Source: Deltaproteobacteria bacterium
GTDB lineage: Bacteria > Myxococcota_C > UBA6777
Assembly (NCBI GenBank): GCA_002731275.1
Contig: PCBK01000052.1
Coordinates: 124,001-188,000 of the forward strand
DNA length: 64,000 bases
Direction of reading: 5' to 3'
In this document: positions 1 through 64,000 of the stretch, piece after piece
Layout: every line of letters begins with the position of its first letter
Position numbering within the stretch: the stretch's first letter is position 1
The notes under the pieces: generated by a model
The model's database searches: none
The model's input: only the letters and a program-made list of their open reading frames with translations
What the model was told of the DNA's origin: nothing
Translations under genes and position numbers: made by a program

Positions 1-1
1 A

Positions 2-112
2 TACACCATCGTCACCGAACAATCTCACACCTACTGGCCTTATCAAGGAGAGTACTGGCGCGATGAAATCGGGAATTACCGAGAATTCATCCAGGGTGAA
101 TGCAAACAGTAA
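2..112 (+). CDS. C-terminal end of an unidentified protein (partial)
   Basis: An open frame enters from the left edge and ends at TAA 110-112, giving 36 residues that include GEYWRDEIGNY and finish ECKQ. It has no internal stop and its aromatic, charged composition looks like real protein. I do not recognise the family with certainty. Because it sits just upstream of the Glt-like genes on the same strand, it may be the last part of another envelope or TPR protein of that locus; this is inference only. Confidence 0.6.
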   Translation, partial: YTIVTEQSHTYWPYQGEYWRDEIGNYREFIQGECKQ

Positions 113-392
113 CACCCCCCATCAATGGATCTGACAGGAGGTCATCCCATGTATACCAAACGACTTTTGATATCCTCCCGCGCCCTCACATAATCCATCG
201 TGATGTTTACGGCACCGACAGATTCATGCGCCATCCTCTCCACGCACACCAACAATCGTTACCCGCACTCGAAAGTACCGCTCAGGTACATTTTGATAGA
301 CACTCAGCAAAAAGGCTCCCCCTCGCCCCATTCGTCCATTGTGGTCGTCTCGCAGGTGAGATCGAGCCCTTCACCCACATCGGAGGCTTGAT
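113..392 (+). other. Intergenic leader upstream of the gltD-like gene
   Basis: These 280 bases hold no convincing gene. A very good Shine-Dalgarno (CAGGAGG at 134-140) precedes ATG 149, but the frame closes at 191-193 after only 14 codons, so it is at best a leader peptide. The 3' end carries the ribosome binding site CGGAGG (381-386), which sets the start of the next gene at 393. No clear hairpin terminator was seen. Confidence 0.4.
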
Positions 393-3300
393 ATGAAACG
401 TCAAGGTCAGGCTCTTCTCTCTTCGCTTTGGATCTTCCGGGCGATCGTTTTTGTCTTTTGCCTTTCTCTCTTTTCGGTGCCCACCGCATTTTCGCAAGAT
501 AAAAGCCTCTCGTTCGACGGCAAAAAGAAACGAAAACGCTCCGGTAAAGTCCAACGCTTGAAATACAAGTTCAAGAAGAAGAAGAAGGTCATTTTTAAGT
601 TCAAGAAACGCAAAAAGACCAAACGCGAATTGGCAGAAGAAGCTGCACGCAAAAAGAAAAGCACAAAAAAAGCACTCGGTAGCTCGGTTGGACAGTCCTT
701 GCAAAAAGCGATGGACCAAGAACAAGCCAAGCTTCGTATGCAGAAGATCAAACTCTATAAACGCGTCATCCCCACTCTTCCAGATGACGAACCCACCTCC
801 CGTCGCCGCAAAGCGACCATGTACTATCAGCTCGCTGAAGAGTACTGGGAGCAATCCAAGTTCTTGCGCTTTTTGTCCCTCGAAAAGCACAACAAGGCGA
901 TGGAACAATGGGACAAAAAGTGCCGTAAGATTGGCGATCCAAGTAAGTGCCCCAAAGCACCCAAGCCCGATCTGCTCAAGTCAAACGCGTACCGCAGCCA
1001 AGCGATCACCATCTATCGCAAGCTGCTCAAAAAATTCCCAAAATACTCACGCGCTGATGAGGTCATGTTCTACCTTGGCCTCAACCTGATGGAGACCAAA
1101 CGTCACAAAGAAGGGCTCTCCCGCTTTAAGACGTTGATCAAACAATTCTCCAAACGCGGCAGCCGCTTTATCCCAGATGCGTACACGGCACTTGGTGAAT
1201 ACTACTTCAACAAGAACAAAGTCCAAGACGCGATGTACAACTACGGGTACTCCCTCAAAACGGCTCGTGGCTTTTACCGCAAAAAGACCACTCCTGACGA
1301 TCTTCGCGTCTCCATGAGAGGTGTCCACCTTCGCGCCATGTACATGCTCGCGTGGTGTGACTTCAACGTCGGGAACTACGAAAAAGCGCTCAAGCGTTTT
1401 AAGCGTGTTGTCCAACTCTCCATCCGATACAAAAAGACCAAAGAGAGCCGCGTACTGCTCAAAAATGACTCGCTGCGTGACCTCATCCTCGTCTTCTCGA
1501 AGATGGACGCGACCAAAGTCGCCTACGATTACTTCAAAGGTGTCATGGGCGCACAATACGCTTACAGAGCCGGTAAAAAGCTCGCTCGTAAATACTACGG
1601 ACAGAGCAACTACGTCCGCTCCATCAAAATGTACCGCTTCATGATGGGTATCAACGAGAAAGGCTTCAAAAGCACTCTCGGCCCTGATACTCCTGTCTTC
1701 CAAAACGAGATCGTTCGTTCCGCAGCGCGCATCTGGAAGCCCAAAAAGATCTACACAGAAGTCCTCAAGTTGATGTCCTACTTTGAACCCGACAATCCCT
1801 GGTTCAAAAAGTGGGAGCCAGTCAAAAAAGTCTACAAAGTCGCCGAAGAGAGCGCCGAGCAGACACTCCTTGAGTACTCCACCAAATATCACCAGCTCGC
1901 ACAAAAAGAGAAACAAAACAAGCGCAAAAAAGAGCAGTACTACGACTTCGCGATCAAGCTTTACGACCAGTATCTGCGCTACTTCCCACGCACAGAGAGT
2001 GCATACGAACTGCGCTTCTATCTCGGCGAGCTGCTCTACCGCAAAGCCAAGCTCACCAGCCCCAACGTCAAACGACTGAGCAAGAAAGCACGTGACTACT
2101 ACAAACGCGCGTCACGCCACTACTACCTCACGACCCTCAAAAAAGGGCAATTCAAGAAGCAGGCCTCCTTCTCCGAGATCCTCTGCTACGAAGCGCTCGC
2201 AGGACGTACCGGTAGTGCCGAGCTGAAAGGTGCTGGTAAAAAACTGCGCGGGTTGCGCAAAACCAAAGACGGTAAGGTCACCTGGGACAAAAAGAAGATC
2301 AAAAAAGGTTCCTGGGATGCACGCCTGCTCAAGGCATACCAACGCTACCTCACAGTCGTTAAAGACAAAGATGAGCGTCTGCAAGCCTTCTTTAAAACAG
2401 GTACGATCTACTACTCATACAAACACTACCTGAAGTCGATGGACATCTTCTCCAAGATGGCCAAAGAATTCCCCAACCACGAGTTGAGCCGTCGTGCGGC
2501 GTTTATGATCCTTTACTCCTACGAAGACCTCGGTCAGTGGGCGAAGCTTCAAGACAGCGCACGTCTCTTCATCAAAGACCCCAAACTTACGGCCAAATCC
2601 AAGTTTAAAAAAGAGATGTACTACATGATTATCCGCTCTGGATACCTCTACATCATGGAAGATCTCAAGGCCGCCAAAACCAACGACGCCAAACTCGCGA
2701 TCGCCGAGCGTCTCGTAACTTACGAGAAAGAGTTCGGAAAAGAAGGCGTCTGGATGAAGAGAAAACAAAAAGAATTTACACTCAGCCCTCGTGCGGCAAA
2801 CGCCCTCGCCCTCGCTGGTGTCCAGTACAGCACCAACAAGCGTATCCTCAAGGCGATCAAAGTCCGTGAGCGCATCGTTCGACTCTACCCAGAGGCAAAA
2901 TTCACCGACCAGATCATCTACGAGCTCGGTGGACACTACGAACAAGTCGCGGACTACGCGACAGCTGCCAACTGGTACGAGCGTTACGCCAAGGACTACC
3001 TCAAGAAGCCCGAAGAGGACGAAGCCAAGAAGAAGAAAAAGAAAAAACGTCGTCGCCGTCGTCGTCGCCGCCGTAAAAAGAAGAAGAAAACTTCAGACGC
3101 AGAGGTCGCCAAAGCTGCCGCCAAGAAGCGCAAGCAAAAGAGCAACGCGATCTACAAAGCTGCTGCATACCGCCGAGGACTCGCACAATTTGACCGTGCG
3201 ATCGCGTTGTACAGACACTACATCCGCAACTTCCCAGAGGACAAAGACCTCGCGACAATTTACCTCGCGATCGCGTCCATCTACGAAGAGCGCAAGATGT

Positions 3301-4304
3301 GGAAAAAGGCCAACGCCGCACATGAGGACTACCTCAACAAATACCAGGACGAGAAGATCGGTAAATTCCTCAAAAAATCCGTCAAGTTGATGAGCAAAAA
3401 CATCGACAAAGAGGGTGAAGAGTGGTGCCTGAAGAAACTTCGACGCACCAAAATCTCCCCCAAATTGCTCGACAACGACAAGCTCCTCTACGTCCACACA
3501 CGGATCGCACACGCATACCGCAAGATGGGCGACAAAAAACAGATGGAAGAGCGCTACATGATGGTCGATGCCCTCGGTGACCAAACGATCACCGCTGGAC
3601 ACAAATTCATCAAAGGAAACACCACGAGCCGCGCCGCACTCGCAGAAGCCAAGTTCTTCCTCACAGAGCGCCGCCGTCGCGAATATGTCGCCATCAAGTT
3701 TGAAGGACACAGCCGCAAAGACAAGCGCGTGCTCAAAAACTTGATCAAAACAGGTCGCGCCCTCGCAGGTGATTACACCAACGTCGCCAAGCTGTTGATC
3801 CCCAAATGGGTTCTCGCTGCTGTCTTCCGTCAAGGTGAGATCTATCACCTCTTTGTCGACAAGCTTTACGCTGCGCCTGTTCCCAAAAACCTGCCCGAAC
3901 GTTTGCGCCCCATGTACAAGGCTGCACTCGAAAACGTCGCGCTGCAATGGGAAGAGCAGGCACTTGATGCATACGCAGGTGTTCTCAAAAAGTCCGCACA
4001 GCTCGGTCTTTACAACGAGTGGGTTCGTCTCTGTGAGAAAGCCCGCAACAAGCTCGCGCGCAAAAAGAACCGTATCAACCCACATACGATCTTTAGCAAG
4101 CGTCGCTCCGAGTATGCGCTCGTCGAACCAAGTCTCGCGAAACTTCGCCTCTCTAGCTTCAAAATGCCCAAGAAAATGGCACCCAAAGAAGCACCCAAGA
4201 AAGTCATGCCCAAAAAGGACATGAAAAAAGACGGTGAAGAGAAGAAAGAAGACAAAAAAGACGAAGCCAAGAAAGAAACCAAAAAAGAGAAGACCAACAG
4301 CTAA
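393..4304 (+). CDS. gltD: Giant periplasmic TPR protein, GltD/AgmU-like
   Basis: A 1303-residue exported protein. Residues 1-35 form a signal peptide (basic start, hydrophobic core, cleavage near AFSQ-D), and the body is helical with many TPR-like pairs from about residue 140 to 1150. CGGAGG lies 6-7 bases before the chosen ATG. Two features are odd: a Lys-rich stretch right after the signal peptide, and an uninterrupted Lys/Arg tract at about residues 878-900. The C-terminus is a Lys/Glu/Asp-rich tail. In myxobacteria GltD (AgmU) is a ~1200-residue periplasmic TPR protein of the Glt gliding complex, encoded before GltE; length, export and gene order here agree. The assignment rests mainly on synteny, since TPR sequence alone is not diagnostic. 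Confidence 0.65.
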   Translation: MKRQGQALLSSLWIFRAIVFVFCLSLFSVPTAFSQDKSLSFDGKKKRKRSGKVQRLKYKFKKKKKVIFKFKKRKKTKRELAEEAARKKKSTKKALGSSVGQSLQKAMDQEQAKLRMQKIKLYKRVIPTLPDDEPTSRRRKATMYYQLAEEYWEQSKFLRFLSLEKHNKAMEQWDKKCRKIGDPSKCPKAPKPDLLKSNAYRSQAITIYRKLLKKFPKYSRADEVMFYLGLNLMETKRHKEGLSRFKTLIKQFSKRGSRFIPDAYTALGEYYFNKNKVQDAMYNYGYSLKTARGFYRKKTTPDDLRVSMRGVHLRAMYMLAWCDFNVGNYEKALKRFKRVVQLSIRYKKTKESRVLLKNDSLRDLILVFSKMDATKVAYDYFKGVMGAQYAYRAGKKLARKYYGQSNYVRSIKMYRFMMGINEKGFKSTLGPDTPVFQNEIVRSAARIWKPKKIYTEVLKLMSYFEPDNPWFKKWEPVKKVYKVAEESAEQTLLEYSTKYHQLAQKEKQNKRKKEQYYDFAIKLYDQYLRYFPRTESAYELRFYLGELLYRKAKLTSPNVKRLSKKARDYYKRASRHYYLTTLKKGQFKKQASFSEILCYEALAGRTGSAELKGAGKKLRGLRKTKDGKVTWDKKKIKKGSWDARLLKAYQRYLTVVKDKDERLQAFFKTGTIYYSYKHYLKSMDIFSKMAKEFPNHELSRRAAFMILYSYEDLGQWAKLQDSARLFIKDPKLTAKSKFKKEMYYMIIRSGYLYIMEDLKAAKTNDAKLAIAERLVTYEKEFGKEGVWMKRKQKEFTLSPRAANALALAGVQYSTNKRILKAIKVRERIVRLYPEAKFTDQIIYELGGHYEQVADYATAANWYERYAKDYLKKPEEDEAKKKKKKKRRRRRRRRRKKKKKTSDAEVAKAAAKKRKQKSNAIYKAAAYRRGLAQFDRAIALYRHYIRNFPEDKDLATIYLAIASIYEERKMWKKANAAHEDYLNKYQDEKIGKFLKKSVKLMSKNIDKEGEEWCLKKLRRTKISPKLLDNDKLLYVHTRIAHAYRKMGDKKQMEERYMMVDALGDQTITAGHKFIKGNTTSRAALAEAKFFLTERRRREYVAIKFEGHSRKDKRVLKNLIKTGRALAGDYTNVAKLLIPKWVLAAVFRQGEIYHLFVDKLYAAPVPKNLPERLRPMYKAALENVALQWEEQALDAYAGVLKKSAQLGLYNEWVRLCEKARNKLARKKNRINPHTIFSKRRSEYALVEPSLAKLRLSSFKMPKKMAPKEAPKKVMPKKDMKKDGEEKKEDKKDEAKKETKKEKTNS

Positions 4305-4323
4305 GGCCGATGAAATCAGTGGA

Positions 4324-4343
4324 GAGCAGCCGAGTGGCTGCTC
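4324..4343 (+). other. Intergenic hairpin between gltD-like and gltE-like genes
   Basis: GAGCAGCC and GGCTGCTC form a perfect 8-bp stem with a 4-base GAGT loop, 20 bases after the gltD-like stop codon. No run of T follows, so it is not a standard intrinsic terminator. A role in mRNA processing or in setting the relative level of the two messages is inference. Confidence 0.45.
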
Positions 4344-4411
4344 CCCACCTTCATCCCTCCCCTGTTTGTGTATATGTCGACTCTGATTGACCAAATAAGA
4401 CGAGAAAATCC

Positions 4412-5842
4412 ATGAAACATAAGATTTTCATCCTCCCTTTCTTTTTGATGGCGTCTATCACCCTCACAGGGTGTCCAAAAAAGCCCCCCATCCAAAAGAA
4501 ACCCAAAGTCATCGAAGTATCCGCGCAAGAGCGCGTTGCAAATTGCAAAGCCAAGCTCGAAGAGGAGAACACCGCCGCCTTCCAGGCAGCCCTCGCAGAG
4601 TGTAAAAAAGGCCTCGCGAAAGACTCCAGCCTGACAGATGCTCACCTCTACATGGGCCAGATCTACCGCAACCTTGGCGATCACAAAAAAGCCTCGATCT
4701 CCCTCGAAGAGTACCTCAAGGCCAAACCAGACAGCGCCAAAGCCAAGCTCTGGCTCTCCGACTCCTATGTCAAAAGTGATCAGCCCACAAAAGCCATCAC
4801 CTTGTTTGAAGGATTTTTGAAAGCCGCTCCCAACAACCTCAGCCTGCGCAACAACATGGTGATGTTGTATCGCAAAGCGAAGCGATTCAAAGACGCCGAG
4901 CAGATGGCACGCTCCATCCTCGCTCGTGACGCAAAGAACGTCCTCGCGTACCGCAACTTGATCCTCTTGTACTACGATTGGAAGAAGTTCAACCAGGCGC
5001 AACTCGTCGCGAACGTCGCCCTTCAGGTGATCTCCTCGAAAGATCCTGGCGTGTACAACAACCTCGGGATGGTCTTTGTACGCAAAGACGACCTGACACG
5101 CGCTTCTTCCCGCTTCCGCAAGGCGCTTAAGTACAAGAAGACCAACCCACAAGCCAACTCCAACCTCGGTACGATCGCGATCCAACGAGGTGCATGGCGT
5201 ACGGCACTTGATCACTTCAAGATCGTCATCGACCGCGAGCCCAAAAACCTCTACGCCAACCGTAACTACGCGGTCGCATTGATGGGAACAGGGAAACTCG
5301 TCGAGGCCAAGAAGGTCTACGAAAAGATCCTCACGATGAAACCCAACGATCCCGAAGCCACCTTCCAGATCGGTGTCATCTACTTTACAGAGAAGTCACT
5401 CCGTAAAGATCAGTTGAAGTCCGAAGAGTACTTCGACAAGTTCCTCAGCAACGGCTCCGCCAAAAAGCTGCTCAGCTACGACACAGCGACGCGCTTCATC
5501 AAACAAGCGAAGAAACGTCTCAAGATGCTCAAGACCAGCAAGACGCCCCCACCCGAGCGTCGCAAAAAGCCAGCCAAACGCACAACCAAAGCCGGCACAA
5601 AGACGGTCATCCCCGATATGTTGAAGACCAAAGAAGGCGAAGACGGCAAAAAGGCTGACGACGGTAAAAAGGCTGACGACGGTAAAAAGACTGACGACGG
5701 TAAAAAGGCTGATGACGGCAAAAAGACTGACGACGCCAAGAAAACCGACGACAAAAAGGCTGACGAGAAAAAAGCCGACGACAAAAAGACCGACGCCAAG
5801 AAAGAAACTCCAAAGAAAACAGCACCTCCCGCGCGTCGATAG
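4412..5842 (+). CDS. gltE: TPR repeat lipoprotein, GltE/AglT-like
   Basis: A 476-residue lipoprotein: the signal peptide ends in LTGC, so Cys21 should be the lipidated residue, and CPKKPP follows. About residues 45-355 are a run of TPR units (for example LTDAHLYMGQIYRNLGDHKK and VYNNLGMVFVRKDDLTRASS). Residues ~385-476 form a low-complexity Lys/Asp/Ala tail built from an 18-bp DNA repeat. In the myxobacterial Glt gliding machine GltE is a TPR lipoprotein of almost the same length (~480 aa) encoded next to GltD. It probably sits at the outer membrane facing the periplasm and scaffolds the complex. The tail is not a feature I associate with the family. Confidence 0.72.
   Translation: MKHKIFILPFFLMASITLTGCPKKPPIQKKPKVIEVSAQERVANCKAKLEEENTAAFQAALAECKKGLAKDSSLTDAHLYMGQIYRNLGDHKKASISLEEYLKAKPDSAKAKLWLSDSYVKSDQPTKAITLFEGFLKAAPNNLSLRNNMVMLYRKAKRFKDAEQMARSILARDAKNVLAYRNLILLYYDWKKFNQAQLVANVALQVISSKDPGVYNNLGMVFVRKDDLTRASSRFRKALKYKKTNPQANSNLGTIAIQRGAWRTALDHFKIVIDREPKNLYANRNYAVALMGTGKLVEAKKVYEKILTMKPNDPEATFQIGVIYFTEKSLRKDQLKSEEYFDKFLSNGSAKKLLSYDTATRFIKQAKKRLKMLKTSKTPPPERRKKPAKRTTKAGTKTVIPDMLKTKEGEDGKKADDGKKADDGKKTDDGKKADDGKKTDDAKKTDDKKADEKKADDKKTDAKKETPKKTAPPARR
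5642..5740 (+). repeat. 18-bp coding tandem repeat (ADDGKK)
   Basis: About five head-to-tail copies of GCTGACGACGGTAAAAAG with small changes (GCT/ACT, GGT/GGC) encode (A/T)DDGKK units in the C-terminal tail of the TPR lipoprotein. Copies differ by single bases, so the array is recent and probably varies in copy number between strains. The repeat decays downstream into DDKKADEKK-type sequence. Confidence 0.85.
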
Positions 5843-5939
5843 GCAAGAAACACGGTCGGCCCTCCCCCTCCTCTTTTCTTCGAAAAAACAAGAACCTATC
5901 AAACATCCTCGTATTTTTCTGAAGAACTTTTTGCCGTGG

Positions 5940-5966
5940 GGAACTTTTTTTAGGGTCCGTTGTCTT
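5940..5966 (+). promoter_or_regulatory. Possible ECF-sigma-type promoter before the cglF-like gene
   Basis: GGAACTT (5940-5946) is followed after 14 bases by TGTCTT (5961-5966), about 90 bases before the cglF-like start. This resembles promoters of ECF/sigma-E-type factors (GGAACTT in the -35 box). A second GAACTTTTT lies just upstream at 5923-5931. The 215-base gap before cglF, larger than expected inside one operon, supports a separate promoter. This is motif reading only. Confidence 0.3.
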
Positions 5967-6057
5967 GAACTAATAAGCAGAGTGTGGCAGAACTATAGGC
6001 CAGATTGAAAAACAATCACATGAGAGAGATCTCATTTGCCGATAGGAGAGCAATGTT

Positions 6058-6339
6058 ATGAAGCGTTTATTTTTCGCTACGTTTTTGGCCGTCGCCCTCA
6101 CCCCTTTTACATTTAGCGCCGACGCGGACGCGCAAGGGGTGAAAACGATCCGAGGAAAAGACAAGGTCATGTACAAAAAGAACATGGTCATCGACTTTGA
6201 AGAAGGATCTGTTGAAGGGGACCTCGTCAAGCCAGAAGGCGGTTACATGGTCAACCGTGGCCGCGCGAAATTCAACAGTCTCATCAACATTCGTTCTAGC
6301 TTTGCCCAAGAGATGTGGCAAAATGCTCGAAAACTGTAA
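6058..6339 (+). CDS. cglF: Small exported protein, CglF-like
   Basis: A 93-residue protein with a signal peptide (residues 1-20 or so; cleavage near FSA or ADA). AGGAG at 6044-6048 is well spaced from the ATG. The mature part reads VIDFEEGSVEGDLVKPEG, then YMVNRGRAKFNSLINIR and ends with an Asn/Arg/Lys tail. This pattern (acidic start, EGxLxKPxG, F-x-LIxxR) matches my memory of the short CglF family, encoded within the myxobacterial gliding locus between GltE and GltG. CglF is needed for gliding and its product is thought to act in the envelope. Position here, exactly between the GltE-like and GltG-like genes, supports the call. Confidence 0.62.
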   Translation: MKRLFFATFLAVALTPFTFSADADAQGVKTIRGKDKVMYKKNMVIDFEEGSVEGDLVKPEGGYMVNRGRAKFNSLINIRSSFAQEMWQNARKL

Positions 6340-6479
6340 GTTGTCGTAGCCCTTCTCACTCTGTGTAACACCTGTCCCATTCCGAATCCACGCCTCGATC
6401 TTCTGTGGTCTCCCCAGAGCAACAGATAGGATCGTTGCGTACAGATAGCCCAACTTCAAACTGGAGCGTAGATACGACA

Positions 6480-8693
6480 ATGAGTAATGCGATCTACATT
6501 CAAATTTTGCAAGGAGATAGTGTCGAGAAGACGGCCAAATTCTCCCAAAACAAAGATTTGATTATTGGGAGCGGCCCCGCCGCTCACCTTCGCCTCGATG
6601 ATCACAAAGTGTCCCGCATTCACGCGATGATCAAATTTGATGGCGATCAACTTATCCTTAGCGATCTCGGCTGGAGCAACGAAGGAACTCTCCTCAACGG
6701 CTCAAAAATCGCCGACGAAATGCTGTTGTCCGAAGGTGACCAGATCACACTCGGTGACACAACCATCTGTGTCTTCACGACCCCTCCAGGGGAACAAGTC
6801 GCACCCCCAGCAGTAGACGAAGGCATTGGCGCCGATCTCTTTGATGAAGAGGTCCCCGTAGAAGACGAAGTCGGTGGTGCTCCTCTCGATCTCTTCGCCC
6901 CCGAAGATGAAGAAATCGCAGCGCCCCCAACAAGTGGCGAGTTCATCTCCGATCCTTTCGCCGGACTCGGTGACGAGGAAGAGGAAGAAGTCGATGTCTT
7001 CGCGGAAGAGCCCGCAGTCGAAGAAGAAGTCTTCGTTGAAGAGGCTCCTGTTGTCGAAGAAGAAGTCTACGTCGAAGAAGAAGTCTTCGTTGAAGAAGAA
7101 GTCTTCGTTGAAGAAGCTCCCGTCGTTGAAGAAGAAGTCTTCGTCGAAGAGGCTCCTGTCGTCGAAGAAGAAGAAGTCTACGTCGAAGAAGAAGTCTACG
7201 TCGAAGAAGCACAACAAGTTGTTCCTGAGCAGGAGCTGCCTGTTGAAATGGCTGTTGAAGAGCCTCGTTACGCAGAGACAACCTACGAGATCGATGACAC
7301 GCCCATCCCAGAAGATCAACTTCCTCCCCATATCCGCAAGCATATGGTTGAAGAAGATCCCAACAAACAAAGTCTTCAGGTTCGCTTCAAGTGGCAAGGA
7401 ACCACCCTCGATGTTGGTCACTTCCACTCCCCACGAGTCGTTACAGTCGGTGTTCACCCACTCAACGACTTCAGCATCTCGGATGAACAATTTCCGGATA
7501 TGAACTATCCACTCGTCATTCCAGATGGCAAAGGGTTTGGGGCGTTCTTTACCGATCGCTTCAGCGGCTTTGTCACCAAAAGTGACGGGACCATCGTTCC
7601 CCTTGATGAGATCAAAAAATCACTGCCAAGCAAGCGCCACAGCGGCCTGCAAGGTTTTGTCTACAGCATCACCGAAGATGAAGTCCTCACACTCGAAACC
7701 AACGAGTTGAGTATCGAATTCTCCTTCGTGAACCCAACGCAAAAATACTCCGCAAAGGTCTATCGTAACTTCGATTACCTTTACTTGCGTCTGATCGCGT
7801 TCTCCGCGATCGCACACTTCGCGTTGATCTTGATGTTCCAATTCGTCCCACTCAGCGCCAACGCGCTCAGCGAGAAGATGCTCAAAGGTCGCTTTGCGCA
7901 GCTGATCGTCGAGCCACCACCGGTGAAGAAGAAGAAGAAAAAGGAAACCAAGCTCGAAGAGAAGAAGCAAGAAGAGAAAAAAGAAGAGAAAAAGGTCGAG
8001 AAGGTCAGCGATGATGACCAAAAACAAGACGACCAACCACAAGACCAAAAATCACGCGATATGCAACGCGTCAAAAAGTCTGGTCTCCTCGGTATGCTCA
8101 GCTCCGGTATGGGTAACATGGGACCTGGTGGTGACCTCTTTGGACGTCAGCAAAACCAACAATTCCTCGGAAAAATCCTCGGTGGTGCCGGTACTGGTAC
8201 AGCCTTTGGTATGGGCGGTCTCGCAGGTCGTGGCTTCGGTTACGGCGGCGGTGGCGGCGGAGGAATGTACGGCGGCGGCGGCGGCTGGGGATACGGCGGT
8301 AAAAAACGCGTCTACGGTCGTGGCGGGATGAACCTCCGCGGACGTGGACGTCGTAAAAAGATCGTCAACATCCAACCCGGTCGACTCATCCTTCGCGGTT
8401 CGCTCAGCAAAGCACAAATTGCTCGCGTCATCCGTATGCACTGGATCCAAATTAAGTTCTGTTACGAACGTCAACTTCGTAAGAACGCCAAGCTCGCTGG
8501 TAAAATCGTCGTCAGCTGGATTATCTCCGGCTCTGGTGATGTCCAAACAGCAAACGTAACACAGACCACAATGAACAACGAACGTGTCGAAAACTGTATC
8601 ATTCGACGTATCCTTCGTTGGAAATTCCCACAACCCAAAGGTGGTGGTCAGGTCAAAGTTAACTATCCCTTCCTCTTCAAAGTCGCAGGCTGA
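6480..8693 (+). CDS. gltG: FHA / TonB-like inner-membrane protein, GltG-like
   Basis: A 737-residue protein with: an N-terminal FHA domain (about 8-98; Gly30, Ser45-Arg-Ile-His48), which should bind phosphothreonine; a very acidic segment (about 115-265) with EEEVFVEEAP-type repeats; a second beta-rich domain (about 285-425); one membrane helix (about 435-458); a Lys-rich stretch; a Gly-rich spacer (about 540-607); and a C-terminal AgmX/PglI (TonB-like) domain (about 639-737) with two Cys (FCYERQ, ENCIIRR). This is the architecture of GltG, which spans the inner membrane and links cytoplasmic phospho-signals to the periplasmic gliding or sporulation machine. ATG 6480 is preferred over an in-frame upstream GTG at 6405 because the FHA domain starts here. 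Confidence 0.72.
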   Translation: MSNAIYIQILQGDSVEKTAKFSQNKDLIIGSGPAAHLRLDDHKVSRIHAMIKFDGDQLILSDLGWSNEGTLLNGSKIADEMLLSEGDQITLGDTTICVFTTPPGEQVAPPAVDEGIGADLFDEEVPVEDEVGGAPLDLFAPEDEEIAAPPTSGEFISDPFAGLGDEEEEEVDVFAEEPAVEEEVFVEEAPVVEEEVYVEEEVFVEEEVFVEEAPVVEEEVFVEEAPVVEEEEVYVEEEVYVEEAQQVVPEQELPVEMAVEEPRYAETTYEIDDTPIPEDQLPPHIRKHMVEEDPNKQSLQVRFKWQGTTLDVGHFHSPRVVTVGVHPLNDFSISDEQFPDMNYPLVIPDGKGFGAFFTDRFSGFVTKSDGTIVPLDEIKKSLPSKRHSGLQGFVYSITEDEVLTLETNELSIEFSFVNPTQKYSAKVYRNFDYLYLRLIAFSAIAHFALILMFQFVPLSANALSEKMLKGRFAQLIVEPPPVKKKKKKETKLEEKKQEEKKEEKKVEKVSDDDQKQDDQPQDQKSRDMQRVKKSGLLGMLSSGMGNMGPGGDLFGRQQNQQFLGKILGGAGTGTAFGMGGLAGRGFGYGGGGGGGMYGGGGGWGYGGKKRVYGRGGMNLRGRGRRKKIVNIQPGRLILRGSLSKAQIARVIRMHWIQIKFCYERQLRKNAKLAGKIVVSWIISGSGDVQTANVTQTTMNNERVENCIIRRILRWKFPQPKGGGQVKVNYPFLFKVAG
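7015..7215 (+). repeat. Degenerate coding repeat of the acidic GltG-like linker
   Basis: Units of GTCGAAGAAGAAGTCTTCGTTGAAGAA and close variants recur about seven times, coding VEEEVFVEE, VEEEVYVEE and VEEAPV. The unit length alternates between 18-, 24- and 27-base types. The result is a cytoplasmic segment of nearly pure Glu/Val with aromatic residues at fixed spacing. Copy number is likely unstable. Confidence 0.8.
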
Positions 8694-8844
8694 GGCCTCT
8701 CCAACACTCCCCTCCCCCTCCTTACTCCCTTTCTGCTCAAATTTCCTTTCCAATTCCTTCGCAATGGGCTACTATGTGGCCGCAAAATCGATGTGATCGT
8801 TTCTGTCGGCCCTCGCAGTATTGCAACCTGAAGGAGGAATCCCT

Positions 8845-9213
8845 GTGAGAAAGCGTTTGTGTGTACTCTTCGTCGCCCTGTCCCTGCTTTGGCCTGTTGG
8901 CCACGTCTTTGCCGTCCGCAGCAAAGCCGGTCCTTGTGGCTCAAAACTGCCCTCTTGGGGAGTCCAAAATATCGGAAAAAACCGCTATCGTGTGAGCTAT
9001 AAGAGTATGCCCTCCCTCCTCAAGTTCTACAGAAAAGTTTACGGCTACCGCAATAACAAGGTGACATATCGCATCACCAAACTGTTCGCACTACGTCACG
9101 TCACGGCATACCACATCCGCAGCCTGCGCAAAAGTACCAGCTGGCAAGGTCTCAATCTCGTCAAATACAAACGCAAAGGCCAAATGCAAGTCTACGTCAT
9201 CTGTCGCAAGTAA
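8845..9213 (+). CDS. Small exported basic protein, unknown
   Basis: A 122-residue protein starting at GTG 8845, chosen because AAGGAGG (8831-8837) lies seven bases upstream. Residues 1-23 are a clean signal peptide (cleavage near VFA-V). The mature ~100 residues are basic, with many Tyr, Lys and Arg, and include two Cys (PCGSK near the start and VICRK at the end) that could form a disulfide bond. I do not recognise the family. It follows the GltG-like gene by 150 bases on the same strand and may be a periplasmic or secreted accessory of that locus. Confidence 0.65.
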   Translation: MRKRLCVLFVALSLLWPVGHVFAVRSKAGPCGSKLPSWGVQNIGKNRYRVSYKSMPSLLKFYRKVYGYRNNKVTYRITKLFALRHVTAYHIRSLRKSTSWQGLNLVKYKRKGQMQVYVICRK

Positions 9214-9341
9214 CGTTCATTTAGGGTGATGTTCTTAACAGACTTGACTTGTACGTAGATGATGAAGGATTGACATCCCTGTGTGCTGAGACCTGCACAA
9301 AACCCCCGGACTCCCCAGAACACCCCCAACGCAACAAAAAA

Positions 9342-10934
9342 CTACTGATCTCTTCGAAGTAATCGACGAATCGCAGCCCAAGGGATCGACTCAACCCCCT
9401 GTCTTGTTTTGATTTGAATCTTGTCACCATCGTCGGAGACCAGCGTACCACTCACATTGACTCTATAGATGGTCTGCACGATCAAACGCTCTCCCACCCT
9501 GAAGCCCCCTTCTTGTTTGGGTCCAAGGATCCAGCTCCACTTCGCGAGCTTTCGGCTAATTTTGACTTCCTTTAGCTCACTCGGTGCACGTCGCCCCGTC
9601 GCGACTGCTAATGTGAGGACAGGGTGATTCACCCCGACGACCTTTCCTTGCAGACGAAAACCATACTTTGTGTAGACGACAATCCAGTCCCCCACAGCGA
9701 CGTTCCACTTTTTGACTTTGGGAACAGGTCTCTTGCGAGGCTCGACCTTTTTCGGCTTGACGATCTGGATCGACATCGGATCATCACAAGTCCCAGGAGA
9801 AGCCGGAAATTGGAACGTATTGACAGCAGGAAGGTCACTCTGTGCATCCAGACCGATGCTCTTGAGCATCTTTGTTAGGACCTTCTTCTGCGCAGCCTCT
9901 GCCCCCTTGATGCGTCCTTTGGCTTTTGTGGCTTTCTTGCTGTCACGATCAACACTGTACCAAGTGACAACACCACTTTTATTGTTCTTGGAGGGTGCAA
10001 AACAACCGATCAACAGGCGTTCGACAGATTGACGGCGGAGTGTCCGCAGGTAAGACGTCATCTGATCGGTCAAAGGCTCTCCCACAGGTTTCTTTTCGAG
10101 TGTCTCACACAACGAACGGTAGAACGACGCTCTCGGGCTGCGTTGGTGGCTTGCAGTGACGGTTTTTTTTTGCCCCGCACGCAAAGTCAACTTGCGTCCC
10201 CAGTTGCGATAACCATCTTTGCTCATCGTGATCATGTATTTACCGGGTGGGAGCTTGATCGTCGTCTCACCGACACCAACACGATTTCCGTTGATGTACA
10301 CAACTCCTCCCCCCTTTCGGGCTTTCACTGTCAATGTCGCAGGCTTGTCCTTGGACATCTGGCAGCGAATGGCCTTGACGAGTTTTTTCTCCACAGCGCT
10401 CAATTGCGTCGGGAGACTCGCCGTGGGATAGACTTGTAGACCTCGTCGTACAAAACGAATCCCTCGCTTCTTTTGCCCCGCACGAAATTGTAAAATCCCC
10501 GAGAGTGTCAGAGTGTTCATCATCCCTTTGCGGTCGAGGTAGTACTTGTAGGCGAACTCGTAAAAACGACTGGCACGCAGTAATGTGCCGCCGGCCGATT
10601 CGGGGTCCGAAGAGAAGCTCTCAAGCCCCTCATCCCCGACTCGCTTTGCACGCTTCCTCCAACGTTTGGCGCTCAGTGCGTTGGAGCGAGAAAAGTAGAG
10701 ACCACGATCGATCAACTCCAATCCCTTCGCTTTGGCGCTCTTTTGTGCCATTTGTAAGAGGTTCCACGTCAGCTTCGCGCTGAGCTCTTGCGCTTCTTTC
10801 TTCTCATCCGGTGTGATCAGAAAGATCGCGACGCTCTTTTTGGCCAACACAACAGCAGGTGTGTACGTTTGCAGACAGAGATAGGTCGAGAGACCCAAAA
10901 AATACGAAAGACTTCGTATGTATGACGTGTGCAT
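9342..10934 (-). CDS. Exported PEGA-domain protein
   Basis: A 530-residue protein starting at ATG 10934, where GGAGG sits five bases upstream; in-frame codons upstream lack a ribosome binding site. The N-terminus (about 5-30) is hydrophobic, a signal peptide or anchor. A helical region (about 35-195) resembles TPR-type regions of similar proteins. A PEGA domain (about 198-261) contains GGVVYINGNRVGVGE and LPPGKYMITMSKDGY. The C-terminal third holds two small beta-rich segments with GDWIVVYTKYGFRLQGKVVG and GERLIVQTIYRVNVSGTLVS, resembling SH3/KOW-like barrels. PEGA domains are small beta folds in surface and signalling proteins. Exact role unknown; it is the last gene of the long minus-strand envelope run. 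Confidence 0.7.
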   Translation of the reverse strand: MHTSYIRSLSYFLGLSTYLCLQTYTPAVVLAKKSVAIFLITPDEKKEAQELSAKLTWNLLQMAQKSAKAKGLELIDRGLYFSRSNALSAKRWRKRAKRVGDEGLESFSSDPESAGGTLLRASRFYEFAYKYYLDRKGMMNTLTLSGILQFRAGQKKRGIRFVRRGLQVYPTASLPTQLSAVEKKLVKAIRCQMSKDKPATLTVKARKGGGVVYINGNRVGVGETTIKLPPGKYMITMSKDGYRNWGRKLTLRAGQKKTVTASHQRSPRASFYRSLCETLEKKPVGEPLTDQMTSYLRTLRRQSVERLLIGCFAPSKNNKSGVVTWYSVDRDSKKATKAKGRIKGAEAAQKKVLTKMLKSIGLDAQSDLPAVNTFQFPASPGTCDDPMSIQIVKPKKVEPRKRPVPKVKKWNVAVGDWIVVYTKYGFRLQGKVVGVNHPVLTLAVATGRRAPSELKEVKISRKLAKWSWILGPKQEGGFRVGERLIVQTIYRVNVSGTLVSDDGDKIQIKTRQGVESIPWAAIRRLLRRDQ

Positions 10935-11137
10935 CAAACCCTCCAGAGCAGCTTCTTTGCACAAATGACTCATGACGGTAAAGGACCACCCCACTTTATG
11001 GGTAATACCTCATATGATTGTGAACATATACGCAAAAAGAATCGCACAAAGACCGGTTGGATGCAAGAATATCGAATAGAAAGAGCCTGAGACAAGCTCC
11101 TTATCGTGAAGAGGACAGAGGAAGAGTGTGGAAAGTG

Positions 11138-12238
11138 TCAGAAGGGTTTTGTGGTGAGGAGATACAGTTTACGGTAGATCTGTCCCGAAGAACTGGAGCG
11201 ACCTTGTGAGGTGAAAGCCAACATCCAATTTCCGTCACGTGCGACAACGGAGAGTTCATTGTTGAGCTTTGTGCCAGTCTTAAAACGCTTGACGTTGCGA
11301 CTTTTGACATGGACAGCGCGGATCTCGTCACGGTTTCTGCTCTTCTTTTGTACGTAGAAGATGTGTTTCCCGTTGGGAGACCATGCGGGACCGTACTGAT
11401 CGCTCTTGATGACGTTTGTCGCGAGGATACGCACATTCCCAGAAAGATCGGAGACTGCGAGATCGTAGACCCCATCGGAGGTGACTGTAAAGAAGGCAAT
11501 ACGCTGTCCATCCGGTGACCACGATGGATTCAGTTCGAGAACGTTTTTCTTCCACTTGGTCAGACGTTTGGAGCGTTTTGTGAAGACGTTGTTGATCACG
11601 TAGATACGGTCTTCCTGATCCGTGTGGCGCACATACGCGAGGCGTTTATTGCTCGCAGGTGACCAGACAGGAAAGAACTCCGTACTGTCCGTGTACTTGG
11701 TCAAACGCTTCGCTTTCATGCGTTTGACATGGTAGGTGTACAGATCCCCTTTGCCAGAACGTGCAGAGGTGAATACAACGCGCTTACCGTTTGCGGACCA
11801 CGCAGGCTGACCATCATTTTTTGAACGGCTGTTGATCTTCAAGCGCCCTTCGTTGGATTGAAAGACGTTGTAAACAGAGCCAGAGCCGTTACTGGAAAAC
11901 AAAAACTTGTTTCCTTTAGGGGACCAAGCAAGCTCACGAGAGACCATACCACTTTTGCTGGAGAGTCCACCAAGTCGGAAGCCTTTGACTTTCAGGGAGC
12001 TGGGACGGACGACTTTGGTTTTACTCGTCTCGATGTCGAGAATACGCAGCTCGATCACGCGTTTGCGTGTATGACGGACTTCGTATGCGATGAATCTACC
12101 GTCTTTCGACCACTTTGGGTGCTGGCAGTGAGACTTCGAGAAGCGCTTAACCAATTTGACATTGACCGCATGTGCCTGAGTGGAGACGCCTCCCCATCCA
12201 ATGGCAGCAGCCAGGATCCCAAATAACACTTTCTTCAT
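11138..12238 (-). CDS. Periplasmic TolB-like WD40/PD40 beta-propeller protein
   Basis: A 366-residue protein starting at ATG 12238 (AAAGGAG ten bases upstream). Residues 1-24 form a signal peptide ending AHA-V. The rest contains six PD40-type blades with the typical WS(P)xGxxIAF core: WSKDGRFIAYE, WSPKGNKFLFSS, WSANGKRVVFTS, WSPASNKRLAYV, WSPDGQRIAFFT and WSPNGKHIFYV. The family includes TolB of the Tol-Pal system, but the N-terminal TolB domain is missing, so it is a generic periplasmic propeller rather than TolB. It probably binds another envelope protein. It lies between a TPR gene and a PEGA gene of the same run. Confidence 0.78.
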   Translation of the reverse strand: MKKVLFGILAAAIGWGGVSTQAHAVNVKLVKRFSKSHCQHPKWSKDGRFIAYEVRHTRKRVIELRILDIETSKTKVVRPSSLKVKGFRLGGLSSKSGMVSRELAWSPKGNKFLFSSNGSGSVYNVFQSNEGRLKINSRSKNDGQPAWSANGKRVVFTSARSGKGDLYTYHVKRMKAKRLTKYTDSTEFFPVWSPASNKRLAYVRHTDQEDRIYVINNVFTKRSKRLTKWKKNVLELNPSWSPDGQRIAFFTVTSDGVYDLAVSDLSGNVRILATNVIKSDQYGPAWSPNGKHIFYVQKKSRNRDEIRAVHVKSRNVKRFKTGTKLNNELSVVARDGNWMLAFTSQGRSSSSGQIYRKLYLLTTKPF

Positions 12239-12355
12239 GGACACAGACTCCTTTCGCGAATCTTTTTGCGGACCTAAAAGGTTCAAAGTAACTCTCTTCT
12301 TGATTATCGTGCAGAGCAGAGAAAATGTACTCTTATTTTTACAAACGGACAGTGC

Positions 12356-13288
12356 TTACTTCGCTCCAAACGAAACGTTACCGTTCACGTTGACAGTTAC
12401 GGGAGCAGTAGCGCTTGTGTAAAGGAGAAGGCCAGCGGCGACACCGCCACCAACCACAACAACACCACCGACGATCGCTCCAATTAAAACGGGAGAAACG
12501 CCACCGCCACCTGCTGTTTTGGGGATCTCACAACGTTGGCGTTTTTGAGACCAAACAGTCCCAGAGGGACACTCACAAGTGAGTTTTCCGTTGTTGAGTT
12601 TTTTGGGTTTTTGTCCACCAGGGCATTCACAGCTGGCTTTTTTCTTGAGCGCGACGCTGTAATCCGTTCCCGAAATAGAGACGCTACGCATGATCGCAGG
12701 TCCCAATGTCAGGCCATAGACAAGACACTGTGGCAGAGCGATTTCGACGTAGTATTCGCCCTTTGGCAAATAAAAAGGCTTACCATCGGCGAGGATCCCC
12801 TTTTTCTGCCAGCGACTGGAGAGAATACGGTACGTTCTCCTTTTCTGCGCATGACTGAAAGGGGTTTTGGTTCTGATCTTGATTTTGAGGGGACCGACCT
12901 CTTCGGGGTCGACTTCAGGGATGATACGAAGTTTCCCGAAGAGCACCTTAATCTGCGCAATGAGCTGGTCGGCTCTTTGAACGTGGCTTTTCTTTTTGGT
13001 GAGCTTTTTGCCTTTGGTCAGCGCTCTCATCGCCCGCGTGATATCACCAATGCGGTAATACGCGATGGCGAGATAGTAGTGGGCACCAAAGTGTTTTTGA
13101 CCGCGACTGGTTTTGGCGACAGCCTGATACAACTCGCGAATGGCGTCGATATACAGCCCCTTCCGGAGAAAGAGTTTACCTCGCCCGTACTTTTGTGAAA
13201 AGTCGACAGCCTGGGCCTGTAGTGGCGATAATATCGTGACACAACATAGACAAGCGACAAACAACCAAAGAGTTCTTTTTGACATCAT
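12356..13288 (-). CDS. TPR protein with Cys-rich segment and C-terminal membrane helix
   Basis: A 310-residue protein. Residues 1-27 are a signal peptide (cleavage near AQA-V). A TPR pair (about 30-95; LYIDAIRELYQAVAKTS, HYYLAIAYYRIGDITRAMRA) is followed by a beta-rich middle, a short Cys cluster with two CECP motifs (about 220-250), and a Gly/Val-rich membrane helix (about 265-290). Its ATG overlaps the stop codon of the ABC ATPase gene upstream (ATGA), so the two are translationally coupled. The CECP/CE spacing recalls EGF-like or keratin-associated-type motifs but is too short to assign. Function unknown. Confidence 0.7.
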   Translation of the reverse strand: MMSKRTLWLFVACLCCVTILSPLQAQAVDFSQKYGRGKLFLRKGLYIDAIRELYQAVAKTSRGQKHFGAHYYLAIAYYRIGDITRAMRALTKGKKLTKKKSHVQRADQLIAQIKVLFGKLRIIPEVDPEEVGPLKIKIRTKTPFSHAQKRRTYRILSSRWQKKGILADGKPFYLPKGEYYVEIALPQCLVYGLTLGPAIMRSVSISGTDYSVALKKKASCECPGGQKPKKLNNGKLTCECPSGTVWSQKRQRCEIPKTAGGGGVSPVLIGAIVGGVVVVGGGVAAGLLLYTSATAPVTVNVNGNVSFGAK

Positions 13289-14346
13289 GACCTCGCTTCC
13301 GAATCAAAGGCATGGCAAGCGACAAAGTGCCCATCATTAATCTCTTGTAGAGCAGGCAATTCATTCAAACATCGCTCGCGCTTAACACGTTCTCCAATCC
13401 ATGGACAACGGTTCGCATAGGGACACCCACTTCCTTGCACTTCGGCATGAGAGGGTAAATCTTCAAAGCCAATCCCACCGCTCCCATCTTGCTTGTTGAG
13501 GGTGACTTGGTGTGCAGCTTCCAAAAGTGTCGATGTGTAGGGGTGATGGATAGGCTCATCGAATGTCTCAACGGGCAACTCTTCAATGATTTTGCCCAAA
13601 TACATTACGAGGATGCGATCAGAGACATAACGAATGACATGTAGATCGTGTGAGATAAAGATGTAGGCCATCTCTGGCGTACGTGTCTCCATCATCAAGT
13701 CCACAATGCGCGCCTTAATAGACGCGTCCAACCCGGCAACAGGCTCATCTGCGACGATCACAGCAGGTTGCAGTAGCAAGAGCCTCGCGAGTCCGATACG
13801 CCGCCGCTCTCCCCCTGAAAGCTCTGTTGGGTAGGCTTTCCGTTTATGAGGGAGATTGATCATCTCGAGTACTTCTGTGATACGGCGCTCTTTCTCATCC
13901 CTTGAGAGAGAAAAGTTGACGTCCAGTGTTTCTTCGAGTGTATCGTGTACATCGAGTTTTGGATTGAGTGTTGAGTAGGGGTTTTGAAAGAGCATCTGAA
14001 AACGAGGGCGTAGTTTCCTCAACGACTCAGATGAAAGCGTCAGCAGATCTTGATCGTGTAAGGTGATCCCACCTGAAGTCGGAGGAATCAAACGACAAAG
14101 CACTTTCCCAAGGGTCGTCTTGCCACACCCCGATTCACCCATCAACCCGATCACCTCGCCCTCCCTAACAGAGAGATCGACGCGATCGACCGCACGAACC
14201 ACCTTTGGGGGCTCTCCAGAGAAACGAGCGAACCAGCTCTGTCGCAAGGCGTAATGCTTGCATACATCAGAGGCTTGCAGCACAACGCGCCCAAAAGGCG
14301 ACGCCTCTTGCTCTGATGGTGAAATGGTCTCTTTCTCGTTTGACAT
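13285..14346 (-). CDS. oppF: Oligopeptide ABC transporter ATP-binding protein (OppF/DppF type)
   Basis: A 353-residue ATPase with Walker A GESGCGKTT, Q-loop LFQNPYSTLNPK, signature LSGGERRR, Walker B VIVADEPVAGLD and H-loop ISHDL. The C-terminal oligopeptide/dipeptide domain carries the Cys motif CPYANRCPW with further Cys residues, as in the OppD/DppD family where such Cys can hold an iron-sulfur cluster. It energises peptide uptake through OppB/OppC together with OppD. It is separated from oppD by 253 bases holding a hairpin, yet is coupled by overlap to the downstream TPR gene. OppF versus DppF cannot be settled from sequence. Confidence 0.9.
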   Translation of the reverse strand: MSNEKETISPSEQEASPFGRVVLQASDVCKHYALRQSWFARFSGEPPKVVRAVDRVDLSVREGEVIGLMGESGCGKTTLGKVLCRLIPPTSGGITLHDQDLLTLSSESLRKLRPRFQMLFQNPYSTLNPKLDVHDTLEETLDVNFSLSRDEKERRITEVLEMINLPHKRKAYPTELSGGERRRIGLARLLLLQPAVIVADEPVAGLDASIKARIVDLMMETRTPEMAYIFISHDLHVIRYVSDRILVMYLGKIIEELPVETFDEPIHHPYTSTLLEAAHQVTLNKQDGSGGIGFEDLPSHAEVQGSGCPYANRCPWIGERVKRERCLNELPALQEINDGHFVACHAFDSEARS

Positions 14347-14561
14347 CCGTTACAGCTCCCTATCGATGGGAATGATTCGAGACTTCCGCAAAGTCTTTCG
14401 CAAGTTTGACGTCTTTCTACTCAAAAAACTTCAATGATGCGATCAAATATGGCGTCAGCTCTCCTCATTCGATTCATGCAACGCTCCAATTTTACCTTGT
14501 CCTGGCACACAAACAAAGCAAAATCATCACTTCGACTCTCACAAGTATGTCAGAGGACTTC

Positions 14562-14585
14562 TTGTTGGTGACTTGACACCAACAA
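14562..14585 (-). other. Hairpin after oppD
   Basis: TTGTTGGTG and CACCAACAA make a perfect 9-bp stem with a 6-base loop, 14 bases past the oppD stop in the direction of transcription. There is no T tract, so it may slow or partly terminate transcription, or protect the upstream message, and so lower oppF expression. The rest of the 253-base gap is A+T-rich and shows no gene. Confidence 0.5.
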
Positions 14586-14599
14586 TCACCGTGTATTGT

Positions 14600-15565
14600 C
14601 TACTCAGTGGATTTCTTCACCAAAGGTTTTCGTTCTCTTGGCTGTTCAAGCGCAAGACTACATTCGAGTAGATCTTGAGTGTGTTGCGCAAAGGTGTGCT
14701 CTGCTGAGAGTGTACCATCTTTGATCTCGACATTTTGCAGGGCACTTGCGGGAAATTGGTCGACCACTTTGCCCTTGTTCATCACGACGATTTTGTCGGT
14801 CAATCCAGTCACAAGTCCGATCTCATGTGTGATAAACACGAGCGCGCTGCCGTACTTTTCACGGGCCTCACGAAGCAAGTAGAGAACTTGCGCCTTCGTC
14901 GTCATATCCAACCCTGTTGTGGGTTCATCAGCGATAATGATCTTGGGACGCATCGCCAACGTAGACGCGATCATCACACGTTGACACATCCCACCACTGA
15001 GCTGGTGGGGATAGGAGCGCATGACACCTTCGGGGTTTTTGATATGTACCCGACGCAACCACTCGACTGCCTCTTCTTGCACCTTGGCCCGTGGCATGGA
15101 GGGGTCACGTAAGCGAATGGACTCGCGCAACGTCTGCCCAACCGACCATAAGGGATCCTGTGAAGCGATCGGGTTTTGGAAGATGATCCCGATACGACAG
15201 CCTGCGAGCTCTTGCGCTCTCTTGCGAAAGTGCGACTGCCACAGCTCAGGATCCCCCTTCACTTTGAGCTTACGCCCTTCTTGGACCTCGAAAACATCTC
15301 GAACACCTTGGAGCAAATTAACGTCGATCTCGTCATCATGGTAGTGGATCTTGCCATCGACAACACCAGGCTGACCAGAGATCAGGGCGAGCATAGAGAG
15401 GATCGTGAGAGTCTTTCCACTGCCGGATTCTCCGATGACTGCGACACCTTCTCCCTCTTTAATATCGAGAGAGACACCATCCACCGCATACACCCAGCGA
15501 CCGCGCGAACGAAAGTAGATGCGCAGATCTTCTATCGACAGGATTGGTTTTTTCTCTTCCACCAT
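14600..15565 (-). CDS. oppD: Oligopeptide ABC transporter ATP-binding protein (OppD/DppD type)
   Basis: A 321-residue ATPase with Walker A GESGSGKT, Q-loop IFQNPIASQDPLWSVG, signature LSGGMCQRV, Walker B IIIADEPTTGLD and H-loop ITHEI. It pairs with OppF to drive peptide import. An insertion after the Walker A region (about residues 75-115, LLQGVRDVFEVQEGRK) is longer than usual, and the C-terminal oligopeptide domain is short and lacks the Cys motif that OppF has. AAGGAAA precedes the ATG at 15565. Nine bases separate it from oppC, so it is certainly co-transcribed with the permeases. Confidence 0.9.
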   Translation of the reverse strand: MVEEKKPILSIEDLRIYFRSRGRWVYAVDGVSLDIKEGEGVAVIGESGSGKTLTILSMLALISGQPGVVDGKIHYHDDEIDVNLLQGVRDVFEVQEGRKLKVKGDPELWQSHFRKRAQELAGCRIGIIFQNPIASQDPLWSVGQTLRESIRLRDPSMPRAKVQEEAVEWLRRVHIKNPEGVMRSYPHQLSGGMCQRVMIASTLAMRPKIIIADEPTTGLDMTTKAQVLYLLREAREKYGSALVFITHEIGLVTGLTDKIVVMNKGKVVDQFPASALQNVEIKDGTLSAEHTFAQHTQDLLECSLALEQPRERKPLVKKSTE

Positions 15566-15574
15566 GATGTTTCC

Positions 15575-16459
15575 TTAGAGTGAAGGGCTCGTCGTCTCGT
15601 CTGCTTCTTGCTCGTCAAAATACATGCCCTGTCCTTCGCTCCAACGTTGGAGTCCTTCTGCGAGAAAGTAAAATCCCGCCATCGTGATCATGACCGTGAG
15701 GGTCACCACAATAGGACTCCAGTATTGAGAACGAAACAGACCACTTCTGTAGTCGTAAAGGAGCTTACCCCATGAGATCCCACGTTGAAGAACACCTCGA
15801 CCGAGATAATTTAAGCTGGTCTCAAGGATGATCAGGTATCCCCACAAAAACACGATCTGACGCAAGATCAGCGGTGAACAGTGCAGCCAAACGATATGAA
15901 AAAACAAGATCCGACGATCGCGTAAGCCGTGGGCTTCAGCGGCCATGACAAACTCTTCGGCTTTCAGTTGTGAGACCTTGCGACGGATCTCTTCGGCAAT
16001 ATGAGGGACGAATGAGATCCCAACGAGCGCCGCAATAAAGAAGATGTTGGGCCCAAACACAGTCGTGCACAAAATCACGAGGATCAGGTTGGGAAAGGAG
16101 TTGATCAAGGTGCTGATGTAACGGGAGATGTGGGAGAGCCATCCACCATAGTAGCCCGAGAAGGAGCCCATCAAGCCACCTCCCAAAAGGGCCACAAAGG
16201 TCGCGATCCAGCCAGGCAAAAAGAACGCTCCGGTGCCTTCAACGAGGAGCACCATCAAAGATTGACCTGTGTAATCCGTCCCCAACCAGTATTGCCAGGA
16301 GGGAAGCTGATGTGGCTTCACACCTTTCATCCTCGCAACGACCGGGTCATAAGACTGAAAGAGTCCCACAAGGGAACACAAAAACAGCCCCACAATGATC
16401 GCAATCCCAAACAGCAGTTGGGGGTTCTCTTCCCATAGAAGCTTGATTCTCTTCAGCAC
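15575..16459 (-). CDS. oppC: Oligopeptide ABC transporter permease (OppC/DppC type)
   Basis: A 294-residue inner-membrane permease with an N-terminal helix (about 13-35), a periplasmic loop containing HQLPSWQYWLGTDYTGQS (typical of OppC, which has GTDxxGRD), and five further membrane helices. The EAA-type loop that contacts the ATPases is visible as EEFVMAAEAHGLRDRRILFF. GTG 16459 is preceded by GAGG at seven bases. In the GTD motif, Gln-Ser replaces the usual Arg-Asp, a small departure from the family. It forms the pore with OppB. Confidence 0.88.
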   Translation of the reverse strand: MLKRIKLLWEENPQLLFGIAIIVGLFLCSLVGLFQSYDPVVARMKGVKPHQLPSWQYWLGTDYTGQSLMVLLVEGTGAFFLPGWIATFVALLGGGLMGSFSGYYGGWLSHISRYISTLINSFPNLILVILCTTVFGPNIFFIAALVGISFVPHIAEEIRRKVSQLKAEEFVMAAEAHGLRDRRILFFHIVWLHCSPLILRQIVFLWGYLIILETSLNYLGRGVLQRGISWGKLLYDYRSGLFRSQYWSPIVVTLTVMITMAGFYFLAEGLQRWSEGQGMYFDEQEADETTSPSL

Positions 16460-16511
16460 CGGCTTACCTCACTCTGGGCGGCAACACATCTCAGATATCT
16501 TCTGTTCGTTT

Positions 16512-17525
16512 TCATCTCTGACGAAGGCGTGGATCGATCAGCTGTAGCGCGATCTCGTTGAGCATTTGCAGAAAGCAGGCGAGAACCGTCGCAAACAACG
16601 CGATCGCGAGCACGACAGGCGTATCCCGAAACTCCATCCCCTGCCACAAAAGCCACCCGATCCCGTTAATATTCAAAACGGTCTCGATAATGACGACGGT
16701 CCCGAGCAACATGATCGCACGAGTCGTAAAAAACTGCGTCAATGGCAACAGCAAATTGTGCAGCAAGTGCAAACGAAAGGATGCCCCACGAGAACGGACA
16801 GCGCGCATAAAATCTTGCTTCTTCAACTGCTCAAGTTCTGCACGGAGTCCAGACGCCTGCTCGACGAGATTGCTGTTACCGATCGCCAGCAACAGCATCG
16901 CCACACCAAAATGGATCGCCCAATATATCCAGGATGCATCTGAATCAACTTGTTGTCCAAGTGGGATAAAATCGATGTCTTGCCAGGAGGACAACGTCTT
17001 TCGAGAGAGCCAACCGTGAGAGGCAAGCCAATGTGGGATACGACTGCTCGCCAGGATGGCCCAATATGCGAGAATATACAGTGGCGCGAAAGACAAAAAC
17101 AGCCAGGGATATTGTCCTCCCCTCGTCAGCCAACGCAGCCACTTTCTGATCGGACGCACCGCCAAAAAGAACGAGAACAAGATCGTCAAAAACGCCGCCC
17201 CCAAAACCAGACCACTGCTCAGACGGATCGCTGGCTTGAGCATATCTGCGACAGGTTTCCCTTGCCTCATTGCGATAGACTTGCCAAACTCAAAACGCGC
17301 AGCACGACCAAGCCATCGACCATACTGCTGCCAGAGAGGTAGATCCAATCCCCACTCTTGGCGCAAACGCTTCTCCGCTTCAGGTGTGCAGCGGCCATTG
17401 CAAATAGATTCAATGGCATCTCCAGGAGCGGCCCACAACAACGTGTACATCACAAATGTCGCGCCAAAGACCACCAACAAGTAAAAACCAACTGTTTTTA
17501 CGACAACACGGAACACATCACCCAT
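16512..17525 (-). CDS. oppB: Oligopeptide ABC transporter permease (OppB/DppB type)
   Basis: A 337-residue permease with an N-terminal membrane helix followed by the family motif YTLLWAAPGDAI, several more helices, and the coupling loop QDFMRAVRSRGASFRLHLLHN. The C-terminal part has the typical VVIIETVLNINGIGWLLWQ segment. Near residues 75-80 the protein has EFGKSIAMRQGKPV, as in OppB (FGxSxxxxxPV). It forms the channel with OppC. It starts about 75 bases after the substrate-binding protein gene, in the classical A-B-C-D-F order. Confidence 0.88.
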   Translation of the reverse strand: MGDVFRVVVKTVGFYLLVVFGATFVMYTLLWAAPGDAIESICNGRCTPEAEKRLRQEWGLDLPLWQQYGRWLGRAARFEFGKSIAMRQGKPVADMLKPAIRLSSGLVLGAAFLTILFSFFLAVRPIRKWLRWLTRGGQYPWLFLSFAPLYILAYWAILASSRIPHWLASHGWLSRKTLSSWQDIDFIPLGQQVDSDASWIYWAIHFGVAMLLLAIGNSNLVEQASGLRAELEQLKKQDFMRAVRSRGASFRLHLLHNLLLPLTQFFTTRAIMLLGTVVIIETVLNINGIGWLLWQGMEFRDTPVVLAIALFATVLACFLQMLNEIALQLIDPRLRQR

Positions 17526-17600
17526 GGGAGCGTCTACTCTTCTTCAAGAAATGTTTGGGGAAAGGGGTGCCAGCGCAAACTGGCAGACACAATAAAAGGC

Positions 17601-19163
17601 TTAATTTTCAGCCTTTTTGTACCAGCTATACGCAAAGTGGAAGTAGTTGAAGGGGTGGATGGTCACATTCTTCACACGCGCAGAAATGGATGAGTAGTTG
17701 GTCAAGGACCACAAAAACAGGTAGGGCAACTCTTTGTGCAACACTTTGTGAAGTTTGCCGTAAATCGCCTTGTAGATGACGGGGTCTGTCGTCTTGGTCG
17801 CCTTGGTCAACAAGGTATCGACTTTCTTGCTCTTAAACCCAATGTAGTTCCGGCTCCCTTTGGAGTGGAAGAGTGGGTAAATCGAGGACAGATCATCGAA
17901 GTTCCAAATGTGCAAGGTCATGTCAAAATCACCGCGCTTGAAGACCATCTTCTTCCAGGCAGCGTCGGGCTTCCAGACGAGATCGACCTTGACACCAATC
18001 TTGCGCAGCTCACTTTGCACCGCGAGACAGAGCGCTCTGTAGGACTCTTTACTCTTGGGCAACACGAGACGAATTTTGAGGGTCTTTCCACCTTTACGAC
18101 GAATCCCACCTGCGCCTTTTTTCCAACCAGCCTGATCCAACAACTTGCCTGCCTTTTCACGGTCTTGCCCACGAGGCATTACGTTAAAGTTGTAAAGTGG
18201 ATCGTTGGGTGAAAAAGGACCGCTGATGGTTTGGCCATCACCGAGCTGTGCGCTGCGGAGGTTGTCACGATCCAACGCGTACATGAACGCTTCACGTACT
18301 CGTTTGTCACGAAACACTTTTCCGCGCTTTTGGTTGAGTCCAAGGTACCACCAGTCATTGGTTGAATATGGATACAGGCGAATGTTTTGGTCACGTTCAA
18401 AGACAGGGATATCTTTGGGACGTACACGAACGATCGCGTGAATACCACCGTAACGAAGGACCTCAACCTGGATGTTTTTATCAGGGATCGCTTGCAACAT
18501 CGCACCTTTGAGGCGGATCTTGCTCGCACGCCAGTGACCTTTGAAGCGGCGCATTTTGATCTTTTTCCCCATCCAGCGATGAAACTTAAATGGGCCTGTA
18601 CCGTAGGGTTTCTGACTGAAGTAATTGGTCCGCTTGGGCATCTTCCCTTTAAAACGGTGTTCGGGGATGATCTTAAACTGGAGCCATTTTACGGGCTTGT
18701 TGAGAGGTTTCTTAAAGACGATCGTCACAGTGTGTGCCGAAGGTGTCTTCACAGCCTTGATGATCTGCGCGAGGTAGCGGTCTGTGATCTGTGAACGACG
18801 ACTGGTCATCGCCTTGATGGTAAACGCTACGTCTTTGGACGTGAAAGGCTTGCCATCGTGCCACTTGACCTTTTTTCGCAACGTCAGGGTGATCGATTTT
18901 TTATCAGGTGCGATCGTCCAAGAAGTTGCCAACATTGGAACAGGCTTTTGATCGCGGTTCCATCCGATCATGCGCTCAAAGATCAACTCAGTGATACGTT
19001 CGGAGTACATGTCGTCAGCATAGAGGGGGTTGAGGTTGGATGGGAGTCGGTCCTCTGTGTATTTCAGCGGAGCCGCCCCACCGAGTAAGGTCGCCATCCA
19101 CATACACAGCACCAGTCCGCCCCAGGTCTTCAGCTTTTTGCTCACTCTACCTTCTCTTTTCAC
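17601..19163 (-). CDS. oppA: Peptide ABC transporter substrate-binding protein (family 5)
   Basis: A 520-residue periplasmic binding protein of the OppA/DppA (SBP_bac_5) family. GTG 19163 was chosen because AAGGAG lies at the right distance; an in-frame TTG at 19193 lacks one. The signal peptide (about 1-30) has no lipobox Cys. Family features include DRLPSNLNPLYADDMYSERI, the MLATSWTIAPDKKSITLTLR and WHDGKPFTSKDVAFTIKAM segments, YGTGPFKFHRW, and the hinge-region NDWWYLGLNQKRGKVFRDKRVREAFMYALDR. It captures peptides for the OppBCDF transporter downstream. The mature protein is unusually rich in Lys. Confidence 0.9.
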   Translation of the reverse strand: MKREGRVSKKLKTWGGLVLCMWMATLLGGAAPLKYTEDRLPSNLNPLYADDMYSERITELIFERMIGWNRDQKPVPMLATSWTIAPDKKSITLTLRKKVKWHDGKPFTSKDVAFTIKAMTSRRSQITDRYLAQIIKAVKTPSAHTVTIVFKKPLNKPVKWLQFKIIPEHRFKGKMPKRTNYFSQKPYGTGPFKFHRWMGKKIKMRRFKGHWRASKIRLKGAMLQAIPDKNIQVEVLRYGGIHAIVRVRPKDIPVFERDQNIRLYPYSTNDWWYLGLNQKRGKVFRDKRVREAFMYALDRDNLRSAQLGDGQTISGPFSPNDPLYNFNVMPRGQDREKAGKLLDQAGWKKGAGGIRRKGGKTLKIRLVLPKSKESYRALCLAVQSELRKIGVKVDLVWKPDAAWKKMVFKRGDFDMTLHIWNFDDLSSIYPLFHSKGSRNYIGFKSKKVDTLLTKATKTTDPVIYKAIYGKLHKVLHKELPYLFLWSLTNYSSISARVKNVTIHPFNYFHFAYSWYKKAEN

Positions 19164-19189
19164 TGGTAATTTCTCCTTGTGTTGAGCGC

Positions 19190-20887
19190 TCAACCGCCTT
19201 CTTTGATCACGCCCGGCCCCCCTTTGTTGTTACCAATCAACAAGAGGTTCAGGGGTTCACGAATCTGGTCGAGTGACGGATAATCACGACGATTTTTCAG
19301 CAAGTACAGAACTGCTGTGCGATAATCTCTTTTGTACAACAAAGCACGGATGGTCCACAAGATCTGAGTGGCTTCATTTCCTTTCGCGATCTTATGAAGA
19401 GCATCCTTATCATGTAAAATTTCCAACCAGTTGGACGCCAGATAAGGCTTCTTTGTGTAGAGCACCGCACGACTCGCGAGCAGATAACCCGCCCGCCACG
19501 CATAGCGATAAAGGCGAATTTTTCGCACGATCACACTGCCCATATCTTTTTTACCAACGCGGTAGTGTTTATTTAACCTCAATTTGAGATCGTGGACAAG
19601 GTTGGCACCTTGCTCAACCCACTTGCTTGTCTCTTCAACCTCGACCCCGGCGCGCAGACACGCGAGCGCAACCATCAGCTTAGCAGGGAACGTCTTGGTC
19701 TCTTTGACCAACGCACTCAGTTGTTTTTTCTGCTCAGAGGCAGGCAACAACGAGATCTTCATCAAACGCGCCTTGCGCTTCCAATCGCCGAGTGTCATCC
19801 CATCAGAAAAGAAGACGTATGCCCACACCATTTTCTTTGGAGCAGCCTTTTCAAACTGCGCGAGACTCTTCTGCGCCTCTTGTTTTTGCCCCAGAAACAT
19901 GTGCGCTTCAGCCCGAAAGAGAGGCGCAAATGAATCCTTTGCGCTCTTGAGAAAGCGCAGCACCTCGAAAGCATGAATTCTCATCCGAGCCCTTGGGATC
20001 GCAGGATCGTAGTATCGAATCTCTGCGTTGATGTCTTTCTCTTTGATCATCTCGGAGTCGACAGGACGTCCCCCGATCAATGGCTTGCGCTTCATACGTT
20101 TGCCCTGCAAAGACGCCTCAAAGAGACGCCCACGCACATTGGACGTCTCGATGGCCTTTTTGAGCGTCAGTTGAAACAACTCCTGGAGTAAGAGCAGCTC
20201 ATCTTTTCCATCGTCATCATCGGCAAACTTGAGCGCGGCGAGCGCTTTTTGTTTGTCCTCTTTGCTCTTCGAGGTGTCACAGGCGATCAGCCAAGCACGT
20301 GCTCGATCCTGCTTGTCAGCAGAGAGCTTGCTTACACTTTGCTTCAGGAATGTGATGCCCTCTTTGGACTTACCTTGCAAACAAAGAAGACGCCCATAGT
20401 AGTAATGAAACATCTTACCGAGCTGGATCTTGCCGTTAAGCTGCCAACGTTGTGCATTGTAAAGAACTTGTTGTCTCGCAGCCATCGTCCACAGCAGCCC
20501 ATAAAAACGCGCCATGCGCAGATGCATACGAGCGCGCAAAACACGTCCTGTTTGGTTGAGAGAGCCTGGATTGCGAGATGTTTGAAGTGCGCTCGCGAGT
20601 TGATTGTCGAGAAGCGACCGGACATCCTCACGGACCTCTTCACTCGCGTCTTCTCCAAGGTAGGGCTTGAGCAGCTCTGCGTTGTTGGCAGCGATGTCCA
20701 ACCACGTCTTCTTGATCCAACCTTTCTCCCATGCCCCTTTCTGTTCGACAGTCTTGCGTATCACAGGTTGGCCGGAGGCCCCGGCGTCAGCTTTTTTCTG
20801 TTTGGACTTTGACTGAGGGCACCCAACCATCGTTGAGAGCGCAACCAATGACAAAAGACAGAGCCCAAGAGTTCGTTTTTGGTTCAC
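19190..20887 (-). CDS. Large helical lipoprotein, TPR-like, unknown function
   Basis: A 565-residue lipoprotein starting at GTG 20887, with GGAGG seven bases upstream. The signal peptide ends TMVGC, so Cys23 should be lipidated. Asn/Gln/Lys-rich sequence follows, then helical repeats from about residue 50 to 540 that look like weak TPR or Sel1-type hairpins (LRMARFYGLLWTMAAR, FHYYYGRLLCLQGKSKEGITF, PLFRAEAHMFLGQKQEAQKS). No enzyme motif is visible. Its stop codon lies 26 bases before oppA, so it belongs to the opp operon. It may be an outer-membrane partner that presents peptides or anchors the transporter; this is inference. Confidence 0.7.
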   Translation of the reverse strand: MNQKRTLGLCLLSLVALSTMVGCPQSKSKQKKADAGASGQPVIRKTVEQKGAWEKGWIKKTWLDIAANNAELLKPYLGEDASEEVREDVRSLLDNQLASALQTSRNPGSLNQTGRVLRARMHLRMARFYGLLWTMAARQQVLYNAQRWQLNGKIQLGKMFHYYYGRLLCLQGKSKEGITFLKQSVSKLSADKQDRARAWLIACDTSKSKEDKQKALAALKFADDDDGKDELLLLQELFQLTLKKAIETSNVRGRLFEASLQGKRMKRKPLIGGRPVDSEMIKEKDINAEIRYYDPAIPRARMRIHAFEVLRFLKSAKDSFAPLFRAEAHMFLGQKQEAQKSLAQFEKAAPKKMVWAYVFFSDGMTLGDWKRKARLMKISLLPASEQKKQLSALVKETKTFPAKLMVALACLRAGVEVEETSKWVEQGANLVHDLKLRLNKHYRVGKKDMGSVIVRKIRLYRYAWRAGYLLASRAVLYTKKPYLASNWLEILHDKDALHKIAKGNEATQILWTIRALLYKRDYRTAVLYLLKNRRDYPSLDQIREPLNLLLIGNNKGGPGVIKEGG

Positions 20888-21024
20888 AATGAATCCTCCG
20901 TAACACCGCGTTCAGTCAACAACTTCCATATGCGATTCATGTTCAGGAGCGTTTTACAAACCACCACACGCCATGGAGAATGGCGTGTGGGTGTTCTAAC
21001 AGGGAGAGGTGCAAAACAAGAGGC

Positions 21025-23703
21025 TTATTCTTCGAGTCCACCGCGCTCAGAGAGCAGCTTTTTGATACGCGCCATCTCTGCGAGCGCCTGTCTTTTTGCG
21101 CCACCATCACCGGAGCGAGTGATCTCCGAGAGACGGCGAAAGCTAGCGAGCGAGCGTCGTAAGTCGAGGATGTTCTTGCCTCGGTAGTAACGCTGCTCGT
21201 AGACCTGCCCCAAACCACGGAAGAGCGCTTTTGAGTTGCGGTATTTATCCGCGGCGCTAAAGCGGTTACGCATACGCTCCGCTTGCTTGAGCAAACGGAT
21301 GGAGGTGCGGTAATCCTTACAGCGAGCGTATTCGAGTCCCATTTGCATCGCGCGGTATGGGTTGTATCGGTTGCGGGGATCTCGATACAACGTCATCAAA
21401 GCGCTCTTTCCGCTCGTGTAGGCTTTCTTCTGACAGTAGAAGCGGCCCAAATACAGGTGAGAGATAAAGTACTCTTTGTGTGCCTTTTTGACGTTGCGCA
21501 GACAGCTGACTTCTTCTTCTTCGAGGAAGATCTTGTTGCGGATCTTTTTGCGGATCCGGCTCAACACACAACCTTTCCCAGCGCTCACAAAGCGGACCGT
21601 CATCGCCGTGCTCCCCTTGGTCACGTTGAAGACCTTCTGCACACTGCCCGTTGACATCTTCGCGATGACACGTTGGAACGTCCCCACAGGCATCTTCACA
21701 CGGAGATAGCCTTTTTTGTTCGCGCGTCCGACATTTTCGCCATTACACTCGCCTTTCAAGATGAAGGGAGTACGTGCAGGCGCTTTGAGCATAACGATGC
21801 GCTTGCGTCCACGTGTGCGGCGGAAACATCGAGCGTTGATAGGCTTATCGTTGACAAACTCTTCGAAGGACGCCTTTGCATTGTACTCAAAGACACCTCG
21901 TTTGATCCGAATACGACGTCTGACACGACGAGGACGATACTGAGAGTTGGGGGCCAAAAATTCGATACGGATCGTGCCACGAGGACGCCCTGTGTACTCG
22001 AGAGGCACTGCCTGACCAGCTTCCACAACAGTCCCTGCAGACTTTCCGTTCATTTTGATCTTCACACCTTTGACGTTCGCCATCGCGCTGATCGTGATAG
22101 GAGGACGCTTCTCAAAGGAGAAGTCCTCACGGTATCCGTCAGCCTGACCGTAACGGAGCGCGACTTTTTTGATGATCCGACTGACCTTGAACGCGCCTCG
22201 TTTTTTCGCCTTCATCGTGATCTTCACAGGGCGTGGATTCTTGCGTCGTGTTTTGTGTGTGATCTCAAGAGAGCCATTCGCGTCGGGGATCGTCCCAACG
22301 TAGGAGCGTCCTCTGTAGACCTTGACTCCGCCAGCGGTACTTGAGACGACGATCTTGTACACACCGTCGAACTTTTTGGCAGGGGGAGGTGTGATGGGGT
22401 TGTTGTTACCGCCAGGGGGTGGTGGTGGGTTGTCGCTGCCATTGTTACCGTTTTGACTACCAAAAACACCTCCGCCATTGTTCACAGCAACAGGTCGGGG
22501 TTTTGGAGGCTCAGGAAGTCGGAATTTGGCTTCGACAGTATAATCGTATTGTCCTTTGACGATCTTCACGTACTTGCGAATACGACGAGGACGCGTTTTG
22601 CGGTTCGGCGCGTACACAGTCACACGAATACTTCGCCGTGGACGACCGGTGTACTCGAGCTGCACAGCTTGGTCTGCAGAGACGACGGTCCCTTGAGCTT
22701 TCCCACGCATCTTCACTTTGGCACCAGGAGCGTTGCAATTGACAGCGATTTTGATCGGTGGACGTTTTTCGAATTGTGCTTCGACGTTGTACTCTTCCTG
22801 TTGTGGGTCGATTTCGAGCACTTTTGTGATCTTCTTCTCGGTATACGCATAGCGATCCTTGGCTTTGAAGACGATCTTGACTTTGCGAGGATTGCGTCGG
22901 CGATCTTTGTGCTTGAAGGTCAAACGTCCACCAGCGTCGCGGATCGTGCCGATGTAACGAAACCCTCGGTACACTTTGATATTTGCGACATTCGCGGTGA
23001 TGCTGATGTTGTAGACCCCTTTTGGTGGAGGCGGCGCGACGGGTCGAGGTGCAGGTGTCGGATCGACACGAGGAGGAGGTGTCATACCTCCACCGTTTCC
23101 AACATTAGAAGGAGGAGGGTTCACAGGATCGACTCTTCGAGGTTCGATACGTGCGATTGGACGTGGTCTTGGGATTGTATTTCGTCTCGCAACAGGCGTC
23201 CCACCGCTGGGAGTGGGATCGACCGTTGAGCCGCCGTTGGGTGTCGGCGCGACAGTTGAGCCAACATTGGGTGTCGGTGAGACGGTCCCGCCGTTGCCGG
23301 CTGCTGGTGTTCCACCACCGACCTCACTAGCCCCACGCAAGAAGGCTTCTACCTTGATATCGCTGGGTAGAAATCCATTCTTGGTCTTCCGCAAGCGAAG
23401 ACGGCTGGTCATGATCATGTAGTTATCAGAGCCTGGTCCTTCGACCCGGATCTGGATTTTTGAATGCACTTTTCCTCGGTATGTACCGACGAATGTCCCA
23501 TATATATCGGTTTTTCCGATCTCTTTCTTGTTCACCAAGACCCTCGCGTTGGGGATCCCGACTTTTTCGGTAGTCAGTGCAATGACCTTGATGGGGAAGA
23601 GACCTTCCTTGGCCACGTTAGAAGGGCATCCTGTGAAAAGGACAGCCGCAAACATGCATCCCATCATCCAGAAAATCAACGCCACTTGGCGATTCCGTCT
23701 CAT
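21025..23703 (-). CDS. Large lipoprotein with duplicated PEGA-like modules and TPR-like C-terminus
   Basis: An 892-residue lipoprotein starting at ATG 23703 (AGGAGG seven bases upstream). The signal peptide ends LFTGC. A carboxypeptidase-regulatory-like segment (about 35-125) is followed by a Pro/Gly/Asn-rich linker (about 135-225). Two similar modules of ~175 residues follow (about 225-400 and 455-640), each starting GVY(N/K)I and containing KVYRG-YIGTI, then KRPPI and KMxGKxxGTVV. A second Pro/Gly/Asn linker separates them. The last 150 residues are TPR-like (HLYLGRFYCQKKAYTSGKSA). The modules resemble PEGA domains. Likely an outer-membrane structural or adhesive protein; exact role unknown. 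Confidence 0.7.
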   Translation of the reverse strand: MRRNRQVALIFWMMGCMFAAVLFTGCPSNVAKEGLFPIKVIALTTEKVGIPNARVLVNKKEIGKTDIYGTFVGTYRGKVHSKIQIRVEGPGSDNYMIMTSRLRLRKTKNGFLPSDIKVEAFLRGASEVGGGTPAAGNGGTVSPTPNVGSTVAPTPNGGSTVDPTPSGGTPVARRNTIPRPRPIARIEPRRVDPVNPPPSNVGNGGGMTPPPRVDPTPAPRPVAPPPPKGVYNISITANVANIKVYRGFRYIGTIRDAGGRLTFKHKDRRRNPRKVKIVFKAKDRYAYTEKKITKVLEIDPQQEEYNVEAQFEKRPPIKIAVNCNAPGAKVKMRGKAQGTVVSADQAVQLEYTGRPRRSIRVTVYAPNRKTRPRRIRKYVKIVKGQYDYTVEAKFRLPEPPKPRPVAVNNGGGVFGSQNGNNGSDNPPPPPGGNNNPITPPPAKKFDGVYKIVVSSTAGGVKVYRGRSYVGTIPDANGSLEITHKTRRKNPRPVKITMKAKKRGAFKVSRIIKKVALRYGQADGYREDFSFEKRPPITISAMANVKGVKIKMNGKSAGTVVEAGQAVPLEYTGRPRGTIRIEFLAPNSQYRPRRVRRRIRIKRGVFEYNAKASFEEFVNDKPINARCFRRTRGRKRIVMLKAPARTPFILKGECNGENVGRANKKGYLRVKMPVGTFQRVIAKMSTGSVQKVFNVTKGSTAMTVRFVSAGKGCVLSRIRKKIRNKIFLEEEEVSCLRNVKKAHKEYFISHLYLGRFYCQKKAYTSGKSALMTLYRDPRNRYNPYRAMQMGLEYARCKDYRTSIRLLKQAERMRNRFSAADKYRNSKALFRGLGQVYEQRYYRGKNILDLRRSLASFRRLSEITRSGDGGAKRQALAEMARIKKLLSERGGLEE

Positions 23704-23747
23704 CGATCGTCCTCCTATGTCTGGCTTCTTTGCAAAGAATCCAATGC

Positions 23748-24272
23748 TCATTCAGAAACAGGCGCTTTGCCGCCGACTCCAGAACGCTTCACTTCTTTTT
23801 GTTTGGTCTCAACGACAGAGGGAAGGGGCTTGGTTTTTTCGACCATTACGATTTTACCGACAAAGATTTTGGGGCCTTTGTAGTCAATCGTCGCAGGTCT
23901 TGCGTGAAACCCATCCTTCACAAACTTCAGCTCATACCCGCCAGCAGGGATAGGCTCTTTTGCAGTCTCTCCCGTCTCGGCGTTAACGATCTTGCGGCGG
24001 TGACAGATCTCAAAAAACCCGTTGCTATCTGTGACTTCGGGACTGGTCGCTGGCTGTGTGCTGATCAACACACCAGAGAACCCCTTACCATCTTCATCGA
24101 CGATACGGCCCTTGATGCAGCCTTTGGGTCCCCCCGTTACGCCGCCCCCTGTCGTGATTGCAGAAGTGTTTGTTTTGTTTTTGACATTCTTTCCACCAGG
24201 GCAAGCCCCGAACAACAAAGAAGAGCACATAATCGCCAGACAGAACTGCCAATGGACTGCTTTTTTGCGCAT
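23748..24272 (-). CDS. Lipoprotein with carboxypeptidase-regulatory-like domain
   Basis: A 174-residue lipoprotein. The signal peptide ends LLFGAC (Cys24). After a Gly/Thr-rich spacer comes a beta-sandwich of the carboxypeptidase-regulatory-like type: KGRIVDEDGKGFSGVLIST, then TDSNGFFEI, then YELKFVKDGF. These small transthyretin-like domains are common in surface proteins and mediate binding rather than catalysis. AAAGGA precedes the ATG. It lies 44 bases upstream of the large PEGA-like lipoprotein gene, which begins with a similar domain, so the two probably act together. Confidence 0.7.
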   Translation of the reverse strand: MRKKAVHWQFCLAIMCSSLLFGACPGGKNVKNKTNTSAITTGGGVTGGPKGCIKGRIVDEDGKGFSGVLISTQPATSPEVTDSNGFFEICHRRKIVNAETGETAKEPIPAGGYELKFVKDGFHARPATIDYKGPKIFVGKIVMVEKTKPLPSVVETKQKEVKRSGVGGKAPVSE

Positions 24273-24531
24273 GACCCTCGTTCCTTTCCTCTTGATCGAG
24301 TTGATGATGCGTATCCAAAATCTATTTGAGACACATAGTTATGATTCATATTGTATGAAAAGAGCGAATCGCTTTGATACAAGACCCATACCATACAAGA
24401 AACCCACAAAGAAGTCATCTCCGTCTACGCAGGTTTTATCGCCAATCCATCGCCCCAGAATGATTTTTGCCGTGAGGGTCTCCTCACACAGGCACAACCC
24501 AATCACATTCAAACACCGAAGAACACAAGCT

Positions 24532-25023
24532 CTAATCAGCCTTTGTTTCCGGCTTGGTCTCCTGAACTTTTTCTCCAGACTCAGGCTGCCATTCGCTCTT
24601 TGTCTCTTTTGTGGGCTCGGGAGCGGTCTCTTTGATCGCTTCCTTGTCAGCATTTGTCTCGGGTAGGGGTTCGGTGCCCGTCTCTTTCTTCTCTTCTGGG
24701 AGAGGCTCTTGCTTCGGTTCTGGCTTGGGTTCAGGTCCCTCTTCTACGACTTTTTCGTCAGGAACGATCACTTCTTCGGGAGCAGATTCGGTCTTCGCGA
24801 TTGGATATCCGTCACCATCCTCCAAACAGAAATTGTTTTTCAGGTTGCTGACGTAGTAGCATTTTGCGTTGCCAGCGCAAGTATTTCCGGGCCCACATGG
24901 CAACCAATCGATGTTGAACGGTGCGACCAGACAAGCGACCCCACCAAGGCAAAACAGCAGCAATATCCACAAAATGGTCAACCAAGATTCCGAGAACAGC
25001 CATCCACGATTACGCTCTGTCAA
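24532..25023 (-). CDS. Exported protein with Cys-rich domain and Glu/Pro-rich tail
   Basis: About 163 residues from TTG 25023, chosen because AAAGGA is well spaced; an in-frame GTG at 25062 is the alternative. A hydrophobic segment near the start ends GGVAC and may be a lipoprotein signal, although the lipobox is imperfect. A small Cys-rich region (CGPGNTCAGNAKC, then NNFCLEDGDG) follows, resembling short disulfide-bonded modules of myxobacterial lipoproteins. The second half is a disordered Glu/Pro/Lys tail (PEPKPEPKQEPLPEEKKE). Not assigned to a family. It may be the first gene of the minus-strand run. Confidence 0.6.
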   Translation of the reverse strand: MTERNRGWLFSESWLTILWILLLFCLGGVACLVAPFNIDWLPCGPGNTCAGNAKCYYVSNLKNNFCLEDGDGYPIAKTESAPEEVIVPDEKVVEEGPEPKPEPKQEPLPEEKKETGTEPLPETNADKEAIKETAPEPTKETKSEWQPESGEKVQETKPETKAD

Positions 25024-25152
25024 TCGTCCATCCTTTTTCTTTATGACACATAAAAAGTACACGTAGTGTCTTCTTTAGTATCATGCAGTTACTCGCAAAG
25101 CAAGGTCTTGACACATCCACAGTTCGGACGTGAGACCATTGCACTCCTGACG

Positions 25153-27183
<2,031 letters not shown>

Positions 27184-27425
27184 TGCCTTCTTTGCCTGCT
27201 TTCATACGTGAGGATCGCCGCCAACAACGCTGGACCCACAGCGCTACGGCCCCTCCTTCAAGAGAATCTTCTCTCGTGGTGTATCACGAAGATCACAAAA
27301 TCGCAAACACAGTTACGGCGCAAACGACGAAATGAAGTGAAGTGTAATCAATGATGGGAGAGAGTGTGAAAGCAAAGGAAAGTGAAGGGATTGAAGTGTC
27401 GTGACATCGAAGGGGAGACAAAAAA

Positions 27426-27509
27426 GGCGAGACAGAGAGGCTGAACGACGCAAAAGAAAAAGCCCGCAACCATTGTAAAATAAGCGTCGTCCAGCCTCTC
27501 TACCTCGCC
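27426..27509. repeat. Hairpin element 1 of the conserved-loop array
   Basis: Arms 27426-27451 and 27484-27509 form a 26-bp stem with three non-Watson-Crick positions. Those three become G-U pairs if the minus strand is transcribed. The 32-base loop contains AAAAAGCCCGCAACCATT (motif 27462-27473), flanked by A-rich sequence. No T tract follows, so it is not a simple terminator. Confidence 0.75.
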
Positions 27510-27613
27510 GGTATATGAGGCACTTTCAAAGGAAAGTAAACCCAAACTTCCACTCACATCTCGTGAGGGAGGATGATGCTATGTGCAAGATATTGAAGAA
27601 AACCGCGGGAAAC

Positions 27614-27686
27614 CAAGAGCTGATGGCGAGAAAAATAAATGAAAAAGCCCGCAACCATCAATTTTTACCATTGCCACTGGCTCTTG
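27614..27686. repeat. Hairpin element 2 of the conserved-loop array
   Basis: Arms 27614-27629 and 27671-27686 pair through CAAGAGC/GCTCTTG and TGGC/GCCA with a three-position interior region that can form two G-U pairs on the plus strand. The 41-base loop holds GAAAAAGCCCGCAACCATC (motif 27647-27658). The stem sequence is unrelated to those of elements 1 and 3. Confidence 0.65.
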
Positions 27687-27723
27687 ATTCACCCAGCGTG
27701 TTCTCTATCAAAATCGAAGGGTT

Positions 27724-27808
27724 GGATGTCTTGAAGCGGAGCAAAAATAGTTAATTTGAAGCCCGCAACCATGTAAAAAAATTACCTATGCCCTACCTCG
27801 GGACATCC
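27724..27808. repeat. Hairpin element 3 of the conserved-loop array
   Basis: Arms GGATGTCTTGA (27724-27734) and TCGGGACATCC (27798-27808) form 11 continuous pairs on the plus strand, two of them G-U. Weaker pairing extends outward (CGAA with TTCG). The 63-base loop holds GAAGCCCGCAACCATG (motif 27761-27772), again with A/T-rich flanks. Confidence 0.65.
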
Positions 27809-28153
27809 GTTCCATTCGGCGAAAACGACTCTCAAGAGTTGTTGTCTCTTGCTGTCTGACGTTCTCGCCCCACACATAGAGCAAGAGCAGTGCCAGCTTC
27901 CAAAAACAACAAAAATCCCCTTGTATTCATGGGGTATCGCCCCAAATCGTTGGCACAGACCTCCCGAAAGGTGTATGCTCTATCCAAGGCGATGTGGACA
28001 AATGAGACTCCACCGTTTTCACACCCCACATCACACAACAGTTATTTTTATGTTCAAAAACAGTATGGTAAAGCATACACCACTCAAACTCACAGATCGG
28101 ACTAATCACCTTCCGTCCCTGGCACACTCTCTCTTTGCCTTGGCAGGTACCCC

Positions 28154-29356
28154 ATGAATACATTTTCCCAGAGGCTGCTTTTGGCGGGCCTATGTCTGGT
28201 CCTTTTGCCCCTTTTCCTCGGCCTTTTCATCGGCTCTTCTTTTTACGCAAGTCCACTCAAACTGCTCGCGGCGCCGACACTCCAACGAGAACTACACAAA
28301 CCTCTTCCAGATCAAAAAGTGCTCGCTCCCTACATTAAAAAGATCACACAAAGTCATCAGGCGATCAGACAAGGGATCATCTGGGCTTCGATCGCAGCAA
28401 TAGGCCTCTCACTCGTGCTATTGTTACTCGCTTGGAGTTGGTTGTTGCGTTACCTCATCCAACAACTCCACCCAATGAGAGAACAACTCAAAGAAGCCAC
28501 GCCCTCTGATAACTCGACGCCGCGACCTCTGTACGAAGATCCGATCACAGCGCTGCACTTCGATCTCCAACAACATCTCGCTTATTGGGAAGAGCACCAA
28601 CAAAACGAAGTCTTTGCCGAGCAATTGGAGCGCTGGCAGGACATCGCACGGCGCCTCGCGCACGAGATCAAAAATCCCCTCACACCGATTCTTCTGGCTG
28701 TACAAGAGTTACACAAACAATATCGCGGCGACGACCAACGATACCACCGCCTCCTCGACTCCTCACAGGAGATCGTGCGAGAGGAGATTGAGACGCTTCG
28801 TCGTCTCGTCGAAGAATTCTCCGGATTTGCCAAACTCCCAGAAGCTCAACTCGCTCCCACAGAGATCAATCAATTCCTCCACCGTTTTTTGGAGAGCTAC
28901 CAGTGGTTTGAAGGACAAGCAGAGGTCCACTTCCGCCCTCACCCCGGTCCTTGCTGGGGTATGCTCGACACCAATCTACTCAAGCGCGTGATGCACAATC
29001 TCGTCAAAAACGCGATCGAAGCAGGAAGTCCCGAGGTGACCTTGCAGCTCGGCGCGCTCCCAGGCCGCCAAGTCGCGATCCAAGTCGAAGACAAAGGTCC
29101 TGGAATTCCCGAGCATTTACAATCGAAGATCTTTACCCCATACTTCACAACAAAACAATTTGGCTCAGGTCTTGGACTCGCGATCACCAAAAAAATTGTT
29201 CTCGATCACGGCGGCTCACTCAAAGTCAACGCAAATCCACAGGGTGGGGCGACATTCTCGCTCATCATCCCCGTGCTCCAGCCTCCGGACTCATCGAAGC
29301 ATCCCACATCAATGAAGCACAACAACGACGCCCCATCATCTCCCAAGACCCCATAA
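28154..29356 (+). CDS. Sensor histidine kinase (NtrY-like)
   Basis: A 400-residue membrane kinase. Two membrane helices (about 7-30 and 74-98) enclose a short periplasmic domain of ~45 residues. The H-box ARRLAHEIKNPLTP places the phosphorylated His at residue 170. The ATPase domain has the N-box HNLVKNAIEAG, G1 DKGPGIP, F-box FTPYFTTK and G2 GSGLGLAI. HEIKNPLTP is typical of NtrY-type kinases, which partner with NtrX regulators such as the next gene, 71 bases downstream. The periplasmic loop is too small for a classical ligand domain, so the signal may be membrane- or envelope-derived. The tail after the ATPase domain is unstructured. Confidence 0.88.
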   Translation: MNTFSQRLLLAGLCLVLLPLFLGLFIGSSFYASPLKLLAAPTLQRELHKPLPDQKVLAPYIKKITQSHQAIRQGIIWASIAAIGLSLVLLLLAWSWLLRYLIQQLHPMREQLKEATPSDNSTPRPLYEDPITALHFDLQQHLAYWEEHQQNEVFAEQLERWQDIARRLAHEIKNPLTPILLAVQELHKQYRGDDQRYHRLLDSSQEIVREEIETLRRLVEEFSGFAKLPEAQLAPTEINQFLHRFLESYQWFEGQAEVHFRPHPGPCWGMLDTNLLKRVMHNLVKNAIEAGSPEVTLQLGALPGRQVAIQVEDKGPGIPEHLQSKIFTPYFTTKQFGSGLGLAITKKIVLDHGGSLKVNANPQGGATFSLIIPVLQPPDSSKHPTSMKHNNDAPSSPKTP

Positions 29357-29427
29357 CACAGCCTGGTACCAGAGCGCTGAGAGGACTCTGGCTTCTCTCT
29401 TTGTCTTTCCTCGAAAGGAATCTTTTG

Positions 29428-30804
29428 ATGAATGTAATGGATCCATCTTACTTTCGTATTCTTGTGATCGATGACGAAAAAAACATCTGCCGCACCATGA
29501 AGATGGTCCTCGAAGGAGAAGGCTACCACGTCATCACCTGTGGCAGCGGTGAGTCTGGACTTGAGACGCTCAAAAATGACCCCTTCGATCTCGTCCTACT
29601 CGATCTCTACCTCCCCGGAATGGACGGACAAAAAACCCTCGAAGAGATCAAAAGACTCGACGAACACATCGAAGTCATCATGATCTCGGGACATGGCACC
29701 ATCGACGACGCTGTTAAAGCTGTCAAGCGCGGCGCCTACAGCTTTATCGAGAAGCCGATCGAACGCGAACGCCTCTTGCTCAGCGTACGCCAAAGCCTCG
29801 AACGACGAACGATGCTTCGACAAGTTCAAGAGTTCGAGCACAGCGAACACGACCGATCGGAGATGGTAGGTCTCAGTGAGCCGATGCAACAAGTGTATCG
29901 AAATATCGAGAAGGTCGCCCCAACAAAAGGTTGGGTGTTGATCACAGGTGAGAGTGGAACAGGGAAAGAGCTCGTCGCACGTGCACTCCACCTTCGAAGT
30001 AGCCGAGCAGACAAGCCCTTTGTGAAGGTTAACTGTGCGGCCATTCCAGAAGAGTTGATCGAGAGTGAGTTGTTTGGACACGAAAAAGGTGCCTTCACAG
30101 GTGCGATCCGTACGAGGCAAGGCGAGTTTGAACGCGCACATACAGGGACGATCTTCCTCGATGAGATCGGCGATATGTCCCAACACGCGCAGGCCAAAGT
30201 CCTACGTGTCCTCAACACAGGGGACTTCTCTCGCGTCGGTGGCGATCGCACAATACAAGTCGACGTCCGCGTCGTCGCGGGGACCAACCTCGACCTCACT
30301 GAAGAGATCCGACAAGGACGCTTTCGCGAAGATCTCTACTTTCGCCTCAACGTCATCCCCATCCACCTCCCGCCGCTCCGAGAAAGACGAGATGACGTCC
30401 CCCTACTCCTGGAACACTTCGTCCAATTCTTTTGCAAAGAACATGGATACGATCAAAAGACGATCACGCCCAAAGCCGTCCAGGCACTCCAGCAGTACAG
30501 TTGGCCCGGAAACGTCCGAGAGCTTAAGAATCTCGTCGAGCGACTCGTCATCCTCAGCGGTCCAGTGATCGACACAGCCGACCTGCCCGATGAGATCCAA
30601 AAAAAGCGGGCCGTCGTGGACTTCGCGTCACTTGGAAATCGCACCCTCAAAGAGATCCGCGAAGAGGTCGAACGTAGCTATATTTTGATGAAGCTTCAAG
30701 AGAACGACTGGAACATCTCCAGGACAGCCGAGCTGCTCGGGATAGAACGCACCAACCTGCACAAAAAGATGAAGAACTACAATATTCAACGCCCCACACG
30801 TTGA
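29428..30804 (+). CDS. Sigma-54-dependent response regulator (NtrX/NtrC type)
   Basis: A 458-residue regulator. The receiver domain (about 10-125) has acidic residues Asp15/Asp16, phospho-acceptor Asp59 (LLDLYLPGMDG), and Lys in EKPI. The AAA+ domain (about 150-385) has Walker A GESGTGKE, the sigma-54-contacting GAFTGA loop (HEKGAFTGAI), Walker B TIFLDEIGDMS and the sensor II region WPGNVRELKNLVER. A Fis-type helix-turn-helix closes it (NISRTAELLGIERTNLHKKM). ATG 29428 follows AAAGGA; the frame is open much further upstream but only as overlap with the kinase gene. Phosphorylated by the kinase upstream, it should activate sigma-54 promoters, none of which I could place in this window. Confidence 0.9.
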   Translation: MNVMDPSYFRILVIDDEKNICRTMKMVLEGEGYHVITCGSGESGLETLKNDPFDLVLLDLYLPGMDGQKTLEEIKRLDEHIEVIMISGHGTIDDAVKAVKRGAYSFIEKPIERERLLLSVRQSLERRTMLRQVQEFEHSEHDRSEMVGLSEPMQQVYRNIEKVAPTKGWVLITGESGTGKELVARALHLRSSRADKPFVKVNCAAIPEELIESELFGHEKGAFTGAIRTRQGEFERAHTGTIFLDEIGDMSQHAQAKVLRVLNTGDFSRVGGDRTIQVDVRVVAGTNLDLTEEIRQGRFREDLYFRLNVIPIHLPPLRERRDDVPLLLEHFVQFFCKEHGYDQKTITPKAVQALQQYSWPGNVRELKNLVERLVILSGPVIDTADLPDEIQKKRAVVDFASLGNRTLKEIREEVERSYILMKLQENDWNISRTAELLGIERTNLHKKMKNYNIQRPTR

Positions 30805-30835
30805 GAGTGTTGGACGAAGCTGTTGTCTTCTCTGC

Positions 30836-32722
30836 TCAAAAGAAGCGTGGCCACGGACAGTTTAGGGGTGTACGTCGCAGGGGATTGAAGGGGTAGGAGT
30901 GCTTGTAGCGCGCTTTTTTAAAGATCTTACGAACAGATGCTCCGACCTGTACCATCGACCGCATCGCCTCGACAAAGCAACAAATCGCCTCTGGCTGGCG
31001 CGCGGGGTGCTCACTGAGAGCCTCTTTGGCTTTCTCCATAGCCTTCTTCCTGCCGATCTTTCGAGCGAGCTTGCGATGCTTACGACGAACTTTGCGCAGA
31101 TAGTCCTTCCAGTCCTTGAAGTAGCGCAACATCAACTTCTCCATCACGGGGATAATTTCTCGTGCACCAATTTTACCAAGAGTACGGACATATGAAGCGT
31201 CTGGAGGATAAGGACCGCGTTTAATTGCGGTGATATACATTGGAACGTTCTCCTGATCTCCGAGCGAGATCAAGGCCTGTACGGCTTTCAACATCACTTT
31301 GGCGTCGGGATCCTTCAACATTTTACGGACAGGTTTGACGGCCCGAAGATCTTTCAAACGCCCCAATGAGCTAAGCGCGGCCATCCGAACTTTGCTCGAC
31401 TTATCTTCGAGTTGCTCGATCAACACGTCGACACAGGTCGAGTCCTGAACTTTGCCTGCGACATGTAACGCGAGGAGTCGGACTTTTTCATCCGAGGAGG
31501 TCATAAACGGACGCAGCGTAGAGAAGGCCTCCCTCCCGATATCGCCAAGCGCACGGATCGCAGAGTATTTGATCGCAGGTTGCTTGCTCTTGAGGAAGAC
31601 CTCCAAACGCAAGAGCGCATCGTTACCAGTGTATCCAAGCGCAAAAATCGCGGTGCTGCGGATCGCGAGGTTGCTGTTCGTTTTGGCGACGTTGTAGAGT
31701 AACTCACGCCCCTTTTCATCAAACCGCGCGGCGATTTTCCCGATCGTAGCGCGCAATTGAGAACGCGCAGTTAAGGGGATCGAGTCCCACAACATAAAGA
31801 TCGCCTTGATCGCCCACAAAGTCCCCACTTGCATCAAGGCACCAAGCTCTTTGCTCTCGCCATCCTCGCTCTTTCCACCAGCATCGATCAGCTTGCCGAG
31901 ATATTCCCATGAGTCCTGATCCTGGGTGATGTTGGAGAGCGCCTCTGCGACTTTGGTGCGCGTTTTCTTCTCGGGGAATACCATGATCAACGCGTCAAAA
32001 GCGGGCCTCCCCATTTGGGAGAGCATACTCAATGCGCGTCTTCGACGTCCTGCATCAGAACCTTTGACGTCCCGAATCAAGTAGGGGACCGCTCCTTTTC
32101 CGATCTCCAGCATCGCCAACCGTGCGGCATCGCGGACTTGCTGAGAGTGATCATCAAGCAAGACCATCAAATGCTTCACGGAAGTGTTGGACTTGAGGAC
32201 AGCGAGCGCACGAGCAGCCGCAGCCCGAGTCGAGGATTTCGGATCTTTCAGGGCCTTGTATAAAGCCCCCAGCGCGCGCATGTCACCGAGCCCTCCAAGC
32301 GCTGCAGCCGCAGTCATTCGTACACGTGGATCGCGATCTTCGAGCAACGCATCCTTCACCTCTTCGAGCGCACCTTTTGCACGCAGCTCAGCAAGACCAC
32401 GTAACGCCATCAAACGCAATGAGGAGTCTTTTTCGTGCATCAAGACCATCCTCATGATCCCTGCTGCGCGAGGTAACCCCGTCTGGTAAATCGCATCTAG
32501 CGCATCTTTACGACGATTGACACTGTTTCTCTTGCCAAGCTCTTCTGTCAGGTATTTGCGAAAGTAACGAAATGACTTCTGTCGCTTGGTCACGTCCTTC
32601 TGTTTTGCGTCTTGGAGCGCTTGCTTCCAGCTGTAACCACAACCGACTCCCCCCAACATGATCAACAACACAAACCCAATGCCCCCTATCGACAAGGCTC
32701 GGTTTCCAAAGAGACATTTCAT
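30836..32722 (-). CDS. HEAT-repeat lipoprotein
   Basis: A 628-residue protein starting at ATG 32722. The signal peptide ends LGGVGC, so it is probably a lipoprotein. The body (about 85-540) is a HEAT/PBS-lyase repeat solenoid: DPRVRMTAAAALGGLGDMRAL, SSTRAAAARALAVL, VRDAARLAMLEIG, VRLLALHVAGKV and KVRMAALSSLGRLKDLRAV. Such repeats bind protein partners. The C-terminus (about 545-628) is a Lys/Arg-rich helical tail (KVRRKHRKLARKIGRKKAME). It is convergent with the response-regulator gene, 31 bases away. Likely a periplasmic scaffold; no partner can be named from sequence. Confidence 0.78.
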   Translation of the reverse strand: MKCLFGNRALSIGGIGFVLLIMLGGVGCGYSWKQALQDAKQKDVTKRQKSFRYFRKYLTEELGKRNSVNRRKDALDAIYQTGLPRAAGIMRMVLMHEKDSSLRLMALRGLAELRAKGALEEVKDALLEDRDPRVRMTAAAALGGLGDMRALGALYKALKDPKSSTRAAAARALAVLKSNTSVKHLMVLLDDHSQQVRDAARLAMLEIGKGAVPYLIRDVKGSDAGRRRRALSMLSQMGRPAFDALIMVFPEKKTRTKVAEALSNITQDQDSWEYLGKLIDAGGKSEDGESKELGALMQVGTLWAIKAIFMLWDSIPLTARSQLRATIGKIAARFDEKGRELLYNVAKTNSNLAIRSTAIFALGYTGNDALLRLEVFLKSKQPAIKYSAIRALGDIGREAFSTLRPFMTSSDEKVRLLALHVAGKVQDSTCVDVLIEQLEDKSSKVRMAALSSLGRLKDLRAVKPVRKMLKDPDAKVMLKAVQALISLGDQENVPMYITAIKRGPYPPDASYVRTLGKIGAREIIPVMEKLMLRYFKDWKDYLRKVRRKHRKLARKIGRKKAMEKAKEALSEHPARQPEAICCFVEAMRSMVQVGASVRKIFKKARYKHSYPFNPLRRTPLNCPWPRFF

Positions 32723-33032
32723 CGAATAAAAACCTTTCCTTTGCACAAACGATCTGGAGACAAAGACGATCGCAATCGCCTCACCCTACGCCGCTTTTGC
32801 GTCTATCTTCAGACTGACCTTGCAGTCATTTTGACGTCTCAACCGCACCGCTCTGCGATCGATATTCATCTATCATTGCAGGCACAGTATACATCCCGAT
32901 CCAGGATGACGAAAGCCAGCGCAGGCCACAAAAAAGCTCATACGTCACTCGTCCACTAGAGAATTGGACGACAAACATACAACACTGGACTTCATACGGG
33001 ACAACCGAACAGGAAAAATCAAGAATGAGCGC

Positions 33033-33063
33033 TTGACTTTTTCATCAATATCTTTACTAGAAT
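33033..33063 (+). promoter_or_regulatory. Sigma-70-like promoter for the TPR-zincin gene
   Basis: TTGACT (33033-33038) and TAGAAT (33058-33063) match -35 and -10 boxes, separated by 19 bases, slightly longer than ideal. The predicted start near 33069-33071 would place a perfect inverted repeat at the very 5' end of the message. Confidence 0.4.
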
Positions 33064-33067
33064 GAGC

Positions 33068-33112
33068 GGCTTTGTAAGTAGAGGAAGGTGAATCCTCTTT
33101 TCTTACAAAGCC
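33068..33112 (+). promoter_or_regulatory. Perfect inverted repeat at the predicted transcript start
   Basis: GGCTTTGTAAG (33068-33078) and CTTACAAAGCC (33102-33112) form a perfect 11-bp stem. Inside, GAGGA (33081-33085) pairs with TCCTC (33093-33097), closing a 7-base loop. It could be an operator for a dimeric repressor overlapping the start site, or a 5' mRNA hairpin that blocks decay. It is not followed by a T tract. Confidence 0.6.
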
Positions 33113-33225
33113 CAACTCATAAACAACTGCTTTTTCGTTCGCTTGAGGAGCCTGATGATGGACACGATGGCTCCCAACAACAACGCGACCGAGTGAACTC
33201 CTCGATACACAAACAAGGTACCAAA

Positions 33226-34422
33226 ATGCAAGAACTGGAACAACAATTCGACGAAGCGATGCGTCTCTTAGAAGAAGGAGACTTCGTAGAAGCGTTGGAG
33301 CAAACACGACTACTTTTGGCTGCAGATGACAGTCAACATGATTTCTGGAGCCTTGAAGGCCAAATCCGCCTCGCGCTCGGTGAGTTGCAAGCTGCAGAAC
33401 GCTCTTTTAACCGTGCTTGTGAGGTCGCTCCCGGCCTCGCACGTCCCCTTCTGCACAAAGCACGCTTCTTCAACTTCCTTGAGCGTTTTGACGAAGCGTT
33501 CCGCACAGGAGAGCAAGCTCTCCAATTTACAGAAGAAGACGAAGATCGACGAGACGCTTACCTCGTACAAGCCGAATCCCACATTCAACTCGCACGTCAA
33601 AAACTCTTCGAGATCATGCAAGATCTCGAAGAAGAAGCTGAATTGATGGAGCAATACTCACACTCACATGATCATTCACATGACCATGACCACGATCACT
33701 CACACGATCACCTCCACCAACTCGACCTTCTCTCTGGCGACAACATCATCACACCCGAGCTGAAAGAACATCTCGAACTCGGACTCGAGCTCTGTGAAAA
33801 ATCGCTGAGCATTGATGAAGACATCGTCGATGCATGGTTCCTCAAGGCCACAGCACTCTTCCAACTCGAACAATACGAAGAGGCTGCAGAGGCTTTCCGC
33901 AGAACAGTCGAACTGGACCCAAGTGACTCCGAATACTGGAGTGGACTTGGTATGTGTCTCGAATTGCTCGAAGACTACGACGGAGCACGCTCCGCATACG
34001 CAGAGATCTTCGGCATCGAAACAAGCGAAGACGCAGAAGGCATGGAGTTTGGCAGAGAAGAATTTGCTGAGATTTCACGTCACGTGATCCAAGACATCGA
34101 GTCCGAATTCCTCGAAATGTTTGGACAACCACTACCTCCGATCTCCGTCGAGACGAGAGACTTCCCTGAGCTTGAGCTTGTCGAAGAGATGGATGATGAC
34201 ACCCCATTCAATCCACTTCTTTACCCATTCCGCATCGATCAGCCCGAAGACGAGGAAGAACTCGACGAGCTTCACCTCGTCCTCTACCAACGCGTCATCG
34301 AACGCGAAGCTGAGACCGATGATGCCGACGAGCTCGCAGATCATATCCACGATTTGTTCCTCCGACTCTTCGAAGATATTCTCGTCTACGTCGACGAAGA
34401 AGACGACATCATCGACGCATAA
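33226..34422 (+). CDS. TPR protein with His-rich linker and degenerate zincin-like domain
   Basis: A 398-residue cytoplasmic, very acidic protein with no signal peptide. TPR-like pairs (about 5-125 and 180-265) flank a His/Asp stretch (about 145-165, SHSHDHSHDHDHDHSHDH), a likely metal-binding segment. The C-terminal ~110 residues fit the Zincin_1 (DUF1025) metallopeptidase family: LPPISVETRDFPELEL, NPLLYPFRI, then LHLVLYQRVIE. Where that family has HExxH, this protein reads HDLFLRLFED, so the Glu and second His are lost. TPR-Zincin_1 fusions occur in related bacteria, but this copy should be catalytically dead. It may now serve in metal storage or protein binding. Confidence 0.7.
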   Translation: MQELEQQFDEAMRLLEEGDFVEALEQTRLLLAADDSQHDFWSLEGQIRLALGELQAAERSFNRACEVAPGLARPLLHKARFFNFLERFDEAFRTGEQALQFTEEDEDRRDAYLVQAESHIQLARQKLFEIMQDLEEEAELMEQYSHSHDHSHDHDHDHSHDHLHQLDLLSGDNIITPELKEHLELGLELCEKSLSIDEDIVDAWFLKATALFQLEQYEEAAEAFRRTVELDPSDSEYWSGLGMCLELLEDYDGARSAYAEIFGIETSEDAEGMEFGREEFAEISRHVIQDIESEFLEMFGQPLPPISVETRDFPELELVEEMDDDTPFNPLLYPFRIDQPEDEEELDELHLVLYQRVIEREAETDDADELADHIHDLFLRLFEDILVYVDEEDDIIDA

Positions 34423-34580
34423 TCACCTCCCCCCTCCTCTTCACACCACCCAACGAATAAAATCCCCCTTTTCAATGTTTTGATCAAAAGAACTTTGAAG
34501 CGAAGGTCCATGTCGTGATATGACTCTACGTGGAGCTATGCTTGAGCAAACAAGCCAGGCCATCAACAAGGAGAGAAACC

Positions 34581-34952
34581 ATGCGCCAAGACCTTCCACC
34601 TTCTATATACCGGGGATTGAGCCGCATCCAAAGCGAAGCCCAGAGCGCTTTTTTGATGTTGTCCGATGCTTTTCAAAAGCTCGAACACATGCAGACACAA
34701 TCAGCAAGTGACATCAAACAAAGACTCCCCGAGATCGAGTCCCTCGCTGCCCAACTGTTGCTGCAATGGAACCGCTTCAACAGCGCTGTGCATGAGGTAC
34801 AAAGTGACACCCGTGCGTGGACAGAGATCGCCTTACGTGCCCAAGAAGAGCGCACACAAGAACAAAATACATACGATCCCATCGCAGAATTGCTGCTCGA
34901 ACTTGCACAAGAAGAAGATGATGAGGACGATCTCAACAACATGACATACTGA
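34581..34952 (+). CDS. Small coiled-coil protein, unknown
   Basis: A 123-residue acidic protein. AAGGAG (34568-34573) is seven bases before ATG 34581, so translation is well supported. It is almost entirely helical with a coiled-coil pattern (SRIQSEAQSAFLMLSDAFQKLE, LPEIESLAAQLLLQWNRFNS) and ends in an Asp/Glu-rich tail (EEDDEDDLNN). No signal peptide, membrane helix or enzyme motif. I do not recognise the family. It stands 93 bases before the RND adaptor gene. Confidence 0.6.
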   Translation: MRQDLPPSIYRGLSRIQSEAQSAFLMLSDAFQKLEHMQTQSASDIKQRLPEIESLAAQLLLQWNRFNSAVHEVQSDTRAWTEIALRAQEERTQEQNTYDPIAELLLELAQEEDDEDDLNNMTY

Positions 34953-35045
34953 GGTCATCACAACAAAGACGACCACAGTGGATCGGCTCACACAATCAAC
35001 AGCCCATCTCCACGCTCGCAAACCTACGAAGCAAAGGAACCTATC

Positions 35046-36803
35046 GTGTTACTTTCATCGATGTTTGGTCGGATCTGGACCGTTTTGCGTTGGTTGTTAC
35101 GCAACTGGCGCGGGGTGTTGATCGCTGTCGCCTTCTGGCATATCGGCTGGTACATGGGGTGGTTTATCGGTCAGTACCGCGATGGCTCCCCCACTCCCAA
35201 GCGAACGACACGCGCCACCCCACAAAAACGCTCCACAGTCCGGCGCAATGTATCGCGACCGACTCCCGCGCTCCCTTCCTCACGTGCACCTCAGCCTCAC
35301 TGGATGCAAACAGGGCTATCACTCAGTCCTTCAGCACGCGCTCTCGCGGACATACAAACCTCACAAGTCAAACGCACACCCATCTCACAAACACTCCACC
35401 TGATCGGAGTGCTGCGCCCTGACGCTTCCAAGCGCAAGCACCTGCTTGCCCCATCAGATGGAACACTCCAAGAGACCTTCCCTGAGCGCAAACAATTTTT
35501 CCGCAAAGGACAAATGCTCTTCACATGGCGACCACACCGCTCATCTCAACCCACAAGTCGGCCTTCTTCACGGCCCACTCTCCCCCAACACTTCTTCGCA
35601 CCTTTTGATGGTTGGTTCGTTCCAGACGCACACATCAACCACACACACATCACCGAGGGGACGTCGCTCGGCCACATCGAACAAAGTAACGCATTTTGGC
35701 TCGACGTACATGTCCCACTCGAAGAGAGTCAGTGTATCTCCCTCGGCATGTGTGCATCTTTCACGAGCCATCACCACCCTGGCGCGACCTTCCGAGGCTG
35801 TCTCTCCAAACTCTCACGACGAGACAAACAGCGCGCGACGTGGCACCTACGCTTTTCGCTCCGAACAAAACAACGCACCCTCCGCAGCGGAATGGTCATG
35901 ACAGGGACATGGGAACTCCCCCTCGATGAACAAGGCGATTGTCATCATCCGACACACACCTGGAGTTGCCCGACACACAAACGCTACACAGCTCCGACCA
36001 AAGGACGCTGCCCTCACTGTGGACGCACACTCACTCCATCCACCAAGCGCGTCAAACATCCCCTCGTCATCCCAGAGACAGCGGTCCTTACACTTGGTGA
36101 AAAAGCCCACGTTTACACGCGCATGACGTACAAACAACAACCCTACTACGTCACACGAATGGTCCAACTTGGCCCACACTTACAAGGTCAATACATCGTC
36201 CTGGGGGGTCTGAAAGTCGGTGAGTCAGTCGTCACAAATGGCGCCTACTTACTCGATGGGATCGGTCTCATTCGTGGAAAACCGACCCTGACATCCCCCA
36301 AACAACTCCACATCACACAGCTACGCAACAACCACGAAGGTAACAAGACTTTCGTACAAAAATTACAGCCCCTCTACCAACTCTACTTGCAGCTCCTCCA
36401 TGCGTACACACAGAAAAAGTGGAAGCAGGCACGTTCTCTATACCCGACCATGCGCAAAGTCCTCCGTGAGATCCCATCCAAAGAACTCTCTGGATACGCT
36501 CGCAATGTCTGGCACAAACAATCACGTGTCTTGCATAAACATCTCTACACTTCCGAATTCAAACAGACCCCCCAACAAATACGGATATCACTCAAGCAAA
36601 CATCTGAGCGACTCATCCACATGCTCTACACATACGGACACACATTCTCGACTCCACTGTATGTGTACCAATGCTCACAAAAAGGACACACGTCGCTTAA
36701 GTGGCTGCAGCAACAGAGTCGTCAGACTCGCCTGCCTTACCCTCTTAAAAAGCCATGTGGTCGCCTGATACGAAAGATACTCCCACGGTACAAAGGGAGA
36801 TAA
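35046..36803 (+). CDS. RND efflux adaptor with heavy-metal-binding domain (CusB-like)
   Basis: A 585-residue membrane-fusion protein starting at GTG 35046 (AAAGGA seven bases upstream). One N-terminal membrane anchor (about 18-42) is followed by a Thr/Pro/Arg-rich linker. The core shows the biotinyl-lipoyl and barrel segments (RKHLLAPSDGTLQE, FFAPFDGWFVPDA, LGMCASFTSHHHPGATFRG). A heavy-metal-binding zinc ribbon is inserted at about 305-330 (WSCPTHKRYTAPTKGRCPHC), matching the CPMH...CPKC domain of CusB-type proteins but with the usual Met residues missing. The C-terminal helical region (about 460-560) resembles DUF3347. Likely bridges the pump encoded next to an outer-membrane channel, which is not in this window. 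Confidence 0.78.
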   Translation: MLLSSMFGRIWTVLRWLLRNWRGVLIAVAFWHIGWYMGWFIGQYRDGSPTPKRTTRATPQKRSTVRRNVSRPTPALPSSRAPQPHWMQTGLSLSPSARALADIQTSQVKRTPISQTLHLIGVLRPDASKRKHLLAPSDGTLQETFPERKQFFRKGQMLFTWRPHRSSQPTSRPSSRPTLPQHFFAPFDGWFVPDAHINHTHITEGTSLGHIEQSNAFWLDVHVPLEESQCISLGMCASFTSHHHPGATFRGCLSKLSRRDKQRATWHLRFSLRTKQRTLRSGMVMTGTWELPLDEQGDCHHPTHTWSCPTHKRYTAPTKGRCPHCGRTLTPSTKRVKHPLVIPETAVLTLGEKAHVYTRMTYKQQPYYVTRMVQLGPHLQGQYIVLGGLKVGESVVTNGAYLLDGIGLIRGKPTLTSPKQLHITQLRNNHEGNKTFVQKLQPLYQLYLQLLHAYTQKKWKQARSLYPTMRKVLREIPSKELSGYARNVWHKQSRVLHKHLYTSEFKQTPQQIRISLKQTSERLIHMLYTYGHTFSTPLYVYQCSQKGHTSLKWLQQQSRQTRLPYPLKKPCGRLIRKILPRYKGR

Positions 36804-36807
36804 GACG

Positions 36808-39800
36808 ATGACACAACCTCCCAAATCAGAAGAACAAGCACCACAATCGTCCAAACTTCGTTGGTGGGAGCGCTCCCTTCAACCGCACCTGCTCTCTGTC
36901 GCGGACGGCCTCACTCGCAATGGACATTGGTTCTTTGCACCAGCCTTACTGCTCATTGGGTTGCTTGTGATGTGGTCTCCTTTTCAAGGCTCATCACTCT
37001 TCTTGAAGACAACACCCTCAACGCTTCACGTGCGCCCGATCCCCTCTCCCACACAACATTGCCTGCTCGCAAAGTGGCCAAACCACACGACTGAACAAGT
37101 TACACAACACGTGACCAAACCTCTCTTCTCGGCGCTATCGAGCCTCCCTGGACAAAAACAAATCCAGCAAACCACAACAGAGGGGCACACACGCCTTTGT
37201 GTCTCCTGGCACCACAAACAACGCAAAACAGCCGAACATCTCCTCGCGCTCTTGCGGTCGGCACAAAGAAAAACGCTCCCCACACAAGCGACACTCCAAT
37301 ACCAAAGAACATATCATCCCTCGACATACCATTTTGGATACCACCTCGAAGGCCACGATTCCAAGGGGAAACCTGTTGGAGGGTGGGACATACAGGCGCT
37401 CACACGGATTCACAAAGAGCAGATTCTCCCTGTACTACAATCCACCCCAGGTGTCGCGTCGGTCACCACCTTTGGTGCAGTCTCGCGCACGCTGCAGTTA
37501 CGGCTCCAACCTGAGCGTATGACCTTCTATCGCGTCCCGTTACATCACATCCAACAAGCATTACAAACGCTCGACACCCGCTCCTCGTTTCCAAGCTATG
37601 GGCGAAATGGACTGCGCTATACGATACATGTCAAGCTCCCCATACGTTTGACAAAGTTCATCGCGACGCTGCCGATCAAGACCCTCACAGGGGCATCTAT
37701 CCCCCTCAAACAGCTCGCAACGCTTCATTGGGGCCCTCTCCCAAGGACGCGCATCTTGAGCAGAGATGGTGCAGACGCGGTTGGAGGTTTTGTTCATATC
37801 TCATCGGACGCTGAGCCTTTTGAAACACTTCGTTTGCTCAAAAAGAAGCTCGCGGCGCTGGCTTTGCGATTGCCCAAAGCAGCCCACAATCGATCACAGG
37901 TGACGATCGTCCCATTCTTCGATCGATTTGAGGCTCTTCACGCCTACAAACGAGGTCTTCAGACACAGGCGCTGCGTATGCTCTTGTTGCTATGTTTGGG
38001 GGTGTTGTTATTTCTACGTCACCTCCGTCACAGTGTGTTGACCATCGTCCTCTCTATATCGGCGGTGTGGGGGACATTCTCTTTCTTGCAGTTCGTAGGG
38101 TTCCCTTTGTACATGGGGACGCTCCTCTCTGTGTTTTTCGGTGCCCTGTTGTTGTTCAACATGCACATCCTGTTTGTGAAAATGTTTAAAGACGACATGG
38201 GTGTGCGACCATCTCGTGCGGACGCTTACAAGAGCAGTCAAAAAGTCAGCCGCTCTCTGTCCGTCGCCTTCTTGATCGCGTTGATTGCGAATACACTCCT
38301 CTTGCTTCCCCTGTTGGCAACAACAGAGAACCAGACGATCGCCCTCTCAGGTGTCGCATGGGGTTTGCTCTTTATCCTGCTTGTCGGCTACTCATTTGTC
38401 TCCTTTGTCCTCCCCTGGGTACTCACTGTCTTCTTCCAGCGCAAACGCAGTACACTCGAAGACAGCAACGCCTACCTCTTTTACAATGGCGTGATAGACA
38501 TCTGCATCATGTCCGTTGGGTGGAGCATCTTAGGCAGCTCGACTTTTTTGGGGTGGCTCTGGATCATCTTTGGTCTCTACAGACTGATCTCGAGATGGGT
38601 GCCTTTTGATGTAAAAGAATTCCTGGTGGGTTTGTTCCAGTGGTCACTCTTTGGGTATTTGGCGTTCTCACTGATCAAGCTCTGGCATCCCCTGGGTCCA
38701 AACCAGGGTTTTCTTCCAAATGCCGTCACTGTTGTGCTCTGTATTCTCATCCCCTGGCTCCTCATGCACTTGCTGCGTTGGATCAGTATGCCTGTGTTGA
38801 CATTGGGGCTGGCGATGCGAAAAAGCGCGTTGCTTTTGCTCGTTTTGTGGTGCTGTCTGGGCAGCGGCATGGGGTATGGATTCGAACGCTTGTTCGCCTG
38901 GGTTCCACACAGCCTTGAGGCGATACGTTTTTCACCAAAGCTCGCGACTGACTCGACAGTGTGGTCCTTTGGCAAGAGAGTGTTTCCAGGCTTCGCGAGG
39001 ACGTACCACCCGAAGAGCCGCAGCCATCAACTTTTGCTACGTGGCTACTTACCAGCGTCCATCGACCTCAAACATCGACAACGCTGGCTTCATCGGGCAT
39101 GCTACGTCCTCAGTAATCTCCCTTATGTCAAACAAGCTGTTGGTTACCAAACGGAAGATCTCACAACGACACCTTCGACCTTCTCGATCTTTGTGCGTCT
39201 GCATCCTACGAAGCTCCACGGGACAAAGGCACACAAGACAACCCCAACATTACAAACACTCCGGCGACTTCTCCAGAAGGAGTTATCCCACACCCCTGGT
39301 GTGTACGGTGTCACCCTCGAAGATCCATTCCACGCATTGGCACACCGGCCAACACGATTACAAGTTCGCGTCAGCGCACCGACGCCCAAGCAATTGTTTA
39401 AGACGACGCGAACGATCGCCAAGCAGCTCTCTAAACAACACTTCATCGCACCTTCGAGCATAGGCTTCGTCCATGCAGACAATCAGGCTGCGTTTGTCGT
39501 GCGTTTACATCCTCAACTGCTCACACAGTACGCGCTCTCTCCCAAACAAGTGCTCTCTGTGTTGCAGGCTGCGAGTCGCGGCTGGACACTCCACACACTC
39601 CGATGGCAACAGGCAAACGTCCCCATCACACTTCAGTACGGTGCGCAGCCACAACTTGAATCAAGTCTTTTCAAACGGATCTCCTTCCCTCTCAAGCAAC
39701 AAGATGTGTATCTCTCCTTGCTCGATCTCGTCTCTTGGAGTCCTGAGAAGAGAATGACGTACGTCCAAAAACAAGGAACACAGTACACGACGACGATCAC

Positions 39801-40866
39801 CTTCGCGCCGGCAAAAGGGAAAAGTGATTATGAAGCCTACCTTGCGCTCACAGCGCTTCATCAACGCGGTCTCATCCTGACACAACGTATGCGCAAACAG
39901 GGTCTCCAAGTCCGCCTTCATGCGCCCTCGGCCGAATGGTCCACGCTCTGGTCAAAGTGGTCTCATATCGCCCTCTTCTCGTGGCTCGTGTTGGGACTTC
40001 TGGTGATCTTTTTCTTCCGCGATCTCAGGAGCTTGTTGAGTCTCGTGTTTGCCGCAGCGCTCTCTTTCGCCTCAAGCTCTGCGCTCATTTGGCTACTCCA
40101 ACAGCCCACAGTACGACAACTCCACTGGGGAGAGCTCGCCCTCCACGACATCACCCATTTAGAGACCTTTGCTCAAGGTCCGCTCCATTGGGTTGGACTC
40201 TCACTTCTCATAGGATTGACCTGGCTGTATATCACGCCTATGCTTTTGGAGTGCAACCAACGCCTCCAATGGAAGCACACACTTGAAGAGCGTCGAGAGC
40301 TTCTCATCGAAATCGCTCGGCGCTGGCGTGCTCCCATTCTCACGGCGCAAGCGATCTCATGTTTGCTCCTGTTGCCGTGGCTGACTTCACTCGAAATGGG
40401 CTCTTCTTACGCTCAACAGATCGCGTGGGTGCTCATCGGAGGTCTCGCAGGAGGTCCATTGTTGTGGCTCTTGGTTCCCGTCATATACGTGATTCCTCCT
40501 GTCACATTTGGCTTTGAAAAGAGCCTCTTGCCTCAACTGTTTATTGAAGCCTTGCGACACGATCCAGATGAAGACGCACCACACGAAGAGGAAGGAACAC
40601 AAAAAGAAGGCTCTCCTTTGGAGAAGCCTGAAGAAAAAGACCTTCAAGAGCAAGGCGATGGAGAAAAAGACCTTCAAGAGCACATCACCGAAGATGAGCA
40701 CATTGATGAAGCACATTTGATCAAAGCGCCAACGACACAAGCGGCATCCCACACCCCCGAGGAAGAGACATCCGATGAGGCGCTCAACATAAAGCTCCAA
40801 AAATACAAAGCCTCTTTGGCAAAGGAGAAGGCCTCTTCAGCGTCCAAAAAGACGGATGATACGTAA
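36808..40866 (+). CDS. Divergent RND transporter, heavy-metal family (CusA-like)
   Basis: A 1352-residue inner-membrane protein starting four bases after the adaptor gene. It has the RND layout: one helix, a large periplasmic loop, a six-helix block, and the same again, with recognisable PGVASVTTFGAVSRTLQLRL and TPGVYGVTLEDP loop segments. It is strongly diverged. In the fourth-helix region, where HME pumps have LVDDAIV/ENxH, it reads TLLSVFFGALLLFNMHIL, and the second-half Glu segment reads LIGLTWLYITPMLLE. So the usual acidic proton-relay residues appear absent. The C-terminus (about 1240-1352) is a long acidic Glu/Lys tail not found in CusA. Substrate and energy coupling are uncertain. Confidence 0.78.
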   Translation: MTQPPKSEEQAPQSSKLRWWERSLQPHLLSVADGLTRNGHWFFAPALLLIGLLVMWSPFQGSSLFLKTTPSTLHVRPIPSPTQHCLLAKWPNHTTEQVTQHVTKPLFSALSSLPGQKQIQQTTTEGHTRLCVSWHHKQRKTAEHLLALLRSAQRKTLPTQATLQYQRTYHPSTYHFGYHLEGHDSKGKPVGGWDIQALTRIHKEQILPVLQSTPGVASVTTFGAVSRTLQLRLQPERMTFYRVPLHHIQQALQTLDTRSSFPSYGRNGLRYTIHVKLPIRLTKFIATLPIKTLTGASIPLKQLATLHWGPLPRTRILSRDGADAVGGFVHISSDAEPFETLRLLKKKLAALALRLPKAAHNRSQVTIVPFFDRFEALHAYKRGLQTQALRMLLLLCLGVLLFLRHLRHSVLTIVLSISAVWGTFSFLQFVGFPLYMGTLLSVFFGALLLFNMHILFVKMFKDDMGVRPSRADAYKSSQKVSRSLSVAFLIALIANTLLLLPLLATTENQTIALSGVAWGLLFILLVGYSFVSFVLPWVLTVFFQRKRSTLEDSNAYLFYNGVIDICIMSVGWSILGSSTFLGWLWIIFGLYRLISRWVPFDVKEFLVGLFQWSLFGYLAFSLIKLWHPLGPNQGFLPNAVTVVLCILIPWLLMHLLRWISMPVLTLGLAMRKSALLLLVLWCCLGSGMGYGFERLFAWVPHSLEAIRFSPKLATDSTVWSFGKRVFPGFARTYHPKSRSHQLLLRGYLPASIDLKHRQRWLHRACYVLSNLPYVKQAVGYQTEDLTTTPSTFSIFVRLHPTKLHGTKAHKTTPTLQTLRRLLQKELSHTPGVYGVTLEDPFHALAHRPTRLQVRVSAPTPKQLFKTTRTIAKQLSKQHFIAPSSIGFVHADNQAAFVVRLHPQLLTQYALSPKQVLSVLQAASRGWTLHTLRWQQANVPITLQYGAQPQLESSLFKRISFPLKQQDVYLSLLDLVSWSPEKRMTYVQKQGTQYTTTITFAPAKGKSDYEAYLALTALHQRGLILTQRMRKQGLQVRLHAPSAEWSTLWSKWSHIALFSWLVLGLLVIFFFRDLRSLLSLVFAAALSFASSSALIWLLQQPTVRQLHWGELALHDITHLETFAQGPLHWVGLSLLIGLTWLYITPMLLECNQRLQWKHTLEERRELLIEIARRWRAPILTAQAISCLLLLPWLTSLEMGSSYAQQIAWVLIGGLAGGPLLWLLVPVIYVIPPVTFGFEKSLLPQLFIEALRHDPDEDAPHEEEGTQKEGSPLEKPEEKDLQEQGDGEKDLQEHITEDEHIDEAHLIKAPTTQAASHTPEEETSDEALNIKLQKYKASLAKEKASSASKKTDDT

Positions 40867-40907
40867 ACAAAGACATCCTTTTTCTCACACATGCAAAAGG
40901 TCGAAAG

Positions 40908-41597
40908 ATGGGTATCTGGCAACGATTCAAAAGAATGGTCCGTTCAAACACAAACGCCGCGCTAAACAAGCTCGAAGATCCCCGTCGTGAGCTGATGCTT
41001 TTGGAGGAAGATCTGGCGCAGGAGAAGCAAAAAGCCAGACAGGCGACAATGGACGCAATTGTCGAACAAAAGCGCCTTGAGAAGACGTTGCAAAAAGAAC
41101 AAAAACAAGCAGAGGAGTGGGAAGACAAAGCGCGACGCGCACTCGAACTCTCCGACGAAGACCTCGCGAAAGAGGCACTTCGGCACAAAACTCGTTACGA
41201 CGCACGGGTCGCCGAGCTGGAGTTGGAGGTGGTCGAACAGCGCGCTGCGATCGAAGCGCTCAAACGCTCAGAGCAGATGCTCGCGGAGAAAGCCAGACAG
41301 GCACTCAAAGAGCGCGACCTCTTACTCGCGAGGATGGATCAAGTCGAGATCAATCAACAAGCGCAAGCCTCGACCAACATGGATGATCAGTCTCCTCTCG
41401 CAGAGTTCGAACGTATCAAGCGCGATATCGAGACGACAGAGGCGAGCGTGGTTGTCAATGAGTCCTTGCACACAGGTCTAAAAGAGGCTGACTTTGATCG
41501 CCGCTTGAAGGATTTGGAGCACTCGCACACTCCTGATGATGACTTTGACGACGCGCTCGCCAAACTCAAAGCCAAGATGGGCAAGGCTGAACAATAG
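40908..41597 (+). CDS. pspA: PspA/IM30-family membrane-stress protein
   Basis: A 229-residue, almost wholly alpha-helical protein. The start MGIWQRFKRMVRSNTNAALNKLEDP is the typical amphipathic N-terminus of PspA/Vipp1, which inserts in stressed membranes. A long coiled coil follows (about 25-165; LEEDLAQEKQKARQATM, RALELSDEDLAKEALRHKTR). The C-terminal third is acidic. PspA proteins are ESCRT-III-like and form rings on damaged inner membrane. It lies 41 bases after the RND gene and 35 before the pseudokinase, so the block may be a membrane-stress operon. Confidence 0.88.
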   Translation: MGIWQRFKRMVRSNTNAALNKLEDPRRELMLLEEDLAQEKQKARQATMDAIVEQKRLEKTLQKEQKQAEEWEDKARRALELSDEDLAKEALRHKTRYDARVAELELEVVEQRAAIEALKRSEQMLAEKARQALKERDLLLARMDQVEINQQAQASTNMDDQSPLAEFERIKRDIETTEASVVVNESLHTGLKEADFDRRLKDLEHSHTPDDDFDDALAKLKAKMGKAEQ

Positions 41598-41632
41598 CCT
41601 CACGTACGACACACTAGATAGGAAGAGAGAGC

Positions 41633-42916
41633 ATGGCGTCCTGGTGGCAACCCATCGGTACATGGTGGACACAAACCCAAAAAGCCCCCCCTTGGCCACG
41701 TGAATGTCGAGCCTGTACAGCGCTCATTCAAAAAGACGATCCACAATGTCCGCGATGTGGCATGCTCCCATCAGGGAAAGATGACCTCATTGGCCAACAA
41801 ATCGGCTCTTACAAGCTCCTTGAGCGGGCCGGACAAGGTGCATACGGCACCACCTACATGGTCGAAGAGGCAAAGGGCGCAGGACACTATGCGCTGCGCC
41901 TCCTGCGCCCAAAGGTGCTCGATGAGCTCGGTGGAGTCGACATCACGAAAGACAAAATTCGCCAATGGAGTCAGCTCAGTCATCCACACATCGCCCGCCT
42001 GCTCGAATACAAAGAGTGTGAACATGGATTCTACTGGCTCGTGGAGTGGCTTGAGGGCCACTCCTTACAACGACTTCTTCGAGAACACAGAACAGGGCTC
42101 CCGCCACGACTCGTTTGGCGCCTGATGCGCCAGCTCTGTGAAGCTCTTCAAGATATCCATGAGCAAGGCTTTATCCACGGTCAGCTACGCCCATCCCATA
42201 TCATGCTGCTGGGTCAACACCCACACTACCGCGTCAAAATATTCGACGTGAGCTGGGGCACACTCCAACCACCGCAAGCGCGACTTCAGGCCATCAGACA
42301 TCCAAAACAGTTACGCGCAGGTTGGTATCTCGCACCTGAGCAAGTCCTACAATCCCCAAAAACAATCGACCGAAGAGCCGACATATACGCCTGTGGCGCC
42401 TTGCTCTTTCAACTCCTCACCGGTTCACCTCCTTTTCGAGGGAGTGATTGGTCGTCCTTACAGCGACAGCACCTCACGACACCTCCCCCTCGACTCGACT
42501 TTCTACATCCACAGTGTCGATTTTCTGAGCAACTCGAAGAACTGATCCGTCGCTCGCTCGCGAAACAACCACAAGATCGCTTCCAATCGATTCAAAGTTT
42601 TTGGGGACAGCTACAATCCATCGACCCTGCGACCTGTACGATTGAGCGTAGAACCTCCAGCCCTGTGTTCTCCCCTGAATCGTCACAGCGAGCCCTCGAC
42701 ACACCTCCCCCTCCTGGGGGCATTCACCTCGGCCTGTCGGGATTCCAGCACCCAGAAGACGACGCTGACAACACACCTACTTTTTCACCAGTGACACAAG
42801 CCTTCCACACACTCTATCTGGGAAAACGACCGACGAGCCGATGGATGATATTCTTTTGGTTGGCGATCGTTTTGGGTCTGCTTATCTTGATTTGGGACTG
42901 GTGGAAGAATTTCTGA
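41633..42916 (+). CDS. Zinc-ribbon Ser/Thr pseudokinase with C-terminal membrane anchor
   Basis: A 427-residue protein. An N-terminal zinc ribbon (Cys25, 28, 39, 42; spacing CxxC-x10-CxxC) precedes a kinase fold (about 60-330). The glycine loop is intact (GQGAYG), but key residues are lost: the ATP-binding Lys is Arg (HYALRLL), HRDLKPxN reads HGQLRPSHI, and DFG reads FDVS with only Asp kept. The APE motif survives as LAPEQV. So it should not phosphorylate, though it may bind nucleotide or a partner. One membrane helix lies near the C-terminus (about 403-422), followed by WWKNF. The next gene encodes an active kinase with the same ribbon spacing, suggesting duplication and loss of activity. 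Confidence 0.82.
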   Translation: MASWWQPIGTWWTQTQKAPPWPRECRACTALIQKDDPQCPRCGMLPSGKDDLIGQQIGSYKLLERAGQGAYGTTYMVEEAKGAGHYALRLLRPKVLDELGGVDITKDKIRQWSQLSHPHIARLLEYKECEHGFYWLVEWLEGHSLQRLLREHRTGLPPRLVWRLMRQLCEALQDIHEQGFIHGQLRPSHIMLLGQHPHYRVKIFDVSWGTLQPPQARLQAIRHPKQLRAGWYLAPEQVLQSPKTIDRRADIYACGALLFQLLTGSPPFRGSDWSSLQRQHLTTPPPRLDFLHPQCRFSEQLEELIRRSLAKQPQDRFQSIQSFWGQLQSIDPATCTIERRTSSPVFSPESSQRALDTPPPPGGIHLGLSGFQHPEDDADNTPTFSPVTQAFHTLYLGKRPTSRWMIFFWLAIVLGLLILIWDWWKNF

Positions 42917-43218
42917 CAAATGCCCTCCGAAAAAGCTCCCAACCTTACGAGAAGACACCTGCAAGGGACGACTCTCGCAAGGGAGTTGCCCGAAAATGTT
43001 GCGCATGCTAAATTGGGCTGTATATTTGTGACGTGTGTTCACTTTCAGAGAATAGAATCGCCGAATGTCTCCTCAAATCGGAGGATGACGGCACGTCCGA
43101 GTTTGTTACGTGTGAACAGACTTGGGGAAAAGATCGATTATCATAAGGCATACGTACGGTCAGGCTGGTTGACAGTTTGGAGACTTGCCGACAGGGACGG
43201 TGTTGAAAGCGATAGATT
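42917..43218 (+). other. 302-bp gap before the active kinase gene
   Basis: No gene is visible. TTGCCC (42987-42992) and TAAATT (43010-43015), spaced by 17 bases, are a weak sigma-70-like promoter candidate, and TTGACA occurs at 43170-43175 without a good -10 partner. The ribosome binding site of the kinase gene is weak (GAAAG). A separate promoter for the kinase is plausible because the gap is larger than elsewhere in this block. Confidence 0.4.
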
Positions 43219-45288
43219 ATGCAGATTTGCAAACAGTGTCAGTACACAAACCCAAGCGGTTCGACCTTTTGTAACCGATGTGGAGGTCACCTCGGTGGCC
43301 ACAAAAACCCACTTATAGACAGAATCATCGGCAAGTACCAGCTCAAGCAGAAGATCGGTGGCGGCGGGTTTGGCATGGTGTACAGAGCCGAACATATCGA
43401 GCTTGGTAACTCTTTTGCGATCAAGCTGCTCCATCCCCACCTGACCAACAACGACATGATGGTCAAGCGATTTATGCGAGAAGGTAAACTGCTCGCAAAC
43501 TTGCGCCACAACAACATCGTCCAGGTGATCGACTCTGACCATGTAGAAGGGTTTGGATTCTACCTCGTCATGGAGTGGCTCGAAGGCCGAACCTTCCAAT
43601 GGCACCTCAAAGAGGAAGGGACTCCTCCCATAGAGATCCTCCTGCAAATCTTCGAACAATTACTCGATGCGTTGGCCTACGCACACAGTCAGGGGGTGGT
43701 CCACCGCGATCTCAAGCCGGAAAACTTGATCCTCATCCCAGGCGCACGTGGTCGTCGTACACTCAAGATCCTGGACTTTGGGATCGCGAGGATGGTCGAA
43801 GATGAACGAGATCGCCGCCTAACGGAGACTGGACTCGCAGTCGGGACGCCACGATACATGTCACCCGAACAAGCTGCAGGTGAGATCGATCTGATCGATC
43901 ACCGCGCTGATTTGTACGCATGTGGTGTATTGCTCGTAGAAATGCTCACAGGTCGCCAACTCTTCATGGGTTCGACCAACGAGATCCTGCTTCATCATAT
44001 GGATACACCTGCACCGACACTCTCGGAGCTTGCACCAGGGCATGGGTACCCACCAGCCGTTGAACAGCTCGTGGCCAAAGCGCTGGCCAAGCATCCCCAT
44101 GAGCGCTTCCAATCAGCAGAAGCCTTTGCCGATCAACTCTTCACGGTATTTGGCATGGAGCCCTCTGCCTGGGGTCCAACGCCCTCAAGACAGACAAGAG
44201 CCCCACAACCTGCAGCTCCCCAAACAGGAATGGGGATCTCAACCAACGCGCTACCAGGCAATGTCTCGCTCGCGTCGACAGGACAACACACCCCACAGAG
44301 CCGAGTCGGTCCCGATCCTTCAGCCATCACAAGAGCCTTGCCAGGAAAACAAGGCACACTCCCTCCTCCCCTCAATCACCCCCAGGGCTTCTCGATGGGC
44401 CCAGGTTCGACCTCGGGAGTAGGCTACAGCGGTGAAAAGCAAAGTGATAGCATCGCCCAGATGCCCTCCCCCCAACAACCTACGCCGAAAAAAAGCTCCT
44501 CACAAGGCATGTTGTGGGTCATCATCGGCCTCTCTGGCGGTTTGGCGCTTGGGGTGATCTTCTTCATCATCGGTTCACTCACAGGACCATCAGAACAGCC
44601 TCAGACACGAAATGTCACTCCCAGACAAGAGATCACGCCGCCCAGTCCAACGCGCTTTCCCGAACCTCCTCGCAACACGACCAATCCACTGCCCAAAGTA
44701 GAAGTTGAGCAGGCGACACTTCGTCTCATCCCAGATCCCTCGGATGCGATTGTGCTGATCAATGGAAAACGTGTGAGTGGGGATATTCCTCTTTTGGTCA
44801 AGGTCAAAAAAGATACGCGCGTGCACGTCCTCGTCAAACACCCCAAATACGTCACCAAAGATTTCTTTTGGGTCGGTGCCAAGGACGAGATGAGAGACGT
44901 CAAGCTCACAGCCCTCACACGCCCAGAGCCGATCGTGAGACCACGTCCGAGGTGGAGAAAAAGATGGCGTCCAAGACGCGTTGTGCGCAGACGCGTTGTG
45001 CGCAGACGAGTTGTACGCAGACGTGTCGTACGCAGACGTCCTCCGACTCCACGCGATACCAACGTCTATTTCACTCTGCGCATCTACAGCAACCCAGGAA
45101 AAGCAACCATCCTCGTCAACGATGTACCGAAGGGAAGAAGCCCTCTCACAATCCGCGCGCTCAAAGGACAACGCACGAAGATCTTCGTGAAAAAGCAAGG
45201 CTATCTCAGCCAGCGCTTCTACTGGACACCAATGAGCAACACATCACGGCGCGTCAAACTCCCCGAAGATATTTTTGGAGGCAACTGA
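43219..45288 (+). CDS. Ser/Thr protein kinase, membrane-anchored, with PEGA domains
   Basis: A 689-residue kinase with zinc ribbon at the N-terminus (Cys4, 7, 18, 21). The catalytic domain (about 38-300) is complete: glycine loop GGGGFGMVY, Lys in FAIKLLH, HRDLKPENL, ILDFGIARM, and GTPRYMSPEQ. A Pro/Gln/Ser-rich juxtamembrane region (about 320-425) leads to one membrane helix (about 431-453). The outside part has two PEGA-like domains (about 495-560 and 610-680; AIVLINGKRVSGDIP, KATILVNDVPKGRSPLTI) separated by a VVRRR repeat. It should sense envelope state and phosphorylate Ser/Thr in the cytoplasm, with FHA proteins in this window as candidate readers. Confidence 0.92.
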   Translation: MQICKQCQYTNPSGSTFCNRCGGHLGGHKNPLIDRIIGKYQLKQKIGGGGFGMVYRAEHIELGNSFAIKLLHPHLTNNDMMVKRFMREGKLLANLRHNNIVQVIDSDHVEGFGFYLVMEWLEGRTFQWHLKEEGTPPIEILLQIFEQLLDALAYAHSQGVVHRDLKPENLILIPGARGRRTLKILDFGIARMVEDERDRRLTETGLAVGTPRYMSPEQAAGEIDLIDHRADLYACGVLLVEMLTGRQLFMGSTNEILLHHMDTPAPTLSELAPGHGYPPAVEQLVAKALAKHPHERFQSAEAFADQLFTVFGMEPSAWGPTPSRQTRAPQPAAPQTGMGISTNALPGNVSLASTGQHTPQSRVGPDPSAITRALPGKQGTLPPPLNHPQGFSMGPGSTSGVGYSGEKQSDSIAQMPSPQQPTPKKSSSQGMLWVIIGLSGGLALGVIFFIIGSLTGPSEQPQTRNVTPRQEITPPSPTRFPEPPRNTTNPLPKVEVEQATLRLIPDPSDAIVLINGKRVSGDIPLLVKVKKDTRVHVLVKHPKYVTKDFFWVGAKDEMRDVKLTALTRPEPIVRPRPRWRKRWRPRRVVRRRVVRRRVVRRRVVRRRPPTPRDTNVYFTLRIYSNPGKATILVNDVPKGRSPLTIRALKGQRTKIFVKKQGYLSQRFYWTPMSNTSRRVKLPEDIFGGN
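44977..45036 (+). repeat. 15-bp coding tandem repeat (RVVRR)
   Basis: Four copies of CGCGTTGTGCGCAGA and close variants encode an RRVVRR array between the two PEGA domains of the kinase. The first two copies are identical, so the array is young. The resulting highly basic segment faces the periplasm and could bind lipopolysaccharide, DNA or peptidoglycan; that is inference. Confidence 0.85.
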
Positions 45289-45294
45289 AGCAAT

Positions 45295-46062
45295 ATGTCT
45301 ACGTGCATCCGTCCAACCCTCTTCGCACTTTTGCTCGTCTTTACCCTCCCACTCCTCCCAGCCGAGGCAGCAAACATCGGAAAAGCAGTCAAAGCTTACC
45401 GTCGCGGCTTTGATCTCTTTACACAAAAACACTACTACAAGGCACTCTCCGAGTTCTTGCTGTCTCAAAAAGAGTTACCCGCGAGCAAACGCTACAACAA
45501 AACGCGTACTGGGCTTCTCTACTACATCGGGCTGTCCTACTTCCACACCAATCAGCTCAAACAAGCTGACGTCGTACTGCGCCAATACATGGGCTCTAAG
45601 TACAGAAAGCTCGACAAGCTCTCCAAAGTCCAACAGGCGCTCTCACTGATCCAGGCACGGCTCCCCAAAAAACGAACGGTCACGCTCCGCACACGTCCCA
45701 CTGAGCGAAGAAGAGAGATCCCTCCCCCGACAAAACAGCCCGCGACACTCCACCCGGCAGGCTTGATCGTCGCGGGACTGGGGGGCGCCTTACTCATAGG
45801 TGGTGCTGTCACAGGCTTCCTCGCGCAAGGAAAAATGAACGAAGCCAACCAACAGTTCCAAACGTACAATGGACAGTCAGAGAGGCCCGCTGACAAGGTC
45901 AGCGTCCCCTTCAATGAAGCGCAATCCACAGGGACCATCGCCAACATCTTATTTGCCGCAGGAGGTGTCTCCACTGCAGCAGGCATCGCGATGATCTTTA
46001 TACTCAAGCAACAACCCACCCAAAAGACCCACATCCAACTCTTCTCCCTGCCCCAAAAATAA
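45295..46062 (+). CDS. TPR-type membrane protein downstream of the kinase
   Basis: A 255-residue protein seven bases after the kinase stop, so certainly co-transcribed. Signal peptide 1-25 (cleavage AEA-A). A TPR-like helical part (about 28-115; [40 protein letters not shown]) is followed by a Pro/Thr/Arg linker and two membrane helices (about 155-178 and 220-243), which hold a short loop. Such TPR plus double-helix proteins often accompany PEGA kinases in myxobacteria. Probably a partner in the kinase's envelope sensing; no catalytic motif. Confidence 0.7.
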
Positions 46063-46145
46063 CAACACAACCCTTGACAAGATGGGCTTGTTGCCCTGAA
46101 GAAGAACGCAGAAATGCTCACCCTCCAATCATAGAGAGGAATCCA

Positions 46146-47819
46146 ATGTCCGAAGGCAAAAAAAACCTCGAAGAACAAAAGCAAGCGTGGGAGTCCAACG
46201 CAGTCGAAGCATCTCTCAAACGCATCCCCGAGCGCGTATCTCTTCAACACAGTTGGGGAGCTCCTGTCGAACGACTCCACACACCGACAGAGGATCCTCA
46301 AGGAACGTACGAAGAGCAGCTTGGATTTCCAGGTGAGTATCCCTTTACACGAGGTGTCCAGCCCACAATGTACAGGAGTCGCTTTTGGACGATGCGCCAA
46401 TACGCTGGCTTCGGAAACGCCAAAGAGACCAACGAGCGCTTCCACTACCTGCTCAAGAGCGGGCAGACAGGGCTGAGCGTCGCCTTCGATCTCCCGACAC
46501 AGATGGGTTATGACTCCGATCACCCAATGGCGAGAGGAGAAGTTGGTCGTACAGGCGTCGCGATCGACAGCCTGAAAGATATGGAGACCCTGCTTGATGG
46601 CCTCCCGATCGGAAAAATCAGCACCTCAATGACGATCAATTCAACCGCCTCCGTCTTGCTGTGCATGTACATCGCCGTTGCAGAGAAACAAGGCATCCCC
46701 TGGGATCAACTCAGAGGCACCATCCAAAACGACATCCTCAAAGAGTACGTCGCGAGAGGCACCTACATCTATCCTCCCGCGCCCTCCATGCGCCTGATCA
46801 CAGACATCTTCGCTTTTTGCCGAGAGCAAGTGCCCCGCTGGAACCCCATCAGCATCAGCGGTTACCATATTCGCGAAGCTGGCGCGACCGCGGTCCAAGA
46901 AGTCGCCTTCACGCTCGCGCACGCTATCGCTTACGTCGAAGCTGCCTTGGAAGCAGGACTCGAAGTCGATCAATTCGCGCCACGCCTGTCCTTCTTCTTC
47001 GCCGCTCAAAATGATCTGCTGGAAGAAGTCTCAAAGTTTCGCGCAGCCCGTCGTCTTTGGGCACGCTTAATGAAGAACCGCTTTGGTGCGAAACTCGCCA
47101 AGAGCTGCAAACTGCGCTTTCACACACAAACTGCAGGTGTCACGCTCACAGCACAACAACCGGAAAACAACATCGTCCGCGTCGCGATCCAGGCACTCTC
47201 CGCAGTCCTCGGTGGGACACAATCCCTACACACCAACTCCCTCGATGAAGCGATCGCGCTCCCCACTGAACGCTCAGCCCGTATTGCCCTGCGCACACAA
47301 CAGATCATCGCGCACGAGAGTGGAGCAGCACAAACAGTCGATCCCCTCGCGGGCTCGTACTACGTCGAGTCTCTGACCGATCAGATCGAAGAGCTCGCCA
47401 ATGAATACCTCGATAAGATCGACCAAATGGGAGGCGCGATTAAGGCCATCGAAGCTGGCTTTATCCAGGACGAGATCGCCCAAAGTGCCTACACACTCCA
47501 AAAGCAGATCGAGAATACATCGCGTGTTGTCGTGGGTGTCAACGACTTCATCACAGAAGAACCTCCCCTCTCCGGTGAGCAGATCTTGCGCGTCGATCCA
47601 GCAGGCGAGCAGGCGCAGGTCGAAGCGCTCGCGACCTTACGCAATCAAGAACGCAACCAAGACGCCGTAGAGAAGGCTCTTCAAGACCTCTCCGAGGCCG
47701 CCAAAGGTGAACAAAATCTGTTACCTTTTATCCTCAGCGCCGTCAAAACATACGCAACAGTAGGTGAGATCTCCGACATCTTGCGCAAAGAGTTCGGCAT
47801 CCACCGCCCATCCTTCTAA
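46146..47819 (+). CDS. Methylmalonyl-CoA mutase, large (catalytic) subunit
   Basis: A 557-residue enzyme that interconverts (R)-methylmalonyl-CoA and succinyl-CoA through adenosylcobalamin. It contains only the TIM-barrel catalytic domain, as in two-subunit enzymes whose cobalamin-binding subunit is separate. Motifs: [20 protein letters not shown] (substrate Tyr), [20 protein letters not shown] (Gln, Asn and substrate Arg), [13 protein letters not shown] (Tyr-His pair) and [13 protein letters not shown]. The Tyr and Arg that favour methylmalonyl-CoA are kept, arguing against isobutyryl- or hydroxyisobutyryl-CoA mutase. ATG 46146 follows GAGAGGA. The epimerase gene starts 12 bases later. No cobalamin-binding subunit lies in the window. 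Confidence 0.92.
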
Positions 47820-47831
47820 GGAGCAGAGATC

Positions 47832-48248
47832 ATGGTGAAGAAAGTCGATCATATCGCGATCGCGGTCAAAGACATCGAACAAGCGACCACATTTTACAAA
47901 CAGCTTGGCCTCGACGTCTCCGCAGTTGAGGAAGTCCCCGATCAAAAAGTACGCGTCGCTTTTATCCCCATCGGAGAGACACACATCGAGCTCGTCGAAC
48001 CTATGAGCAAAGATTCTCCGATATCAGCCTTCCTTGAAAAGAGAGGTGAGGGTCTCCATCATATCTGTCTCGAAACGGATCAGATCGATCACACTGTCGA
48101 ACATCTCCAAGAACAAGGTGTTCGTATGATTGACAAATCCCCACGTACAGGTTCACGACAAACCCGTATCGCATTTGTCCATCCCAAAGCCAATGCGGGT
48201 GTCCTGACAGAACTCGTCGAACATCCCGACGACAAACAGAGCCATTAA
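47832..48248 (+). CDS. mce: Methylmalonyl-CoA epimerase
   Basis: A 138-residue vicinal-oxygen-chelate protein that converts (S)- to (R)-methylmalonyl-CoA, feeding the mutase upstream. Metal-binding and catalytic positions are visible: His in KVDHIAIAV, Glu in THIELVEP, His in LHHICLE and Glu in VLTELVEH. AAGGAG precedes the ATG. It sits directly after the mutase gene, the usual arrangement, so propionyl-CoA or odd-chain and branched substrates can enter the TCA cycle as succinyl-CoA. The length is normal for the family. Confidence 0.93.
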   Translation: MVKKVDHIAIAVKDIEQATTFYKQLGLDVSAVEEVPDQKVRVAFIPIGETHIELVEPMSKDSPISAFLEKRGEGLHHICLETDQIDHTVEHLQEQGVRMIDKSPRTGSRQTRIAFVHPKANAGVLTELVEHPDDKQSH

Positions 48249-48278
48249 GGCCTTAAGCCCAGCCGAGGAGAATTTAGC

Positions 48279-49550
48279 GTGTCAAACGAAACATCGACAC
48301 AGTCGGCCCCTCTCTCAAGAGACCAACTTGTTCGCTTTATCACAGACTCCTATAAGCCCAGCAAAGACTGGAAGATCGGTTTTGAATACGAAGTCTCAGG
48401 CGTCCTCCCTGAGACCCTCAAACCTATCCAGTACACTGGCGAACGCAGCGTCAAACACATCATCGACTGGTTTCGCAACAAGTACGGTGACAACAAGCTC
48501 GTATGGGAAGATGGATATTGTTATGGTCTCGACATTCCATACGGACGCATTACCCTTGAACCAGGCGGCCAGATCGAATTCTCATCGTATGTCGCAGCTG
48601 AGCTTTCGGAGATGCGCGAGCAGCTCACATCCTACCTCACGGACATTTGCACCGCAGGCGCAGAGAAAGATATCATCTTTTACACCGCTGGCGTCGAGCC
48701 CTTTCATCCACGTGAAGAGCGCCCCTGGAGTGGCAAAGCCCGCTACAAAGTGATGCGCGAATACCTGATCAAACAAGGCAAACTCGCCCACCACATGATG
48801 CAACAAACGATGTCGATCCAGTACAACATCGACTTCTCGGACAAACAAGACGCGCTCGACAAGTACCACGCGGCGATCGCGATCTATCCCACATTCCAAT
48901 TTATCACGACCAACTCCCGCATCTACGCAGGGGAAGTCGTCGACACGCCCTTCCGCCGCACGATCTGGGAACACACAGACCCCGATCGCAGTGGACTCCC
49001 ACCAAAACTCGAATCCCTCGAAGATTACGTAGAGTACGGGCTTGACACGCCGATGTTCCTGATCAACCGTGGCGAATCGATCCCCATGAAGACCCGCTTT
49101 ACCTTCCGCCAATTTATGGAAGAAGGTTACGAAGGCCACCAAGCGACTTATGAGGATTGGGAGTTCCACATGTCCACCCTCTTCCCGGAAGTTCGCTTTA
49201 AGAAAAACGCACTCGAACTGCGCATGTTTGATGGCAACCCCGCCTCCATGATGGAAGCGATGGCCGCGGTCGTCAAAGGTATCTGGTACAACGAAGAGCA
49301 GCTCAAGCGCGCGTTGACACTGGACTGGGGTGAAGATTGGGACTCGGTGAAACAACTTTACACGCTCGCGAGTGCCGGCCTTCAAGAGGATGAACAACTC
49401 TACCTCCATCCCCTCACGCAAATGCTCGAAAAGAAACAAAACCCCGGAGAACACGCCGTCGAAGTCTACGAAGCCTCTGGCAACGACCTCAACGTCTTGT
49501 TACAACACCTCCGCCTCTGCCCCAACAAATTCGAATCCCGCACGGCCTAA
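48279..49550 (+). CDS. gshA: Glutamate-cysteine ligase (GCS2/plant-type)
   Basis: A 423-residue ATP-dependent ligase making gamma-glutamylcysteine, the first step of glutathione synthesis. GTG 48279 is used because GAGGAG sits eight bases upstream. Family features: an N-terminal KIGFEYEV, the substrate segment GRITLEPGGQIEFSS, YTAGVEPFHP, TMSIQYNIDFSD (Met-Gln-Thr-type helix region) and FPEVRFKKNALELRMFDG. It resembles the plant/proteobacterial GCS2 group rather than E. coli GshA. It follows the epimerase by 30 bases but the metabolic link is loose. The second enzyme, glutathione synthetase, is not in the window. Confidence 0.85.
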   Translation: MSNETSTQSAPLSRDQLVRFITDSYKPSKDWKIGFEYEVSGVLPETLKPIQYTGERSVKHIIDWFRNKYGDNKLVWEDGYCYGLDIPYGRITLEPGGQIEFSSYVAAELSEMREQLTSYLTDICTAGAEKDIIFYTAGVEPFHPREERPWSGKARYKVMREYLIKQGKLAHHMMQQTMSIQYNIDFSDKQDALDKYHAAIAIYPTFQFITTNSRIYAGEVVDTPFRRTIWEHTDPDRSGLPPKLESLEDYVEYGLDTPMFLINRGESIPMKTRFTFRQFMEEGYEGHQATYEDWEFHMSTLFPEVRFKKNALELRMFDGNPASMMEAMAAVVKGIWYNEEQLKRALTLDWGEDWDSVKQLYTLASAGLQEDEQLYLHPLTQMLEKKQNPGEHAVEVYEASGNDLNVLLQHLRLCPNKFESRTA

Positions 49551-49572
49551 GCCCGCTCTCCCGAACCTCCCC

Positions 49573-50490
49573 TCACGCCCGATCTGTCACCAGGGCAAGC
49601 GCCTCTTCAGAGAGCCCATAGTCCGCCACCTTGTGGTGCAAAAAGAACAACATTCTCATCCAAAAGAGTTCGGGTTGCTCGACAAAGGCTGCATGACTCC
49701 CGTGTCGAATCAACTGCAGCTCCGCCTTTGGCATGCGTTGGTACATCTCCACGGACAACTCGACGGGTGTAAACAGATCTTTCTCTCCGGCGAAGATCAA
49801 CGCGGGGAGATCAATCTCTTCCAACAGCTCCTCAGCCGAGTGTTTTTGCATATGTCTCGCTAGGTGAAAGAACAACAGCGGGGACAGCTTGCTCATGTGT
49901 GACAGGTAGATCTCCAACTCCACCTCGGGAAACAAAGAGGGATGGACAAATCCCGCCATACGCGCGACTTTATTGGCCGTCCCTTTCGGGAAAAACATCG
50001 GCCAGACAGCGCGAGCCAGTTTGGGATATTCGATGACCATCTCCGATATCTTTTTGAAGATCTTCGCGGAGTGGGTGAAGTGCATGAAGGTATCAAAAGG
50101 CCGTTGAAAAGAACCTTGCACCAAGACGAGCCCCCTGACTCTCTCGGGAAACAGACGATAAAATTCGAAGGAGACTTGCACCCCCATCGAGTGCCCAACA
50201 ACGACCGCTTCGGGGATATCGAGCGCGTCCATAACCTCGGCCAGGTCCTTTGCGCACCTCGTGATATCCAACGCCTCAGGATCGCGTGGTGGATCAGAGA
50301 GCCCATGTCCTCGGTAATCCCAATGGACGAGTTTGTATACTTTCTCAAGAGCTTGCGCGCTCGCTTGCCAAAAGCTCGCGGTGGAGACCCCAATCCCATT
50401 GCAAAAAATCACGCTGGGTCCCTCGCCTCGCACTGTGTAATAAAGATTGATCGCGTCGGCTGTTGTGGCCCACCCTTCTCGAATAGACAA
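49573..50490 (-). CDS. Alpha/beta hydrolase
   Basis: A 305-residue hydrolase starting at TTG 50490, selected for the AAAGGGG seven bases ahead; the frame continues to a TTG at 50574 without domain content. It has the oxyanion stretch VIFCNGIGVS, the nucleophile elbow VVGHSMGVQ (Ser), the acid AGEKDLFTP (Asp) and the base RHGSHAAFVE (His). The DYRGHGLSDPP segment is typical of the esterase/epoxide hydrolase/haloperoxidase superfamily. Substrate cannot be named. It converges with the gshA gene, 22 bases apart, and diverges from the PP2C gene. Confidence 0.85.
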   Translation of the reverse strand: MSIREGWATTADAINLYYTVRGEGPSVIFCNGIGVSTASFWQASAQALEKVYKLVHWDYRGHGLSDPPRDPEALDITRCAKDLAEVMDALDIPEAVVVGHSMGVQVSFEFYRLFPERVRGLVLVQGSFQRPFDTFMHFTHSAKIFKKISEMVIEYPKLARAVWPMFFPKGTANKVARMAGFVHPSLFPEVELEIYLSHMSKLSPLLFFHLARHMQKHSAEELLEEIDLPALIFAGEKDLFTPVELSVEMYQRMPKAELQLIRHGSHAAFVEQPELFWMRMLFFLHHKVADYGLSEEALALVTDRA

Positions 50491-50710
50491 TCGCTTCCCC
50501 TTTCTTGTAGGCTGATGAGGAGATGGTTTGAAAACCAAATATTGACAATGTCTCCAGGATAGCCCAAAACTCAAAAGGTTGACAAGAACGTATCAGTGAA
50601 AGATACTTCTTGCATCACTTGTCATGGAAAAAGTGCATCCGGTTGGAAAACAACCGCCAGCACCTCCCAAAACCGCTTGTAGAAGATCGACCAGCAGAGA
50701 GAGAGTATTG

Positions 50711-51958
50711 ATGAAGCAGGAGCAACAAGAGCTTCAAGTCCAAGCGTGGGCCCAAACTGATGTAGGGCAACAACGCAAGCACAACGAAGACAACTATCTC
50801 GTAGATATGGAACTCGGCATCTTTGGCGTCGCCGACGGAATGGGGGGACACGCAGCAGGCGAGGTCGCCTCTGAGACCGCCCTCAAGGTCCTACGTCGCG
50901 CAGTTGCCGAACGCATCGAGCAAATCCGACGCCTCGTCAAAGAAAACCCTGAGAAAAATCGACAACGAATCCTCTCACTTGTCGATGAGTCCGTACAATG
51001 TGCTGCCAAAGCTGTGTACGATCTCTCTCAACAAAAAGCCGACTCTCGTGGGATGGGGACCACCCTCTCCGTTCTCCTCGTCGCCGGCAACAAAGGTGTC
51101 GTCGCACACGTCGGAGACTCCAGGATCTTCCTCTTGCGGCAAAATCAGATCTTCCAAATCACAGAAGATCACTCTCTCGTCAACGAACAACTCCGCATGG
51201 GCCTGATCACCGAAGAGGAAGCCGAACGCTCCCCCTACAAAAACGTTATCACGCGCGCTGTCGGTGCCGCTGACCACGTCAAAACAGACACCTTGTTCGT
51301 TGATCTTCTCGAAGGTGATCGTTTTCTCGTCTGCTCAGATGGACTCCACGGGTACTTCGAAGAAGGTGAAGTTGGCCCTCATATGGCCAAAGAAAACCCC
51401 GAAGAGATCCCACCTGCGCTGATCGATCTCGCCAATACACGAGGCGGAAAAGACAACATCACCGCGGTCCTCGTCTGGATCGAAGGCGACAGCAACTCCG
51501 ATCGTATGAAGCGTACTGAGATCACCATGAGAATGGATCTCCTCCAACGCATCCCCCTCTTCCAACACATGAGTTACCAAGAGCTCGTCAAACTCATGAA
51601 CATCACCTACCTTAAAACATTCGACACTGGCGAACGTGTCATCGAAGAAGAACAGGCAGGTGAGATTCTCTACGTGACCTTTAAAGGTGAGCTCGCAGTG
51701 TTCCGCAAAGGGAAACGCATCGCGACCCTCGGTGAAGGTGACCACTTCGGAGAAATGGCGATCATCGACAAACTTCCTCGCAGCGGAACAGTGATCGTCG
51801 AGAAAGAAGCACACCTCCTCACCATCAGCCGCTCCAACTTCATCGAGTTGATGAGACAAGAACAAAGCATCGCCGTTAAATTGCTCTGGGGATTCCTCAA
51901 AACCATGAGCACACGCCTCAGAGACACCACCGAAGAGCTCGTCAACCACATCGACTAA
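50711..51958 (+). CDS. PP2C-family Ser/Thr phosphatase fused to a cyclic-nucleotide-binding domain
   Basis: A 415-residue cytoplasmic protein. The phosphatase domain (about 10-255) has the metal-binding motifs KHNEDNY, GVADGMGGHAAGE, GDSRIFLLR, SDGLHGY and GGKDNITAVLVW. The C-terminal domain (about 285-405) is a cyclic-nucleotide-binding fold: IPLFQHMSYQELVKLMN, VIEEEQAGEILYVTFKGE, then the phosphate cassette GEMAIIDKLPRSGTVIV with the conserved Glu and Arg. It should remove phosphates placed by the Ser/Thr kinase and be tuned by cAMP or cGMP. It starts at ATG 50711; the frame extends to 50624 without support. Fusions of this type are known in deltaproteobacteria. Confidence 0.9.
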   Translation: MKQEQQELQVQAWAQTDVGQQRKHNEDNYLVDMELGIFGVADGMGGHAAGEVASETALKVLRRAVAERIEQIRRLVKENPEKNRQRILSLVDESVQCAAKAVYDLSQQKADSRGMGTTLSVLLVAGNKGVVAHVGDSRIFLLRQNQIFQITEDHSLVNEQLRMGLITEEEAERSPYKNVITRAVGAADHVKTDTLFVDLLEGDRFLVCSDGLHGYFEEGEVGPHMAKENPEEIPPALIDLANTRGGKDNITAVLVWIEGDSNSDRMKRTEITMRMDLLQRIPLFQHMSYQELVKLMNITYLKTFDTGERVIEEEQAGEILYVTFKGELAVFRKGKRIATLGEGDHFGEMAIIDKLPRSGTVIVEKEAHLLTISRSNFIELMRQEQSIAVKLLWGFLKTMSTRLRDTTEELVNHID

Positions 51959-52111
51959 GCCTTCAGCTCCAACGCCCCCCTCCATTCCACACCCATTCGC
52001 TCACGTCACAACGTCACAATCACTCCACACAGACAGATCCTACCGGTCCATTCCAGCGTAGTGGTCATTTGACAGACAAGGGGCTTGTGTTTGGGTGTTG
52101 TGGGGAGTGGA

Positions 52112-53527
52112 TTATGAATTGGAGGCGTTGAGGGTATCGCCAGAGGGGGTGTCTTCTTCTAGCTCAAGTGCGGCTTTCTCTTCTTCTGTGAGCACTTTGA
52201 CTTCGACGTGCAGGACGTGTTTTTCGTCGGCATCAAGCGCACTAAAGTGGAAGCCTTCAAAGTGAACTCCCTCTCCATTTTGAGGGACTTTCCCGTAGAA
52301 GGCTGTCAAGAATCCACCAAGCGTCTCGTAATCTCCGTCATCAGGAAACTCGATATCCATACGCTCTCCAAACTCGCGGAGGCTGATCTTGGCGTTGACG
52401 TGGAACACACCAGTTGAGATCTCCACGACATCCTGTACTTCGTCAGGGTCGAATTCATCGTGAATTTCTCCGACGATCTCTTCAAGGATATCTTCGAGTG
52501 TGACGAGCCCCATGGTCCCACCAAACTCATCGACGACGATCGCGAGATGGCTCTTGCGCCTTTGAAACTCCCGAAGAAGATCTGAAATCTTCATCGTACC
52601 GGGCACAAAGTAAGGTGTGCGCAGTAGATCCTTCCAGTCAGGTGCGTCCTGCTCATCGCAGTCGTTGTGGTTGGAGCGGAAAAGATCACGCAAGTACAAG
52701 ATCCCTACGACATTATCGAGCTGTTCTTTGTACACAGGGATGCGGCTATGGGAAGATTGCTGTGCAAACTCAGCGACCTCCTCAGGGAGCGTCTCGATTG
52801 AGAGGGCCGCCATATTGATACGGGGGACCATGACTTCGCGGATGGTGATGTCGTCAAACTCAAGGATCGACTGAAGAAGTTTTTCTTTTTCCTCATCGAG
52901 GACGCCTTCTCGGGTACCGAGGTTGATCATGTATTCGATGTCTTCTTCGGTGACAAATGGACCTGATTGTGTCAGGCTTCCACCAAAGATTCGAACGACC
53001 CATGAAGCGATCCGAACGAGGGTCCAGGTCAGAGGTAAGAAGACAAGGTAGGCGATCCGCAGCAAAGGCAGTAACCTCATCGCGACGGATTGTGCGTGGT
53101 GTTTTGCGAACGTCTTGGGAACGATCTCGCCAGCGATCAAGATGAGCAACGTCAAGCCACCAACAGCGAGGGCGACACCACCACTACCAAAGACTTTTTC
53201 GGAGATGCTTGTGACGAGAGCAGAGGCGAGGATATTGACGAGGTTGTTTCCGATAAGGATCGTCGTCAACACACGGTTTGGACGCTGTAACCACAAAAGA
53301 AATCGTCCATACCGTTTCTCATCCTTGGCGATGAGGTGTTGGACTTTGGCGTAATTCAGAGCAGTGAGTGCTGTCTCAGAAGCCGAAAATAGGGCCGAAA
53401 ACACAAAACAAAAGCTGATACTGATCCAGTACCACGCCGAAATGTTCGTCAATTTGTCCAGCCATGTCACACCCACTTGCGTGGAAAATAGCAAAGAGGA
53501 TATCCCCTCTAGGGGAACGCTTTCCAA
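52112..53527 (-). CDS. CNNM/CorC/HlyC-family membrane protein
   Basis: A 471-residue protein with the DUF21/CNNM membrane domain (about 30-205; ISFCFVFSALFSASETALTALN, LIGNNLVNILASALVT, GEIVPKTFAKHHA), two CBS domains (about 225-355; VPRINMAALSIE, RIPVYKEQLDNVVGILYLRDL, HLAIVVDEFGGTMGLVTLEDILEE) and a CorC_HlyC transporter-associated domain (about 370-450). The family exports divalent ions such as magnesium, or contributes to their tolerance. TTG 53527 is preceded by AGGAG at seven bases; a second TTG at 53497 is an alternative. It is convergent with the PP2C gene. Confidence 0.9.
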   Translation of the reverse strand: MESVPLEGISSLLFSTQVGVTWLDKLTNISAWYWISISFCFVFSALFSASETALTALNYAKVQHLIAKDEKRYGRFLLWLQRPNRVLTTILIGNNLVNILASALVTSISEKVFGSGGVALAVGGLTLLILIAGEIVPKTFAKHHAQSVAMRLLPLLRIAYLVFLPLTWTLVRIASWVVRIFGGSLTQSGPFVTEEDIEYMINLGTREGVLDEEKEKLLQSILEFDDITIREVMVPRINMAALSIETLPEEVAEFAQQSSHSRIPVYKEQLDNVVGILYLRDLFRSNHNDCDEQDAPDWKDLLRTPYFVPGTMKISDLLREFQRRKSHLAIVVDEFGGTMGLVTLEDILEEIVGEIHDEFDPDEVQDVVEISTGVFHVNAKISLREFGERMDIEFPDDGDYETLGGFLTAFYGKVPQNGEGVHFEGFHFSALDADEKHVLHVEVKVLTEEEKAALELEEDTPSGDTLNASNS

Positions 53528-53861
53528 GCTCCTACTCCTATGTCGCCAACAAACTTCCCAGATTTGGTCAGGCTACATGATGACATCTGTAACCGACCAC
53601 ACAAACTGTCTCTTCGAGCTATGTATCCGTGCTATAAGCAAGACAAAAGCGCGCATTGACCGTATTGGGAAGATGTGGAAAAACGGTTCGTATGTCTACC
53701 CATTCAACCAGAAATAACATCGTTTATCTAGCCACAGTCACAAGTATACGTCAAGAATCAAAAGATGCAAAACGCAAAGTTGCATGACGTGATGTGACAA
53801 AAGGAAAGAGTTGGGGGGAGTTGGCAAGATCCGGGGAGAGAGGGTCAGGTGAGGAGAAGAA
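53528..53861. other. 334-bp gap between two minus-strand genes
   Basis: No gene and no tRNA fold are visible. ATGCAA (53764-53769) and TTGCAT (53781-53786) form a small 6-bp inverted repeat after the Arg-rich lipoprotein gene, without a T tract, so it is only a weak terminator candidate. The part next to 53527 should hold the promoter of the CorC-like gene, with no strong match. Confidence 0.4.
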
Positions 53862-54566
53862 TTACCACTTACCACCGCTACGACGGCTACGACCGGAACG
53901 GTAACGGCTACGACGGCTGCTGCGGCGGCTACGACGACGGCTACGACGGCTCTTGCGATAAGCGCTACGACGTGCTTTGCGTGTGGATTTGCGGTAGGAG
54001 GAGAAACGCTTGCGACGTGCCGCAAACTTGGGGGATTTACGGTACGTTCTGCGGTACCGACGAATCACCACGAGTCGTCTGCGGGGTGTGTAGTAGGGAC
54101 GCCAAAGCGCAGCGCTCAAGAAAGCATACGCCAAGAACGTTCCTGCACCGGAACGACGGTAGTAATCTCTCTTGTACAGCCAGCCATTTCCATCATAGAG
54201 ACGGTAGCTGAAACGGTGTGAGCCTCTGTACTGCTCGATGCGGAACAACAACTTGTCTGCACCGGGCTTGTATCCGAGAACACCATCGCGATCGACGTAT
54301 CCACGCAAGGACAACTTGCCGATACGGGGGCGACGTGCGGAAACAAAGACGACGTCGTCTTTGAGGTAAATCTCGTTGACGAGTTGCTCAAAGTTGTGCA
54401 TCCAACTGGAGAACGTCACACCCTTGGACATGTGGAACGCTTCGTTGACCTGGTTCAGGTCAATATCGGGTGGGGGCACGGGACGGGGTTTTGGGCAGCC
54501 CCAAAGAGGCACCATCAACAGTGCTGAGAACAACACGATCGCAAACTTCACATTTCTGGACATCAT
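53862..54566 (-). CDS. Lipoprotein with Arg/Ser-rich C-terminal tail
   Basis: A 234-residue lipoprotein; the signal peptide ends PLWGC (Cys24). The middle (about 30-145) looks globular and beta-rich (VFVSARRPRIGKLSLRGYVD, FRIEQYRGSHRFSYRLYDGN). The last ~85 residues are extraordinarily basic, RKSRRSRRRSRRSSRRSR being typical, and end GGKW. This is not compositional drift of a neighbour: DNA here is built of CGACGGCTACGA-type units. The tail may bind LPS, nucleic acid or acidic polysaccharide. Family not recognised. Confidence 0.65.
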   Translation of the reverse strand: MMSRNVKFAIVLFSALLMVPLWGCPKPRPVPPPDIDLNQVNEAFHMSKGVTFSSWMHNFEQLVNEIYLKDDVVFVSARRPRIGKLSLRGYVDRDGVLGYKPGADKLLFRIEQYRGSHRFSYRLYDGNGWLYKRDYYRRSGAGTFLAYAFLSAALWRPYYTPRRRLVVIRRYRRTYRKSPKFAARRKRFSSYRKSTRKARRSAYRKSRRSRRRSRRSSRRSRYRSGRSRRSGGKW

Positions 54567-54840
54567 TTAGACTCCTTTTTTTCATGCAGGATATTGGGCA
54601 CATAGAATATCTTCAGGGCATGATGACTCCACTAATGGAGCGCTACTTTAGTACGATTCACATCGAATGGCAAGTCTTCTTTGGCCCCTTACCATCCACC
54701 ACTTTGTTCTATGATGAATACATGTCCTAACATGACACCCACACAAAAGACAAGACATCTCCTCGCACTTTTCGCGAGGTCCTCTTGGCACCGAGTCATG
54801 ACAGACGCAGAACCCCAAACGTATCAATCGTGAGTGAAGT

Positions 54841-56646
54841 TCACTTTTCTTTGCTGATCAATTGATGGATACGAGAGCCGCCCTTCACGTAGTAGGAGCT
54901 GAGATACAAAGCATCTGGCGTTAGGAACTGGATTTGTTGAAAGCGCCGGGCTTCTTCGGAGAAGAGGTACAATCGCTCCCCTTGTTTGTCGAGCGCGATA
55001 AGTCGTGTCCCAAAGCGCTCTGTGGGATCTTGGTCGTTACGCACGATCACCCAAAAGGTCTCATCTTGATCGCCTGAGTAGAGCCACCTCTTAGGATAAA
55101 ACTGCTTGTGCTCGTACTCCCAAAGGCGTTTCCCTGTCGCATCGTAGCGCTCGACAAGCAACGCAACGGGGTCCCTCGAACTATCGAGCTTTTGAGATAT
55201 CACAAAGAATGAATCCCGCGACGTGTGCTCAAAACCGATGACTTTGTGGTTTTTGTAGGAGAGCTTCCACAACTCTTGACCATCGGAAAACTGCATGGCG
55301 CTCACCTCAGCGGTCCCATCGACAGGTCGCCGCAGGACGATCAACAACTTATTGCCTAACGCCATGTGTTCGGGCCAACTCGTCTTTGTGTCGCGTTGCC
55401 AACACTCATTCCCCGTAGAGGGTTCAACACAAAACACAGAAGAGCCCCTCACTTCGTTGTTTTTTCTTTGCTCAGTGCCGACGTAAAAGTACTGATTCTC
55501 AGGGTTTTGAATGACCGTTGTCAGGCTCTTGTCCGGGTAATCTTTGCTCCACAACTGCGTCCCTGCGGTGGACAGCATACGCATTGAGAATCCCGCATTA
55601 CTCGTACCTGAGGGGCGTGTGAAAAACAACGCACGACCATCAGAGAGTTGGAATGGACCACGCAGGATCTCCATCTTCTCATCTTTTTCGCCGAGATAGC
55701 GCCATCGCTCCCGACCCGAGCCCGCGTCGAGCTGAATGAGCCCTGACTGTGTGGGTCTTCCGGCTTTTGTCGGCAAGACGATATGTACGAGCAGACCACC
55801 CTGGTAGAGAGTCGGTGCACCCTTCACGGTCCACTCAGCGAGCGCGTGTTCCCACTCAGGCTTCGGCTCAAATCCCTGCTCCCACTTGGGATCGCCACGA
55901 CCAAACGCGACAAATCGGTTCACACCAGAGTTGATATCCTTCGCACCAAAAAAGACACGTCCATCTGGGCCGAGCAAGAAGGGACGAAACTCCTGCTCCG
56001 CGCCAATGTGTACCCAAGCGATTGTTCCGACAGGGTTCGTCGTCAACAACGCCGCTCCCTCGCGGATCATCCTCGTCGGCTGTGGAACATTTCGCATATC
56101 CTCTTCTGTCCGCTGGATACGCACGTAGAGATTTTTGTCGTCACGCACCTGAAATTGATGGATCGTCCCCACACCAAACGAGGCCACCCACCGCTCTCGC
56201 GAGCGCACTTGGATCGTCTCGGAGTATGGTACTCCATTGATATCTGTCGCGATGGCCTTCAAATGAAGTGGCCCTCGCTCCATCAAGTAGGTCGCCAACT
56301 CCACTTTGAAGTGTGGTTTTCCAACCTCCGAGGTCGCTGCTTGTTTGTACACAGTGCCGACCTCTTTCCCGTTGGCCCAGAAAGAAACGTCCTGGATCCC
56401 AACACCTCCTGTCACCTCGACTTCGATATCGATCTGACCAGAGATAATCTGATTGGATGTTGGTGTCACGAAGGTCACCTTTAGAGGAGACTCCTTCTTC
56501 TCTGGAACGCTCTCTCCACCATCACCTGTAACCTGCGTCCCATCGCAATCACAAGCACTATGTGTCAACGCCCCTCCAGTCAAACACAGCAACCATAACC
56601 ACAGGCCGAATCCCCTCCAGACTCGCCGAGACAATGTGGTCTTCAT
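54841..56646 (-). CDS. Lipoprotein with Ig-like domain and beta-propeller (PQQ-like)
   Basis: A 601-residue lipoprotein. ATG 56646 follows GGGAGG at the right distance. The signal peptide ends LTHSAC, then DCDGTQ. An Ig-like/Big-type domain follows (about 55-145; KVTFVTPTSNQIISGQIDIE), then a propeller of outer-membrane-protein BamB/PQQ type (about 150-595) with repeats of the form LDAGSGRERWRYLG, CVEPSTGNECWQRDT, FSDGQELWKLSYKN, YDATGKRLWEYE and LDKQGERLYLF. Such propellers display protein-binding surfaces, here from the outer membrane. Not in an obvious operon; function unknown. Confidence 0.75.
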   Translation of the reverse strand: MKTTLSRRVWRGFGLWLWLLCLTGGALTHSACDCDGTQVTGDGGESVPEKKESPLKVTFVTPTSNQIISGQIDIEVEVTGGVGIQDVSFWANGKEVGTVYKQAATSEVGKPHFKVELATYLMERGPLHLKAIATDINGVPYSETIQVRSRERWVASFGVGTIHQFQVRDDKNLYVRIQRTEEDMRNVPQPTRMIREGAALLTTNPVGTIAWVHIGAEQEFRPFLLGPDGRVFFGAKDINSGVNRFVAFGRGDPKWEQGFEPKPEWEHALAEWTVKGAPTLYQGGLLVHIVLPTKAGRPTQSGLIQLDAGSGRERWRYLGEKDEKMEILRGPFQLSDGRALFFTRPSGTSNAGFSMRMLSTAGTQLWSKDYPDKSLTTVIQNPENQYFYVGTEQRKNNEVRGSSVFCVEPSTGNECWQRDTKTSWPEHMALGNKLLIVLRRPVDGTAEVSAMQFSDGQELWKLSYKNHKVIGFEHTSRDSFFVISQKLDSSRDPVALLVERYDATGKRLWEYEHKQFYPKRWLYSGDQDETFWVIVRNDQDPTERFGTRLIALDKQGERLYLFSEEARRFQQIQFLTPDALYLSSYYVKGGSRIHQLISKEK

Positions 56647-56907
56647 ATTTTCCTCCCAAAACAAGTTTTCTATCAAAAGATACACCGCGAAGCATCACAG
56701 CGATATGTCGCAGACAAAGACAAAATAGGCATTTGCCTTACAGTATGAAAGAAACACACGTATTTTGTCCAATACCATGCAAACACGCCACAGCCCTGAG
56801 AGTTTCGTTGTAAATCAACCCCTCCCCCCTTTTTCTATCGACAAAAACGCCACATTGCACTACAACAGGGGCTCTTTTCTTTTCGCACAACGCTCACGGA
56901 GGCTTGG

Positions 56908-59700
56908 ATGGCGCAGCGATTGTTTTTAATTGATGGTTCAGCCCTTGCGTATCGAAACTACTACGCATTCTTCAAAAACCCCCTGAAAAACTCAAAGGGC
57001 GAACCCACCAGCGTGATCTTTGGTTTTATCAACTCTCTGCTCACGCTCCTCGACAAAGAATCTCCCGAACAGATCGCCGTCGCCTTTGACCTCTCAAGGA
57101 GCACCTTCCGCACCGAGCTGTACGAAGACTACAAAGCCACGCGCCAAAAAACCCCAGACGATCTGCGCAGTCAACTGCCCACCCTCAAGCGTCTGCTGAA
57201 AGCCATGGGCTTCGTCGTCCTCGAACGTGAAGGCATCGAAGCAGACGACATCATCGGGACACTCGCGACCCGCGCATCGAGCCAAGATATCCACACCATG
57301 ATCGTCTCAGGTGACAAGGACTTTACCCAAGTCGTCAACGAAAATGTCCAGATCTACATCCCCGGCAAAAGTGGTAAACCCAACACAATCATGGGGATCG
57401 AAGAGGTCAAAGAGAAGTTTGGCGTCCATCCCGACACAATCATCGATTATATGGCGCTCGTAGGCGACTCCTCTGACAACGTCCCCGGTGTCCCCAAGGT
57501 CGGTCCCAAAACCGCACTCAAACTACTCAACGAATACAACTCCCTCGACGAACTCTACGAGAAGATCGACGAGGTCAAGCCCAAAGGCCTCAGAGAACGT
57601 CTGATCGAGCACAAAGAGAGCGCATACCTCTCCCGCCAGCTCGTCACCATCAAGCTCGATGTCGAAGACCTTCCGCCTCTCGAAGAGCTCGTGCAAGGCA
57701 AACAAGATGAATGGCTCTTACTCGATCTCCTCGAAGAGGTCGAGTTTGTCTCGATGTTTGATAAGATCACAGGCAAGAAAAAGAAAGCCAAACCAAGAGA
57801 AGAACGCAACGACCACCACATCGACTCAGCAGAGACACTCTCTGCGTTCATCAAAAAAGCCGAAGATGCTGGGAGTCTTGTGATCCATCCTCTGATCGAC
57901 TACCCCGCCCTCGAACAAGAGTGTTATGCCCTCGCCTTCGCTCTCTCAGAGACAGAGACCTATTATCTTCCCCTTCATCCCAATCAAGAAGATGCAAAAG
58001 CGCCACCTCCTCAACCAGCGCAGATGTCCCTCCTCCCACTCGATCCCATCGAGACGACGACGACATCTTCCTCATGGGACAGCAAGCAAGCTCTTGAGCA
58101 ACTTCGCCCCCTCTTTGAAGACGCGCAGATCAAAAAGATCGGCCACGACGTCAAAGAGCTTTATATCGCGCTGATGGATCGACAGATCCGACTCAAGGGG
58201 ATTGAGCACGACACGATGATCGCCTCGTACCTTCTTAACCCTGGCGCCAAACACGAGCTGCTCTCCATGTCCATGCACTGGCTCAACGCGACCAAAAAAC
58301 AGCCTGTCGATGTCCTCGGCAAAGGTCGCAAAAAGCTCACATGGCCAGAAGTCCCCACAGAACATATCCGCGACTATCTCTGTGAAGAAGCCTCCTTGAT
58401 CTTCTCTCTTGCAGCGCGTCTTCAAGAGGAGCTAGAGTCCTACGCACTCGCGCCGCTTACAAAAGAACTTGAGCTTCCCTTGATCCCTATTCTCGGCGAC
58501 ATCGAACGACGTGGTATGGCGCTAGATGTCCCCTTCCTCGACGAGATGCAGAAGTCCTTTGCCGAACAGCTCAAAGAGATCGAAGCGAAGATCGAGACCT
58601 GGAGTGAAGATCCTTCCTTCAATCCAAACTCGCCACAACAGGTGGGTCAACTGCTTTTTGACAAGCTGCAGCTCCACGAAGAGCACGACATCAAGGTCAA
58701 AAAGACCTCCAAAGGTGCGTGGAGCACCAACAGCGAGACCCTTGAATCACTCAAAGATCTTCACGAACTGCCCAAGTTGATCATTGAACATCGCGAGCTT
58801 CAAAAACTACAATCAACTTATATCGAAGCGCTCCCCCAACAAGCAGTAGAAGACGCGAGCGGCGTCAGCAGAGTCCACACCAGATTACGCCAGGCAGGGA
58901 CCGCGACAGGGCGCCTCTCCAGCTTCTCACCCAACCTGCAAAATATCCCAGTCCGCACCCCCCAAGGCCGTGAGATCAGAAAAGCCTTCGTGACCTCGCG
59001 CCCTGACTGGACCTTTATCAGCGCTGACTACTCACAGGTCGAGCTGCGTATCCTCGCACATATGAGCCAAGATGAAGAACTCAAACGCGCATTCCTCGAA
59101 CAAACAGATATCCACACGCGCACGGCGAGCAAGATCTTCCACGTCACCCCCGAAGAAGTGACACCATCTCAGCGAAGCGCCGCTAAGGCCGTCAACTTTG
59201 GCACAATATACGGAATGGGCCCGGTGCGACTCGCGAAACAGATCAATGTCAGCATTGACGAAGCCAAAAAATTCATCAACGCCTATTTCAAATCCTACCC
59301 GGGTGTCCGCACCTTCCAGGATAAAATGATCTCCCTCGCTGAAGAGCAAGGGTACGTCGAGACCATCCTCGGACGGCGACGCTATATCCACGAATTCGAC
59401 TCAGAAGACGCACGTGTACGCGCTGCAGCCAGACATATCGCCGTCAACACGCCGATCCAGGGTTCAGCCTCCGACTTGATCAAGAAAGCCATGATCCAGA
59501 TCGCACGTCGCCTGAAGGAAGAACTCCTCGAAGGGTGGATGCTGATGCAAATCCATGATGAATTGCTCTTCGAAGCCCCCAAACACGAGCGCGACGTCCT
59601 CGAAACACTCATCCGCGAAGAGATGGTCAAAGCCATCGAACTCGACGTCCCACTCGTTGTCGACATCGACCACGGCAAAAACTGGGAAGAAGCGCACTAA
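56908..59700 (+). CDS. polA: DNA polymerase I
   Basis: A 930-residue protein with three domains. The 5'-3' exonuclease (about 1-290) has LIDGSALAYRNYYAF, EADDIIGTLA, VSGDKDFTQVV and VGDSSDNVPGVPKVGPKTA. The 3'-5' exonuclease domain (about 310-500) is present in fold but has lost its catalytic acids: the DTE position reads HPLID, and the KYD position reads KELY. The polymerase domain (about 540-930) is intact: TATGRLSSFSPNLQNIPVR, DYSQVELRILAHMSQDE, RSAAKAVNFGTIYGM and MQIHDELLFE. It fills gaps and removes primers, probably without proofreading, as in Bacillus and Thermus enzymes. ACGGAGG precedes the ATG. Confidence 0.96.
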   Translation: MAQRLFLIDGSALAYRNYYAFFKNPLKNSKGEPTSVIFGFINSLLTLLDKESPEQIAVAFDLSRSTFRTELYEDYKATRQKTPDDLRSQLPTLKRLLKAMGFVVLEREGIEADDIIGTLATRASSQDIHTMIVSGDKDFTQVVNENVQIYIPGKSGKPNTIMGIEEVKEKFGVHPDTIIDYMALVGDSSDNVPGVPKVGPKTALKLLNEYNSLDELYEKIDEVKPKGLRERLIEHKESAYLSRQLVTIKLDVEDLPPLEELVQGKQDEWLLLDLLEEVEFVSMFDKITGKKKKAKPREERNDHHIDSAETLSAFIKKAEDAGSLVIHPLIDYPALEQECYALAFALSETETYYLPLHPNQEDAKAPPPQPAQMSLLPLDPIETTTTSSSWDSKQALEQLRPLFEDAQIKKIGHDVKELYIALMDRQIRLKGIEHDTMIASYLLNPGAKHELLSMSMHWLNATKKQPVDVLGKGRKKLTWPEVPTEHIRDYLCEEASLIFSLAARLQEELESYALAPLTKELELPLIPILGDIERRGMALDVPFLDEMQKSFAEQLKEIEAKIETWSEDPSFNPNSPQQVGQLLFDKLQLHEEHDIKVKKTSKGAWSTNSETLESLKDLHELPKLIIEHRELQKLQSTYIEALPQQAVEDASGVSRVHTRLRQAGTATGRLSSFSPNLQNIPVRTPQGREIRKAFVTSRPDWTFISADYSQVELRILAHMSQDEELKRAFLEQTDIHTRTASKIFHVTPEEVTPSQRSAAKAVNFGTIYGMGPVRLAKQINVSIDEAKKFINAYFKSYPGVRTFQDKMISLAEEQGYVETILGRRRYIHEFDSEDARVRAAARHIAVNTPIQGSASDLIKKAMIQIARRLKEELLEGWMLMQIHDELLFEAPKHERDVLETLIREEMVKAIELDVPLVVDIDHGKNWEEAH

Positions 59701-59807
59701 ACTGCGTCCAATCCCCAGACAGACATGTCCAAAAAGAAGACACCTCCCCACTCTCCACACGCCAACCAAGTCACCACAACGCCTCCAATCAACCGAATCT
59801 AAAAGAA

Positions 59808-59827
59808 TATGCCGTCATAACGGCATA
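59808..59827. other. Hairpin after polA
   Basis: TATGCCGT and ACGGCATA form a perfect 8-bp stem with a CATA loop, 108 bases past the polA stop. A short T run (TTTT at 59836-59839) comes nine bases later, too far for an ideal intrinsic terminator. It may act as a weak terminator or as a regulatory site upstream of the FHA gene. Confidence 0.45.
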
Positions 59828-59895
59828 ATTCGTGCTTTTGACAACGAGCACATCACACAAAGATCGGTACACAATAGGCTCTGTTGGAGGAAACG

Positions 59896-60303
59896 ATGCT
59901 CGCACATATACGTCTTTTGGACACACAATCCCACACACATCCCCCATACCTGACACAAGGATGGCACGTCCCCATCCGACACAATATCCTCTACATAGGC
60001 CGCTCCAGCTTCAGCGAGATCGTGCTACCGTTTAAGACCATCTCCGCCTTCCACGCACGCCTGTATCACGACAAAGGTCTTCTATACGTCGAAGACATCG
60101 GCAGCACAAACGGCAGCTATCATCGAGAGAAACGCCTCTATCGTGGACACCTACAGCGCGTCCTTCCCGACGTTCCCGTGCGATTTGGAGATATACAGGT
60201 GTGTATCGAAGCCTGTAGAATTGAAGCCTCAAAACAAACCTCTCAACGCCCAATTCATGCCTTGCCAACCACCCCACAAATCCAACTCCACACCACTTTG
60301 TAA
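59896..60303 (+). CDS. Small FHA-domain protein
   Basis: A 135-residue protein with GGAGG five bases before ATG 59896. The FHA domain (about 25-105) shows IGRSSFSEIVL, SAFHARLYH (the phosphopeptide-contacting Ser and His, although Arg/Gly positions are conserved as IGR) and VEDIGSTNGSY, the hallmark Asn-Gly-Ser end of the fold. The last ~30 residues look disordered. FHA domains bind phosphothreonine, so this is a likely downstream reader of the Ser/Thr kinase encoded at 43.2 kb, or of others in the genome. Free-standing FHA proteins are common in this group. Confidence 0.78.
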   Translation: MLAHIRLLDTQSHTHPPYLTQGWHVPIRHNILYIGRSSFSEIVLPFKTISAFHARLYHDKGLLYVEDIGSTNGSYHREKRLYRGHLQRVLPDVPVRFGDIQVCIEACRIEASKQTSQRPIHALPTTPQIQLHTTL

Positions 60304-60335
60304 ACGCGATAAAGGCGACGTTCAGAATAACCACG

Positions 60336-60447
60336 AAGTGGTCCTTTTGCGAAAAAGACATACAACATCGAGGTCGGACACAAGGCCCGACCCTACGGGA
60401 AAAATGCAACATCATGCTCATGCGCTTACTTCGCGAGAGGACCACTT
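60336..60447. mobile_element. MITE/REP-like palindromic element
   Basis: Arms AAGTGGTCCTTTTGCGAA (60336-60353) and its complement (60430-60447) agree at 16 of 18 positions, with the two exceptions being G-U pairs on the plus strand. The 76-base interior contains GGTCGG...CCGACC and, on the minus strand, CGTAGGGTCGGGCCTTGTG, which resembles a palindromic REP-type repeat I recall from many unrelated genomes. No transposase is inside. The right arm supplies the stop codon of the methyltransferase gene. No target-site duplication is evident. Confidence 0.5.
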
Positions 60448-63103
60448 AGGCCGCTGCATTAAAAAACGCGATCTTCTCCATCAACACACGTGTCTGACGC
60501 AAGACCTCATGTATCCTCATAAAGGACTGTTGTGCGCGCTCGTCAAAGCTCCCCTTGTCTCTCTTCTGCATCTTCAGCCAATGGGCACATACCTGATACC
60601 CGCCGATATAGTGATCCCAAACACCCTCATCAACACCATCGAGATAGGATGCTTTGTTGATGTACACACGCCCTCTTCCATCGATGACTTCTTGGAGCGC
60701 GTGTTTCTTTCCACCGATTTTTGTGATCTCCAGACCACCAACATCCACAAAAGAGAGAGCCTGTACATCCCACATGTCCTTGCTCCCATTGCTCACACTC
60801 TCACAACACGACCAGCCCCTCTTCAGAGGACGCTCGTGACGATTCCATGAAGCAGCCGGATAATCCTGCTCCATCAAGTGAAGCGCGACAAGATCGGCTC
60901 CATACTGTGACATCTTCGCAAAGGACTCCAACCCATCGGGCAAAAACAAACGCGGGAAGTCCATGCGCAGAGCAGCGCTGTACGTAGCCCGATAGAGTGG
61001 ATCAAACAACTGCGCATAGATAAAGTGAAAGAGATCTTCCGGCCCAACCGTCTCCTCCAAGTCACCACACCCATAGGGAAGCCAACGCAGCGCTGTTTGA
61101 GTGAGACATTGCTCTCTCCATGAGGCACCAAAGAGCGATGTTCGTCGCGCGTTAGTCCCTCCAGAGTCCTCATAAAGTGGGAAGACAAACACATTGTTGG
61201 AGGTCTTGGAGGACAAAAAGATCTTCTCCACAGGCTGCCTGGATACGAATACATGTGCGGGCTGCTCGCCTTTGCACCAACGCGACACCAACAAGGCCAG
61301 ATTTGGACGAAGCAACGGCGACATCCCCTCAAGACGAGGTCGTTGCAAGAGCCTATTCAAATAGGTCCAGCGAGGCACAAAAGGACGATATGCGATCTGA
61401 CACAACCTCTCCTCCACAACCCCCTCCTCATGAAGACGCTCACGAGCACGCTGTGAAGGCCACTTTCCCCTTCGCGCACACTTCAAGATATCAAATATCT
61501 CCTCACGATCGATTGTCATGTCCGACAAAACAGACAGACGCTCTCTCATGCTCTCCTTCGAAGAAGCGAGCAAAAGTGCGTCGTTCCCAGTAAACAAACC
61601 TGTACAAGCCTTGAGCAGAATGTCATCAAGTGGCCGCGCCGTCTGATACACAGCTGGAACAACTGCAGGCTGTGGCGCAAAGTAGTAGGAAGGGCCTTCA
61701 GGTCGAAGAGGAAGCACCTCCCATCCCCCCTCCCGCAATGTCTTGGACTTCTCTTCTTTTGTCCCCCACAGCTCAGAAAACTCAGTGGTACAACCCTCTG
61801 CGCCGCGTTCATAAAGCCAATGGATCACCGCGACGCCTTGCTGGATCCCAAATACATTTTCATCGACACACCCCTTGGGCGTCTTCTCTGCAAGTCGGAC
61901 ATTCCCGTGAAGATCGAGCAGCTGGATGTGCTTCATGTCTCTCAGTAGCAAACGTCTGACACCGCGGTGTAGATAACCACGCAAGAATGTATGATTGGTC
62001 ACCAGAGACACACAACACCGCTCACCTGCCATACTCTGTCGGTGGGCAAACGCCAAAAAGCGGATGTAATCATCACACAGAGGTTGTTTGTTCCTCTCCT
62101 CCTTCACCTCGTGCTTGTACGCCTCCCACATCGGACAATGGACATCTAGCGATGTCCCCGAACGGATCGCATAAGGAGGGTTCCCCATCAAGACGTCCAC
62201 AGCTTCTGGAGTATCAGACAACAACGTGTTGCCACGTATCAGTTGCCAAGGCAACTGATACGTGCTCTCTTCGTCGATACCGAGATGCATGAGTACAACC
62301 GTCAACATGATCGGACACAGCAGATAGGCCCCCAACATCAACTCGACACCACAAAGACGACGTGGCAGATCCTCCTTTACAAACGTCTGCCATTGCTCTC
62401 TTTGCGCCTCAACAGAGCGCCCATCCTCTCGCCAGTATGCATGTAAGACATCATGACATGTGAACAACGCAGCGATCCAAAACGCCCCAGTCCCAACAGA
62501 GACATCGAAGAGACGAAGAGGTCGAGCGTTCTCTTCAACCATGACCGGCTTCGTCGCAGCCAGACCGAGAGGATACCCACACACATCTCGCAGCTGTTGG
62601 TGAAGAGACGTCACCATATAAGACGCGAGAGAATAAGGAGTGTAAAAGGCTCCTTTTTGCCGGCGCATTGAGGGTTTACAACGCTCGACAAAGACAGGAA
62701 ACAGACCCATCCACGCAAAGAACACCTCACGCCAATCCCCCGCATCCTCAGGGCATTCGAGAAGAAGCGCGTGTGCCTCTTCAACACACGAGAAGAGCAC
62801 CTCGCACAGTCCAGCCTGCTCTCTCTCAACACACTTCACGATGGCGGGCTCCAATGCGACAGGAAGCCTGGACCAAAGCTGCATCCATTTTGTGAAATCA
62901 TCCCGTTCCCATCGTCGAGACCAGACTGTAAAGGTCAAAGCACCAAACAACAAAGCCTGCGCGACGTCTTCGATGTCACAGTCTTGTGTATTGACCGCAC
63001 AGCCCTGAAGCACAGATAAAAGGGAGGGATAGGTCTTGTCGAGGAGTGAAAACCAGCGTTTTTTGTGTCGTGGATGGAGAGAGGGAAGCGGGAGAGTGGA
63101 CAT
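60446..63103 (-). CDS. N6-adenine DNA methyltransferase of type ISP/IIG restriction-modification
   Basis: An 885-residue protein starting at ATG 63103, which overlaps the sirtuin stop by one base. The methyltransferase core (about 155-420) has GAFYTPYSLASYM, motif I FDVSVGTGAFWIAA (S-adenosylmethionine) and motif IV MGNPPYAI (NPPY, N6-adenine). The C-terminal ~350 residues match the type ISP target-recognition part: YRPFVPRWTYLNRLLQRPR, NVFVFPLYEDSGG, HFIYAQLFDPLYRATYSAAL, DFPRLFLPDG and WDHYIGGYQVCAHWLK. I see no PD-(D/E)xK nuclease or helicase, so it is either a solitary modifying enzyme or depends on a partner. It is rich in Cys compared with neighbours. Confidence 0.85.
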   Translation of the reverse strand: MSTLPLPSLHPRHKKRWFSLLDKTYPSLLSVLQGCAVNTQDCDIEDVAQALLFGALTFTVWSRRWERDDFTKWMQLWSRLPVALEPAIVKCVEREQAGLCEVLFSCVEEAHALLLECPEDAGDWREVFFAWMGLFPVFVERCKPSMRRQKGAFYTPYSLASYMVTSLHQQLRDVCGYPLGLAATKPVMVEENARPLRLFDVSVGTGAFWIAALFTCHDVLHAYWREDGRSVEAQREQWQTFVKEDLPRRLCGVELMLGAYLLCPIMLTVVLMHLGIDEESTYQLPWQLIRGNTLLSDTPEAVDVLMGNPPYAIRSGTSLDVHCPMWEAYKHEVKEERNKQPLCDDYIRFLAFAHRQSMAGERCCVSLVTNHTFLRGYLHRGVRRLLLRDMKHIQLLDLHGNVRLAEKTPKGCVDENVFGIQQGVAVIHWLYERGAEGCTTEFSELWGTKEEKSKTLREGGWEVLPLRPEGPSYYFAPQPAVVPAVYQTARPLDDILLKACTGLFTGNDALLLASSKESMRERLSVLSDMTIDREEIFDILKCARRGKWPSQRARERLHEEGVVEERLCQIAYRPFVPRWTYLNRLLQRPRLEGMSPLLRPNLALLVSRWCKGEQPAHVFVSRQPVEKIFLSSKTSNNVFVFPLYEDSGGTNARRTSLFGASWREQCLTQTALRWLPYGCGDLEETVGPEDLFHFIYAQLFDPLYRATYSAALRMDFPRLFLPDGLESFAKMSQYGADLVALHLMEQDYPAASWNRHERPLKRGWSCCESVSNGSKDMWDVQALSFVDVGGLEITKIGGKKHALQEVIDGRGRVYINKASYLDGVDEGVWDHYIGGYQVCAHWLKMQKRDKGSFDERAQQSFMRIHEVLRQTRVLMEKIAFFNAAA
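62233..62264. repeat. Perfect 15-bp inverted repeat inside the methyltransferase gene
   Basis: CACGTATCAGTTGCC and GGCAACTGATACGTG are perfectly complementary with only AA between them, a 32-base near-palindrome. It codes for YQLPWQLIR, just upstream of the NPPY motif. GTTGCC also repeats directly at its left side (62229-62234 and 62242-62247). Confidence 0.9.
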
Positions 63104-63960
63104 CAAGCGCGAAGCTCTTGGACACGTTCCTCGATGGCGCTCAAAGCACGAAGCGCACCACACTCAAACGAGAGAATACCAGCAGGTCCGTATGCTTCTC
63201 TCGGATTGATTCGAATGAGTGTACCACCGGCCCGTTTTGTCACCCCTTCGCAGGCCCAACGGACAGAGGGGATCGCGGTCCCAGCGCCACATTCAATCAC
63301 GACAACATGACCCGTCAGTGACGCCAGCCACTTTTTATAGCGTCGTTCCTGCTCAGTTGTCCGCTTCGCGATCCACATCCCATCACCAAACATCAAGATA
63401 TTGGGCCTGGCCATGTAGCCGCAGTGTCGACATGCTGGCATCGGAGGTGAAGCCTCAAAGGTTTCCTCATCCACCTCGACGACCTCGGAGTGACCATCCC
63501 AGATATGAGAAGCACAAGGGAGCGCACACTGCATATGATGGATGGAGCCATGACATTCGACGATCTGTTCATCGTCAAAGCCGGCCTTTTGGAATTGTCC
63601 ATCGACGTTAGAGGTATACACAAAGGCTCCGTGTGTCATGTCTTTGGCAAACCGACGCAAGACAGAGAAACCCTCATGGGGAACAGTATCTCGATACAGA
63701 TGCAGTCGGTGTCCGTAAAATCCCCAGGCCACTTCAGGTTCGTTGTAGAACCACTTTGGGTTGGCCATGTCGATAAAGGAGAGGCCACGTTTTTGAAAGG
63801 GAGGATAAGCGTTCCAAAAGCCTTTGTTTCCGCGAAAATCAGGGAGTCCGGAGTCGACGCCCATCCCTGCACCTGCGCCAATCAAGAGCGCATCAGCCTG
63901 CACGATCGCCTCCGCAGCCTGTTGAAGCAGCTCCTCTGGGATATCCCATTCAATCGACAT
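63103..63960 (-). CDS. Sir2-family NAD-dependent protein (sirtuin)
   Basis: A 285-residue protein; ATG 63960 follows GGAGG at seven bases. The Rossmann motif GAGAGMGVDSGLPDFRG (about 28-44), YTSNVDGQF and the catalytic-His motif ECHGS are all present, as are Cys pairs that could hold zinc (CALPC and CRHC). The zinc-module spacing differs slightly from the classical CxxC-CxxC. It should cleave NAD, either for protein deacylation or, as in several defence systems, for NAD depletion. Its stop overlaps the start of the methyltransferase gene (TGATG), so both are made together. Housekeeping deacylase versus defence role is open. Confidence 0.87.
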   Translation of the reverse strand: MSIEWDIPEELLQQAAEAIVQADALLIGAGAGMGVDSGLPDFRGNKGFWNAYPPFQKRGLSFIDMANPKWFYNEPEVAWGFYGHRLHLYRDTVPHEGFSVLRRFAKDMTHGAFVYTSNVDGQFQKAGFDDEQIVECHGSIHHMQCALPCASHIWDGHSEVVEVDEETFEASPPMPACRHCGYMARPNILMFGDGMWIAKRTTEQERRYKKWLASLTGHVVVIECGAGTAIPSVRWACEGVTKRAGGTLIRINPREAYGPAGILSFECGALRALSAIEERVQELRA

Positions 63961-64000
63961 GTTCGCACCTCCATCCAAAATACGTTAACGATGTGGTTCG

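Follow-up and report, generated by a model that had tools for sequence, protein, structure and literature searches.

To our knowledge, hardly any small RNAs (sRNAs) have been characterised in the Myxococcota and their relatives, Pxr of Myxococcus xanthus being the known example. Pxr is encoded beside nla19, the gene of a sigma54-dependent regulator, has a predicted sigma54 promoter and forms three stem-loops (PMC5568312). The hairpin array described here resembles Pxr in its layout, i.e., in a neighbouring sigma54 regulator, a sigma54 promoter and three motif stem-loops, but Pxr is only 108 nt long, lies downstream of its regulator and controls fruiting-body development (PMC5568312). In addition, Pxr has not been described with a repeated loop motif, and its published probe region does not contain GGTTGCGGGC.

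Among the sRNAs of more distant bacteria, the Qrr sRNAs of Vibrio, one of which adjoins luxO, are driven by the sigma54 response regulator LuxO; unlike the array studied here, they act by Hfq-dependent base pairing and lack a repeated apical motif on stems that are free in sequence. CrcZ of Pseudomonas, controlled by CbrA/CbrB, is comparable as an RNA of about 400 nt beside a two-component system (TCS), with an RpoN promoter and the role of a multivalent decoy (PMC8395346). However, it carries A-rich Hfq motifs and lies downstream of cbrB, whereas here the G-rich GGUUGCGGGCU occupies the hairpin apices, Hfq was not found and the CrcZ-type combination of Hfq with multiple A-rich ARN motifs is absent. 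RsmZ, RsmY and CsrB of the Gac/Rsm system have tandem hairpins that display a short motif, control by a TCS and a decoy logic (PMC8395346, PMC4005645), the last two of which are presumed for our array, but their motif is GGA, bound by CsrA/RsmA, and the promoter found here is of the sigma54 type. NrsZ of Pseudomonas, under NtrB/C, is an RpoN-dependent sRNA encoded at an ntr locus (PMC8395346), although it is 226 nt long, is processed and base-pairs with rhlA mRNA. LhrC of Listeria is an sRNA under the control of a TCS, LisRK, and its three binding sites are redundant (PMC4132741), but these sites are CU-rich, pair with mRNAs and are unrelated in sequence to the motif reported here, and LhrC is not a sigma54 system. 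With the class of sigma54-dependent sRNAs that adjoin a TCS our locus has in common both a sigma54-type promoter and an adjacent GAFTGA-containing regulator with its cognate kinase.

In this study the locus was compared in five genomes of the phylum from three genera, denoted G000 to G004. G000 is the genome of the window, i.e., the whole 64 kb stretch of DNA analysed, G003 is Deltaproteobacteria bacterium M3003 (SBHC01), and G002 and G004 are Myxococcota MAGs; four of the five are too incomplete or contaminated for a quality filter. Rfam 15 yielded no family at the gathering score for any of the arrays; that of G000 gave sub-threshold microRNA-like and other matches and the others gave none at E 0.1. 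The microRNA-like matches to hairpin 1 are due to its long stem only. We rate the array as a new sRNA family without a match in Rfam.

Structure and Strand of the Hairpin Array

The 12-mer GCCCGCAACCAT occurs at positions 27462, 27647 and 27761 of the window and nowhere else in it, even if one mismatch is allowed (three copies found versus 0.29 expected). None of 100 shuffled windows contained three copies, and in the whole 10.75 Mb genome it is present three times on the forward strand, all in the array, and not at all on the reverse strand. All copies fall in hairpin loops, and each of these hairpins has a better fold than its dinucleotide-shuffled versions, with z-scores for hairpins 1, 2 and 3 of -8.6, -3.4 and -3.5 on the plus strand and -8.6, -4.0 and -2.1 on the minus strand. 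The initial annotation had described three hairpins with a shared loop motif and unrelated but pairing stems; the positions and spacings that it gave were confirmed and its proposed shuffle test came out in favour of all three hairpins. It had also judged the array unlike CRISPR, with which we agree in view of the irregular spacing (185 and 114 nt) and the differing stems.

Hairpin 1 (27426-27509) has a fold energy of -50.6 kcal/mol on the minus strand versus -42.7 kcal/mol on the plus strand. Its reported stem of 26 bp is real, but it is continuous on the minus strand only, where G-U wobbles join positions at which the plus strand has A/C mismatches, and the RNA is, therefore, probably read from the minus strand. 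The stem size reported for hairpin 2 (27613-27687) did not hold, as its outer stem extends to about 27698 and is longer than had been claimed. Of the three, hairpin 3 (27724-27808) is weakest, and it alone gains no stability on the minus strand. In the RNA sense the loop motif reads GGTTGCGGGCT, with its first copy in hairpin 3 (27760-27770, minus strand), its second in hairpin 2 (27646-27656) and its third in hairpin 1 (27461-27471), the last hairpin of the RNA; the motif is conserved in the relatives.

Two divergent genes flank the 970-nt intergenic region in which the array lies. One encodes an ABC-F ATPase (25153-27183, minus strand), the other an NtrY/NtrB-like membrane histidine kinase (28154-29356, plus strand; Pfam HisKA and HATPase_c) and is also divergent from the RNA. 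The next gene encodes an NtrX/NtrC-like sigma54-activating response regulator (29428-30804, plus strand; Response_reg, Sigma54_activat with GAFTGA, and HTH_8), the top NCBIfam match of which is NtrX, under the cut-off of that model. Further away on the minus strand, the window encodes a tandem pair of lipoprotein-like secreted proteins (21025-24272), the larger of which contains repeated blocks and linkers rich in Pro, Gly and Thr, and a lipoprotein-like HEAT-repeat protein (30836-32746), the gene of which follows that of the response regulator directly and in convergent orientation.

Two features that the initial annotation had not mentioned delimit a predicted transcript. A perfect match to the sigma54-type -24/-12 promoter, TGGCACTGCTCTTGC (TGGCAC-TGCTC-TTGC), is present on the minus strand at 27895-27881. 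The window has no other perfect match, and the 10.75 Mb genome has 22 in total. Behind hairpin 1 there is a TTTTTT tract (27420-27425, minus strand; an A-tract on the plus strand), the predicted tail of an intrinsic terminator. An sRNA of about 450 nt is, therefore, predicted from 27869 to 27420 on the minus strand, with its start 11-12 nt past the -12 GC and its end at the U-tract, these boundaries being derived from the promoter and terminator positions and the fold of the whole transcript. At its predicted start a hairpin without the motif (GGCGAGAACG...CGTTTTCGCC; 27818-27869, minus strand) would precede the three motif hairpins, the last of which is the U-tailed predicted terminator. A 5' hairpin likewise begins near the predicted RNA start in G003, and a clear terminator is seen in G000 alone of the five genomes.

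Conservation in Related Genomes

Arrays of two or three hairpins with the loop GGTTGCGGGCT and unrelated pairing stems are present in all five genomes at the same location. G002, G003 and G004 each encode a kinase orthologue of 49-50% identity with an array upstream, and in G001 the 5' end of the gene is present. On the divergent strand upstream of the kinase there are two copies of GGTTGCGGGCT in G002 (locus L035), G004 (L036) and G001 (L070), and three in G003 (L039). The neighbour on the far side is the ABC-F gene in G000, G002 and G004, whereas G001 and G003 have a convergent CNNM/CorC gene there; since this neighbour varies while the kinase stays, the array apparently travels with the kinase-regulator pair. 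Among 11-mers, GGTTGCGGGCT is the only one repeated in all five regions, and none of 500 sets of Markov-simulated sequences had even a repeated 7-mer shared by three regions. Each genome has one array, always adjoining the kinase; elsewhere GGTTGCGGGCT occurs as isolated copies, mostly inside or antisense to long open frames, and at or below the control frequency in most of the five genomes. The search for further covarying copies that had been suggested, thus, gave none in this genome but nine at the orthologous locus of the relatives.

Across genera the stems cannot be aligned, and the arrays agree only in their location, their promoter, their 11-nt loop and their folding into hairpins. A covariance model built from the G001 and G003 hairpins, a test also proposed in the initial annotation, recovered its own five members, had no matches beyond these and missed the copies of G000, G002 and G004. 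The closely related pair G002 and G004 is 96% identical in the RNA, 89% in the kinase coding sequence, 68% upstream and 18% just downstream, so that conservation of the RNA exceeds that of the protein-coding gene beside it.

Pairing of the stems was assessed with an arm-swap test on ten hairpins, from which the near-duplicate G004 was omitted. The mean energy was -26.0 kcal/mol for hairpins with their own arms versus -12.95 kcal/mol for those with swapped arms, not one of 20,000 permutations was as good, and in all ten the outer 5' arm paired best with its own 3' arm. RNAalifold predicted 27 pairs for the five hairpins of G001 and G003, with changes on both sides that preserve pairing in 10 of these. 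Of 12 hairpins, 11 folded more stably in the sense strand, and the four stem substitutions between G002 and G004 with an unchanged partner base were all still paired on the sense strand, as A-U or G-U. In genus g2 (G001 and G003) the five hairpins, which come from two species and have unrelated stems, share without any difference a 41-nt apical element, TTGTGGGAATCAATTCGGTTGCGGGCTGAACGCGTTTTGAT, the conservation of which extends to either side of the loop. With the stems rewritten and only the 11-nt apex kept, this apex is the evident business end of the array. The first hairpin of G002 and G004 folds less neatly. In the same two genomes (L035, about 867-1045), TTTTTGCCG, CGGCAAAAAG and CTTTTTGCCG permit mutually exclusive pairings, by which their first and second hairpins could rearrange.

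The conserved locus, the conserved loop, the covariation of the stems, the strand and the promoter-like site at a fixed place all follow directly from these comparisons. The view that the structure is under selection is borne out by the presence of the arrays throughout the five genomes, the pairing of each arm with its own partner and the 10 of 27 pairs changed on both sides. Conserved orthologous arrays and covariation also lend strong support to the earlier suggestion that the hairpins could be a new family of small RNAs or an array bound by a protein. We are highly confident that the array represents one previously undescribed small regulatory RNA gene that is conserved in the group. The suggestion that the motifs might begin short MVAGF peptides has to be abandoned, because the ATG is missing from all relatives (TTC or ATA precedes the motif) and the spacing of the motifs (93 versus 92 nt in the close pair G002 and G004) is not conserved modulo 3. 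In G003 an open frame of 121 aa (L039, 579-944) runs across the three copies with a repeated LWESIRLRAERVLI peptide; the frame is not conserved in G001, and we regard it as due to chance, as the relatives are without the ATG and the spacing does not keep the frame.

Putative Control by Sigma54

The top-scoring sense-strand sigma54-like site lies 109-137 nt ahead of the first motif in all five genomes. In two lineages (G000 and G001) it matches TGGCAC-N5-TTGC perfectly, and it is imperfect in G003 (TGGCAT-N5-ATGC) and in G002 and G004 (TGGTCT-N5-TTGC), with 43 (G003) and 134-164 (G002 and G004) of 1,000 shuffles reaching the top promoter score. RpoN was detected in four of the five genomes and was not found in G003, of which the genome is 86% complete. 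Further upstream, a dyad CTCCA-N6-TGGAG is present in G002 (L035, 646-661), G004 (L036, 728-743) and G003 (L039, 297-312), with a spacer of 5 nt in G001 (L070, 388-402; last base T) and a loose candidate only in G000. The sigma54-like site follows it at a distance of about 125-205 nt. With just three copies of CTCCA-N6-TGGAG genome-wide in G002 and likewise in G004, the dyad makes a good enhancer candidate, probably that of the NtrX-like regulator. We infer that the array is transcribed and that the adjacent response regulator, its presumed activator, switches it on; control of the RNA by sigma54 through the neighbouring kinase-regulator pair seems likely to us.

Mode of Action

The explanation that we favour, with a probability of roughly 0.55 for the chain as a whole, is that of a TCS- and sigma54-controlled minus-strand sRNA that acts as a multivalent decoy and titrates an RNA-binding protein. 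The divergent histidine kinase would sense a signal, upon which the adjacent NtrX/NtrC-like regulator would activate the sigma54 promoter. A single non-coding RNA would then be transcribed from the minus strand and fold into tandem long hairpins, the stems of which may serve only as scaffolds, free in sequence as long as pairing holds, with the apical GGUUGCGGGCU as the putative working part. Each apex would bind one copy of the protein, and induction of the RNA would pull this protein off its mRNA targets. Here we infer both the decoy action and the kind of partner. The repetition of GGUUGCGGGCU two to three times, kept letter for letter, makes a multivalent decoy the most likely function, and a protein partner is favoured by the two-sided conservation of the 41-nt element, which is also longer than a pairing seed requires, together with the results on Hfq and on loop complements given below. 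More tentatively, and at somewhat less than even odds, we propose a new decoy system in which an RNA-binding regulator that is neither CsrA nor Hfq recognises the GGUUGCGGGCU-tipped hairpins and is titrated by the TCS/sigma54-induced RNA.

The alternative that survives best, although we consider it rather unlikely, keeps the same sRNA and the same control but takes the GGUUGCGGGCU loops as repeated antisense seeds for a few mRNAs or another sRNA, in the manner of LhrC with its three CU-rich sites or of the Qrr sRNAs. LhrC likewise combines a repeated identical single-stranded loop motif with control by a TCS (PMC4132741), and the most conserved part of pairing sRNAs is their seed. However, 7-8-mers complementary to the loop were not in excess at 1,500 gene starts of G000 (2.26 Mb, 21% of the genome), a search with low power for a few specific targets, and the 11-mer itself is at or under the control frequency elsewhere in most genomes. 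Moreover, Hfq was not detected above its curated cut-off in any of the five genomes, which together with the lack of excess complements argues against broad base pairing, and conservation on both loop sides of the 41-nt element of G001 and G003 does not favour a seed either. The sense motif was not enriched near the same 1,500 gene starts, which thus gave no sign of mRNAs that would compete for the protein. We note that GUUGCGGG is complementary to what we take to be the 1100 region of 16S rRNA; a chance 8-nt match to rRNA is expected about once in four trials.

It is improbable that the array is a decoy of the CsrB/RsmZ type for the CsrA of these genomes. CsrA is encoded in all five and the multi-hairpin RNA does adjoin a TCS, but the conserved loop GGUUGCGGGCU is devoid of GGA, the defining contact of CsrA, and CsrA is, therefore, an unlikely partner. 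Repeated GGA in the loops was not observed; in G000, G002 and G004 there are just sporadic GGA triplets, located in stems or between hairpins. The presence of CsrA in all five genomes and of Hfq above the cut-off in none bears on how sRNAs can act in this group.

Still less credible are sites that function as DNA, i.e., attachment or recombination sites, protein-binding cruciforms or REP-like elements, even though inverted repeats sharing a common centre would suit them: there is a single array per genome without dispersal, always beside the kinase, no phage or plasmid matches were obtained, the pairing is preserved through G-U on one strand only, and it is the loop and not the ends that is conserved. 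The attachment-type sites of the initial annotation fall with this reading, as do integron attC sites, for which the end boxes should have been conserved instead of the loop and which do not agree with a single locus among housekeeping neighbours. That the array is a leader which controls the ABC-F gene (25153-27183) in cis, as a riboswitch or attenuator, can be dismissed with equal assurance, since, although some ABC-F genes are controlled by attenuation and the array points at the ABC-F gene in G000, G002 and G004, the array of G001 and G003 precedes the convergent CNNM/CorC gene with ABC-F elsewhere, the sequence between the RNA and the ABC-F promoter is unrelated in G002 and G004, and a U-tract terminator closes the array in G000.

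Implications

In this deep-branching Myxococcota-like phylum, a module of kinase, sigma54 activator, dyad, promoter and multi-hairpin RNA appears to have been kept in every available genome. Further genomic copies of CTCCA-N5/6-TGGAG may mark the regulon of the response regulator, and the 41-nt element of G001 and G003 or hairpin 1 of G000 would provide an exact bait for an RNA-binding protein or a target. If the proposed decoy system is real, it would represent a global post-transcriptional switch of its own for a Myxococcota-like lineage in which Hfq was not detected.
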